This document shows, piece after piece, positions 1-42,724 of a stretch of DNA of 42,724 bases; within the stretch, counting starts at the first letter, position 1, and every line of letters starts with the position of its first letter. The notes under the pieces were generated by a model that saw only the letters and a list, made by a program, of their open reading frames with translations, was not told the DNA's origin and did no database searches. A program made the translations under genes and the position numbers. The stretch is from Meiothermus sp. (lineage in GTDB: Bacteria > Deinococcota > Deinococci > Deinococcales > Thermaceae): NCBI RefSeq assembly GCF_025060375.1, contig NZ_JANXCG010000045.1, positions 1-42,724 of the forward strand, in the 5' to 3' direction.

Positions 1-642
1 GGCAAGAGCACCCTGCTGCGCCTTATGGCGGGGCTGGTCTGGCCCCAGGGGGGAGAAGTGTGGCTGGAGGGCCGGCGGCTTGCGGAGTACCGGAGCTGGG
101 AGAGGGGCCAGCGGATTGCCTTTCTTCCCCAAACGGGCCCCTACCCCGAGGACCTCACGGTGGAGGAGGTGGTCTACCTGGGCCGAACCCCGCACCTGGG
201 CCTTCTGGGGCGGCCCGGCCCGGCCGATGCCGAGGCGGTGGCCTGGGCGATGGAGCGGACCGGCGTGGTTGGGCTTCGGCACCGGCTGCTCCCCACCCTT
301 TCGGGGGGTGAGCGGCAGCGGGTCCTGCTGGCTCGAGCCCTGGCCACCCGCCCCCACTTCCTGCTCCTGGACGAGCCCACCAACCACCTTGACCTGCACC
401 ACCAGGCGGAGTTTTTGGACCTCCTGGCAGGCTTGCGGGAGGCTGGGGTGGGTGTTCTGACCGTGCTGCACGACCCCAACCTAGCTCAGCGGGCCGACCG
501 GGTGGCCTTTATGGCCGAAGGGCGCCTGCTGGCCCTGGGGTCTCCCGCCGAGGTGCTGAGCCAGGAACTGTTGCAGGGGGTGTACGGGGCGCATGTGCGG
601 GTCCGAAGCGTAGAGGGGCGGCCGGTGGTGCTCATAGGATAG
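1..642 (+). CDS. ABC transporter ATP-binding protein, BtuD/FecE type (5' end outside window)
   Basis: Nucleotide-binding subunit of an importer for cobalamin, heme or siderophores, acting on the cytoplasmic face of the membrane. The frame is open from base 1, which already encodes the end of the Walker A loop (GKSTLL). After it come the Q-loop (FLPQ), the signature LSGGERQR, Walker B (FLLLDEP), the D-loop (NHLD) and the H-loop His (VLHD). About 213 residues are visible; roughly 40 N-terminal residues are missing. The short C-terminus without a regulatory domain and the LSGGE(R)QR-NHLD pattern fit the BtuD/FecE family. Cobalamin loop-assembly genes follow directly, so vitamin B12 or cobinamide is the likely cargo, with permease and binding protein expected to the left. 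Substrate is inference; family membership is clear. Confidence 0.88.
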   Translation, partial: GKSTLLRLMAGLVWPQGGEVWLEGRRLAEYRSWERGQRIAFLPQTGPYPEDLTVEEVVYLGRTPHLGLLGRPGPADAEAVAWAMERTGVVGLRHRLLPTLSGGERQRVLLARALATRPHFLLLDEPTNHLDLHHQAEFLDLLAGLREAGVGVLTVLHDPNLAQRADRVAFMAEGRLLALGSPAEVLSQELLQGVYGAHVRVRSVEGRPVVLIG

Positions 643-650
643 GAGGGTAG

Positions 651-986
651 ATGCAGGCCAGCCTGAAGGTGACCCCTAGCCTGCTGGTGCTGGACCTGGG
701 CGAGGTGCGGCGGCTGGTGACGCAGGACGGCCCCCGGCTGGCCCGCTACGTGGCGGTGGTGCGGGCGGCGCGGCCTGGCTGCGTGCGGGGGGGGCGCAGG
801 GCGGGCCATGCCCACCTGATGCGAGCCGGACTGCCTCCCGGCGAAACCCTCCTCTACACCCTGCCTGAAGACCCCCTCAACTTTGAGCAGGAGGGGAGCA
901 CCCTGCGCCTTCCGGGGCTGCGGGTTTACCTGGCGGGCCCGCCGGAGTTTGTGGAAACCCCCCTCTACGCCTGGGTGGAGCCGTGA
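651..986 (+). CDS. hypothetical protein, 111 aa, in cobalamin operon
   Basis: I do not recognise this protein. It starts at ATG with a GGAGG ribosome-binding site a few bases upstream, 8 bp after the ABC ATPase gene, and its stop overlaps the GTG start of cobC by 4 bp, so it is co-translated with the cobalamin genes. No signal peptide or membrane segment is visible. The N-terminal half has alternating hydrophobic residues (SLLVLDLGEV), the middle has a basic glycine-rich patch (CVRGGRRAGHAH) with one Cys and two His, and the C-terminal half looks like short beta strands. A role in handling a corrinoid or its import is suggested only by position. The stable operon context argues against a spurious reading frame. 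Confidence 0.72.
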   Translation: MQASLKVTPSLLVLDLGEVRRLVTQDGPRLARYVAVVRAARPGCVRGGRRAGHAHLMRAGLPPGETLLYTLPEDPLNFEQEGSTLRLPGLRVYLAGPPEFVETPLYAWVEP

Positions 987-1516
987 AGGAGGTGTGGTTG
1001 GTACGCCACGGGCAAACCCTTTGGAACGCCCAGGGGCGGCTCACTGGCTGGGCGGATGTCCCGCTCTCGCCTTTGGGGAGGGAGCAGGCCCGGCGGCTTG
1101 GGGTGTGGCTGCAGCGGGAGCGCTTTGACCGGGTGGTGGCCTCCGACCTACAGCGGGCGGTGGAGACCGCCCATCTGGCCTACGCTGAGCCGGAGGAGAG
1201 GCTTTGGGCCTTGCGAGAGATAGATTTTGGAGAGCTGGACGGCCTCCTTTGGGCCGAGCTGCCCGAGGAGCACAGGCAGGCCCTGCTGCGGTTTGACGGC
1301 TTTCAGGCCCCTGGAGGGGAGTCGGTAGAGGGGTTCCGCTCCCGGGTCCATGCGGCCCTCTCAGCCCTGCCCGAGGGGCGGCTGTTGGTCTTCACCCATG
1401 GGGGAGTGCTGCGCCTGGTGCTGCGCGAGCTGGGGCAGGAAGCTTTTTTGCCGCCCTGTTCGGTGGTGGGAGTAGATTGGGAAGCCCAGAGGCTGCTCTT
1501 TGTGAGGGAGGGCTAG
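983..1516 (+). CDS. cobC: histidine phosphatase, probable alpha-ribazole phosphatase CobC
   Basis: Member of the phosphoglycerate-mutase-like histidine phosphatase family, 177 aa. The catalytic phosphohistidine motif RHG is at residues 8-10 (LVRHGQTLWN), followed by the family sequence GWADVPLSPLG. The acid/base region is EIDFGELDG near residue 77, and the second active-site His lies in FTHGGVLR near residue 137. CobC removes the phosphate from alpha-ribazole-5'-phosphate (or from adenosylcobalamin-5'-phosphate) in nucleotide-loop assembly. The family also contains unrelated phosphatases, but the position between the ABC ATPase and cobU-cobT-cobS supports CobC. It starts at a GTG that overlaps the previous stop by 4 bp and shares one base with the next start. 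Confidence 0.82.
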   Translation: MKEVWLVRHGQTLWNAQGRLTGWADVPLSPLGREQARRLGVWLQRERFDRVVASDLQRAVETAHLAYAEPEERLWALREIDFGELDGLLWAELPEEHRQALLRFDGFQAPGGESVEGFRSRVHAALSALPEGRLLVFTHGGVLRLVLRELGQEAFLPPCSVVGVDWEAQRLLFVREG

Positions 1517-2016
1517 TGTTGGTGCTGGTCACCGGTGGGGCGCGGGCGGGCAAGAGTCGGTTTGCCCAGGCCTTGGCCCAGCGGCTGGGGGGGGATGGGG
1601 TAAGCTTTCTGGCCACTGCGGAGCCCCTAGATGAGGAGATGCGGGAGCGTATCCTGCAGCACCGGCGGGAGCGGCCCTCCGCATGGGAGACCCTGGAGGT
1701 GCCGCTCGAGGTTCCCCAGGCCCTCCGTCGGGCCGGCCACGGGGTGGTGCTGCTGGACTGCCTTACCCTTTGGGTCTCCAACCTCCTCCTGAGGGGCCGG
1801 GAGGTGCGGGAGGAGGTGGAGCGGCTGCTGGAGGCTGCGCGCGGTAGCGGGAAGACCTTGGTTGTGGTGAGCAACGAGGTGGGCATGGGCCTGGTGCCGG
1901 AGAATCCCCTGGGCCGCCGCTATCGCGATCTTCTAGGAGCGGCCAACCAACGCCTAGCCCAGGAGGCCCAAGAAGTCTACCTGGTGGTGGCTGGCCTTCC
2001 CCTTCGGCTGAAGTGA
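1516..2016 (+). CDS. cobU: adenosylcobinamide kinase / adenosylcobinamide-phosphate guanylyltransferase
   Basis: Bifunctional CobU, about 166 aa, which phosphorylates adenosylcobinamide and then transfers GMP to give adenosylcobinamide-GDP. The N-terminal P-loop reads TGGARAGKS (residues 6-14). A His suited to be the guanylylated residue is at about position 49 (RILQHRRERP). Further family blocks are LLDCLTLWVSNLL and SNEVGMGLVPENPLGR. The reading frame continues upstream to an ATG at 1477, but that stretch lies inside cobC and has no family resemblance. The GTG at 1516, overlapping the cobC stop in TAGTG, puts the P-loop at the expected distance; TTG at 1519 is an alternative. It sits in order with cobC, cobT and cobS. 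Confidence 0.92.
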   Translation: MLVLVTGGARAGKSRFAQALAQRLGGDGVSFLATAEPLDEEMRERILQHRRERPSAWETLEVPLEVPQALRRAGHGVVLLDCLTLWVSNLLLRGREVREEVERLLEAARGSGKTLVVVSNEVGMGLVPENPLGRRYRDLLGAANQRLAQEAQEVYLVVAGLPLRLK

Positions 2017-2024
2017 GGAACAGT

Positions 2025-3074
2025 ATGGTTCGTGTGAAACCCGTATCGAGAGAGTGGCTGGAGCGGGCCAGAGCCCACCACGACCAGCTCACCAAACCCA
2101 CGGGCTCGCTTGGCTTTCTGGAGGAGCTGGGGGTGCGGCTTGCGGCCATTGGGCAGACCCTGAGACCCAGGCTCGGGCCCGGGGCGGTGGTGGTCTGCGC
2201 AGCCGATCACGGCGTGGTGGCCGAGGGGGTTTCGGCCTACCCTGCGGAGGTGACCGCCCAGATGTTGTTGAACTTTGCCCGAGGTGGGGCGGCCATCAAC
2301 CAGATTGCCCGGGCTTGCGGGGCGGTGGTGCGGGTGCTGGACGTGGGGGTGGCTTCCGCGGTGGAGGCTCCTGGAGTGGTCTGCCGGAAGGTGCGTCCAG
2401 GCAGCGGCAACATCGCCCGGGAGCCGGCCATGACCCCAGAGGAGGCCAGGGCTGCCCTCGAGGCGGGCATGGAAGCGGCCCGCGAGGCCGTCCGGGAGGG
2501 GGCTACCCTGCTGGCAGCGGGGGACATGGGCATCGGCAACACCACCGCGGCAGCGGCGCTGAGCGCGGCCCTGCTGGGGCTTCCTGCGGAGGCGGTGACC
2601 GGACGGGGTACGGGGGTGGACGAGGCGGGGTATGCGCGGAAGCTGGGGGCCGTCCGGGCTGCCCTGGCTCGAGCAGAGGCGCGGCTGGGAGGGTTTTCCC
2701 GGGCAGAGCCGCTGTCCATCTTGGCTGAGTTGGGCGGGCTGGAGATCGCAGCGGCCGCGGGGGTCTTCCTGGCCGGGGCCGAGGCTGGGCTGCCCCTGGT
2801 GACCGATGGGTTTCCGGTGACGGCAGGGGCCTTGGTGGCGGTTCGGATGGTGCCGGAGGTGCGCGACTACCTCTTTGCCGGGCACCGCTCCTTGGAACCA
2901 GGGCACGCCCATCAGCTCGAGGCCCTGGGGCTCAGGCCCATCCTCGAGCTGGACATGCGGCTGGGCGAGGGCACCGGGGCGGTGCTGAGCTTTCCCGTGC
3001 TTCGGGCTGCAGCGGAAGTGGTCTCGGGGATGGCCACCTTTGCTGAGGCCGGGGTTTCCGGAAGGGAGGGGTGA
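2025..3074 (+). CDS. cobT: nicotinate-nucleotide--dimethylbenzimidazole phosphoribosyltransferase
   Basis: CobT, 349 aa, close to the usual family length of about 350. It makes alpha-ribazole-5'-phosphate from nicotinate mononucleotide and the lower-ligand base. Visible family blocks: LTKPTGSLG near the N-terminus, CAADHGV (substrate pocket), GDMGIGNTTAAAA, and near the C-terminus LGEGTGA, which carries the catalytic Glu. The GTG at 2013 overlaps the cobU stop and would add four residues. ATG 2025 is preferred because GAGG ends 6 bases before it. The gene is followed after 3 bp by a small cysteine-rich gene and then cobS. A 468-codon antisense frame crosses it but is only a shadow of its codon bias. 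Confidence 0.95.
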   Translation: MVRVKPVSREWLERARAHHDQLTKPTGSLGFLEELGVRLAAIGQTLRPRLGPGAVVVCAADHGVVAEGVSAYPAEVTAQMLLNFARGGAAINQIARACGAVVRVLDVGVASAVEAPGVVCRKVRPGSGNIAREPAMTPEEARAALEAGMEAAREAVREGATLLAAGDMGIGNTTAAAALSAALLGLPAEAVTGRGTGVDEAGYARKLGAVRAALARAEARLGGFSRAEPLSILAELGGLEIAAAAGVFLAGAEAGLPLVTDGFPVTAGALVAVRMVPEVRDYLFAGHRSLEPGHAHQLEALGLRPILELDMRLGEGTGAVLSFPVLRAAAEVVSGMATFAEAGVSGREG

Positions 3075-3077
3075 GGC

Positions 3078-3290
3078 ATGGACCTGCGGGAAGGGGAGGA
3101 CTACTACCTCGAGGGGGGGTTGCTGGTCTTCACCGGGAGCTACCACCGCAAACGGGGTTACTGCTGCGGTTCGGGCTGCCGCCACTGCCCCTACCCCAAG
3201 GCTGTGCAGGCCGAGGCCATGCGCTTGCGCCGAGAGGGGAGGCCCATCCGGAGCCGGGCAGAGTTTGAGGACCTCTTCGGACAGGTTTGA
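3078..3290 (+). CDS. small cysteine-rich DUF5522-type protein
   Basis: A 70-aa protein with a compact cysteine cluster, CC-x3-C-x2-C, at residues 29-37 (GYCCGSGCRHCPYP), followed by a short basic helix (EAMRLRREGRP). The motif is the one I associate with DUF5522, a family of small proteins of unknown function; the four Cys and neighbouring His could bind zinc or an Fe-S cluster. It begins at ATG 3 bp after cobT and ends one base before the cobS start, so it is very probably co-transcribed and co-translated with the cobalamin genes. Whether it contributes to corrinoid metabolism or is only carried along cannot be told from sequence. No signal peptide or membrane segment is visible. Confidence 0.8.
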   Translation: MDLREGEDYYLEGGLLVFTGSYHRKRGYCCGSGCRHCPYPKAVQAEAMRLRREGRPIRSRAEFEDLFGQV

Positions 3291-3291
3291 G

Positions 3292-3984
3292 ATGCGCCCC
3301 TTCTGGCTAGCGGTTGGCTTTCTTACCACCTTTCCCACACCTCCCCTGGGCCAGGTGAGGCCCGAGGAGATGCGGGCGGCCACGGCCTTCTACCCAGCGG
3401 CGGGCTACCTGATCGGGGCGGCGCTGGCCCTGGCGGCCTGGCTGACCGCGGGGCTGCCCGAGGGGCTGCGGGGGGGGATTCTGCTGGCGGTCTGGCTGGC
3501 ATCCACGGGGATGCTCCACCTGGACGGCCTGCTCGACACCGCCGATGCGCTTCTCGCCTCAAAGCCGCCCGCTGAGCGGCTGCGCCTGCTGGCCGATGTG
3601 CACGTGGGCAGCTTCGCCTTTGGGGTGGGGTTTGTGGTGCTTCTGCTCAAGTGGCAGGCGCTGGCCGCTGGTCCCTCTTTCGCCCTGTTGCTGGCCCTGC
3701 CAGCCATTGTGCGCTTTGCGGTGCTGTTGCCCATGAACCTCTTCCCCGCGGCCAAGGCGGATGGCCTGGGGGCGAGAAGCCGCGGAGGCTGGCCCTTTCT
3801 GGCGTTTTTGCTGGCCCTCCCGGCCCTGCTGGCCCTCCCTTGGGTTGCCCTTGCGGTGCTCCTGGGCCTGCTGCTCCTGGCCTACTGGGCGGCCAGACGC
3901 TTGGGGGGGGGCCTTACGGGCGATGTGTACGGTGCCCTTGTGGAGCTTGGGGAGCTGCTGGGGCTTTTGGTCTACCTGGTCTGA
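3292..3984 (+). CDS. cobS: adenosylcobinamide-GDP ribazoletransferase (cobalamin synthase)
   Basis: CobS, 230 aa, an integral membrane enzyme that joins adenosylcobinamide-GDP to alpha-ribazole (phosphate) in the last part of B12 assembly. The sequence is mostly hydrophobic helices. The metal-binding family motif HLDGLLDTADAL is present around residues 68-79, followed by LADVHVGSFAFGVG, and the C-terminus has the family block GLTGDVYGALVELGE. The frame is open further upstream, but ATG 3292 starts the recognisable N-terminus (MRPFWLAVGFLTTFP) and lies one base after the preceding stop. Together with cobC, cobU and cobT it completes nucleotide-loop assembly. Nothing recognisable for de novo corrin synthesis is present in this window. 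Confidence 0.94.
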   Translation: MRPFWLAVGFLTTFPTPPLGQVRPEEMRAATAFYPAAGYLIGAALALAAWLTAGLPEGLRGGILLAVWLASTGMLHLDGLLDTADALLASKPPAERLRLLADVHVGSFAFGVGFVVLLLKWQALAAGPSFALLLALPAIVRFAVLLPMNLFPAAKADGLGARSRGGWPFLAFLLALPALLALPWVALAVLLGLLLLAYWAARRLGGGLTGDVYGALVELGELLGLLVYLV

Positions 3985-4072
3985 GGGGGGTCTTTGGGGG
4001 AAGCCCCGCCGGGCCCAGAGGGCAGGGAAGGGGCATGGGGTTGCAGTGCCCACAGGCTCGGCTTTGGCCTAC

Positions 4073-4099
4073 AAAAAAGCCCCCCGCCTTGGGGGGCTT
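4073..4099 (-). terminator. Rho-independent terminator of the fbc operon
   Basis: A perfect 9-bp inverted repeat, AAGCCCCCC / GGGGGGCTT, with a 5-base loop. Read on the minus strand it is followed by a run of six T. It lies 15 bp after the fbcB stop, so it terminates the bc-complex transcript. On the plus strand no T run follows, so it is a poor terminator for cobS. Confidence 0.85.
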
Positions 4100-4113
4100 G
4101 GGTCAGTGGAGGC

Positions 4114-5400
4114 TCAGTCGGTGGCGGGACCTTTCCCTCTCAGCTCCACCTGCACTTCCTGGTTCCACTCCTTGCCGTAGATGGCCTTTATCAGGATGTA
4201 GCTGACGACGCCGGTGACCACCGGAACAACCAGCACCAGCACCCACAGCAGTTCGTTGGATAGCCCGAGGTCCACCTTGTAGCCGGCCAGGGTGCTCATG
4301 ATGTAGAACATCAACACCCCGATGACGAAGCTGGTGCGGAAGGGGTGGCGGCTGGGGAGCTCGAGGTAGCGCTGCTTCTCCTTGGAGTAGTCCAGGAAGG
4401 GAATGGCCAGCGCTCCTAGGATGATGAGCGTGGGTACCAGGATGCCACCCCAGAATTGGGGTCCGAAGGTGGCCCCCAGGAACTCAAAGCGCCAGTTGGC
4501 CGGGATGATTTGGAGAATTCCGTATATCCAGAGGAAGTACCAGTCGGGTTTTACCGCTGGGGTGTTGGCGGTGGGGGGGCCGAAGGCCTCCACTGGGTGG
4601 GCTAGGAAGGCCCCGGCGATGAAGGTGGTGGCCCCAATGTAGACCAGGAACAGGATGCCCATCATGGCCGCCTGCTGCGGGAAGAGGGGTACCCCCACAA
4701 TCTTGCCCGGCGCTACCTTCTCGGCGTAGCGGGGCTGGGTGTGCTTCTGCTTGATCATGATGACCAGGTGCAGGCTAATAAGCGCAATCAGGGTCAGGGG
4801 CAGCCAGAGCACGTGGATGGAGTAGAGCCGAGGAATGGTCTGGGTGTTGGTGGGGGAGAGCTCACCGGCGAAGAGGATGTCCGACAGGAGCTTGCCCACC
4901 CAGGGGGCTGCGGCCCCGATCTCGTAGCCGATCTTGGTGGCGGTGAGGGCGTAGTTGTCAAAAGGCAGCGCATAGCCGGTGAAGGCTGTCAGGATGGCCA
5001 GCACCAGCAAGAACACCCCCACGATCCAGTTCAGCTCCCGAGGGTTCTTGTAGGCTCCGGTCAGGTGGATGCGCAGCATGTGCAGGAAGGCCGCGGCGAT
5101 CATGATGTGGGCGGCCCAGTGGTGTAGCGAACGGATCACCGCTCCAAAGGGCAGCGAGTCAATGTAGAGGATGGAGTAGTAGGCCGCAGGCACCTCCTGC
5201 CCGCCCGATAGAGGGCCGGAAACGGGGCGGATGGAGGGTTCGTAGTTCAGGGTCAGGAAAATCCCGGTGAGCACCAGGGTGATAAAGGAGAAGAGGGTGA
5301 TCTCGCCCAAGAAGAACGAGTGGTGCACCGGGAAAGCCTTGCGGAAGGCCTTGGCGTAGAGCTTTCCGATGCTCAAGCGGTCGTCCAACCACCTATACAT
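4114..5400 (-). CDS. fbcB: cytochrome bc complex cytochrome b subunit
   Basis: Diheme cytochrome b of the quinol:cytochrome c oxidoreductase, 428 aa, with about eight or more membrane helices. Candidate b-heme ligands are His93/His107 (RSLH...FLH, 14 apart) and His196/His211 (SIH...SLH, 15 apart); the 14/15 spacing is that of the b6 type rather than the mitochondrial type. The quinol-site motif is PDWY at 285-288, a form linked to low-potential quinones. The N-terminal four-helix part and the C-terminal part, split into b6 and subunit IV in cyanobacteria, are fused here. ATG 5400 has a GGGAGGAA site. It is the last gene of fbcC-fbcD-fbcF-fbcB and is followed by a strong terminator. Confidence 0.94.
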   Translation of the reverse strand: MYRWLDDRLSIGKLYAKAFRKAFPVHHSFFLGEITLFSFITLVLTGIFLTLNYEPSIRPVSGPLSGGQEVPAAYYSILYIDSLPFGAVIRSLHHWAAHIMIAAAFLHMLRIHLTGAYKNPRELNWIVGVFLLVLAILTAFTGYALPFDNYALTATKIGYEIGAAAPWVGKLLSDILFAGELSPTNTQTIPRLYSIHVLWLPLTLIALISLHLVIMIKQKHTQPRYAEKVAPGKIVGVPLFPQQAAMMGILFLVYIGATTFIAGAFLAHPVEAFGPPTANTPAVKPDWYFLWIYGILQIIPANWRFEFLGATFGPQFWGGILVPTLIILGALAIPFLDYSKEKQRYLELPSRHPFRTSFVIGVLMFYIMSTLAGYKVDLGLSNELLWVLVLVVPVVTGVVSYILIKAIYGKEWNQEVQVELRGKGPATD

Positions 5401-5409
5401 ACTTCCTCC

Positions 5410-6051
5410 CTACACATCGGCACCCGGCCTGTCGGTGAACTCGCCGGCCACCACCACCCGGCCCCCTTCCACCTTGACCGGGAGCTGGGGTACTGGCTTG
5501 GGCACGGGGCCGCCCACCACTCTGGCCTGGTTGTAGATGTCGTACTCCCCGCCATGGCAGGGGCAGCGCCAGAGGCCATTCTGCCACTGGCTTACGGTAC
5601 AGCCCAGGTGCTTGCAGATTGCGGAGTAAGCCAGCACCCCTTCGGGGGAGGCCAGCTTGCGGGTTTCCGGGCTCATCCTAGCGGGGTCGGCCAGAATGAC
5701 CATGATGGTGTTGGTGATGAGGTCTTTTTTGACCACGTTCTGGGGGCTTCTGGGAAAGGCGAGGATGAAGGGAATGGGTTCCCTCTGAGCGGCCCGAAGG
5801 TCGTCCAGGGTGATTTCCTGGTTGGCCTTGGGGCCGGTAGCAAAGACCAAGACATCCCCCACGGCGACCGGTTCCTTGCTGGGCACCTCTTCTTTCCGGG
5901 GAATAAGGCTTGCGCCCACCCAGAGGGCGGAGAGGAGGGTGGCGCCGGCGCTCACCCCCAGGGCGGCCTGTAGAACAGCCCGCCGGGTGGCGTGGGCCTG
6001 GGGGTCTTCCTCGTGGTGGTGTGAATGTGCGGTGGCTTCGTGGTCTGCCAT
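5410..6051 (-). CDS. fbcF: Rieske [2Fe-2S] iron-sulfur subunit of the bc complex
   Basis: Rieske protein, 213 aa. A His-rich cytoplasmic N-terminus (HSHHHEED) precedes an RR pair and hydrophobic segment (residues 23-50, RRAVLQAALG) that resembles a Tat-type signal anchor. Cluster box I is CKHLGC (146-151) and box II is CPCHGGEYD (163-171), giving ligands Cys146, His148, Cys163 and His166 and a Cys151-Cys165 disulfide. The usual Ser of CPCHGS is Gly here while the following Tyr (170) is kept; loss of that Ser is known to lower the cluster potential. Nine bases separate it from fbcD and nine from fbcB, each start with its own GGAGGAA site. Confidence 0.94.
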   Translation of the reverse strand: MADHEATAHSHHHEEDPQAHATRRAVLQAALGVSAGATLLSALWVGASLIPRKEEVPSKEPVAVGDVLVFATGPKANQEITLDDLRAAQREPIPFILAFPRSPQNVVKKDLITNTIMVILADPARMSPETRKLASPEGVLAYSAICKHLGCTVSQWQNGLWRCPCHGGEYDIYNQARVVGGPVPKPVPQLPVKVEGGRVVVAGEFTDRPGADV

Positions 6052-6060
6052 GGGTTCCTC

Positions 6061-6552
6061 CTACCAGGGGAAGTCGCCCTTTTCGTCTTCGGCAAGCACT
6101 TCCTCTTCTATGAAGAATTTCTTGTAGATTGCGATGAGAAGGGCCAGGATAAACATCATGGCCCCGAAGACCCCGGCCTGGAGGGTGGTGGCGTTGTAGT
6201 AGCCAATCTCGGGGTTGTTGGCGAAGATAAGGGTGCGCACAAAGAAGCCGGACAGCATCACCAGCAGGAGCGAAAGGACCACCCCCGCCACCATGGGCAG
6301 GCTGCTGGGCTCGGGCTCGTGTCTACCAGGACGCAGCTCGGAGCCCTCCAGCCAGTTGCTCAAAAGCCCGATAAAGCCGTAGACGAAGAGCACCAGGGCA
6401 AAGGCCATCAGCCCAATGTTGCCCACCGTGAGGTGGGGCACCGCCCCGGCCTCGTGCACTACCCGGAAGCGGTCGTTCAGGTAGGCCGTCAGGAAGAGGG
6501 CCGCCGAGAAGACCAGGGCGAAGTAGGGCACCACCGTGTCGTTTCGGTACAT
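6061..6552 (-). CDS. fbcD: FbcD-like membrane subunit of the bc complex
   Basis: A 163-aa protein with about four predicted membrane helices (near residues 8-24, 44-64, 87-107 and 125-145), separated by a charged stretch containing RPGRHEPEPS and ending in an acidic tail (EEEVLAEDEKGDFPW). It has no cofactor motif. Its place between the cytochrome c and Rieske genes matches FbcD, the membrane protein of unknown role in the Thermus thermophilus fbcCDFB operon. The assignment rests mainly on context and membrane pattern. ATG 6552 has a GGGAGGAA site, and the gene lies 9 bp after fbcC. Confidence 0.8.
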   Translation of the reverse strand: MYRNDTVVPYFALVFSAALFLTAYLNDRFRVVHEAGAVPHLTVGNIGLMAFALVLFVYGFIGLLSNWLEGSELRPGRHEPEPSSLPMVAGVVLSLLLVMLSGFFVRTLIFANNPEIGYYNATTLQAGVFGAMMFILALLIAIYKKFFIEEEVLAEDEKGDFPW

Positions 6553-6561
6553 GCTTCCTCC

Positions 6562-7317
6562 CTAGCGGGCGGCTTTGAACTCGTCTGGGGTAACGCCCCC
6601 GAAGCTGTTGCCCCAGCTGTTCTTGATGTAGGTGGCCACCGCGGCCAGTTCCTCGTCGGAAAGTTGGGCGAAGCTGGGCATCCCCCCTTTACCCTTGAGC
6701 AGGATGTTGATGGTGTAGGCCTTGTCGGCCACGTGCTTGCTGCCGGCTAGGGCTGGGAAGACGCCAGGCAGGCCCTGGCCGGTGGCCTGGTGGCAGCCCG
6801 CGCAGTTGGCGGTGTAGACCTGCTCGCCCTTGGCCTTGAGGGCCGCGTCCACCGGGGCTGCGGCGTGCTCCCCGCCGTGGCCGCCTCCGTGGGCTTCGGC
6901 GGCGGCGGGGGGTTTGGCTACCTCCTCCAGGGTTTTTTGGGTCACGTTGGTTGCAGCAAAGAAGAGCCAGACCCCGCCCAGAATTGCCGCGGTGGCGATG
7001 GCCGCACCCAAGCCTGGGAAACGCTCACGGGTAGGTCTGACCTCGGGGTCGGCCACGCGTAGGGTCACCTCGAGGGTGCCTGAAACCTCCTTGCCCTCCT
7101 CCAGACCCTGCACCAGCACACCAGGGGTGTTGGCCACCTTGAAGGGAATCTCCTTCACCTCCTTGGCACCGTTGGTGTAGTGGGTGACCACTCGGAGTAG
7201 GTGCTCGCCGTCGGCGAGGTTCCGGGTGTCGTAGGTCAGCTTGAAAGGGGGCTCCCTGAGCACCTGTACGGGCTCACTTCCATTGTCCAAGTAGACCTCA
7301 ATGCGTTCAATCGGCAT
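6562..7317 (-). CDS. fbcC: membrane-anchored cytochrome c subunit of the bc complex with N-terminal Ig-like domain
   Basis: A 251-aa protein with three parts. Residues 1-98 have no signal peptide and look like an Ig/Big-type beta sandwich (VYLDNGSEP, FKLTYDTRNLADGEHLL). A membrane helix spans about 102-122, preceded by basic residues (RPTRERF), which predicts the N-terminal domain on the cytoplasmic side. A Gly/Ala/His-rich linker then leads to a periplasmic class I cytochrome c domain with heme site CAGCH (172-176) and a probable axial Met213 (GGMPSF). It should carry electrons from the Rieske centre, in place of cytochrome c1 or f. It is first in the operon; ATG 7317 has a GGGAGGAA site 3 bp upstream. 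Confidence 0.9.
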   Translation of the reverse strand: MPIERIEVYLDNGSEPVQVLREPPFKLTYDTRNLADGEHLLRVVTHYTNGAKEVKEIPFKVANTPGVLVQGLEEGKEVSGTLEVTLRVADPEVRPTRERFPGLGAAIATAAILGGVWLFFAATNVTQKTLEEVAKPPAAAEAHGGGHGGEHAAAPVDAALKAKGEQVYTANCAGCHQATGQGLPGVFPALAGSKHVADKAYTINILLKGKGGMPSFAQLSDEELAAVATYIKNSWGNSFGGVTPDEFKAAR

Positions 7318-7320
7318 TCG

Positions 7321-7358
7321 TTCCTCCCAGCCAGACCCTGGGGTCTGGACGCCAGACC
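7321..7358 (-). promoter_or_regulatory. fbc leader: Shine-Dalgarno plus two mutually exclusive hairpins
   Basis: Read on the minus strand, GGTCTGG (7358-7352), CGT, CCAGACC (7348-7342), CCAG, GGTCTGG (7337-7331) are followed after 2 bases by the GGGAGGAA site (7328-7321) of fbcC. The middle block can pair with either flank, giving two alternative 7-bp hairpins of which one abuts the ribosome-binding site. At DNA level the same repeats could be an operator. A possible -10 (TACTAT, 7404-7399) lies upstream without a good -35. Confidence 0.5.
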
Positions 7359-7484
7359 AAAGCCTACCAGAAAAGTAGGGGCCGCGCCCCGGGTCTTGAT
7401 AGTAGGAATTTATCTAAAGGGCAAATGTCCCTAGGGTCGTTTGCAAAAGTGTGGGGATTTGGAGGACGGTCCAGATGGGGCTTG

Positions 7485-8243
7485 CTAGGGCTGCTGGAGC
7501 AAGGCTACGCTTCGGCGAACCCCCTCGGCTCCCCCGGTAACTTCGAGCGCCGCCGTTCCGCTGAACCCCTTTAGAGCCTGTCGGACCCAGCCCCAGTCCA
7601 CCTGCCCCTCGCCGCAGGGCAGGTGTTCGTCGGAGGCCCCTCGGTTGTCGTGTAGGTGCCAGTGGATCAGGCGGCCGCACAGGAGCTGGTGGTAGGTTTG
7701 GGGTCCTTCCAGACCAAGCTGCACCAGCGCGTGGCCCACGTCCAGGCAGAAGCCGTGCTGAGGGTGGGCCTGGAGGAGTTGGGCCAGCTCATCCGGGGTT
7801 TCCAGCAGGTCGTCCTCGTCAAGGCCCAGGTTCTCCAGGGCCAGGGGGACTACCGGCTCGAGCTCGCTCAAGGCCCGCTCGAGAAGCCTGCGGGCCTGGG
7901 CAAGGGCCTCGGGGTGCCGCAGCGGCACCGAGCCCGTGTGCAGAACGCCGCAGTAGGCCCCAATTTGCCCCGCGAAGTCAAGGGCCCTCTGGGTGCGCTC
8001 GAGGGAAAGCCGCCAGACCGAGGGGACCAGCGAGGCTAGGTTCCAGTCCACAAAGGGGAGGTGTACGGTGAACCCTACCCCCGCGCTCCGGCCCATCTCG
8101 GCCAGCTCCTTGGCCCCAGGAAGCCTGGGGTCTACCTCGTGCTGGTCGTAGGCGATCTCCAAAAAGAGGCCCAGTTCCGCCGCCAGCTCAAAGGCGGTGC
8201 GGTAGTCCAGACCGGTGGTGAAGGGGCTGAAGCCCAGTCGCAT
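7485..8243 (-). CDS. sugar phosphate isomerase/epimerase family TIM-barrel protein
   Basis: A 252-aa protein of the xylose-isomerase-like / AP-endonuclease-2 TIM-barrel superfamily. Strand-end motifs with candidate metal ligands are visible in order: GVLHTGS, LALENLG (Glu), FCLDVGHA (Asp and His), HWHLHDNRG (His) and LEVTGG (Glu at the C-terminal end). The N-terminus MRLGFSPFTTG is typical of the family. No signal peptide is seen, so it is cytoplasmic. The substrate cannot be read from sequence, and neighbours (ftsH upstream, the fbc operon downstream) give no pathway. It lies 45 bp after ftsH and has its own probable promoter in the gap. Confidence 0.85.
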   Translation of the reverse strand: MRLGFSPFTTGLDYRTAFELAAELGLFLEIAYDQHEVDPRLPGAKELAEMGRSAGVGFTVHLPFVDWNLASLVPSVWRLSLERTQRALDFAGQIGAYCGVLHTGSVPLRHPEALAQARRLLERALSELEPVVPLALENLGLDEDDLLETPDELAQLLQAHPQHGFCLDVGHALVQLGLEGPQTYHQLLCGRLIHWHLHDNRGASDEHLPCGEGQVDWGWVRQALKGFSGTAALEVTGGAEGVRRSVALLQQP

Positions 8244-8257
8244 ACCTTGGTGGGCGG

Positions 8258-8263
8258 ATTATA
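8258..8263 (-). promoter_or_regulatory. -10 box (TATAAT) for the isomerase-like gene
   Basis: On the minus strand a perfect TATAAT sits 14 bases before the ATG at 8243, inside the 45-bp gap after ftsH. No convincing -35 is visible. The predicted leader is only about 8 nt, with AAGG as a weak ribosome-binding site. Confidence 0.5.
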
Positions 8264-8288
8264 CCCCGCCTTCAACCGCAGGGAAGCG

Positions 8289-10163
8289 TTACGCCCCACC
8301 CAGGTTGGGTTTGACCTTGGGCACCACCCGGGGGGGCTCCTTCTCCTCCTTCTCCCGGGGCTGCCCGTTGGAGGGGTTTTCCAGGGCCTCTCCTTGCACC
8401 ACCCGCACAAACTCCTCCCCGGTTAGGGTTTCCTGCTCCAAAAGCGCCCGGGTAACCCGTTCCAAAACCTCCCGCTTTTCGGTAAGGAGCTGCTTCACCC
8501 GCTCGTACTGCTCCTGTAGGAAGCGCTGCACCGCCTCATCAATGCGCCGGGCAGTGTCCTCAGAATACTGCCGGGTATCGTAGCCGCCCAAGTAGGTGTC
8601 CTCCCGCACCTGGTAGGCCACCATGCCAAACTCGGGGTGCATGCCCCACTCGGTGATCATGCGGCGGGCTAGGTCGGTGGCCTGGCGGAAATCGTTCTCG
8701 GCCCCGGTAGTCACGTCGTCGAAGACCAGCTCCTCGGCCACCCGCCCCGCCAGGGCCACGGCAATCTGGTCGGTGAGCCGCTTCTTGCTCCAGTGCAGGG
8801 TATCCTGCCGGCTGGGCATCATGAAGCCCATGGCCCGGCCCCTGGGGATGATGGTCACCTTGTGCACCTTGTCGGCGTGCTCCAGGAAGTGGGCCGCCAG
8901 GGCGTGCCCCGCCTCGTGGTAGGCGGTGATTTCGCGGTCCTTGGGGGTGACCACCATGCTCTTGCGGGCTGGCCCCATCACCACCCGGTCGGCGGCTTCC
9001 TCGAGGTCCTTCATGGTGATCTTCTTGCGCCCCTCCCTGGCGGCCAGCAGCGCGGCCTCGTTGAGCAGGTTCTCCAGGTCGGCCCCAACAAACCCCGGGG
9101 TGCGTTTAGCCAGAAGCGCCAGGTCCACATCCTCGGCCAGGGGCTTACCCTTGGCGTGAATGCGCAGGATTTGCTCCCGCCCCCGCACATCGGGGGCGTC
9201 TATGGCTACCTGGCGGTCAAAGCGCCCTGGCCGCAGGAGGGCCGGGTCGAGGACATCGGGCCGGTTGGTTGCGGCCATGACGATAACGCTGGACTCCTTC
9301 TCAAAGCCGTCCATCTCCACCAGGAGCTGGTTTAGGGTCTGCTCCCGCTCGTCGTTGCCCCCGCCGATGCCTCCACCCCGCCGTCGTCCCACCGCGTCAA
9401 TCTCGTCGATAAAGATGATGCAGGGGGCGTGGCGTTTGGCGGTTTCGAAGAGGTCCCGCACCCGGGCTGCGCCCACCCCCACAAACATCTCCACAAAGTC
9501 AGAGCCGCTGGCGGCGATGAAGGGCACCTTGGCCTCGCCTGCCACTGCCCGGGCGATGTGGGTCTTGCCCGACCCGGGGGGGCCCACCAGAAGTACCCCC
9601 TTGGGAATGCGGGCCCCCATTTCGTGGAACCGGCCAGGCGACTTTAGGAACTCCACGATTTCCTTGAGCTCCTCCTTAGCCTCCTCACAGCCCGCCACGT
9701 CCTTGAAGCTGGTCTTGGGGGCCTCGGTAAGCACCCGGGCCCGGCTTTTGGTGAAGCTGAAGGCGTTGTCACCCGAAGGGCTGCGGTTGCGGGAGAGGAA
9801 GAAGAACGCCGCGACGAGCAGCCCGACCAGCAGCAGGGGGATTAGGAAGCCCAGCAGGGGATTTTCCCGCCTTGGTGGGGCCACCTCCACCTGTACCTTC
9901 CTCTCTCCCCACTCGCGGATGGTGGCGGTGTCCACTGGGCTTGGGGCAAAGGTGATGTAGGGTTCGCTGCCGTCCTTTGGGCTTACGGTGAGCTGCCGCC
10001 CGTCCACGACGATGCGGGCCACCCGGCCCTGTTCAATCTCGTTTAGGAAGACGGTGTAGGCGATGGTGTTGCTGGGTTGCTGGTGGGAGGTTAGGCTGAA
10101 AGCCCAGGCGATCAGGATGGCTGCAAGTAGGATAAACCAAAGGTTGAACGGCAGGCGGTTCAT
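8289..10163 (-). CDS. ftsH: ATP-dependent zinc metalloprotease FtsH
   Basis: Membrane-anchored AAA+ protease, 624 aa, that degrades misfolded membrane proteins and short-lived regulators. An N-terminal membrane helix (about 7-24) and a second (about 105-124) flank an extracytoplasmic domain. The AAA domain has Walker A GPPGSGKT (194-201), Walker B IIFIDE (249-254) and the second region of homology ([19 protein letters not shown]). The zinc site is HEAGH (416-420). The frame is open 31 codons further upstream, but ATG 10163 begins the first helix and has GAGG 6 bases before it. It is divergent from dnaK, so the two may share control elements. All catalytic residues are present. Confidence 0.96.
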
Positions 10164-10174
10164 CGTTACCTCTA

Positions 10175-10216
10175 GGGTACTACCAAACTTCGCGGTGAAG
10201 GTAGTCAAAAGTACCC
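10175..10216 (-). promoter_or_regulatory. ftsH upstream region with nested inverted repeats and possible -35
   Basis: GGGTACT (10175-10181) is repeated inverted as AGTACCC (10210-10216), and ACTACC (10179-10184) as GGTAGT (10200-10205). Between and across the arms the minus strand carries TTGACT (10208-10203), a possible -35; the -10 is unclear (TGGTAG or a nearby register). The pattern suggests an operator or a leader hairpin for ftsH. Confidence 0.4.
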
Positions 10217-10272
10217 TGTGGGGCCCGCTGCTGGGCGGCCGAAGGACGCTGAGCAACAGGGGGCGGGGCTAT

Positions 10273-10293
10273 ATTGATAGTACCTCACTCAAC
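10273..10293 (+). promoter_or_regulatory. HAIR-like inverted repeat (possible HspR operator) upstream of dnaK
   Basis: ATTGATA, 7 bases, ACTCAAC. The known HAIR site of HspR repressors is CTTGAGT-N7-ACTCAAG. Here the right arm matches 6 of 7, the left arm keeps the TTGA core, and the 11 bases between TTGA and TCAA are exactly conserved. It ends 5 bp before the -35 of the dnaK promoter. HspR control of dnaK is known in Deinococcus. Confidence 0.45.
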
Positions 10294-10297
10294 TCTA

Positions 10298-10326
10298 TTG
10301 ACTATAGAGGTTACAAGAGTTATCCT
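10298..10326 (+). promoter_or_regulatory. sigma-A type promoter of dnaK-grpE-dnaJ
   Basis: -35 TTGACT (10298-10303), a 17-bp spacer, and -10 TATCCT (10321-10326). Transcription would start near 10333, leaving a leader of about 36 nt with a GGAGG site 4 bases before the dnaK ATG. Confidence 0.65.
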
Positions 10327-10368
10327 GATGGGCAGATGAGCCGTGCTTAGTACGGCCGTGGAGGATGT

Positions 10369-12228
<1,860 letters not shown>

Positions 12229-12303
12229 ACCCCTTGGGTGGGGTACGAGGAAGGGCTGGTGAGGCTGTCCACCGTACCCCCCCTGGGCTTTTCCGAGGTG
12301 CGT

Positions 12304-12849
12304 ATGGAAAGCAAGGAAACCGCGGCCGAAACCTGTGCGGAAGAGCTTCCTGAGGTGGAGCGCCTGAGGGGCGAGGTGGAGTTTTTGAAGGCCGAGCTCG
12401 AGGCTTCCAAGGATAAGTTTCTGCGTCTGTATGCCGACTTTGAGAACTACAAGAAGCGGATGGTTCAGGAGCTCGAGTCGGCGCACCGCAACGGCAAGTT
12501 TGAGGCCATTCGGGCCCTTTTGGGGACCCTGGACGACCTCGAGCGGGCCCTGGGCTTTGCCAGCGTGAAGCCCGAAGACCTGATTCCCGGCATCAAAAGC
12601 GTCCTGGAGAACTTCTCCCGCAGCCTGCGGAGCCTAGGGGTGGAGACCGTCCCGGGGGTGGGTGCGGAGTTTGATCCCCGGTACCACGAGGCCATCGGGG
12701 CTGTGGAGGGGGAGGAGGGTAAGGTGATGCACGTCTATCAGCAGGGCTTTCGCTACGGTGAGATGCTGGTGCGTCCGGCCCGGGTGGTGGTGGGCAGCGG
12801 GATCAGGTCCGAGGCGGGCGAGGCCCAGCCGCCCGTGGAAGGCAACTAG
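12304..12849 (+). CDS. grpE: nucleotide exchange factor GrpE
   Basis: GrpE, about 181 aa, which releases ADP from DnaK. A long N-terminal coiled coil (roughly residues 15-70, with FLRLYADFENYKKRM) is followed by a four-helix part (GTLDDLERALGF) and the C-terminal beta wing with the family signature HEAIGAVEGEEGKVMHVYQQGF. The frame is open 22 codons further upstream to 12238, but that part reads like leader sequence; ATG 12304 with GAGG 5 bases upstream gives the usual size (about 177 aa in Thermus). It follows dnaK by 75 bp and precedes dnaJ by 31 bp. The longer version starting at 12238 cannot be ruled out. Confidence 0.93.
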   Translation: MESKETAAETCAEELPEVERLRGEVEFLKAELEASKDKFLRLYADFENYKKRMVQELESAHRNGKFEAIRALLGTLDDLERALGFASVKPEDLIPGIKSVLENFSRSLRSLGVETVPGVGAEFDPRYHEAIGAVEGEEGKVMHVYQQGFRYGEMLVRPARVVVGSGIRSEAGEAQPPVEGN

Positions 12850-12880
12850 ACCGCTTCTGGCCAACTAGAGGGGCTGCGGT

Positions 12881-13759
12881 ATGGCCTACAAGGACTACTA
12901 CAAAATCCTGGGGGTTTCCAGAGACGCCAGCGAGGAGGAAATCAAAAGGGCCTTCAAGCGGCTGGCCCGCAAGTACCACCCCGACGTGAACAAGGAGCCT
13001 GGGGCAGAGGAGCGCTTCAAGGAGATCAACGAGGCCTACACCGTCCTCTCCGATCCCGAGAAGCGCCGCTTCTACGATACCTATGGCAGCGCGGTAGGTA
13101 GCGGGCAGTGGCAGGGCCCCCCACCCGGCCAGGGGGATTTTGGCGGCTTTGTAGGCAACATCGGTGATTTCTCCGAGTTTTTCCAGCAGCTCTTCGGTTT
13201 TGGGGGGCGTGTTCGGGGAAGCGGTTTCGGTGGGCTGGCTGATTTCTTCGGTGCTGAGGCGCGCCGCAGGGTGGACCTTGAGCTTGAGCTTCCCCTCACC
13301 CTGGAGGAGGCCTACCGGGGCGGGGAGAAGACCATTTCGGTGGGGCCCGAACAGCTCAAGGTGAGGATTCCCCCGGGGGTCCGGGAGGGCCAGCGGGTGC
13401 GCCTGGCCGGAAAGGGAGGGGATGGGGGCGACCTGTACCTGGTGGTGCGGCTTCGGCCTGGGTCCCAGATGCGGCTGGAAGGGGATGACATCTACACCAC
13501 CGTGGACGTGCCTGCGCCCATCGCTGTGGTGGGGGGAAAGGTGCGTATCCAGACCCTGGATGGCCCGGTGGAGCTTACCATCCCAAAGCGGACCCAAAGC
13601 GGCCGCAAGCTGCGCCTGGTGGGAAAGGGCTGGCCCCGCAAGGACGGGACCCGGGGGAACCAGTACGCCGAGGTGCGGGTGGTGATTCCCACCCACCCGA
13701 GCCCCGAGGAGGAGCGGCTTTACGCCCAGCTGGCCGAGCTGGTTAGGGCCAAAAGCTAG
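12881..13759 (+). CDS. dnaJ: co-chaperone DnaJ lacking the zinc-finger domain
   Basis: Hsp40, 292 aa. The J domain (residues 1-65) has the HPD motif at 33-35 and delivers substrates to DnaK. A Gly/Phe-rich region spans about 67-125 ([11 protein letters not shown]). The C-terminal substrate-binding domains follow directly ([37 protein letters not shown]). The four CxxCxGxG repeats of classical DnaJ are absent; the protein contains no Cys in the expected region. This matches the short Thermus thermophilus DnaJ. In that species a small gene, dafA, follows dnaJ; here the next gene is a TRAP transporter protein only 51 bp away, so dafA is missing from this place. Confidence 0.95.
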
Positions 13760-13810
13760 GGCTACAACGGTGGGCCCCAATCTGGTAGGCTTTTGCCGAA
13801 GGAGGGCCCA

Positions 13811-14884
13811 ATGAAGCGAAGGAGCTTCCTAAAAAAGCTGGGAGCTGGTCTGGCCACTAGCCTCACGTACACCGCCTACGCCCAGGCCCAGCCCCAGGTG
13901 CGCTGGCGGCTTGTCTCCAGCTACCCAAGGAGCCTGGATACCCTCTACGGCGGGGCCGAAGACCTGGCCAAGCGGGTCTCCGAGCTCACCGGGGGGCGCT
14001 TCCAGATACGCGTCTACCAGGCGGGGGAGATTGTCCCTGGAGGGCAGGTGCTGGATGCTGTTCAGCAAGGCACCGTAGAGGCGGGGCACACCTACGGGCC
14101 CTTTTACGTGGGCAAGAACCCTGCCTTGGCCTTTGACGGCGGCGTGCCCTTCGGCCTGACCTACCGACAGCACAACGCCTGGATGCTTTTCGGTGGGGGG
14201 CTGGAGCTTTTGCGAGAGGTCTACGCTGATTTTGGGGTGCTCCAGGTCCCCGGAGGGAACACCGGGGCCCAGATGGGGGGGTGGTTCCGCAAGGAGATCG
14301 GGGCCCTGGCAGACCTTAGGGGCCTCAGGATGCGCATCCCTGGTCTTGGGGGCATCGTAATGGGCCGGCTTGGGGTGGTGCCCCAGACCCTGGCGGCCGG
14401 CGATATCTACCCGGCCTTGGAGCGGGGCACCATTGATGCCACCGAGTTTTCCGGTCCCTACGACGACGAGAAGCTGGGCTTTTACAAGGTGGCCCGCTAC
14501 TACTACTACCCTTCCTTCTGGGAACCCTCCGCCCAGCTATCTTTCCTGGTCTCCCAAAGGGAGTGGCAACGCCTGCCCAAGGAGTTCCAGGAGGCCTTCC
14601 AGGTAGCGGCCCAGGAGGTGAACCTCACCATGATGGCCAAGTACGATGCGCAGAATCCCCCTGCCCTAAGGCGCCTCCTCTCCGCTGGGGTGCGCCTTCG
14701 GAAGTGGCCCGCAGAGGTGATGAAGAGGGCCCTCGAGGAGGCCCGGGCCCTCTACGAGGAACAGGCCGCCAAAGAGGCCACCTACAGGAAGGTCTATACC
14801 GCCTACTGGGGTTTCCGGGCTGAGCAGTACCGCTGGTTCTCCGTGGCGGAGCTTTCCTACGAGGCCTTTGCCTTCCCGACCTAG
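13811..14884 (+). CDS. TRAP transporter substrate-binding protein (DctP family, Tat-exported)
   Basis: Periplasmic binding protein of a tripartite ATP-independent transporter, about 357 aa. The N-terminus MKRRSFLKKLGAG is a twin-arginine motif, followed by a hydrophobic segment and a probable cleavage after AYAQA. The mature protein has DctP-family blocks (GAEDLAKRVSELTGGRFQIRVY, GEIVPGGQVLDAVQQGTVE, RMRIPGLGG, DATEFSGPYDD). Tat-exported members of this family often carry organic acids or keto acids, but the ligand cannot be named. No genes for the DctQ/DctM membrane subunits are next to it, so it is an orphan here. ATG 13811 has a GGAGG site; the in-frame start at 13793 is less likely. Confidence 0.88.
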   Translation: MKRRSFLKKLGAGLATSLTYTAYAQAQPQVRWRLVSSYPRSLDTLYGGAEDLAKRVSELTGGRFQIRVYQAGEIVPGGQVLDAVQQGTVEAGHTYGPFYVGKNPALAFDGGVPFGLTYRQHNAWMLFGGGLELLREVYADFGVLQVPGGNTGAQMGGWFRKEIGALADLRGLRMRIPGLGGIVMGRLGVVPQTLAAGDIYPALERGTIDATEFSGPYDDEKLGFYKVARYYYYPSFWEPSAQLSFLVSQREWQRLPKEFQEAFQVAAQEVNLTMMAKYDAQNPPALRRLLSAGVRLRKWPAEVMKRALEEARALYEEQAAKEATYRKVYTAYWGFRAEQYRWFSVAELSYEAFAFPT

Positions 14885-14890
14885 GGGGCC

Positions 14891-15625
14891 TCAGTCGGCC
14901 AGTGCGGCGAGCTGGAAGGTGCGGCCCAGGCGCTCCTCGTCGGTCATATCCAGGCGGAGGGGGGTCAGGGCGATGAAACCCTGGTTCACTGCCCAACGGT
15001 CGGTGCCCTCCTCGGGGGCTTGGTCGGGCTCAGCGACGAACCAGAAGTGTTCCCGGCCCATGGGGTCGGTGCCTGGGACTACCCGTCCGGTGTAGCGGCG
15101 AACCGACTGGCGGGTCCAGAGCAGGCCCTTGGGCGTGGAGGGGAAGTTCACATTGATGAGGAAGGGCTTGGGTTCGCGCAGCAGGGCCTCCAGCACCCGG
15201 CCTACCCAGGGTTTCAGGGTCTCGAGGTCGGGCTCCCGGCCGTTGCTGGGGGCACTGAAGGCTATGGCCGGAATGCCCAACAAGGCCGCCTGTTTGGCCG
15301 CGGCTACCGTTCCGGAGTGCCAGATTTCGTGGCCCAGGTTGGAGCCCAGGTTGATGCCCGAAAGCACCAGGTCCACCCGTTCCCAGTGGTGGGTGCCCAG
15401 GGCTACGCAGTCGGCGGGAGTACCGTTCACCCGGTAGGCCTCGAGGCCCCCCATGGGCACCCTTTGGTAGCGCAGCGGCCGCAGGATGGTGATGGCGTGG
15501 CCCATGGCGGACTGCTCAACATCGGGGGCCACCACCCGCACCTCGCCGAAGGCGGTGGCCACCTCGGCTAGGCTGCGGAGGCCCGGGCTGTAGATGCCGT
15601 CGTCGTTGGTCACCAGGATGCGCAT
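14891..15625 (-). CDS. surE: 5'/3'-nucleotidase SurE
   Basis: Metal-dependent survival protein SurE, 244 aa, which removes phosphate from nucleoside monophosphates. The N-terminal metal site is TNDDG (Asp8, Asp9). Ser39 lies in VEQSAMGH, and the motif SGINLGSN (89-96) supplies the Asn ligand, followed by HSGTVAAA. These agree with the known D-D-S-N metal set of the family. The C-terminal part ([20 protein letters not shown]) is ordinary. The gene is convergent with the TRAP binding protein, with 6 bp between the stops and no terminator visible, and divergent from the glycosyltransferase across 119 bp. Confidence 0.96.
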
Positions 15626-15658
15626 GGCAGCTCACCGCCTCCAGCCTTGGGGAGGGGT

Positions 15659-15695
15659 GTCAGGCCAGGGTCAGGAACATCAGCGAAATGTCAGG
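15659..15695. repeat. three direct GTCAGG repeats in the surE / glycosyltransferase gap
   Basis: GTCAGG occurs at 15659-15664, 15670-15675 and 15690-15695. Start-to-start distances are 11 and 20 bp, so the copies fall on nearly the same face of the helix. They could be an activator or repressor site for one of the flanking genes. With only 6 bases each, chance is possible. No convincing promoter was found in this gap. Confidence 0.3.
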
Positions 15696-15744
15696 GGGGG
15701 TACTAAGCGGGGCTGACAGAGGGGTTTTAATCTCTGGGAAAACA

Positions 15745-16464
15745 ATGTTCAGCGTGATCGTGCCGACCTTCAACCGCCCGGGGCTGCTCCTCAGGGCCCT
15801 GCGCTCCCTGCGCCTTCAACTTTACCCCGATTGGGAGGCGGTCGTGGTGGACGATGGGGACGGCGCCGGGCTTCGAGCTGCCCAGGAGCTGGGTGAACCG
15901 CGCGTTGTCGCGGTGCGCAGCCAGGGTAAGGGCCAGGTGGCGGCCCGCAACACCGGGCTTTTGCACGCCAGAGGGGAGTACATTGCCCTTCTAGACGACG
16001 ACGACTGGTGGCAGGACCCCACCCACCTGTATCGGGTGGCACGGGCCCTGCGGGCCCAGGAGGGCCTGGTCTACCGGGGGGGGTACTTGGTGTATGAGCG
16101 GGATGGGCTCGAGCTAGAACGCATCCCCTTTGACCACAGGGCTACCCCTGAGGCGCTGCGCAAGGACAACCTGATTTTGGCCTCGGGGGTGGCCTACCCG
16201 CGCCGCCTGCACGATGAGCTGGGTCCCTTTGATCCGGAGATGGACGATTACTGGGACTGGGACTGGTACCTGCGGGTGGTGGGGGCGGGGTATCCCCTGC
16301 TCGGCCTCCCGGGCCGGGGGGTGGTGGTGAGCGTTCACGGGGGCAACATGTCCTATGCGGCCCGCCTGGAGGAGCGAAAGAGGAACCTCGAGCGGCTTTG
16401 TGCCAAGCACGGCCTGGTGGGGGTAGAGCTCAAGGACCACCGCATCATCGCAGGGGCGGCCTGA
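15745..16464 (+). CDS. family 2 glycosyltransferase
   Basis: GT-A fold glycosyltransferase, about 239 aa, transferring a sugar from a nucleotide donor. The N-terminus FSVIVPTFNRPGLLLRAL is the classical GT2 start, VVVDDGD is the first donor-binding Asp pair, and LLDDDDWW (82-89) holds the DxD metal site. A later segment, DYWDWDWYLRV, is the usual acceptor-side block. No membrane segments are visible, so it is cytosolic or peripheral. The frame is open 19 codons upstream to 15688, but ATG 15745 starts the conserved strand. No clear Shine-Dalgarno site precedes it. Acceptor and pathway are unknown, and no other polysaccharide genes are adjacent. Confidence 0.86.
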   Translation: MFSVIVPTFNRPGLLLRALRSLRLQLYPDWEAVVVDDGDGAGLRAAQELGEPRVVAVRSQGKGQVAARNTGLLHARGEYIALLDDDDWWQDPTHLYRVARALRAQEGLVYRGGYLVYERDGLELERIPFDHRATPEALRKDNLILASGVAYPRRLHDELGPFDPEMDDYWDWDWYLRVVGAGYPLLGLPGRGVVVSVHGGNMSYAARLEERKRNLERLCAKHGLVGVELKDHRIIAGAA

Positions 16465-16516
16465 GCCCTGACATGGGGATGACCTTGAGCCTAGAGTATT
16501 CTGGCTGGGAGAACCC

Positions 16517-17470
16517 ATGCGAAGGTTTCTTAGCCTCTTTCTGCTCCTAGGCCTAGCCCAGGCCCAGACCCTCACCCTCTACACCTCGGAGGTCCTGACC
16601 AACGTCAACCCCATGATAGAACTTTTCAGGAGGGCCAACCCCGGGGTTGGCGTCCAGGTTTTTCGGAGCGGCACGGGAGAGGTGATTGCCCGGCTTCGCG
16701 CTGAGCTCGAGGCCGGCAACCCCCAGCCCGACCTCCTGTGGGTGGCCGACGAGACCTTTTTTCGCGAGCTCGCAGGGGCCAGCCGCCTCAGACCGGTGCG
16801 GGCCACCACCCCAGGTTTTCCGGTGAGGTTCGCCTACCAAGGCGGGCTCTACTACGAGGTGAGGCTCCTCTACAACGGCATCGCGGTGAACACCCGCCGG
16901 CTGGGCAGCCTTCCTGAGCCCGCTGCTTGGCGCGATCTATTGCGCCCCGAGTACAAGGACCTGGTGGGCATGCCCAACCCCAATTTTTCCGGAGCCGCCC
17001 TCTCCACCTTGGGTACCCTCACCCAGCGCTTTGGCTTTGGCTTCTTCGAACAGCTTCGGCGCAACGGGATGAGGGTAGAGCAGTCCAACCCGGTTTTGCA
17101 GCAGAAGCTGGCCGAGGGGCAGTACGCCCTGGCCATCATCACCGATTTTGGCATCCGCGACCTGGTCCGCCAGGGAGCCCCTCTCAAGATGGTCTACCCC
17201 CGCGATGGAGCTATTCTGGTGCCCACGCCCATCGGTATCCTATCAACCAGCAAGAACCCCGCCTTGGCTGAGCGATTTGTGCGCTTTTTGCTCTCGCCGG
17301 AGGCCCAAGCCCTCTTCGCCCAGCAGGGTTACATTCCGGTGGTGGCCTCGGCCCCCCGTCCGGCCGGGGTGAGCGGCGAGGTGCTGGCTATTCCCTCGGC
17401 GGCAGACTACATCCAGGCCAACCGCCAAAGCCTCCTTTCCCAGTTCAATGAGCTTTTCAACCTGCGCTAG
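16517..17470 (+). CDS. ABC transporter substrate-binding protein, iron(III)/FbpA-like
   Basis: Periplasmic binding protein, 317 aa, with a short signal peptide (MRRFLSLFLLLGLAQA). The mature protein reads as a class of extracellular binding proteins that includes FbpA/FutA: LTLYTSEVLTN, RSGTGEVIARLRAE, DLLWVADETFF, MPNPNFSGAALSTLGT and TPIGILSTSKNPALAERFVRF. A Tyr-rich stretch (YQGGLYYEVRLLYN) could contribute metal ligands, but ferric-ligand positions cannot be assigned with confidence. A fused permease and an FbpC-like ATPase are encoded downstream, with a CbiM-like gene between. ATG 16517 has a GGGAG site. Iron is the default cargo for the family; 2-aminoethylphosphonate or thiamine carriers are related alternatives. 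Confidence 0.85.
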   Translation: MRRFLSLFLLLGLAQAQTLTLYTSEVLTNVNPMIELFRRANPGVGVQVFRSGTGEVIARLRAELEAGNPQPDLLWVADETFFRELAGASRLRPVRATTPGFPVRFAYQGGLYYEVRLLYNGIAVNTRRLGSLPEPAAWRDLLRPEYKDLVGMPNPNFSGAALSTLGTLTQRFGFGFFEQLRRNGMRVEQSNPVLQQKLAEGQYALAIITDFGIRDLVRQGAPLKMVYPRDGAILVPTPIGILSTSKNPALAERFVRFLLSPEAQALFAQQGYIPVVASAPRPAGVSGEVLAIPSAADYIQANRQSLLSQFNELFNLR

Positions 17471-17791
17471 AGGGCTTTTCTGTCCGGTCCACAGGGTTTG
17501 TGGAGCGGTCTTAGGATTTTGTGGTATCCTGAGCGGGACAACTGCGGTGGGCTCGGACTCCCGATACCGCACGCGGCTCCCTCGTGACCGAGCACGGTGG
17601 GATGCCTTTTTAATCCCTTCCCCAAAGCAAAAACCCCCTCCTGCGATTGTTAAGTTGCCGTTCCCGCGTCAGCACTGCGGTGTACACATCCTATACGGCA
17701 CCTCTGTGCTGCTCCACCACAACCGCAATCGGGCGTTTTCCCCCGTCCTGTGCGTACAGCTTGTGGTTAAATCAGGGTTGAGGAGGTTGGT
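17471..17791 (+). other. gene-free 321-bp stretch with several hairpins before the CbiM-like gene
   Basis: No convincing coding sequence on either strand. TCCACA/TGTGGA (17488-17504) could be a weak terminator hairpin after the binding-protein gene. An extended -10 like TGG-TATCCT ends at 17530 without a clear -35. Further inverted repeats are TGCGGT/ACCGCA near 17532-17570, CTGT-GCGT-ACAG (about 17748-17759) and ACCACAA (17716-17722) with TTGTGGT (17761-17767), which ends shortly before the ribosome-binding site of the next gene. This could be a long structured leader. I looked for cobalamin and NiCo riboswitch cores and did not find them. A decayed insertion is the alternative. Confidence 0.4.
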
Positions 17792-18469
17792 ATGCACATT
17801 GAACCTGGGGTGGTTCAGGGGGCCAAAGTCTATCTTGGCTATGCGACAGGGGCCGTCGGGCTGAGCCTCGCTGTAAGGGCGGCGGTTCAGCACGGGCGGA
17901 CCCAAGGCGTGGTTCCCTTGGCGCTGCGCAGCTTTTTGGCCGCGCTGGTGGTGTTTGTTTGCTTTGAGGTGTTGCCCCACCCTCCGGTGGGGGTCTCGGA
18001 GGTGCATCTGATTTTGGGCACCACCATTTACCTGCTCTTTGGGTTGGGGCCCGCGGCCGTGGGCCTGGCGATGGGTCTGCTGGTCCAAGGGCTTTTCTTT
18101 GCGCCCACCGACCTACCCCAGTACGGCATGAACGTTACCACCCTGCTGTTCCCGCTTTTTGCTGTGCATCTGGTGGCCCGGCGGATCGTTGCGCCTGGTA
18201 CCCCCTACGTCGAACTGCGCTACGGGCAGGTCCTCAGGCTTTCGGCGACCTACCAGGGGGGCATTGTGGCCTGGGTGGCCTTTTGGGCGCTCTACGGTCA
18301 TGGCCTCACCTCGGAAAACCTGGCCCAGGTCGCTTCGTTTGGGGCGGCCTACTTGCTGGTGCTGCTGGTGGAACCCTTGGTTGACCTGGCGGTGCTGGCA
18401 GCGGCCAAGGCGTTGCACGGGCTGCGCGGCTCCTCTTGGGTCCAGCCCCGCCTCTACGAGGCCGCCTAG
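17792..18469 (+). CDS. CbiM/NikM-like energy-coupling-factor metal permease
   Basis: A 225-aa membrane protein with six or so hydrophobic helices. The N-terminus MHIEPG resembles the MHI start of CbiM/NikM, where the amino terminus and His2 form the Co/Ni site; further His candidates are at 63 and 72 (LPHPPVGVSEVHLILG), the region where CbiM has its other ligands. These features suggest an S-type component for cobalt or nickel. The usual partners CbiN, CbiQ and CbiO are not encoded here. Instead it lies between a binding protein and the permease/ATPase of an iron-type importer. GAGGAGG is present upstream of the ATG. Family call is fairly safe, cargo is inference. Confidence 0.78.
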   Translation: MHIEPGVVQGAKVYLGYATGAVGLSLAVRAAVQHGRTQGVVPLALRSFLAALVVFVCFEVLPHPPVGVSEVHLILGTTIYLLFGLGPAAVGLAMGLLVQGLFFAPTDLPQYGMNVTTLLFPLFAVHLVARRIVAPGTPYVELRYGQVLRLSATYQGGIVAWVAFWALYGHGLTSENLAQVASFGAAYLLVLLVEPLVDLAVLAAAKALHGLRGSSWVQPRLYEAA

Positions 18470-18508
18470 TGGCGGGGTCTTGGGCCTGATGGGGGCTTTG
18501 GGCTTGGC

Positions 18509-19972
18509 ATGGCCGCTCCGTTCTGGTGGCTTCTCTGGCTTGGCGTGGCCTCGCCACTGCTGGTGCTGGCTGCGCGAGGGCTGGGGAACCTAAGCCTGGT
18601 GCCCAAGGTGCTTGACCTGGCGGGGGCCTCCCTCGCCCTGGCCTTGGCGGGCAGCCTTCTCTGCCTGCTGGTAGGGGGTGGGCTGGCCTGGCTGGCCTTT
18701 CGCGCCCGGCTGCATCCGGGGTGGGACGTGCTTTTGCTGTCGGCCTACCTCGTGCCCCCCTTTGTGGGCGCCTTGGGTTTTCTGTACGCCCTGCAGATGC
18801 TCGGCCTGCGGCCGTATGGGGTGGGGGGAATCCTCCTGGCCTGGACGGCCCACTACGCGCCCATGGCCTACCTGTTGTTGCGGCCGGCCCTGGAGCACCG
18901 CCTGGCCCCCCTGCTGCTGGCCTGTGAGGCCCACGGGGTGCGGGGTGGGCGGCGCCTGCGGGCCCTCCTGCCGCCGGTGCTTCCGGCGCTGGTGGCGGCC
19001 TTTGGGGCGCTTTACCTCACGCTCCTGGGCAACTTTGGGGTTCCTGCGGTGCTGGGGCTGCCGGCACAGGTGTACACCCTACCCACCCTGGCCTACAGCC
19101 GGCTCTTCTCCCCGGCCAGCCCTGACCCTCTGGGGGAAGCGGCTGCGGTGGGGCTTTTGCTGGGGTTGCTGGCCCTTCCGGCGGTCCTCCTTCACAGCGC
19201 CCCGGTGGGGGAGCCTGCCCTCCGGCCGCTGCGGCCCCGGTGGCCCTGGGCGGCCCGGTTGGGCTTTCTCCTCTTCGCTTTGCTGGGGGTGGGCCTTCCC
19301 CTGGTGGGTCTACTCCAGCGGGCCCTGTTCAACACCTTCAGCGGGGCTTTTGAGCCGGCTTTCTCCGCTGCTTTGGCGTTGCCCTTGGTGCGCCAGGGTT
19401 TGCTGAACTCGGTGGGTTTGGCCCTGCTGGCAACCGGCCTTTTGCTGATGCTGGGGCTTCTGCTGGCCCCTTGGCCCGAGGCCGCCCGTCGGTTGCGGCG
19501 GCTCTTGGACTTGCACTACCTGCTGCCCGGTACGCTGCTGGCCATCGGGCTGATCCTGGTTTTCGCGCCCACGCCCATCTACGCCACGCCCTGGCTGTTG
19601 CTCCTAGCCTATCTGCTCAACTTTGCGGCCCTGATGCTTCGGGCGGTGGAGGTGGGCCTCGAGGGAGGGGTGGAGCGTTTGGTGGGGGTGGGGCGGCTTT
19701 TTGGTTTGGGGCCGCGCCGGGCCTGGTTCCGTATAGGCTATCCCCTGCTTTGGCCCTATCTGGCCGCTGGGGTGTTCTTGGTGATGCCTTTGGCCCTGGC
19801 TGAGCTAACCCTCTCGGCCCTTCTTTACGCCCCTGGGGCTGAGACCCTGGGGGTGGCAGTTCTCTCTGCCCTGAACGGGGGGCTTTTCCGTGAAGCGGCC
19901 GCCATAGGTCTCCTCCTGATGGCCTTTTCCCTGCTACTTTTGCTGCTGCCGCGCCGGGGGGTGGTGGCCTGA
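18509..19972 (+). CDS. ABC transporter permease, fused two-domain FbpB/ThiP type
   Basis: Integral membrane permease, 487 aa, with about twelve hydrophobic helices in two homologous halves, as in FbpB, SfuB and ThiP. Each half has an ATPase-contact (EAA-like) loop: EAHGVRGGRRLRALLPPVLPA in the first and VGRLFGLGPRRAWFRIGYPL in the second. It should form the channel for the binding protein at 16517 with the ATPase encoded 14 bp downstream. The CbiM-like gene ends 39 bp upstream. ATG 18509 has only a weak G-rich ribosome-binding site and no alternative in-frame start is available in the gap. Confidence 0.87.
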   Translation: MAAPFWWLLWLGVASPLLVLAARGLGNLSLVPKVLDLAGASLALALAGSLLCLLVGGGLAWLAFRARLHPGWDVLLLSAYLVPPFVGALGFLYALQMLGLRPYGVGGILLAWTAHYAPMAYLLLRPALEHRLAPLLLACEAHGVRGGRRLRALLPPVLPALVAAFGALYLTLLGNFGVPAVLGLPAQVYTLPTLAYSRLFSPASPDPLGEAAAVGLLLGLLALPAVLLHSAPVGEPALRPLRPRWPWAARLGFLLFALLGVGLPLVGLLQRALFNTFSGAFEPAFSAALALPLVRQGLLNSVGLALLATGLLLMLGLLLAPWPEAARRLRRLLDLHYLLPGTLLAIGLILVFAPTPIYATPWLLLLAYLLNFAALMLRAVEVGLEGGVERLVGVGRLFGLGPRRAWFRIGYPLLWPYLAAGVFLVMPLALAELTLSALLYAPGAETLGVAVLSALNGGLFREAAAIGLLLMAFSLLLLLLPRRGVVA

Positions 19973-19986
19973 GCCTTGGGGTGGGG

Positions 19987-20958
19987 ATGCTGCGGATAGA
20001 GGGGCTTACCAAAAGCTTTGGCAAGGCGGGGGTCCATCAGGTTTCCCTGGGGTTGGGTCGGGGCCAGATCTTGGCCCTTCTGGGGGCCTCGGGCTCCGGC
20101 AAGACCACCCTCCTGAACCTGGTGGCGGGGTTGCTGCTTCCCGACTCGGGGCGGATTTTTCTGGATGGGGAGGATGTGACCAACCTGCCCCCTGAGCGGC
20201 GCGGGCTGGCCTACGTGTTTCAGGACCATGCCCTTTGGCCTCACCTGACGGTCCTGGAACACCTTCTTCTGGTCATGAAGGAGCCCAGGAAGGAGGAGGC
20301 CCTGGCCTTGCTGGAGCGGGTAGGCCTTTTGGGGCTGGAGAGGCGTAGGCCGCACCAGCTCTCTGGGGGCCAGAAGCAACGGGTGGCCCTGGCTCGAGCC
20401 CTGGCGGCGAGGCCGCGGCTCCTGCTCCTGGACGAGCCCTACTCGGCCCTGGACCCCGTGCTTCGGGAGGAGCTTCGGCTTGAGGTGGCCTCCCTGCTGC
20501 GGGCTGAAGGGGTGGGTGCCCTGCACGTGACCCACGACCCCGACGAAGCCCTGGCGGTGGCCGATCGGGTAGCGGTTCTGGAGGGGGGTCGCATCGTGCA
20601 GGAGGGGCTCCCTGCGGAGGTCTATGCCCGGCCCAACAGCCTGGCGGCTGCTCGGGCCTTTGGCCGGCTCAACCTCCTGCCTGTAGAGGTGCGCGGGGGG
20701 CAGGTGGGGTGGGATGGGGTGGTCTGGCCGGTGGAGGGGGTGCAGGAAGGCCCGGGGTTCCTGGCCTTCCGTTACGAGGAGCTGGTGCCCAGCCCTGCGG
20801 GGCTTCTGGCCCGGGTGGAGGCCAGCTATGACGGCCGGGGGGAGCGGCTCTGCCGGGTGCGCCTTGGCTGGGGGGAGGCGGTGGTCAAGCTCGAGGCTCT
20901 GCCCGGGCAGGAGGTTCGCCTGGCACCGGTCGGCCTGCTTCGGGTCTTTCCCCGCTAA
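19987..20958 (+). CDS. ABC transporter ATP-binding protein, FbpC/PotA type
   Basis: ATPase subunit, 323 aa. The nucleotide-binding domain (about 1-235) has Walker [11 protein letters not shown]-loop FQDHALWP, signature LSGGQKQR, Walker B LLLLDEP with D-loop SALD, and the H-loop VTHD. A C-terminal extension of about 90 residues ([31 protein letters not shown]) looks like a TOBE-type regulatory domain, typical of iron, spermidine and maltose importers. GTG 19981 is an alternative start two codons upstream. It ends the transporter set with the binding protein at 16517 and the permease at 18509. A promoter for infC follows immediately. Confidence 0.9.
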
Positions 20959-20971
20959 GGCTTGCTCGGCG

Positions 20972-21000
20972 TTGCGGCTGGCTGGGCTTTTTTGTAGACT
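20972..21000 (+). promoter_or_regulatory. promoter of infC
   Basis: -35 TTGCGG (20972-20977), 17-bp spacer containing a run of six T, -10 TAGACT (20995-21000). Transcription would start near 21007, leaving a leader of about 28 nt before the ATC start codon. Confidence 0.5.
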
Positions 21001-21034
21001 CAGGGCGTAGGCCTAAGCCTGCGGAGGTGAAGCT

Positions 21035-21589
21035 ATCAAAGATGTACCGGTGAACGAGCGAATTCGGGTGCGTCAGGTCCGCCTGATTGACGAGAACGGC
21101 GTGCAAATCGGAGTGGTGGACACCCGTGAAGCGCTGCGGCTGGCCCAGGAGCGGGAGTACGACCTCGTGCTGGTATCGCCCAACTCGGTCCCTCCGGTAG
21201 CCCGGTTGCTGGACTACGGCAAGTGGCGCTACGAGCAGCAGCAGGCTGAGAAGGAAGCTCGAAAGAAGGCCAAACGCACCGAGCTGAAGAGCATGAAGCT
21301 GCGCCCCAAAATTGAGGCCCACGATTACAACACCAAGCTCTCCCACATCCGGCGTTTTTTGGAGGAGGGCCACAAGGTGAAGGTCACCATCATGTTCCGA
21401 GGGCGTGAGCTGGCCCATCAGGAGCTGGGCTACCGGCTTTTGGAGCGCATCGCCAAGGACCTGGAAGGGATAGGTTTTGTGGAGATGCGGCCCGAACTCA
21501 TGGGGCGGGATATGAACATGGTCATGGCTCCGGGGTCCAAGCCTTCGGCGCCCATAACCCCGGCGAGCCCCGCCGGAAGCCCTAGCTGA
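21035..21589 (+). CDS. infC: translation initiation factor IF-3 (ATC start)
   Basis: IF3, about 184 aa, which binds the 30S subunit and rejects wrong start codons. The N-domain has VRQVRLIDENGVQIGVV and VARLLDYGKWRYEQQQ; after a Lys-rich linker the C-domain has RPKIEAHDYNTKLSHIRRFL and GHKVKVTIMFRGRE. A GTG lies at 21050, but an in-frame ATC at 21035 gives the family N-terminus (I/M-KDVPVNERIRVRQ) and has a perfect GGAGGTGA site ending 4 bases upstream. Rare AUU/AUC starts in infC are known to support autoregulation by IF3. rpmI and rplT, which usually follow, are absent; the 3' end overlaps convergent clpA by 8 bp. The C-terminus has a Pro/Ser/Ala tail. Confidence 0.93.
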   Translation: MKDVPVNERIRVRQVRLIDENGVQIGVVDTREALRLAQEREYDLVLVSPNSVPPVARLLDYGKWRYEQQQAEKEARKKAKRTELKSMKLRPKIEAHDYNTKLSHIRRFLEEGHKVKVTIMFRGRELAHQELGYRLLERIAKDLEGIGFVEMRPELMGRDMNMVMAPGSKPSAPITPASPAGSPS

Positions 21590-23819
21590 CCTCTAGAGCA
21601 ATTTTTCCCTCCCTGAGGGTAACCGTAAGGCGGCCGCCTCGCTTGAGGGGGCCGAAGAGCAGAAGGTCGGCCAGGGGCTTCTTTAGGGTTTCCTGAATGA
21701 GCCGGGCCAGGGGGCGGGCCCCCAGCAGGGGGTCGTAGCCCTTCTCGGCCAGCCAGGCTACCGCCTCCGGGGTGACAGCAACCCGCACCCCCCGCTCCTC
21801 GAGCTGGGCCTCGAGCTGCCTCAGGAACTTGCCCACAATCTGCTGCATAACCTCCGGGGAGAGCGGGTTGAAGTGCACAATGGCATCCAGCCGGTTGCGG
21901 AACTCCGGCGTGAAGGTGCGCTTTAGGGCCTCCTCGCTGGCCTCCTGCCGGGTGCCGCCGAGGAATCCTACCCGCCGTTGGCTGGCTTCGGCGGCTCCTG
22001 CGTTGGTGGTCATGATGAGCACCACGCTGCGGAAGTCCACAGCCTTGCCATTGTGGTCGGTGAGCCTGCCGTAGTCCATGACCTGCAGCAGGATGGCGTA
22101 AAGGTCGGGGTGGGCCTTTTCTATCTCGTCCAGCAACAGCACGCAGTGGGGGTTTTGCGCCACCGCATCGGTGAGTAGCCCGCCCTGGTCAAAGCCCACG
22201 TAGCCTGGGGGGGCGCCGATAAGCCTGGACACCGAGTGCTTCTCCATGTACTCGGACATGTCAAAGCGGAGCAGGGGTACCCCCAGGGACGCGGCCAGCT
22301 GGCGGGCCAGCTCGGTCTTGCCGACCCCGGTGGGCCCGGCAAAGAGATAGCAACCGATGGGCTTTTGGGGATCGCGCAGGCCGGCGCGGGCTAGCTTGAT
22401 GGCGCTGGCTACCTCCTCTACCGCCCGGTCCTGCCCGAAAACGGCGGCCTTTAGCTCCCGCTCCAGGTTGGCGAGCACCGCCTCGTCATCCCGACTCAGG
22501 CTCTTGGGGGGAATGCGGGCCATACGGGCCACGGTGGCCTCCACCTCGGCTACCCCAATGCGGCGTTTGCGCTTCTGGGGGGGGAGGAGGACCTGGGCCG
22601 CTCCGGCTTCGTCCAGCACGTCCAGGGCGGAGTCGGGCAGGCGCCGCTCGGTTAGGTGGCGGGCGGCCAGCTCCACCGCTCGCCGGATGGCCCCATGGGT
22701 GTAGCGGAGGCGGTGGTGGGCCTCGAGCCTGGGCCTGATCCCCTCCAGAATCCGCACCGCGTCGGTGTGAGAAGGCTCTAGGATATCGATTTTCTGGAAG
22801 CGCCGCGCGATAGCCCGGTCCTTCTCGAAGTGCTTGTACTCGGCGAAGGTGGTGGCCCCAATGCAGCGCAACCGGCCGGTCAGGGCGGGCTTCAGCAGGT
22901 TGCTGGCGTCCACCACCGAGCCGGTGGTGGAGCCAGCCCCCACGATGGTGTGAATCTCGTCAATGAAGAGGATGGCGTTGGGGTGCTCCTCCAGGGCCTT
23001 CATCACCGCTTTGACCCGTTCCTCGAAGTCGCCCCGGTAGCGGGTGCCCGCGAGCAGGCTGCCCATGTCCAGGGCGTAGACCTCCGCGCCCTTCAGCCGG
23101 TCGGGGAGGGGCAGGTCCCTGCCGCCCTGCCCCACAATGAGCTGTGCCAGGCCCTCCACCAGTGCGGTCTTGCCCACCCCGGGGTCGCCTACCAGAAGGG
23201 GGTTGTTCTTCTGGCGGCGGGAGAGAACGGTAAGCATGCGCTCCAGCTCAGCCCGGCGCCCAATCAGGGGGTCAAGCCGGCCCTGCCGGGCCTGCTCGGT
23301 GAGGTTGGTGCAGTAGGCCTCGAGGGGGTTTTGGGGCAATTCGGAGCCTGCCTCACCCACCCCAACCGGCTCCCCGCTGGGCTGGGTACCCCGGGGTAGG
23401 GCACCCCGGGCGATGGCGGAGGTCAGATCAAGTCGGGTCACGCCCATCTGCTCCAGGAGCGCATAGGCCGCCGACTGCCGCTCGTCCATAAGGGCCACCA
23501 GCACATTGGCCCCATTGGCCTGGTCGCGTCCGGCGGAGCGCATCTGCAACACGGCCCGCTGGATGACCCGCTGGAAGGCGGTGGTGGGTTCGGGTTGGGC
23601 TCCGGGGACGCTCTCAAACTGCCTGAGCGACTCCAGCAGCATCATCCGCAGGTGGTCCAGGTCGACCCCCACGCTCAGAAGCACCCGCTTGGCGTCGGGA
23701 TCATCGAGCAGCGCCAGGAGGAGGTGTTCAAGCCCGGCGTACTCGTGCTGACGCTCGAGCGCCAGCTCCAGCGCGCGCCGGATAGAGCTCTCTAGGCTAG
23801 GGGTGAGGGGATTTCCCAT
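21582..23819 (-). CDS. clpA: ATP-dependent Clp protease ATP-binding subunit ClpA
   Basis: AAA+ unfoldase, 745 aa, that feeds substrates to ClpP. The N-terminal Clp repeat domain (residues 1-140, with EHEYAGLEHLL-like QHEYAGLEHLLLALL) is followed by D1 with Walker A GDPGVGKT (211-218) and Walker B ILFIDEIH, and D2 with Walker A GPTGVGKT (495-502) and CVLLLDEIEKAHP. There is no long middle coiled-coil, which separates it from ClpB and ClpC. RRVGFLGG in D2 is a candidate ClpP-docking loop, equivalent to the IGL/IGF tripeptide. ATG 23819 is preferred over GTG 23825. clpS lies 48 bp upstream, as is usual for this pair. Confidence 0.94.
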   Translation of the reverse strand: MGNPLTPSLESSIRRALELALERQHEYAGLEHLLLALLDDPDAKRVLLSVGVDLDHLRMMLLESLRQFESVPGAQPEPTTAFQRVIQRAVLQMRSAGRDQANGANVLVALMDERQSAAYALLEQMGVTRLDLTSAIARGALPRGTQPSGEPVGVGEAGSELPQNPLEAYCTNLTEQARQGRLDPLIGRRAELERMLTVLSRRQKNNPLLVGDPGVGKTALVEGLAQLIVGQGGRDLPLPDRLKGAEVYALDMGSLLAGTRYRGDFEERVKAVMKALEEHPNAILFIDEIHTIVGAGSTTGSVVDASNLLKPALTGRLRCIGATTFAEYKHFEKDRAIARRFQKIDILEPSHTDAVRILEGIRPRLEAHHRLRYTHGAIRRAVELAARHLTERRLPDSALDVLDEAGAAQVLLPPQKRKRRIGVAEVEATVARMARIPPKSLSRDDEAVLANLERELKAAVFGQDRAVEEVASAIKLARAGLRDPQKPIGCYLFAGPTGVGKTELARQLAASLGVPLLRFDMSEYMEKHSVSRLIGAPPGYVGFDQGGLLTDAVAQNPHCVLLLDEIEKAHPDLYAILLQVMDYGRLTDHNGKAVDFRSVVLIMTTNAGAAEASQRRVGFLGGTRQEASEEALKRTFTPEFRNRLDAIVHFNPLSPEVMQQIVGKFLRQLEAQLEERGVRVAVTPEAVAWLAEKGYDPLLGARPLARLIQETLKKPLADLLLFGPLKRGGRLTVTLREGKIALEVS

Positions 23820-23873
23820 CCGCACCTAAAGTCTAGCAGGGGCAGGTCGCCCGTATGTGCAGAAAACCACCGC

Positions 23874-24176
23874 TTACTCGGGTTCCAGGGTGCACTGCAG
23901 GGGGTGCCCCTCCCGCTGGGCCGCGGCCCTCACCTGATTTACCTTGGTTTCGGCGATCTCAAAGGGGTAGACCCCCGCTACCCCCACCCCGGTGTGGTGG
24001 ACCTGGAGCATGATGCGGACTGCTTCGGCCTCGCTTTTTCGGAAGTAGCGCATTAGAACCTCTACCACGAAGTCCATCGGGGTGTAGTCGTCGTTCAGCA
24101 ACAGCACCTTGTACAGAGGCGGGGTGCGGGGTGCCGCCTTGGATGAGGGGCGGGTCCTGGTGGCGGCCTCACTCAC
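23874..24176 (-). CDS. clpS: ClpS adaptor protein
   Basis: Adaptor, 100 aa, that brings N-degron substrates to ClpA. After a disordered N-terminal tail (about 20 residues) the core has [20 protein letters not shown], with the conserved NDD used to bind the alpha-amino group of the N-degron. [21 protein letters not shown] follows, including the His/Gly block and the A-E-T-K ClpA-contact region. It starts at GTG 24176, with no Shine-Dalgarno site and a TACAAT -10 box ending 7 bases upstream, which suggests a leaderless mRNA. It is followed by clpA. Confidence 0.94.
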
Positions 24177-24183
24177 GGCGCCA

Positions 24184-24189
24184 ATTGTA
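24184..24189 (-). promoter_or_regulatory. extended -10 promoter of clpS-clpA (leaderless)
   Basis: On the minus strand TGC-TACAAT (extended -10) lies 7 bases before the GTG start of clpS. Transcription would begin at or within a base or so of the start codon. No clear -35 is seen. Confidence 0.55.
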
Positions 24190-24212
24190 GCAAAACGGAC
24201 CCAGGGGGCTGT

Positions 24213-24773
24213 TCACTTGAAGAAGGCGAAGGGGCGGCCGGTAAGGGCTACCCGGGCCTCGGTGAACGCCAGGATTCCGCCAGTGCTGGTGGCGCCCACC
24301 CGCACCCCTATTCGGAAGTTGCCGCTTTTGACAATGTTGAAGGCGGCCTGGTTCTGATTGGCGTTTAGGGTTAGGTCGATGGTCAGGTTCTGAGTCTGGC
24401 CTGGGGGTATGGTCAGGCTGGTGTAGCCTATGCCCAGGTCCCCCCCGTTGTTGTCCACCAGGTTGGTGTCGCCTACGGGGGCCAGGCGCAGTTCAAGGTT
24501 GCCGCTGAAGTTGGTGCTGCCGGTGTTGGTCACGCTGGCCCGCACCACGAGCTGCGCTCGCTCGATGACGTCCACAACCGTGGGAACCGAGACTACCTGG
24601 CCCTCAAAGCTCGACCCGGGGAAGAAGAAGGTGCCGGAGCCGCTTGGGATGCTGAGGGTGCGCTGGTGTGCGGGTACAAAGCTGAGCACGTTGACGTTTA
24701 CGTTGTAGCGGGTGGCTGCGCTGCAGCCCGCCAAGAGCAGCAGAACGGAAAAGAGCAGGATGAGTTTGCGCAT
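24213..24773 (-). CDS. predicted lipoprotein, 186 aa, unknown function
   Basis: Signal peptide with lipobox LLAGC (MRKLILLFSVLLLLAGCSA), so the mature N-terminal Cys should be lipidated and the protein exported. The mature part has no Cys and is rich in beta-strand patterns with many Asn, Thr and Val. It looks like one or two beta-sandwich domains resembling CARDB/DUF11-type extracellular domains (VVRASVTNTGSTNFSGNLELRL, IPPGQTQNLTIDLTLN). I do not recognise a specific family. It lies 11 bp after an outer-membrane beta-barrel gene and is probably co-transcribed with it. Function could be cell-envelope structure; this is inference. Confidence 0.8.
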   Translation of the reverse strand: MRKLILLFSVLLLLAGCSAATRYNVNVNVLSFVPAHQRTLSIPSGSGTFFFPGSSFEGQVVSVPTVVDVIERAQLVVRASVTNTGSTNFSGNLELRLAPVGDTNLVDNNGGDLGIGYTSLTIPPGQTQNLTIDLTLNANQNQAAFNIVKSGNFRIGVRVGATSTGGILAFTEARVALTGRPFAFFK

Positions 24774-24784
24774 GGTCGCTCCCT

Positions 24785-26170
24785 TCAGAAATTCAGGCCC
24801 AGGCTCATGGCAATACCAAAGACGGTGTGGCCCACGAGGGGGGCGCGGTGGGTGGTGAGGGCGGCGTCCAGGCTGAAGCCAGGGCCTGTCACACCTGCTC
24901 CTAGACCGATGCGGAAACCATCGTCAAAGCCCAGTCCAGCCCGGAAGCGGCCTGGCCCCAGGGCGTATTCTCCGCCGATGCGGCCGTAGAGGCGGGTTTC
25001 GTAGCCTAGGTCGCCCCCCAGGGTGAGCTGGCCCATTTCCAGGGGTACCTTGGTGGCGGCGTTTAGGAAGAAGGCCGGCACAAAGCCGAAGCTGCTGCGC
25101 TCGGCCTGGGCTGAGGTGGGACTGGAGCTGCCGTTCCAGACCAGCTCGGTTCCGCTCCAGCGAGCGAAGCCCAGCAGGTTTCGGATGCCGAGCCCTACGG
25201 TAACCCCCCGCGCCTCGGCCACCACCCCCAGGTCGGCCCGCAGGCCAAAGCCGTTTCCGTTGCCCGGGTAGGTGTAGAAGATGCTCCCGCGGTAGACGGG
25301 GGGTTGGTTGGGGTCAATCTGCCCCTGGGCGTCGGTCTGCAGACCCACGCTGAGGTTGCTCTCAAGGTAGGACAGGCCGTAGAACCCCTCGCCGCGGCCA
25401 CCCGTGTACAGGCGGACCCTGCCCAGTTCGGGAATGGGTAGCTCGGGCAGCCGGGTGGCGTAACCAAAGCTCAGGCCTACCCCAGACAGGCCGCTGGCGT
25501 TTAGGGTTACGGCGTACTCGGTGTTGGGTTGGAGGCTACCCGCTGCTAGTGCTTGGCGCAGGGCGCTGTTGGGGGAGAGGGCCAGCCCAAAGCCGCCCGC
25601 ATAGGGGCCCAGCTCGAGGTACAGGCTGCCCTCCTGCAACAGGGGTATGCGAAACAGGGGCGCAGGCGTAAGGGCCACGCTCGAGGCTACCCCGATGGTC
25701 CTGCCCAGGCCTAAGTCAAGGTTGAGGGGCCGGCCCTGGTAGTCGGTGACCTGGATTCTCCCGGCCTCCACGATGATTTGAATCTCCGGGTAGCCGGTGT
25801 TGGGGTTGACAAAAGCAGTGGAGGAGGCGGGATTGATGAGAAGGCTGTTGATGTGGGTTAGCTGGTCGTAAAAGCTCAGGAAGTCAAAGGGGTTGCTGGG
25901 GTCGGAGAGGCTTTGGGGGTTTCGGAGAATGGGGATGGGGTTGCTCTCAGGACGCAGGAGAATCCCGAGTAGGCCCAGCGGTAGCTGGAATCCGGCTTCG
26001 CTGCCGTATACCCCCGCAGGGTAAGCAGCGTAGGCTGGGTTTAGATAGGCTGCCCCCGGCCCTGGGAGCACCAGCCCGGCCATTCCCAGGCTGCGCACCC
26101 CTTGGGCCAGCGAAAATCCGCTCATCAGAAAGAAAAGTCCTGCTAACCAAAGACGATGTCCGACGCGCAT
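24785..26170 (-). CDS. predicted outer-membrane beta-barrel protein, 461 aa
   Basis: Signal peptide (MRVGHRLWLAGLFFLMSGFSLAQ) followed by GVRSLGMAGLVLPGPGAAYLNPAYAA, a start typical of FadL/OmpP1- or TraF-like outer-membrane proteins, where a small plug precedes the barrel. The rest is rich in alternating hydrophobic and Gly/Tyr/Asn strands, with 12 or more candidate transmembrane strands (LYLELGPYAGGFGLAL, FRAGLGFDDGFRIGLGAGV). The C-terminal residue is Phe (MSLGLNF), the usual last-strand signal. Cargo is unknown. The gene is 26 bp after ruvC but has its own TACAAT box and no Shine-Dalgarno site. A lipoprotein gene follows 11 bp later. Confidence 0.78.
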   Translation of the reverse strand: MRVGHRLWLAGLFFLMSGFSLAQGVRSLGMAGLVLPGPGAAYLNPAYAAYPAGVYGSEAGFQLPLGLLGILLRPESNPIPILRNPQSLSDPSNPFDFLSFYDQLTHINSLLINPASSTAFVNPNTGYPEIQIIVEAGRIQVTDYQGRPLNLDLGLGRTIGVASSVALTPAPLFRIPLLQEGSLYLELGPYAGGFGLALSPNSALRQALAAGSLQPNTEYAVTLNASGLSGVGLSFGYATRLPELPIPELGRVRLYTGGRGEGFYGLSYLESNLSVGLQTDAQGQIDPNQPPVYRGSIFYTYPGNGNGFGLRADLGVVAEARGVTVGLGIRNLLGFARWSGTELVWNGSSSPTSAQAERSSFGFVPAFFLNAATKVPLEMGQLTLGGDLGYETRLYGRIGGEYALGPGRFRAGLGFDDGFRIGLGAGVTGPGFSLDAALTTHRAPLVGHTVFGIAMSLGLNF

Positions 26171-26179
26171 ACAGTGAAG

Positions 26180-26185
26180 ATTGTA
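26180..26185 (-). promoter_or_regulatory. -10 box for the outer-membrane protein gene (near leaderless)
   Basis: On the minus strand TACAAT is followed after 9 bases by the ATG at 26170, and no Shine-Dalgarno site is present. Expected transcript starts fall between 0 and 3 nt before the start codon. The -35 region overlaps ruvC and has no clear match. Confidence 0.45.
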
Positions 26186-26196
26186 AAACTAGCAGC

Positions 26197-26691
26197 TCAG
26201 CGCAGGGGTTCGTTTGACCTCAGGCGCTGGTGGAAGCAGTGGGTCAGGGCAATGGCCAGCGCGTCCGCTAGGTGGGTGGGTCTGGGCAGTGAGGGGAGCC
26301 CCAGGAGTGCCCGCACCATGTAGGCGATCTGCTGTTTGTCGGCGTTCCCGCTGCCCACAAGGGCCTGCTTGACCTGGGGTGGGCCGTAGCCATAGACCGG
26401 TATGGACATCTGGTCGGCCACCAAAAACACCACCCCCATAGCCCAGCCCACCTTGTAGGCCAGCTCGTTTTGCCGGTAGAAGAACTGTTCCTCTACCGAG
26501 ATAGCCTGGGGTTGGTAGAGGCGGGCGGCCTCGTACACAGCCCGGTAGAGTTTGCCAACCCGCTCAGGTGCGGGCTGGCCATGGGCGGTCTGGATAACCT
26601 GGCCGTGCAGCATCCGGTAGCGCTGGCCTGTTTGTTCCACCACGCCCAGGCCCAAGTTGGTGATGCCGGGGTCAATGCCGAGCACGACCAT
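26197..26691 (-). CDS. ruvC: crossover junction endodeoxyribonuclease RuvC
   Basis: Holliday-junction resolvase, 164 aa. The RNase-H-fold catalytic set is visible: Asp7 (LGIDPG), Glu67 (ISVEE), His140 and Asp143 (RPTHLADALA). The E. coli enzyme has Asp at the third position; His is the form known in Thermus thermophilus, and the spacing from the Glu is the same (73). The C-terminal blocks GYGPPQVKQALVGSGNADKQQ and VRALLGLP are standard. ATG 26691 follows ftsZ by 42 bp, so ruvC probably shares the division-cluster transcript. ruvA and ruvB are not adjacent. Confidence 0.95.
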   Translation of the reverse strand: MVVLGIDPGITNLGLGVVEQTGQRYRMLHGQVIQTAHGQPAPERVGKLYRAVYEAARLYQPQAISVEEQFFYRQNELAYKVGWAMGVVFLVADQMSIPVYGYGPPQVKQALVGSGNADKQQIAYMVRALLGLPSLPRPTHLADALAIALTHCFHQRLRSNEPLR

Positions 26692-26733
26692 TGGTCTGGC
26701 AGGCTCCCGCCTCCCCCGCAGCCCTGCGCCCCG

Positions 26734-27798
26734 TCAGTTGCCCCGTTTAGGGGGGTAGTCGCCATCCCCGTAGCGAATGAAGGCGGGAATCTCAAAGTTG
26801 CTGAGGTCCACGCCTGTGGTGGGGAAGTCAATGAGGCTGCGACCCTTGGGACCAGCTGTGACGGTGTTATCGTGGAAGCCGGTGGCAATCAGAATTACCC
26901 GCATCTCGTCTTGAGCCCGATTGTCGTAAGTGAGGCCGTAGAGTACGTCCACGTCCTCTACACCGGTGGCTTCGCGAATAAGCTCCACCACCTGGCTAGC
27001 CTCCATCAAGGAGATGTCCTCATCGCCAACTACATTGATGAGGAGCTTGTGAGCCCCTTCCACTGAGCGGTCTAGAAGGGGGCTTTGGATCGCTGATTGG
27101 GCGGCTTCCTGTACCTTATTTTCGCCGCGGCCCGCCCCGATGCCCATCAGGACCTGGCCGGCGTCCTTGAGCAGGGTGCGCACATCAGCGAAGTCTAGGT
27201 TAATCTGGCCCGGAAGGTTGATGACGTCGGTGATGCCCTTTACCCCGTGGTAGAGCACCCGGTCGGCAATCATGAAGGCGTCCTTGGCGGAGACCTTCTT
27301 ATCCAAAGCGGAGAGCAAGCGGTCGTTGGAGATGACCACCATGGCATCCACGTGCTCGCGAAGCCGCTTGATGCCCTCCTCGGCAGCCCGCATGCGGCGC
27401 GGCCCCTCCCAGCTAAAGGGTCGGGTGACCACCCCCAGGGTAAGGGCACCCAGGCTCCTGGCGATGCGGGCCACCACCGGGGCGCTGCCGGTCCCCGTGC
27501 CGCCGCCCATCCCCGCGGTGATGAAGACCATATCGGCGCCCTCCAGGTACTCCCCAATCAGCTCCTCAGCTTCCTGGGCGGCTTTTTCTCCAATCTCAGG
27601 GTTGGCCCCTGCACCCAAACCTCGGGTGAGCTTTTCACCGAGCTGGACACGTGTCTCAGCCAGGCTAGCCGAGAGCACCTGCGCGTCGGTGTTGGCAGCG
27701 ATGAACTCGACCCCGCTAAGGCCTGACTCAATCATGCGGTTTACCGCGTTGTTGCCAGCGCCGCCGAGTCCAATTACCTTAATCCGAACCTCGCCCAT
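26734..27798 (-). CDS. ftsZ: cell division protein FtsZ
   Basis: Tubulin-like GTPase, 354 aa, which forms the Z-ring at midcell. The N-terminal GTPase domain has [13 protein letters not shown] and the tubulin signature GGGTGTG (98-104); the T7 synergy loop is NLDFADVR. The C-terminal linker is short and ends in [12 protein letters not shown], which matches the conserved peptide that binds FtsA and other partners. The protein is at the short end of the family. ATG 27798 has an AAGGAG site 5 bases upstream and lies 10 bp after ftsA. Nothing in the sequence is damaged. Confidence 0.97.
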
Positions 27799-27808
27799 AA
27801 AAGCTCCT

Positions 27809-29071
27809 TCAGAAGAAATTTTTGAACATCCCCTTGATGCGCTCCCAGAGTCCGCTGGCTGTGCCCTCTGCGTTGGGCTGCGGTTTGCCGGAGGCGGGTT
27901 TGCGGGTGGGCCTCAGGCCCCGCGAAGAGGGAGTCTGTAGGGCTAGGCTGGCGGCATGCCGCACGAGGCCCACCGCGGTAGCGTGGGTGGGGGCGGCCAC
28001 CACATCGGCAAGCCCTTGCACCCCCAAGGGCTTGCCCATCCGCACCGGCAGGTTGAACTGCTTGCGGGCCAGCTCTTCCAAGCCTCGCACCATGCTACCT
28101 CCCCCGGTAAGGATTACCTTACCCACGGTGATTTCCAAAGGACCCAGGGCCTCGTCCACGCTTTGGCGGGCCAGGTGTAGGATTTCCCGCAGACGTGGGC
28201 GGATGATGCGGGCCAGCTCGGGCGCCTGATAGGAGACCTGGGTGGTGCCCTCCTGGCTGACCTCCAGCACCAGCTCTGGATCGGCCAGCTCCGGCAGGGC
28301 CGCGCCGTATTTTTTGGCCACCCTTTCGGCCTCCTCTACGGGAATTTGGAGCAGTTTGGCGATGTCTTGGGAGACGTGGTCGCCCCCCAGGGGAATCACC
28401 GCGGAGTGGGCCAGGCGTCCCTGCCGAAAGACCGCTACGTCGGTGGTACCACCGCCGATGTCCACTAGCATCACGGTCATGGAGAGCTCCTCCGGGGAGA
28501 GCACGGCCAGCCCCGAGGCGTAGGCCTGCAGCACCAGGCCTTCCACCTCGAGCCCCGCGTTCTCCACCGCCTTGCGCAGGTTGGCAAGGGGGCCTTTGCT
28601 CCCAGCGACCAGGTGCACGTCCACCTCCAGACGCACCCCGGCCATGCCGACGGGGTCGCGGATACCCTCCTGGCCGTCCACCCGGAAGTCCAGGGGCAGG
28701 GCGTGGATGAGCTCATAGTCTCCCTCAAAGGGGTAAGCCTTGGCCTGCTCAATGGCCCGCTCCACATCCGCGGGGGTGATCTGCTGTCCTCGCCGGATGG
28801 CTGCCAGGCCATGGCTGGTGACGCTGCGCACGTGGGCTCCAGCCACCCCCACCCAGACCCGCTCGGCCTTGACCCCGGCCACCCGCTCGGCCTGGAAAAT
28901 GGCCTGGCGGATGGACTCGGTGGTGCGCTCGAGGTTGGTCACAACCCCCCGCCGCAGGCCCTGGGAAGGGACGGTTCCCTCGCCGATAACGTCCAGGATG
29001 CCATCCGGCGAGAGTTCACCGATGACTGCGGTTACTTTGGTGGTTCCAACGTCCAAACCTACGAGAATCAT
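27809..29071 (-). CDS. ftsA: cell division protein FtsA
   Basis: Actin-like ATPase, 420 aa, that anchors FtsZ to the membrane and recruits later division proteins. Phosphate-1 motif [15 protein letters not shown] at the N-terminus, phosphate-2 [15 protein letters not shown] and adenosine motif [11 protein letters not shown] are visible. The C-terminus ends in an amphipathic stretch ([14 protein letters not shown]) that fits the membrane-targeting helix. The frame is open 7 codons upstream, but ATG 29071 starts the conserved strand and overlaps the ftsQ stop by 4 bp (ATGA). ftsZ follows after 10 bp. Confidence 0.96.
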
Positions 29072-29718
29072 CGGCGAGCACTCACCCCCCAAGAATACAC
29101 GTAGATGCGCTCGGCTCCAGACGGCCTAAGAGGGTTGGTGGCGGCACTTGGGCCTATTCTGCTGGCTTTGGCCCAATCTTGCAACTCCCTGACGTTTTTG
29201 GCCCATACTTTTAATTCCCCCTTCTCTACCTGATACCCCCCCACACCGAAGCGGATCCGCTCGGCATCGGGGAAAGTCTGCACCAGCAGGAGCAGATCGG
29301 CAAGGGGAGCTTGGCCCTGGCCCAAGAGGAGTGGGGCCCGCTGGGGGGCCCCAGGCAGGAGCACCCCGTCGGCGCTCAGCCCGTAGAGTTCTGGGCCCAG
29401 CCGCAGGCTGGCGATGGGCTCGCGCTCCTCCAGCACGATGCGCAGCCGCCCAGGCGCTGGGCGCTCGAGCCGAGCCGCCTTGACCCAGGGATTCTGCAGC
29501 AGGGGCTGAAGCTGCTGGGGCCGGGCCCAAAGCCAAGGGGAGCCCACCTCGAGCCCGGTCACCTGCCGAACGTAACCAGGGGAAAGCTGTCGGTTGCCCA
29601 CCACCTCAACCTCCTCCACCGGAAGGGCCACTCGGGAACCGACGGCCAAAGAGGCCATCAGCAAAAGCCCCAACAACGCCCTAAGGGCTAGGGAACCACG
29701 CCCTCTGCTCTCCCTCAT
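29068..29718 (-). CDS. ftsQ: cell division protein FtsQ (POTRA domain)
   Basis: Bitopic division protein, 216 aa, linking cytoplasmic and periplasmic parts of the divisome. Short basic N-terminus, one membrane helix (about 11-30), then a POTRA domain (VEEVEVVGNRQLSPGYVRQ) and an FtsQ beta-domain (RLRIVLEEREPIASL, YGLSADGVLLPG). The call is supported by its place between murB and ftsA. It overlaps murB by 4 bp at its start and ftsA by 4 bp at its end. The C-terminal tail beyond about residue 190 (PSAATNPLRPSGAERIYVYS) is not obviously conserved. Confidence 0.9.
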   Translation of the reverse strand: MRESRGRGSLALRALLGLLLMASLAVGSRVALPVEEVEVVGNRQLSPGYVRQVTGLEVGSPWLWARPQQLQPLLQNPWVKAARLERPAPGRLRIVLEEREPIASLRLGPELYGLSADGVLLPGAPQRAPLLLGQGQAPLADLLLLVQTFPDAERIRFGVGGYQVEKGELKVWAKNVRELQDWAKASRIGPSAATNPLRPSGAERIYVYSWGVSARR

Positions 29719-30548
29719 GGCACTACCTCCGCTTGAGGCTCAATTTCCCCCCATATCTCCCACTCCACCTCCAGCGGCAGCACCGCCTGCACCTTCTTGA
29801 TAAGGCCGTACATATCCGCTGCGGTGGCCCCGCCCAGGTTGATGAGAAAGTTGCCGTGTTCGTGGCTGATCATGGCCCGCCCTACGGTGGTGCCCTTCAG
29901 GCCTGCAGCATCGATCATCCGTCCGGCCGAGTCGCCGGGGGGGTTTTTGAAGGCGCACCCTGCGCTTTTCCGCTTGGGCTGACCCTTTCGCGCCGCGTCT
30001 ACCAGGGCGATCCGCGCCCGCACTGCTTCAGGAGAGGCCATGGACAGCCTGAGCCTGACCCGTGTCACGATACCCCCTTCGGGCAGCCGGGAGCCTCGGT
30101 AGGTGAAGCCGAGTTCGTGGGGCTGGTAGACGTGTAAGCCGCCATCGTGGAAGATTTCCACTTCTGCGAGCGCTCCGCTCATCTCCCCGAAGCGGGTACC
30201 CGCGTTCATCTTGACCGCTCCTCCTACCTGGGCCGGGACCCCATAGAGTCCCTCCAGCCCCGAAAGCCCCAGCCGGGCTGCCGCCTGGACCAGGCTGGGC
30301 ACCATTGCTCCGGCCCCTACCCAGCCCGAGAGGTCAGGGTTCCACTGGGCAAACTCCCCGGCCAGCCGGATAACCCGCTCAGCCACCCCTCCATCGGCCA
30401 CCAGCAGGTTGGAACCGTTGCCCAGCACGCGGTAGGGGGCCTCGGTGGCCCGCTTGAGGTCGTCCAGGGTTTCCACCGTCCAGACCTCGGCCTCTCCCCC
30501 CACCCCAAGGGTGGTAAGCCGGGCCATGGGCAGCCGTTCTACCCTCAC
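29715..30548 (-). CDS. murB: UDP-N-acetylenolpyruvoylglucosamine reductase
   Basis: MurB, 277 aa, FAD-dependent enzyme that makes UDP-MurNAc. Visible blocks: FAD-binding VLGNGSNLLV (41-50), GLYGVPAQVGGAVKMNAG, YRGSRLP, and the catalytic loop SAGCAFKNPPGDSAGRMID (195-213). At the position where most MurB proteins have the proton-donating Ser, Cys198 is present. The C-terminus keeps EVEWEIWGE. The length and the lack of a third large domain fit type II MurB. GTG start in a GTGA overlap with murC; the stop overlaps ftsQ by 4 bp. Confidence 0.94.
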   Translation of the reverse strand: MRVERLPMARLTTLGVGGEAEVWTVETLDDLKRATEAPYRVLGNGSNLLVADGGVAERVIRLAGEFAQWNPDLSGWVGAGAMVPSLVQAAARLGLSGLEGLYGVPAQVGGAVKMNAGTRFGEMSGALAEVEIFHDGGLHVYQPHELGFTYRGSRLPEGGIVTRVRLRLSMASPEAVRARIALVDAARKGQPKRKSAGCAFKNPPGDSAGRMIDAAGLKGTTVGRAMISHEHGNFLINLGGATAADMYGLIKKVQAVLPLEVEWEIWGEIEPQAEVVP

Positions 30549-31918
30549 ACCGCCTCCTTCTCCGTTGCGAGCAGGCGTCCCAGCCTGGAGACGTTCCCAG
30601 CCCCAATCGTCAGGATAAGCTGCCCAGGGGCAGCGCTCCTGCGCAGGTAGCCCAGGGCCTCATCCCAGCTGCAGTAGCGGGCCTTTTTCCCCTGGGCCTT
30701 TAGGTGGGCCACGATGCCTTCTGCAATCTGGGCGCTGCTGAGCTGAAGCGGGGTTTCCCCTGCGCTGTAGACGTCCAGGATAATTGCCTCGTCGGCCAGC
30801 TCCAAAGCCCGGGCATAGAGCGGCCACTCCTGTTCGCTGCGCCCAAAGCGGTGGGGTTGGAAGACGGCCCGCACCTGAAGGCCGGTGCGGCGGGCGGCCT
30901 GCAGGAGGGCCTGAAGCTTGGTGGCATTGTGGGCGTAATCGTCTACGATCAGAGCGCCGTTGAGCTCACCCAGGCGTTCGAAGCGACGGGCGGCGCCGGT
31001 GTACCGGGCCAGCCCCTCCTGTACCGCCCCAAAGGGCAGCCCAGCCACCAGCGCTGCGCAGGCTGCGGCCAGGGCGTTGGCGATGTTGTGCTCACCCGGC
31101 ACCTGGAGGAACACCTGGCCCAGGGGCCTGCCCTTCCAAACCAGGGTGAAGCGGCTGCTGAAGGCCTCCAGGCCTATATCTTGGGCACGGCAGTCGCCTT
31201 CGGTCAGGCCGAAGCGGCTTCTGGGGTAGCCCTGGGTGAGCTTCTCCAGCAGGCCCCAGCGGGGGTCCCCGTTGTAGACCACGTGCCCAGCCCGGCTGGC
31301 GAAGGCGCGCATGGCCTCTCGGAGGGCCTCAAAGGAGCTGTGGTAGTTAGGCCGGGCTGTGCCGTCCGGAGAGACGTGGTCGGCCTCCAGGTTGGTAATC
31401 ACCGCCACGTCCAGGCTGAGGAAGCGGAAAAGGGGGTCGGACTCGTCTATCTCAGCGATGCGGTAGCGGCCCTGCCCAGCCCTGACGCTTCCCCCCAAAG
31501 GGCCGTACTCTGCGCCCAGCAGCACCGTGGGGTCGGCCTGGGCAGCTTGGAAGATGCTGTAGAGCATGGCGGTGGTGCTGGTCTTGCCGTGGGAACCGGT
31601 TACCCCCAGGCTAAAGCCGCCCTTCAGGATTTCGGCCACCACCTGGATCCGCCGCCAGACTGGGAGGCCCAGGGCTCGAGCCGCCCTTACCTCCGGCTCA
31701 TCCTCAGGAATGGCGGTGGAGGCCACCAGGATGTCTACCCCCTCCAGGTGGGCCGGGCTGTGCCCTTGGTAGACCCGGATCCCCTCCCGCTCTAGGGCCT
31801 GGGTGAGTTCGGAGCTGTGCTGGTCGCAGCCGCTCACCCGGTGGCCGTCCTCGCGCAGAAGGCGGGCCAGCCCGCTCATGCCAATTCCCCCGATCCCCAT
31901 CAGGTGATAGTGCCTCAC
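30545..31918 (-). CDS. murC: UDP-N-acetylmuramate--L-alanine ligase
   Basis: MurC, 457 aa, adds L-Ala to UDP-MurNAc using ATP. The N-terminal Rossmann-like domain starts HYHLMGIGGIGMSGLA, the central domain has the P-loop GVTGSHGKTSTT (105-116), ATNLEADH-like VITNLEADHVSPDG and PGEHNIANALAA, and the C-terminal domain has VDDYAHNATKLQALL and FQPHRFGRS. All Mur-ligase signature residues that I can place are present. ATG 31918 overlaps the murG stop by 4 bp and the gene end overlaps the murB start by 4 bp. Confidence 0.96.
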   Translation of the reverse strand: MRHYHLMGIGGIGMSGLARLLREDGHRVSGCDQHSSELTQALEREGIRVYQGHSPAHLEGVDILVASTAIPEDEPEVRAARALGLPVWRRIQVVAEILKGGFSLGVTGSHGKTSTTAMLYSIFQAAQADPTVLLGAEYGPLGGSVRAGQGRYRIAEIDESDPLFRFLSLDVAVITNLEADHVSPDGTARPNYHSSFEALREAMRAFASRAGHVVYNGDPRWGLLEKLTQGYPRSRFGLTEGDCRAQDIGLEAFSSRFTLVWKGRPLGQVFLQVPGEHNIANALAAACAALVAGLPFGAVQEGLARYTGAARRFERLGELNGALIVDDYAHNATKLQALLQAARRTGLQVRAVFQPHRFGRSEQEWPLYARALELADEAIILDVYSAGETPLQLSSAQIAEGIVAHLKAQGKKARYCSWDEALGYLRRSAAPGQLILTIGAGNVSRLGRLLATEKEAV

Positions 31919-32958
31919 ACTACCTCCAGCACTGCTTGGGCCAGCCGCTGAGCGGCTCCGGCAGGAGACAACCCTTTGAGTTTAGCGCGGATTTGGTCCC
32001 GCGTGGAGGGTTCCAGAAGGGCCTCCAGCTCTCGTTCGAACTCGGCCCAGGAGGAAAGCCGCCGGGCTGCGCCTTGCTCAGCATAGAAGCCCACGTTGGC
32101 CCACTGGGCCCCGCCGTCTAGGTGGCTTGGTAGGGGCACCCCCAGCACCGGCACCTGGTGGAAAGCGGCCTCGGCTAGGGTACCAGCCCCGCAACGGGCG
32201 ATGGCCAGGTCGGCCGCGCTCCAGGCCAGGGGGGCTTCCACATAGCCCCGGATGTGGTAGTGGGGTCTTTCCCTGGCCTTCATCTCCGCCTCCCAGCGGG
32301 GGCCGCACTGGTGCAGCACCTGCCAGTGGGAGAGGAGCGGGTAGAGCCGCCCGGGGAGTTCCCGGTTGAGCTCCTGGCTTCCCTGGCTGCCCCCCAGCAC
32401 CAGAAGGGTAGGGCGGTGTGGGTCCAGGCCCAGCCGGGCTCGAGCCTCCTCTGCAGGATAGGACTCTTCCCGCACTGGGTAGCCCACCACCTGGGCCTTG
32501 GCGGCTAGGGATGGGGGTAGCGCCATGGGGGTGGCTAGGGCGAGTCGCCGGGCCAGCCGGGCGAGGGCCTGATTGGCCAGCCCCAGTTTGGCGTTTTGCT
32601 CGTGAACCACCAAAGGAATTCGCTTCAAGGCAGCCACAAAGGCCACCGGGAAGCCCGCATACCCGCCCATGCTGAGCACCGCTTTGGGCCTCAGTTCCCC
32701 CACGATCCGTTGAGCAGCCCCAAGCCCCCGCAGGAGCTTCAGGGCCTCCTTCGGGCGCAGGGCATCGCGGCTGAGCTTGCCGGCAGGGATGAGGTGGTAG
32801 GGCAGGCCGCTCCTGGGGAGCACCCGCTCCTCCAAGCCGCCCAGCGCCCCCACGTAGACCACCGCCAAACCCGCCTCCAACAAGGCCCGGGCGGCCGCCA
32901 GCCCCGGGTACAGGTGGCCGCCGGTGCCACCCCCAGTCACCACCACCTCCGCCTTCAC
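31915..32958 (-). CDS. murG: undecaprenyldiphospho-muramoylpentapeptide beta-N-acetylglucosaminyltransferase
   Basis: MurG, 347 aa, transfers GlcNAc to lipid I to give lipid II at the inner membrane face. N-terminal GGGTGGH (9-15) lies in the lipid-I side loop, with SMGGYAGFPVAF and VVHEQNAKLGLAN following. The C-terminal UDP-GlcNAc site has LVLGGSQGSQELN, ARCGAGTLAEAAFHQVPVLGVP and SHLDGGAQWANVGF. A frame continues upstream for 88 codons but is out of phase with the true ftsW gene; GTG 32958 overlaps the ftsW stop (GTGA) and has GGAGG 7 bases before it. Confidence 0.95.
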   Translation of the reverse strand: MKAEVVVTGGGTGGHLYPGLAAARALLEAGLAVVYVGALGGLEERVLPRSGLPYHLIPAGKLSRDALRPKEALKLLRGLGAAQRIVGELRPKAVLSMGGYAGFPVAFVAALKRIPLVVHEQNAKLGLANQALARLARRLALATPMALPPSLAAKAQVVGYPVREESYPAEEARARLGLDPHRPTLLVLGGSQGSQELNRELPGRLYPLLSHWQVLHQCGPRWEAEMKARERPHYHIRGYVEAPLAWSAADLAIARCGAGTLAEAAFHQVPVLGVPLPSHLDGGAQWANVGFYAEQGAARRLSSWAEFERELEALLEPSTRDQIRAKLKGLSPAGAAQRLAQAVLEVV

Positions 32959-34055
32959 AGCCGAACCTCCTTGGGGGTCTGGGCGAAGGCCTGCCGCGCG
33001 AGGCCGTGCAGCAGCCCCATGGCCACCCCGGCCATGAGCATGGCGTTGCCCCCTACGCTGACCAGGGGCAGCGGGGAGCCCCCAATGGGGAGCATACCCA
33101 GTACGGCCGCGATGTTGAGCGCGGCCTGCAAGCAGAGGTAGAGGGTTAGGCCCAGGGCCAAGACGCTCAGGGAACCCTCGAGGTGGGCCGCAATCTGCAG
33201 GCCTCGGGCGAGGATCAGCCACCAGGCCAGCAACAGCATGCCCCCTGCCAGCCAGCCCCCAGCCCAGATGATGGAGGCCAGAATGAAGTCGTTGTGGGAT
33301 TCCGGCAGGTTGGGCATCCGGGCACCTGCGCCTTGGCCGAAGAGTCCCGCGTTGACGATCACTTTGTGGGCCTGGGTGATTTGATAAAGAGGACCCCGCG
33401 TGAGTTCAGGGGTGAGCTCAGCCACCCGGCCGCCCACGTAGGTCTGCCATCCGGAGAACCGCTCGTGGGCCTTCTCAAGCCGCTCCACGAAGACCCCAGA
33501 AAAGGCCAACAGGACCAGGCTGCCCGCAAACATAACGGCCAGCAGCCGCCGGGTAGGTACGCCGATGGCGAAGAGAAGCAGGCCTGCTAGGAAGAGCAGG
33601 AACAGGGCGGTGTCCAGGTCAGGCGAGATGAGGATCAGGGTGGAGGCCAGAACGATGGCTGTTACCGGGCCGATGATGGGGTAGTCGGCGGGCTTCTGGT
33701 GAAAGAAGGCGGCCAGATAGAGGGGGACCGCGAGTTTGGCCAGCTCGGAGGGCTGGAGGTTGAACCCAACCCCGGGGAGGTCGATGAAACGCCGCTCGCT
33801 GCCCGGGCCGAATCCGATGACCAGGTTTAGCCCCAGCAGGGCCAGGGTCAGCAGGAAGAAGGGTCGGGCCGTCCAGAGGGCCCAGCGGGGGTGGAGCCGC
33901 GAGACCAGCAGGGTGAGGCCTAGGGCCAGGAGCATGTTGCGCAGGTTCTCCAGGCTGTGCGCCTCCCGCACGCCCCGCATCCCGTCTGCGGCGGCTACCC
34001 CCAGCGCCGACAGCGCGAAGAGCAGAAGCTGGGCCAGCAGCAGGATGCTATCCAC
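32955..34055 (-). CDS. ftsW: SEDS-family division protein FtsW
   Basis: SEDS glycosyltransferase, 366 aa, with about ten membrane helices; polymerises lipid II together with FtsI. Family blocks: FNLQPSELAKLAVPLYLAAF, SPDLDTALFLL, GRVAELTPELTRGPLYQ, PNLPESHNDFILASI, and GMLPIGGSPLPLVSVGGNAM near the C-terminus. The open frame extends 78 codons upstream but there it only shadows murD. GTG 34055, with GGGAGG 5 bases upstream, overlaps the murD 3' end by 8 bp and gives an N-terminus that enters the first helix (VDSILLLAQLLLFAL). Placement next to murG and far from mreBCD favours FtsW over RodA. Confidence 0.93.
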   Translation of the reverse strand: MDSILLLAQLLLFALSALGVAAADGMRGVREAHSLENLRNMLLALGLTLLVSRLHPRWALWTARPFFLLTLALLGLNLVIGFGPGSERRFIDLPGVGFNLQPSELAKLAVPLYLAAFFHQKPADYPIIGPVTAIVLASTLILISPDLDTALFLLFLAGLLLFAIGVPTRRLLAVMFAGSLVLLAFSGVFVERLEKAHERFSGWQTYVGGRVAELTPELTRGPLYQITQAHKVIVNAGLFGQGAGARMPNLPESHNDFILASIIWAGGWLAGGMLLLAWWLILARGLQIAAHLEGSLSVLALGLTLYLCLQAALNIAAVLGMLPIGGSPLPLVSVGGNAMLMAGVAMGLLHGLARQAFAQTPKEVRL

Positions 34056-35322
34056 CTTGGCCTCCCAACGCGTGCACCACCTCTCGGAAGGCCCTGGAGC
34101 GCTCCTTGTAGTCCTTGAACTGGTCAAAAGAGGCAGCCAAGGGGGCCAGGAGCACGCTGCCCTCGGTGATCCGTTCCAGGGCCTCCCGAACAGCTCGTTC
34201 CAGGGCCAGCCGGCCGTTGGGCTCGCGAATCTCCACCACCTCGGCCAGTCCCTGGAAGGCCTGGGCCATGCGGGGCCCGTCCCGACCAATGGCGAGGATG
34301 AGGCCCACCCTGCGCCCCACCACCTCCCGTAGCTCCTCCACAGGGGCCCCTTTGTCTACCCCGCCTAGAACCCAGGCGATGGGGGCGGGCGCGGCTTCCA
34401 GCGCTGAGCGCACCGCGTCTAGGCGGGTGGCGATGGAGTCGTCTATGAAGACGACCCGCCCTATCCGGGCGAACACCTCATAGCGGGCCTCAGGCCAAGG
34501 GGCACTTTGGCCGAAGGGCTTGAGGTTTTCGGGGGTGGGGGCAAACGGCCAGGTGCGCTCAGGTTGTTCCCGCATTGCAATCCGGGCATAGGCCAACGCC
34601 GCCTGTAGGGCTGCATTGAGGTTGGTCTCGCGGGGGTTGGCGGCGGGTTCAAAGGGATAAAGCTGGGCTGGGCTTCCCTGGATGGCCCTGCGGATGCGGG
34701 CGTCTTGCGCGTTGTAGACCAGCGCATCCTGGGGGGTTAGGTTCTGGATGAGCTTGAGCTTGGCCTCGTGGTAGGCCTCCAGGCTTCCGTGCCGGTCCAG
34801 GTGGTCCACCCCCAGCAGGAGAAGCACCGCCACCCGAGGTCGGAAGTACCGGGTGCGCTCGAGCTGGAAGCTGGAGAGCTCGGCGACGGCCACCTCGGCC
34901 TCGTCCACCACGCTTGATAGGGGAGGGTCAATGTTGCCACCCTCCTTTGCATGAAAGCCCAAGGCCCTGAGAAAGTGAGCGGTGAATAGGGTGCAGCTTG
35001 TCTTTCCGGCGGTACCGGTGATGCCGATGAGGGGGGTCGTGGAGTGCCGGTACACCAGCTCGGCCTCCCCGATGACCTCGGCCCCGCCTTCCCGCAGGGC
35101 GGCCAGCCGGGGGTGGTTCAGGGGTACCCCAGGGGCGGCGATGACTTGCTGGTAGTGGCCTGGCCTGGGCTCGGGCTCCAGCTCAAAGCCCATCTCCAAG
35201 GCCCTTCGGGCCTCCTCAGGCTTCAGCGCATCGTCATAGAACCAAGCTGGCATTCCATGCCGCCGCAGGTAGCCCAGCACCCCCAGCCCGCTGCGTCCAA
35301 GGCCGTAGACGAGCCGCTTCAT
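34048..35322 (-). CDS. murD: UDP-N-acetylmuramoylalanine--D-glutamate ligase
   Basis: MurD, 424 aa, adds D-Glu to UDP-MurNAc-L-Ala. N-terminal dinucleotide-like motif VYGLGRSGLGV, the sequence IAAPGVPLNHPRL (typically ISPGIP in MurD), P-loop GITGTAGKTSC (100-110), LLGVDHLDRHGSLEAY, and the C-terminal FIDDSIATRLDAVRSAL and VLGGVDKGAPVEEL. The order fits the family. ATG 35322 sits in an ATGA overlap with the mraY stop and has GGAGG upstream; the 3' end overlaps ftsW by 8 bp. Confidence 0.95.
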   Translation of the reverse strand: MKRLVYGLGRSGLGVLGYLRRHGMPAWFYDDALKPEEARRALEMGFELEPEPRPGHYQQVIAAPGVPLNHPRLAALREGGAEVIGEAELVYRHSTTPLIGITGTAGKTSCTLFTAHFLRALGFHAKEGGNIDPPLSSVVDEAEVAVAELSSFQLERTRYFRPRVAVLLLLGVDHLDRHGSLEAYHEAKLKLIQNLTPQDALVYNAQDARIRRAIQGSPAQLYPFEPAANPRETNLNAALQAALAYARIAMREQPERTWPFAPTPENLKPFGQSAPWPEARYEVFARIGRVVFIDDSIATRLDAVRSALEAAPAPIAWVLGGVDKGAPVEELREVVGRRVGLILAIGRDGPRMAQAFQGLAEVVEIREPNGRLALERAVREALERITEGSVLLAPLAASFDQFKDYKERSRAFREVVHALGGQGG

Positions 35323-36188
35323 CCTTTTCCTCCCCAAAGGTGCGCTGCGAGAGCGGTGGTGAGGGCAGTGACCGCTACGAAACGGAAGACCACCTTGCTC
35401 TCGGACCAGCCCGACAGCTCAAAGTGGTGGTGGAGCGGGCTCATCTTGAGGAGGCGCCTGCCGGTGCGGCGGAAGTAGGCCACCTGAACCACCACCGAGA
35501 GCACCTCCAGCGCTGGGATGAGCGCAGCCAGCGGCAACCACCAGAGCTTCCCCTCCAGGATGAAAAGCCCCGCCACCAAAGCCCCCAGCGCCATGCTTCC
35601 GGTATCCCCCATGAAGACCGTGGCCCGCGGAGCGTTGTACCAAAGGAAGCCCAAAAGCCCCCCCAAGGCGGCCTGGGCGGTGGGCAGCCCCAGGAAGGGC
35701 AGCAGGAGAACCGCCGTTACACTGGCCAGCAGCCCGTCCACCCCGTCCGTGAAGTTGAAGGCATTGCAGGCCGCGATGACGACCAGGGTGATGAGGAGTA
35801 CGTCCAGCGCCGGGTGGGGGGTGTACTGCACCAGCCTTGCGGCCCAGAGGGCGAAGATGAAGCTCATCAGGGCCTGCACGACCAGCTTCTCTCGAGCCCG
35901 CAGGGGCCTCCGCAGCGAACCGGCCAGGTCGTCGGCCAGACCCAACAAGGCCATGCCCAGGACCAGAAGCCAGAGGCCAGCCCACCGGTCGCCCCCCGAC
36001 AGGGCGTACACCGAGGCGGCGGCTAGCAAAAAGGCTACCCCTCCCATGCTGGGGGTGCCGGCCTTGCTTAGGTGGCTTTGGGGGCCCTCCGCCCGCACCC
36101 GCTTTCCGAGGCCCAGGGCCTGCATGAGGGTAATCCAGAGGCCGGTGAAAAACCAGCTCAGGAGGAGGGCAGCGGCCAGGGTGTTCAT
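35319..36188 (-). CDS. mraY: phospho-N-acetylmuramoyl-pentapeptide transferase
   Basis: MraY, 289 aa, integral membrane enzyme that makes lipid I. About ten helices; motifs LSKAGTPSMGGVAFLLA, GLADDLAG (the catalytic Asp pair), CNAFNFTDGVDGLLAS, FLWYNAPRATVFMGDTGSMALGAL and SPLHHHFELSGWSESKVV near the C-terminus. It is somewhat shorter than the 320-360 aa of many MraY proteins. An in-frame TTG lies four codons upstream, but ATG 36188 has GGAG 6 bases before it and forms a 4-bp overlap with the preceding lipoprotein gene. Confidence 0.95.
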   Translation of the reverse strand: MNTLAAALLLSWFFTGLWITLMQALGLGKRVRAEGPQSHLSKAGTPSMGGVAFLLAAASVYALSGGDRWAGLWLLVLGMALLGLADDLAGSLRRPLRAREKLVVQALMSFIFALWAARLVQYTPHPALDVLLITLVVIAACNAFNFTDGVDGLLASVTAVLLLPFLGLPTAQAALGGLLGFLWYNAPRATVFMGDTGSMALGALVAGLFILEGKLWWLPLAALIPALEVLSVVVQVAYFRRTGRRLLKMSPLHHHFELSGWSESKVVFRFVAVTALTTALAAHLWGGKG

Positions 36189-36940
36189 GGTGTGCTCCAA
36201 GGTCGGCTGGGGGCGGCTGGCTCTAGGTTGCGCTGCAGGGCAACCAGGTGGCCTGCCTGCAGGGTGTAAAGGAAGCCCCCGTCGCTTTCCAGGCCCTCAA
36301 AAGCCCCTGGCCGGAAGCCCAGGCGCAGACCCTCTAGGCTTAGGCGGTAGAGACCCTCTGGGTTGAGGACGTAAAGCTCGTCCAGGACCACCGCAGCCTT
36401 GACCCCAGGTGGCAGCGGAACCCGCAGGCCGTCGGGCAGGCGCAGTGCCTCCTGACCAAAGGCGAAGATGTACCGTTCACTGGCCGCCAGGAAGGTGTAG
36501 CGGCCTCCGTGCAGCTGGCGACGCTCAAAGTAGACCCCCCTTTCGTCCAGCCAGTAGACCCCATCGGAGGTGCGCAGGGCGTCCTTGGCCCGGTAGGGCA
36601 GGGTGCCCAGGCCCGGGGCGAAGAGCCGGTCTTCTAGGCCCACCAGGGGGCTGGGCTTGGCCCGCACGAAGGTGGGCACCCCCGGAAGGGGGAAGTTTTC
36701 GCGGATGAAACCACCTTGATAGACGAGGAGCTGGAAGGGGTAGGCCGCCAGCAGCGTCTCGCCACTGCGGGCTACCGCCAGGGGAGGGGCGGGCAGGGCC
36801 AGCTCCAGGCCAACTGCGCGCACAAACCGCCCTTCCACGACACCTCCTTCGATGAGCAGGGGCTGAGAGGGTGGCTGGGTAGACGGTTGGGGTGCGCAGG
36901 CGGCAAGCCCCAAGACGAGCGCCAGCACGCCCCTTCTCAT
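36185..36940 (-). CDS. predicted lipoprotein, 251 aa, inside the division/cell-wall cluster
   Basis: Signal peptide with lipobox LAAC (MRRGVLALVLGLAACAPQ), then a Pro/Ser/Gln linker and about 210 residues of strand-turn repeats (FQLLVYQGGFIRENF, DGVYWLDERGVYFERRQL, ELYVLNPEGLYRLSLEGL) that resemble blades of a beta-propeller. No catalytic motif is visible and I do not recognise a family. Its start overlaps the murF stop by 4 bp (ATGA) and its stop overlaps the mraY start by 4 bp, so it is translated in the same coupled series as the peptidoglycan enzymes. A role outside the cytoplasmic membrane in wall assembly or division is suggested by position only. Confidence 0.82.
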   Translation of the reverse strand: MRRGVLALVLGLAACAPQPSTQPPSQPLLIEGGVVEGRFVRAVGLELALPAPPLAVARSGETLLAAYPFQLLVYQGGFIRENFPLPGVPTFVRAKPSPLVGLEDRLFAPGLGTLPYRAKDALRTSDGVYWLDERGVYFERRQLHGGRYTFLAASERYIFAFGQEALRLPDGLRVPLPPGVKAAVVLDELYVLNPEGLYRLSLEGLRLGFRPGAFEGLESDGGFLYTLQAGHLVALQRNLEPAAPSRPWSTP

Positions 36941-38223
36941 GCTCCCTCCCTGGGCCACAGCTCCAACAGCCGCTCCAACCCCACGCTACGCGAGGCCTTC
37001 AGGTAGACCAGGTCGCCTGGCTGGACGTTCTGCTGGAGGAACTGGATGGCCTCCTCCAGGGTTTCCAGGGCTACTCCCCCCACCTCGGCGGCCTGAGCTC
37101 GAGCGAAGGGACCGATGAAAACCCGGTGGGGGCTTACCTGGGCGGCCCAGTGGGCGGCCTCGAGGTGGTACCGCGGAGCCTCCTCCCCCAGCTCGGCCAT
37201 CTGGCCCAGCACCAACCACTTGCGGCCGCGCTGGGTTTGGAGGAACTCGAGCCCTGCTTTCAGGGAAAGGGGGTTGGCGTTGTAGGCGTCGTTGAGGAAG
37301 CGTATTCCGCCAAGCTCGAGCTGCTGCATTCGTCCAGGAGGGAGCTTTAGCCAGGCTAGCCGCTCGGCGGTTTCCCCCAGGGGCTGGCCCAGCACCTCAG
37401 CCACGGCCAGCGCGGCCAGCGCTCCCAAAACGGCCCCCAACCCTGGATAGGGTAGGCGGACCCGTAGCTCCCCGTAGCGGAACTGGCTGGAGTCCAGGGC
37501 CAGCTCGAGGTCCCGGGCCTGGAAGTCGCCCTCGCCAATGCCATAGGTTTTGAGGCCGGGTATCCTCAGCTGTTCCGCTGCCTGAGCGCTTGCCAGCCGG
37601 ACAGGGCTTGCCCACAGGAGCCAGCTTTCCTCCCGGATGACGTTTTCCAGGCTTCCGAGCCCTTCCAGGTGCTCCGCTCCCAGCGCCGTGAGCACCCCCA
37701 GATTGGGGCGAGCCAGGTAGGTGAGCTCGGCCATCTCCAGCGGTCGGTCAATCCCCAGCTCCACCACGCAGCCCGGAGCCTCCCCCAGGTGCAGGAAAAA
37801 GCGGGCCAGACCCGGTGCGTTGTTCAGGTTGCCTTCCGGTGCAGGCCAGCCTAGGCCCTGGGCTAGGCACTCTTTGGTGGTGGTCTTGCCCGAGCTGCCC
37901 CCCACCGCGACCACCGTACCCCCAAAGCGATCCCGCAGGGCCCGGCCCAGGACCAGAAGAGCTCGCTCAGGGTGGCGCACCTGCACTGCTCCGGGGTGCC
38001 CCTGGTCGGTGACCACGAAGGGCGCGCCCTTGGCCAGCGCCTCATGGGCAAAATCCCGCCCGTGGGCCTTGCTGCCCGGAAGGGCAAAAAAGGCTACTCC
38101 AGGACCGACCTGGCGTGAATCCCAGTGCAGGTCGTGGGCGGCCCTTACCCCGGGGTATGCCTTGCCGCCGGTGAGCTGGGCCACCCATTCCGGTCTGAGT
38201 TCTCCGCCTGTCCTTCCCTTCAT
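36937..38223 (-). CDS. murF: UDP-N-acetylmuramoyl-tripeptide--D-alanyl-D-alanine ligase
   Basis: MurF, 428 aa, adds D-Ala-D-Ala to the UDP-MurNAc-tripeptide. N-terminal domain with DSRQVGPGVAFFAL (substrate uracil site), P-loop VGGSSGKTTTK (107-117), VELGIDRPLEMAELTYLARP, and C-terminal NDAYNANPLSLKAGLEFL and LGQMAELGEEAPRYH. These separate it from MurE, which is not in this cluster. ATG 38223 has only a weak AAGG site; there is a 40-bp gap after ftsI, one of the few gaps in the cluster, with a small CTTA/TAAG hairpin. The 3' end overlaps the lipoprotein gene. Confidence 0.94.
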   Translation of the reverse strand: MKGRTGGELRPEWVAQLTGGKAYPGVRAAHDLHWDSRQVGPGVAFFALPGSKAHGRDFAHEALAKGAPFVVTDQGHPGAVQVRHPERALLVLGRALRDRFGGTVVAVGGSSGKTTTKECLAQGLGWPAPEGNLNNAPGLARFFLHLGEAPGCVVELGIDRPLEMAELTYLARPNLGVLTALGAEHLEGLGSLENVIREESWLLWASPVRLASAQAAEQLRIPGLKTYGIGEGDFQARDLELALDSSQFRYGELRVRLPYPGLGAVLGALAALAVAEVLGQPLGETAERLAWLKLPPGRMQQLELGGIRFLNDAYNANPLSLKAGLEFLQTQRGRKWLVLGQMAELGEEAPRYHLEAAHWAAQVSPHRVFIGPFARAQAAEVGGVALETLEEAIQFLQQNVQPGDLVYLKASRSVGLERLLELWPREGA

Positions 38224-38263
38224 AGCCTTATGAGTAAGGAGCTCAAGTTACACAAAACACACA

Positions 38264-39660
38264 TCAGCGTACCAGTCTACCCCCAGGGGATGAGAGCTCC
38301 AACTGCGGTGGAATGCCCCACAGGGCCAGCAAGCCGGCGGCGATTTCCCGATAGATGGGGGCCGCCACCTGAGCGCCGTGGATGCGCCCGGCCTGGGGAT
38401 GGAAGAGGACCACCACCACGGTAGCCCTGGGCCTTTCGGCGGGCACGAATCCGGCGAAAAGCGCGGTGTAGACCTCGTTGCTGTAGCGGCCATTCACCAC
38501 CACCTGCGCGGTTCCGGTTTTCCCCGCCAGGGTGTACCCGGCCAGCCGGGCATTTTCGGTCATTCCCCGCGCCAGCGCTCTCCGGATGTCCTGGGCCACC
38601 TCAGGCCGGAAGACCCGTTCACTCCTACCAGGACTGCCATCGAAGAGGAGCGGTTGCCGGTAGGTGCCATCGGCGGCCAGGGTGTTGTAGGCGGCCGCTA
38701 AGTGCAGTGGGGTGATCAGGAAGCCCTGTCCGAAGGTGGCGTTGGCGTACTCCGCGGGGCCCCAACGGGCCAGCGGACGGAACAGGGGTGAGGCCACCTG
38801 CACGGCCACGGCCGGATGGGGAGGGGGCAGCAAGGCTTTGTCCATAAGGTGCAGCCGCTCAAAGTAGCGGTAGAGGGTTGCCCTGGGAAGCCGCTCGGCC
38901 AAAGTGGTGATGCCCACGTTGGAGGAGTACCTGAGCACCTCGGCCAGGGTGAGCGTCTCTGGGTGTTTGACCGCGTCGTTGATGGTCCATCCAGCCACCC
39001 GGCGGCTCATGGGGGCGTAGACCCGGGTTCCTAGCTGGGCTACCCCCTCTTCCAGGAGCACCGCGGCAGTGAGGGACTTTACGGTGGAGCCTGGTTCTAT
39101 GGCCTGGGTAAAGGCGTGGTTGCGCCAGGAGAGGTCTTCCTGGGCGCCTTTGCGGGGTGCGGCAGGGTCAAAGGGGGGGGCGTTGGCCACGGCCAGAAGG
39201 CGGCCGGTCCGGGCCTCCATGACCAGGGCGGCTCCCCAGTCGGCGCGTGCGGACTGGGCGCCTCGCCAAAGGGCCCTCTCGGCGATGGCCTGGACTTGCG
39301 GTTGAATGGTGAGGCGCAGGCTTTGCCCTTGGGACAGGAGCGGTTCTAGGTCCAGCTCGAGCCCCGCCAAGCCCCTTCCGTTGGCCCGCTCACCAAACCC
39401 CAGGAGCTGGGTAGCGGAAAGCCCCAGCGGGTAGAGCCGAGGTTCCTCAGGGGTGCTCAGGGCCAGTGGGGTGCCATCGGCGGCTTCGAGCCGACCCCGT
39501 AGGGGTGAGGCCGAAGGGGATGGTTGCAGCGAGAGCCCGGGGGCGTTGTGCCACAGCAGGTAAAAACCATAGGCCAGGCTCAGCGCAAAGGCCAAAAAGG
39601 CCATTAGCACCGCCCAGCCTCGGCTTAGAGCGGCGCTTTGCTGTGGTCTTTCCAGCGGCC

Positions 39661-39664
<4 letters not shown>
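38264..39664 (-). CDS. ftsI: penicillin-binding protein FtsI (division transpeptidase)
   Basis: Class B PBP, 466 aa, shorter than the typical 550-600. An N-terminal membrane helix (about 16-36) leads to a reduced pedestal region and the transpeptidase domain. Active-site motifs: S193-T-V-K (PGSTVKS), S-S-N (247-249, YSSNVGI) and KTGT (382-385). Cross-links peptides in septal wall together with FtsW. GTG start in a GTGA overlap with the ftsL stop. Its shortness comes mainly from the pedestal; all catalytic residues are intact. Confidence 0.94.
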
Positions 39665-40802
<1,138 letters not shown>

Positions 40803-41237
40803 CTATCCAATCAGGCCGCGCAGGGCCTCGGGGGTGGTGGGGTTCTCCAGGAACTTGTTGATGCTCTCCCACCAGCGCTGCTCGCTCCAGAGCTCCAGAC
40901 GGGTGGGGGCTCCCGCCACCACCGCCTCTCCGGTTTCTTCGAGGCCTGCAAACTTGCGCAGGGTGGGGGGGATGGTGATACGGGAGGCGTTGTCCATCTG
41001 GGTCTTGTGGGCGCCGGAGTATAGGAAGCGCACCAAAAGCTGGGCCGGTCGGTCAATGAGGGGAACGTTTTGAAGCTGCCGTTCGATGTTGCTCCAGGTA
41101 TGCAAGGGGTAGAGGTACAAGCAGCCCTCGAGCCCCCGGGTGATGACCACCCCATCCTCGATGAACGAGCGAAAAGGGGGAGGGATGACTACCCGGCCCT
41201 TTTCATCGAGGCTGTACTGGTATTCACCGAAAGGCAT
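40803..41237 (-). CDS. mraZ: transcriptional regulator MraZ
   Basis: MraZ, 144 aa, AbrB-like DNA-binding protein that controls the division cluster. Two swapped-hairpin repeats are visible: FGEYQYSLDEKGRVVIPPPFR at the N-terminus and GAHKTQMDNASRITIPPTLRKFAGL in the second half, with the DxKGR / DxxxR signatures. It forms ring-shaped oligomers that bind series of GTGGG repeats, and such repeats lie 79-134 bp upstream of its start. ATG 41237 has a GAGGAG site. It is the first gene of the cluster. Confidence 0.96.
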   Translation of the reverse strand: MPFGEYQYSLDEKGRVVIPPPFRSFIEDGVVITRGLEGCLYLYPLHTWSNIERQLQNVPLIDRPAQLLVRFLYSGAHKTQMDNASRITIPPTLRKFAGLEETGEAVVAGAPTRLELWSEQRWWESINKFLENPTTPEALRGLIG

Positions 41238-41315
41238 CCCGCTGGCTCCTCACCTATATCCTTGGCGCCCCAACGGGCTGTTCCCACTCGAGGTGCCGCT
41301 CTGGAGGGTAATGTA

Positions 41316-41371
41316 CCACGTTTTTCCCACTTTTTACCACTGAGCCCCACTTAACTCCCACTTTTTCCCAC
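41316..41371 (-). promoter_or_regulatory. MraZ operator array: six GTGG(G) boxes at 10-11 bp spacing
   Basis: On the minus strand GTGG/GTGGG boxes lie at 41371-41367, 41361-41357, 41350-41346, 41340-41336 (GTGGT), 41330-41326 and 41319-41316, one helical turn apart. Known MraZ operators are three or four such repeats. Further boxes are at 41402-41398 and 41287-41283, and one in opposite orientation at 41386-41390. A promoter is likely within or just downstream (TACATT near 41314), but no firm -35 was found. A CTCCCG/CGGGAG hairpin lies at 41425-41442. Confidence 0.8.
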
Positions 41372-41532
41372 CTCCAGGGTGCCAAGTGGGCCGGTTTCCC
41401 ACTGCACTGCTACGAGATCGTTTCCTCCCGACCACGCGGGAGCAGCCTCAGGGAGGCCATCCCCTAAGGGGGTTGGGGGACCATTGAGCACCGCTACGGG
41501 TCTGTTCGGGCCTCTCCACCCGGGCTGGGCTC

Positions 41533-41643
41533 ATGCACAGCCTGGTCTGGCCCTTTCAAGCACTATGCCCTCAAAGACTGGTGGTCTTCGACGAGCCCTA
41601 CCGCATAGGCTGCTATAACCCCGCCGCCGGGGAGGAGGAGTAG
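41533..41643 (+). pseudogene. 5' fragment of an interrupted gene, ended by in-frame TAG
   Basis: An ATG at 41533 opens a 36-codon frame (in-frame upstream stop at 41485-41487) that reads VVFDEPYRIGCYNPAAGEEE and stops at TAG 41641-41643. The same frame then stays open, with the same GC-rich third positions, through 36 codons without any start codon into the reading frame at 41752. The two parts therefore look like one gene with a nonsense codon. No Shine-Dalgarno site precedes 41533, so the true start may differ or be lost. A sequencing error at the TAG is possible. Confidence 0.5.
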
Positions 41644-41751
41644 CGCCGCGACCCTAGACCATGCCCCCAGGAGGGGTTTGGCTGGGCTCCCACGGCTGAG
41701 GAGTGGAGCCCGAGCCCCCAGGACTACGATCCCGCCCTGTGGCGGGCCTTT

Positions 41752-42495
41752 GTGACCGCCCTGCCCCAGACCCACCTGCGCTGTTTGGCGGAGGGCGGGG
41801 GAGAGCTTTGGGCCGCGGGGACGATGGGCCAGGCCCCCTTCAACCGGCGGGTGCAGAGCATGCCCCCGGAGGAGCGCTTTCTCCAGGACATCTCGCGGGC
41901 CAGCTCCTTGGAAATCCACCTCCGCAGGCGCTTTCTGGAGAAGCAGCTTGAGGCCACCACCCCGGAGGCTTACAAACGCCCTTGCCAGGAAACAGCCCTC
42001 TCCCCTGCTCTTCTGGCCTACCGGTGGAACCAGGGGCCCGTGTTGGCGGCCCTTCTTCCCGTGGAGTGGGCCGTGCCTGAGCCCCTGGGCGGCCCAAAAT
42101 TGCGGGGATACTGGCTCGTGGTATACTCCCTGGAGCGGAACCGTGGTCACGGGATACGCTGCAAGCGGGTTGTCCTGCCTAAAGGTCCCTTGGAGCGAGG
42201 TGGTATGGTTCAGAAAACCCCCCTGGCTTCCCTCCCTTCCCTCTCTTCCCTAGAGCTGGCCCGCTGGAGGTGGAGAGAGGTGAAGCGCTTCCTGGAGCGG
42301 CCGGAGGCCTACAATCCCGACGAGGCCCTGGTTCTTGTGGAGGAGTTTCCCCTTCTTGAGGAACATCTGCGGGATCTGTACGCCGAAGATCCCGAGCCTG
42401 CTCTGGCCCTAGCCCAGGAGATCTTTGCCGAGCGGGAGCGCCTCCTGGCCCAGGGCATCCGCCTCCCCGAGACGCCGGAAGCCCTGTTGAGCTGA
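41752..42495 (+). CDS. hypothetical protein, 247 aa, probable 3' part of an interrupted gene
   Basis: I do not recognise the family. The protein is soluble, without signal peptide or membrane segment, rich in Leu, Glu and Arg; the C-terminal third is helical and acidic (LVEEFPLLEEHLRDLYAEDPEPALALAQEIF). The first possible start is GTG 41752, which has no Shine-Dalgarno site. The same frame is open back to the TAG at 41641, and that upstream part (FGWAPTAEEWSPSPQDYDPALWRAF) has the same codon character, so the coding region is very probably longer than this call. The antisense frame at 41563-42150 is a shadow. Nearest neighbours give no clue to function. Confidence 0.65.
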   Translation: MTALPQTHLRCLAEGGGELWAAGTMGQAPFNRRVQSMPPEERFLQDISRASSLEIHLRRRFLEKQLEATTPEAYKRPCQETALSPALLAYRWNQGPVLAALLPVEWAVPEPLGGPKLRGYWLVVYSLERNRGHGIRCKRVVLPKGPLERGGMVQKTPLASLPSLSSLELARWRWREVKRFLERPEAYNPDEALVLVEEFPLLEEHLRDLYAEDPEPALALAQEIFAERERLLAQGIRLPETPEALLS

Positions 42496-42667
42496 GTCCT
42501 TCCCCCGGACCGGGAGGTAATTGAAGATCAAGCCCGTGAATCAGCCGAGCCCTCTTTGGGTTAGCGGTGAAGTGCGCAGCGGCGAACGCCTTACGCGGTA
42601 ACGCCTACACAGCGCGCCCAGACGTTCTTGGTCTACCCGCAACACCTTCTATTGTGCGGGTCCACAG
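42496..42667. other. non-coding stretch with hairpins between two convergent genes
   Basis: No coding sequence is seen. GGCG-AA-CGCC (near 42572-42581), TTAC-GCG-GTAA (near 42582-42592) and the 7-bp repeat ACCCGCA (42635-42641) / TGCGGGT (42655-42661) are inverted repeats. The last lies 6 bp after the stop of the minus-strand gene at the edge and could end its transcript, though no T run follows. Confidence 0.35.
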
Positions 42668-42724
42668 CTACAACCCGGCCAGATGGTGCCGCTTGGCCTC
42701 GCGGTGGTACATGAAGCTCAGGTA
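42668..42724 (-). CDS. C-terminal end of an unidentified protein (5' part outside window)
   Basis: The last 18 codons of a minus-strand frame, YLSFMYHREAKRHHLAGL, end in TAG (42670-42668). Nearly every codon ends in G or C, which fits a real gene in this genome; the other two minus frames do not show this. The fragment is too short to name. It runs off the right edge and converges on the gene ending at 42495. Confidence 0.45.
   Translation of the reverse strand, partial: YLSFMYHREAKRHHLAGL

Follow-up and report, generated by a model that had tools for sequence, protein, structure and literature searches.

The CbiM-like gene inside an ABC importer operon of Meiothermus sp. probably encodes a laterally acquired stand-alone cobalt-type permease that is lodged in an unrelated ABC operon and probably co-expressed with it. 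Most likely, the CbiM-like protein and the ABC importer do not work as one machine. The window analysed is positions 1 to 42,724 of contig NZ_JANXCG010000045.1 (genome G000). On its forward strand it carries four intact ORFs in the order binding protein (SBP), CbiM-like protein, two-domain permease and ATPase.

The SBP gene (16517–17470) encodes an extracytoplasmic protein of the SBP_bac_6/PhnS-like type (Pfam SBP_bac_6, E 7.5e-29). Together with the genes of a fused two-domain ABC permease (18509–19972, BPD_transp_1) and of a PotA/PhnT/FbpC-type ABC ATPase (19981–20958, ABC_tran; GTG start, in-frame ATG at 19987) it forms an older ABC set. The CbiM-like permease gene (17792–18469), placed by PF01891, fold and alignment among S-component-fold proteins of an MHIEPG subfamily, lies between SBP and permease. 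The intact ORFs and their Pfam domains bear out the order given in the first-pass annotation, with one correction: a 321-bp gap (17471–17791) parts the SBP gene from the CbiM-like gene. The annotation was also right that cbiN, cbiQ and cbiO are absent from the set, the neighbours being the SBP, the BPD permease and the PotA-type ATPase. Likewise, MHIEPG, H63 and H72 are all present in the sequence, and MHIEPG is the start of the protein at the first ATG/GTG/TTG of its open frame.

Family membership of the CbiM-like protein is clear from PF01891 (score 63.8 bits, cut-off 23.1 bits; model positions 1–198 of 205), while the NCBIfam equivalog cut-off for ‘cobalt transporter CbiM’ is far from reached (best 23.5 versus 172 bits). 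Its AlphaFold2 model (pLDDT 89) matched NikM2 (4m5b) with Z 20.3 over 199 residues, starting from residue 1, and CbiM (5x3x_M) with Z 17.5; the same NikM2 and CbiM structures were top-ranked by Foldseek. Other matches were vitamin S components and, beyond these, unrelated kinds of structure at lower Z. As modelled, the protein has the CbiM/NikM fold, including the N-terminal Met-His metal segment. An alignment of 57 subfamily sequences (54 non-Meiothermus rows plus the Meiothermus copies) contains 47 invariant columns, among them M1, H2 and H72, with H63 conserved in at least 90%. H72 stands opposite the His at position 67 of NikM2, although in a weak profile match (E 0.055). A role of the first two residues is described in PMC6828968. 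Among the Meiothermus copies the gene has a dN/dS of 0.14–0.16, which indicates purifying selection.

The CbiM/NikM S components of known structure (NikM2, 4m58/4m5b; CbiMQO, 5x3x) thus share with the window protein PF01891, the fold from residue 1, the N-terminal Met-His and the aligned His. They differ in that identity to NikM2 is only 16% in the structural alignment and in that they belong to ECF systems, whereas the window genome has no CbiQ and the set no CbiN or CbiO gene. A search for CbiQ (PF02361) gave no matches in any of the three Meiothermus carriers of the CbiM-like gene (G000, M. luteus G007 and G014), while matches were obtained in 10 of 14 control genomes. The first-pass annotation had allowed that a cbiQ/cbiO pair elsewhere might be the true partner, or that the arrangement might be confined to this strain; no CbiQ partner was found by this search, and the arrangement occurs in three Meiothermus species. 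As neither outcome materialized, the gene arrangement is real, and it looks like a single insertion.

The history of the position is recorded in related genomes. Of 18 Meiothermus genomes, 14 have SBP, fused permease and ATPase as orthologues, and in 11 of these 14 loci no CbiM gene separates them. Among the 13 further Meiothermus loci fetched, the best SBP copy is 82–94% identical in 11, and 76% and 62% identical in the remaining two. When 111 genomes of the phylum were examined, 3 had the CbiM-like gene, every time at the same place between SBP and permease. It is followed by the permease gene after 39 bp in the window and 55 bp in G007, and with a stop/start overlap, TGATG, in G014. Shared position in three species and retention of the gene count against an unrelated host operon. 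Together with the overlap, they make joint expression with permease and ATPase likely, and such co-expression may have functional value.

In a tree, the Meiothermus copies come out as a single clade (SH-aLRT 99) nested in a set of ten rows (SH-aLRT 97), the seven others being from Pseudomonadota. The tree is a quick, midpoint-rooted one, and the donor direction suggested by it draws on 54 loci out of the best 80 of 445. In the reading we favour, one ancestor of the three species would have received the CbiM gene from a proteobacterium, minus its usual riboswitch. The gene would have been inserted into the older, unrelated ABC operon, after the binding-protein gene and ahead of the permease gene, and would now probably be transcribed along with permease and ATPase.

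For approximately 283 bp of the gap (17474–17756), the corresponding gap in M. luteus, which is 59 bp long, contains no equivalent. This sequence is not a repeat with a second copy within the genome, and an 18-base piece of it is absent from viral_contigs. Since two tandem SBP genes occur in four genomes (G017, G001, G030 and G020), a relict second SBP gene was considered; tblastn with the second SBPs found chance matches only (best E 1.1), both in the gaps of nine Meiothermus loci lacking CbiM and in that of the window. No cobalamin riboswitch was detected in the window or at the G007 and G014 loci. The window gap had no Rfam match at gathering score, and the best Rfam matches in 16400–21100 had E 1.9 or worse. 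A hidden riboswitch in the gap was rejected: besides the lack of an Rfam match, the folding z was –0.75, and 22 of 100 shuffles folded equally well or better. Region 16400–21100 contains one promoter-like site, 5′ of the SBP gene (16468–16497), and terminator-like sites at a number near chance (11 versus a mean of 7.8, sd 3.3).

Outside Meiothermus, the subfamily comprises proteins 56–69% identical to the window protein over the full length (54 rows); in the best 80 of 445 loci, nearly all of them are proteobacterial. They are annotated as ‘energy-coupling factor ABC transporter permease’ or ‘cobalt transporter’ and have the same Met1, His2 and His72. The Meiothermus copies lack a riboswitch and sit in an ABC operon. 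Of the 45 non-Meiothermus loci tested, by contrast, 36 carry a cobalamin riboswitch immediately 5′ of the CbiM-like gene, so this element is usual, if not universal, in the subfamily. Several of the non-Meiothermus genes stand beside B12 genes: neighbours include tetrapyrrole methylase, CobW and nitrile hydratase genes, and a relative on an Acidovorax plasmid adjoins an annotated B12 operon. Clustering of neighbour ORFs in the best 80 of 445 loci revealed no recurring CbiN, CbiQ or CbiO neighbour. These data support a subfamily that is mostly stand-alone outside Meiothermus. A CbiQ-type protein is absent from 19 of 35 other host genomes, the completeness of which is unstated, and its presence somewhere in the remaining 16 counts against the stand-alone reading.

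With CbiQ not found in any of the three carriers and the subfamily mostly stand-alone elsewhere, the suggestion that the CbiM-like protein works alone is supported. It would belong to a widespread group of stand-alone CbiM-type permeases for cobalt, or possibly nickel, that lack dedicated CbiN/CbiQ/CbiO. On the outer side, the amine at the N-terminus of Met1 would bind Co2+ together with His2 and His72, and the S-component-fold protein would carry the ion across by itself, without ATP. SBP, permease and ATPase would meanwhile import a substrate of their own, possibly an organic one.

The first-pass annotation had offered another option, in which the CbiM-like protein contributes metal selection to a classical importer, that is, serves as a metal-selecting membrane subunit energised by the ATPase set. 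The shared location of the gene in all three carriers, with SBP on one side and permease on the other, the tight junction to the permease gene, purifying selection and three carrier genomes without CbiQ all speak for it. We nevertheless find it improbable, since the ABC genes do without CbiM in 11 of 14 orthologous loci and an ABC neighbour is rare elsewhere. Only L058 of the 79 other loci (best 80 of 445) has, on the same strand, an SBP and an ATPase related to those of the window (tblastn E 1e-8), and there a cobalamin riboswitch stands between them and CbiM. At the Brenneria locus L067, CbiM adjoins an ABC set on the opposite strand, whose domains include SBP_bac_11 and TOBE_3; L069 probably also has an ABC set on the opposite strand. 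In the alignment, the window SBP shows no Tyr-Tyr pair at the iron-motif position: the NHYYV of TtFbpA lies opposite TDFGI. The Tyr-Tyr pair of FbpA-type SBPs is presumably the iron ligand. Equally improbable is a chimera of two importer architectures, in which a classical SBP-dependent ABC importer captured a CbiM-type S component in the three Meiothermus species and its PotA-type ATPase and two-domain permease drive this ECF-type metal-binding subunit. The S-component fold would also suit a group II S component, one that relies on an ECF T/A module from another place in the genome; this is highly improbable and largely refuted by the lack of CbiQ/EcfT (PF02361) matches in the three carriers in a search whose controls worked.

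More room, though still not much, is left for a stand-alone permease whose metal in Meiothermus is now a divalent one other than cobalt (nickel or manganese/zinc). Corrin synthesis was not found by CbiC (0 of 18 Meiothermus genomes), and the riboswitch is missing from the Meiothermus loci; however, the metal-site residues and the remaining sequence are close to those of the riboswitch-controlled proteobacterial proteins, and nickel users are scarce. Urease, like NicO, was detected in 0 of 18 Meiothermus genomes. The NiFe-hydrogenase family, matched in 9 of 18 at E 0.001, is absent from G000 and G007 and below cut-off in G014, so that it shows no correlation with CbiM. A nitrile hydratase search (0 of 18) says nothing, as its controls matched in no genome. 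With CbiC, urease and NicO all at 0 of 18, no case is made for a cobalt need in the genus. The proposed link to B12 salvage is weak, as CbiC was found in none of the 18 genomes and cobinamide, once salvaged, already holds cobalt. The genes in question (partial ABC ATPase, CobC-like phosphatase, CobU, CobT and CobS; 25–3984, forward strand) lie 12.5–14 kb away with unrelated genes between.

The importer itself shares SBP, permease and PotA-like ATPase families with FbpABC/AfuABC/PhnSTUV-type systems, but every match shown for its proteins misses the curated NCBIfam cut-offs. The label ‘iron-type’ expresses family resemblance, and iron as the substrate is not supported. Among classical ABC importers, CbtJKL of Sinorhizobium meliloti is reported for cobalt, with CbtJ, according to that report (PMC7689651), being BtuF-like and not FbpA/PhnS-like as the Meiothermus SBP; S. 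meliloti pSymB has a separate CbiM-like gene, which comes with a riboswitch of its own. The predicted Co transporters CbtC–CbtG (PMC2667541) may include the MHIEPG-type CbiM subfamily. Literature searches brought up no paper dealing with the subfamily or with its genomic context in Meiothermus, which is no proof of novelty.

A puzzling ‘mixed’ operon thus becomes a probable lateral insertion, and it cautions that gene order conserved in a few related species is weak ground for joint function. It also draws attention to solitary CbiM-like proteins, which form a large subfamily, usually under cobalamin-riboswitch control and often found in genomes without a CbiQ-type T component. The copy described here, thermophilic and from a T-component-free genome, would be a convenient protein for testing how an S-component fold might import an ion in the absence of an ECF module.

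The four reading frames described in the first-pass annotation as a CbiM-like gene within an ABC importer set are all intact and follow one another on the forward strand in the claimed order, and the observation as a whole is confirmed. They encode a solute-binding protein (SBP; 16517-17470; Pfam SBP_bac_6, E 7.5e-29), the CbiM-like protein (17792-18469; CbiM, E 2.6e-17, 63.8 bits versus a cut-off of 23.1), a two-domain permease (18509-19972; BPD_transp_1, E 4.8e-07) and an ATPase (19981-20958; ABC_tran, E 2.2e-38). With the NCBIfam 'CbiM' models, whose cut-off is 172 bits, the CbiM-like protein scores at most 23.5 bits and thus represents a distant branch. Its frame contains no ATG, GTG or TTG upstream of the start and the N-terminus is therefore Met-His, which is what metal binding by NikM/CbiM requires: residues 1 and 2 participate in substrate binding, as stated in PMC6828968.

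The AlphaFold2 model of the CbiM-like protein (mean pLDDT 89.3, only 66 for residues 1-10) aligned with NikM2 structure 4m5b from residue 1 (Z 20.3, rmsd 2.8, 199 residues), with 4m58 (Z 20.0) and with 5x3x_M (Z 17.5); vitamin S components came next, at Z 12.5 or lower, and Foldseek ranked the same NikM/CbiM structures on top. A profile of 57 sequences (from the window, the Meiothermus genomes G007 (M. luteus) and G014, and 54 of the 80 best loci described below) matched 4m5b weakly (E 0.055), with MHI aligned to MHI and H72 paired with a His (position 67) in NikM2 that serves as a metal ligand. The claimed retention of MHIEPG, H63 and H72 was borne out; M1, H2 and H72 are invariant across the 57 sequences and H63 is conserved in at least 90% of them.

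Of 18 Meiothermus genomes, 14 have a permease orthologue (at least 60% identity), and window genes were mapped onto the 13 other loci; the G005 and G007 loci each span more than one contig, and the G005 comparison covers the SBP-permease end only. Only the window, G007 and G014 have CbiM placed between SBP and permease, so the arrangement does extend beyond this strain; when 111 genomes of the phylum were searched with the 57-sequence profile, three contained CbiM. Upstream of the 11 CbiM-less loci, SurE and glycosyltransferase genes occur together in eight, glycosyltransferase alone in G013, and neither in G017 and G001. An IF3 gene comes after the ATPase in all three carriers but was not found within 0.8-1.2 kb past it in the eight close loci with that side in reach; therefore, the carriers differ downstream too. 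They cluster together in the SBP and permease tree (support 0.82), so a single insertion of CbiM is enough. With dN/dS of 0.14-0.16 among carriers, compared to 0.07-0.21 for SBP, permease and ATPase, and with similar G+C, CbiM reads as a functional gene that settled long ago.

Among Meiothermus loci without CbiM, the nine closest each have a single SBP gene. G017 and G001, and outside the genus G030 and G020, lack CbiM and carry two tandem, diverged SBP genes ahead of the same permease (L047 3077-4987; L048 3416-5295; L049 3527-5397; L050 3083-4972; L numbers denote single loci with flanks). Separately, a DctP-type TRAP binding protein gene (PF03480) lies at 13793-14884 between DnaJ and SurE, without an adjoining TRAP permease gene; M. 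luteus (L038) has the same three neighbours.

A scan of genome contigs revealed 445 relatives of the CbiM-like protein. The 80 best matches share 56-69% identity with it (M. luteus excepted) and come mainly from Alpha-, Beta- and Gammaproteobacteria, with three from Mycolicibacterium and one from Sulfurimonas. In a tree of 57 sequences the three Meiothermus proteins form one clade (SH-aLRT 99), nested in a set of ten (SH-aLRT 97) whose remaining seven are from Pseudomonadota; the five nearest (L064, L070, L083, L085, L128) all have a riboswitch. The natural reading of this tree, arbitrarily rooted and drawn from the best 80 of 445 loci only, would be transfer of Meiothermus CbiM from Proteobacteria.

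Among 79 non-Meiothermus loci compared with flanks of up to 6 kb, some shorter, an SBP and an ATPase akin to those of the window (E 1e-8) occur together only in L058, where a cobalamin riboswitch (5424-5632) separates the ABC set from CbiM (5680). Several others gave ATPase-like matches (29-44% identity) and none to the SBP. The ATPase of Brenneria L067 is part of an opposite-strand set that also includes two permeases and an SBP_bac_11 protein, and L069 has ORFs equal in size to those of that set. Immediately 5′ of the CbiM-like gene, a cobalamin riboswitch (RF00174, above gathering score) was found in 36 of 45 loci, some of them near-copies (by batch 11/11, 9/11, 6/11 with the M. luteus locus left out, and 10/12 including two plasmid loci). 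None was directly upstream in L060, where it sits 5.5 kb away, L067, L072, L098, L114, L116, L120, L121 and L134.

Nitrile hydratases are iron or cobalt enzymes, and their subunit genes lie about 1 kb or less upstream of CbiM in Brenneria and Mycolicibacterium (L069 4167-5889; L120 4317-5668; L114 3565-5052; L121 4510-5667); L114, L120 and L121, as well as L067, gave no riboswitch on search. Other neighbours are CobW (L100), a tetrapyrrole methylase (L064), an annotated B12 operon (Acidovorax L137) and several corrin-pathway proteins, assigned by reading sequences after neighbour-ORF clustering. In one batch of ten neighbour proteins, six (L056, L060, L098, L116, L117, L128) lacked a B12 or metal link or any family, and three were the ABC set of L058. 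Taken together, riboswitches and B12, CobW, nitrile hydratase and corrin neighbours point to cobalt as the probable metal of the subfamily. A cyanate lyase gene lies downstream of stand-alone CbiM in two gammaproteobacterial loci without riboswitch (L072 3073-3654; L134 6925-7365). On Sinorhizobium meliloti pSymB (L136 5739-6681) a stand-alone CbiM-like gene follows a cobalamin riboswitch; CbtJKL, a reported cobalt importer, is also encoded on this replicon, according to PMC12239276.

The suggestion that cobalt serves the salvage pathway at the left end of the window fared poorly. CobU, CobT, CobS and a CobC-like phosphatase are 12.5-14 kb away with unrelated genes between, cobinamide salvage requires no free cobalt, and CbiC (corrin-ring synthesis), the sole pathway family searched, was found in 0 of 18 Meiothermus genomes with a positive Thermus control.

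The top NCBIfam matches of the SBP, far under cut-off, are 2-aminoethylphosphonate-type models. Its best matches among solved structures are proteins named as iron binders (3wae, 2.7e-17; 4elo; 8x1a; 4r72, 5.8e-16), and a pyridoxal-phosphate binder follows (6wce, 8.3e-16); the 4r72 series binds sugar phosphates. NHYYV, which holds the Tyr-Tyr pair of the iron-binding protein from Thermus, aligns with TDFGI in the window SBP; across 17 aligned Thermaceae SBPs this position reads D-F/Y/H-G. Thus, the term 'iron-type' holds as a family resemblance and may not extend to the substrate; an organic one is possible.

CbiM starts 321 bp after the SBP stop in the window, 59 bp in G007 and 50 bp in G014, and ends 39 and 55 bp before the permease start in the window and G007, with stop and start overlapping in G014 (TGATG). 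Because of this short spacing or overlap, CbiM is likely co-expressed with the permease. About 283 bp of the window gap (17474-17756) have no counterpart in G007 or G014; this segment showed no second genome copy, no Rfam match at gathering score and no significant folding.

Of the two roles proposed for the CbiM-like protein, adding metal selection to a classical importer is unlikely, as CbiM is absent from 11 of 14 orthologous ABC loci; for all the shared position in three carriers, a functional chimera with the importer is improbable. No match to PF02361 (CbiQ/EcfT) was found in the window genome (99.83% complete, 2.39 Mb), G007 or G014; therefore, no recognisable T component is there to serve the protein, and the CbiQ partner whose presence would have spoken against the annotation did not turn up. 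Among 35 non-Meiothermus host genomes, of unstated completeness and representing 35 of the best 80 loci, PF02361 is absent in 19 and has at least one match in 16. There is precedent for metal S units transporting without CbiQO: PMC7689651 describes CbiM together with CbiN as the minimal set of proteins needed to transport cobalt. Most likely, the CbiM-like protein works alone, and its position in the ABC operon would most likely reflect an insertion retained for its expression.
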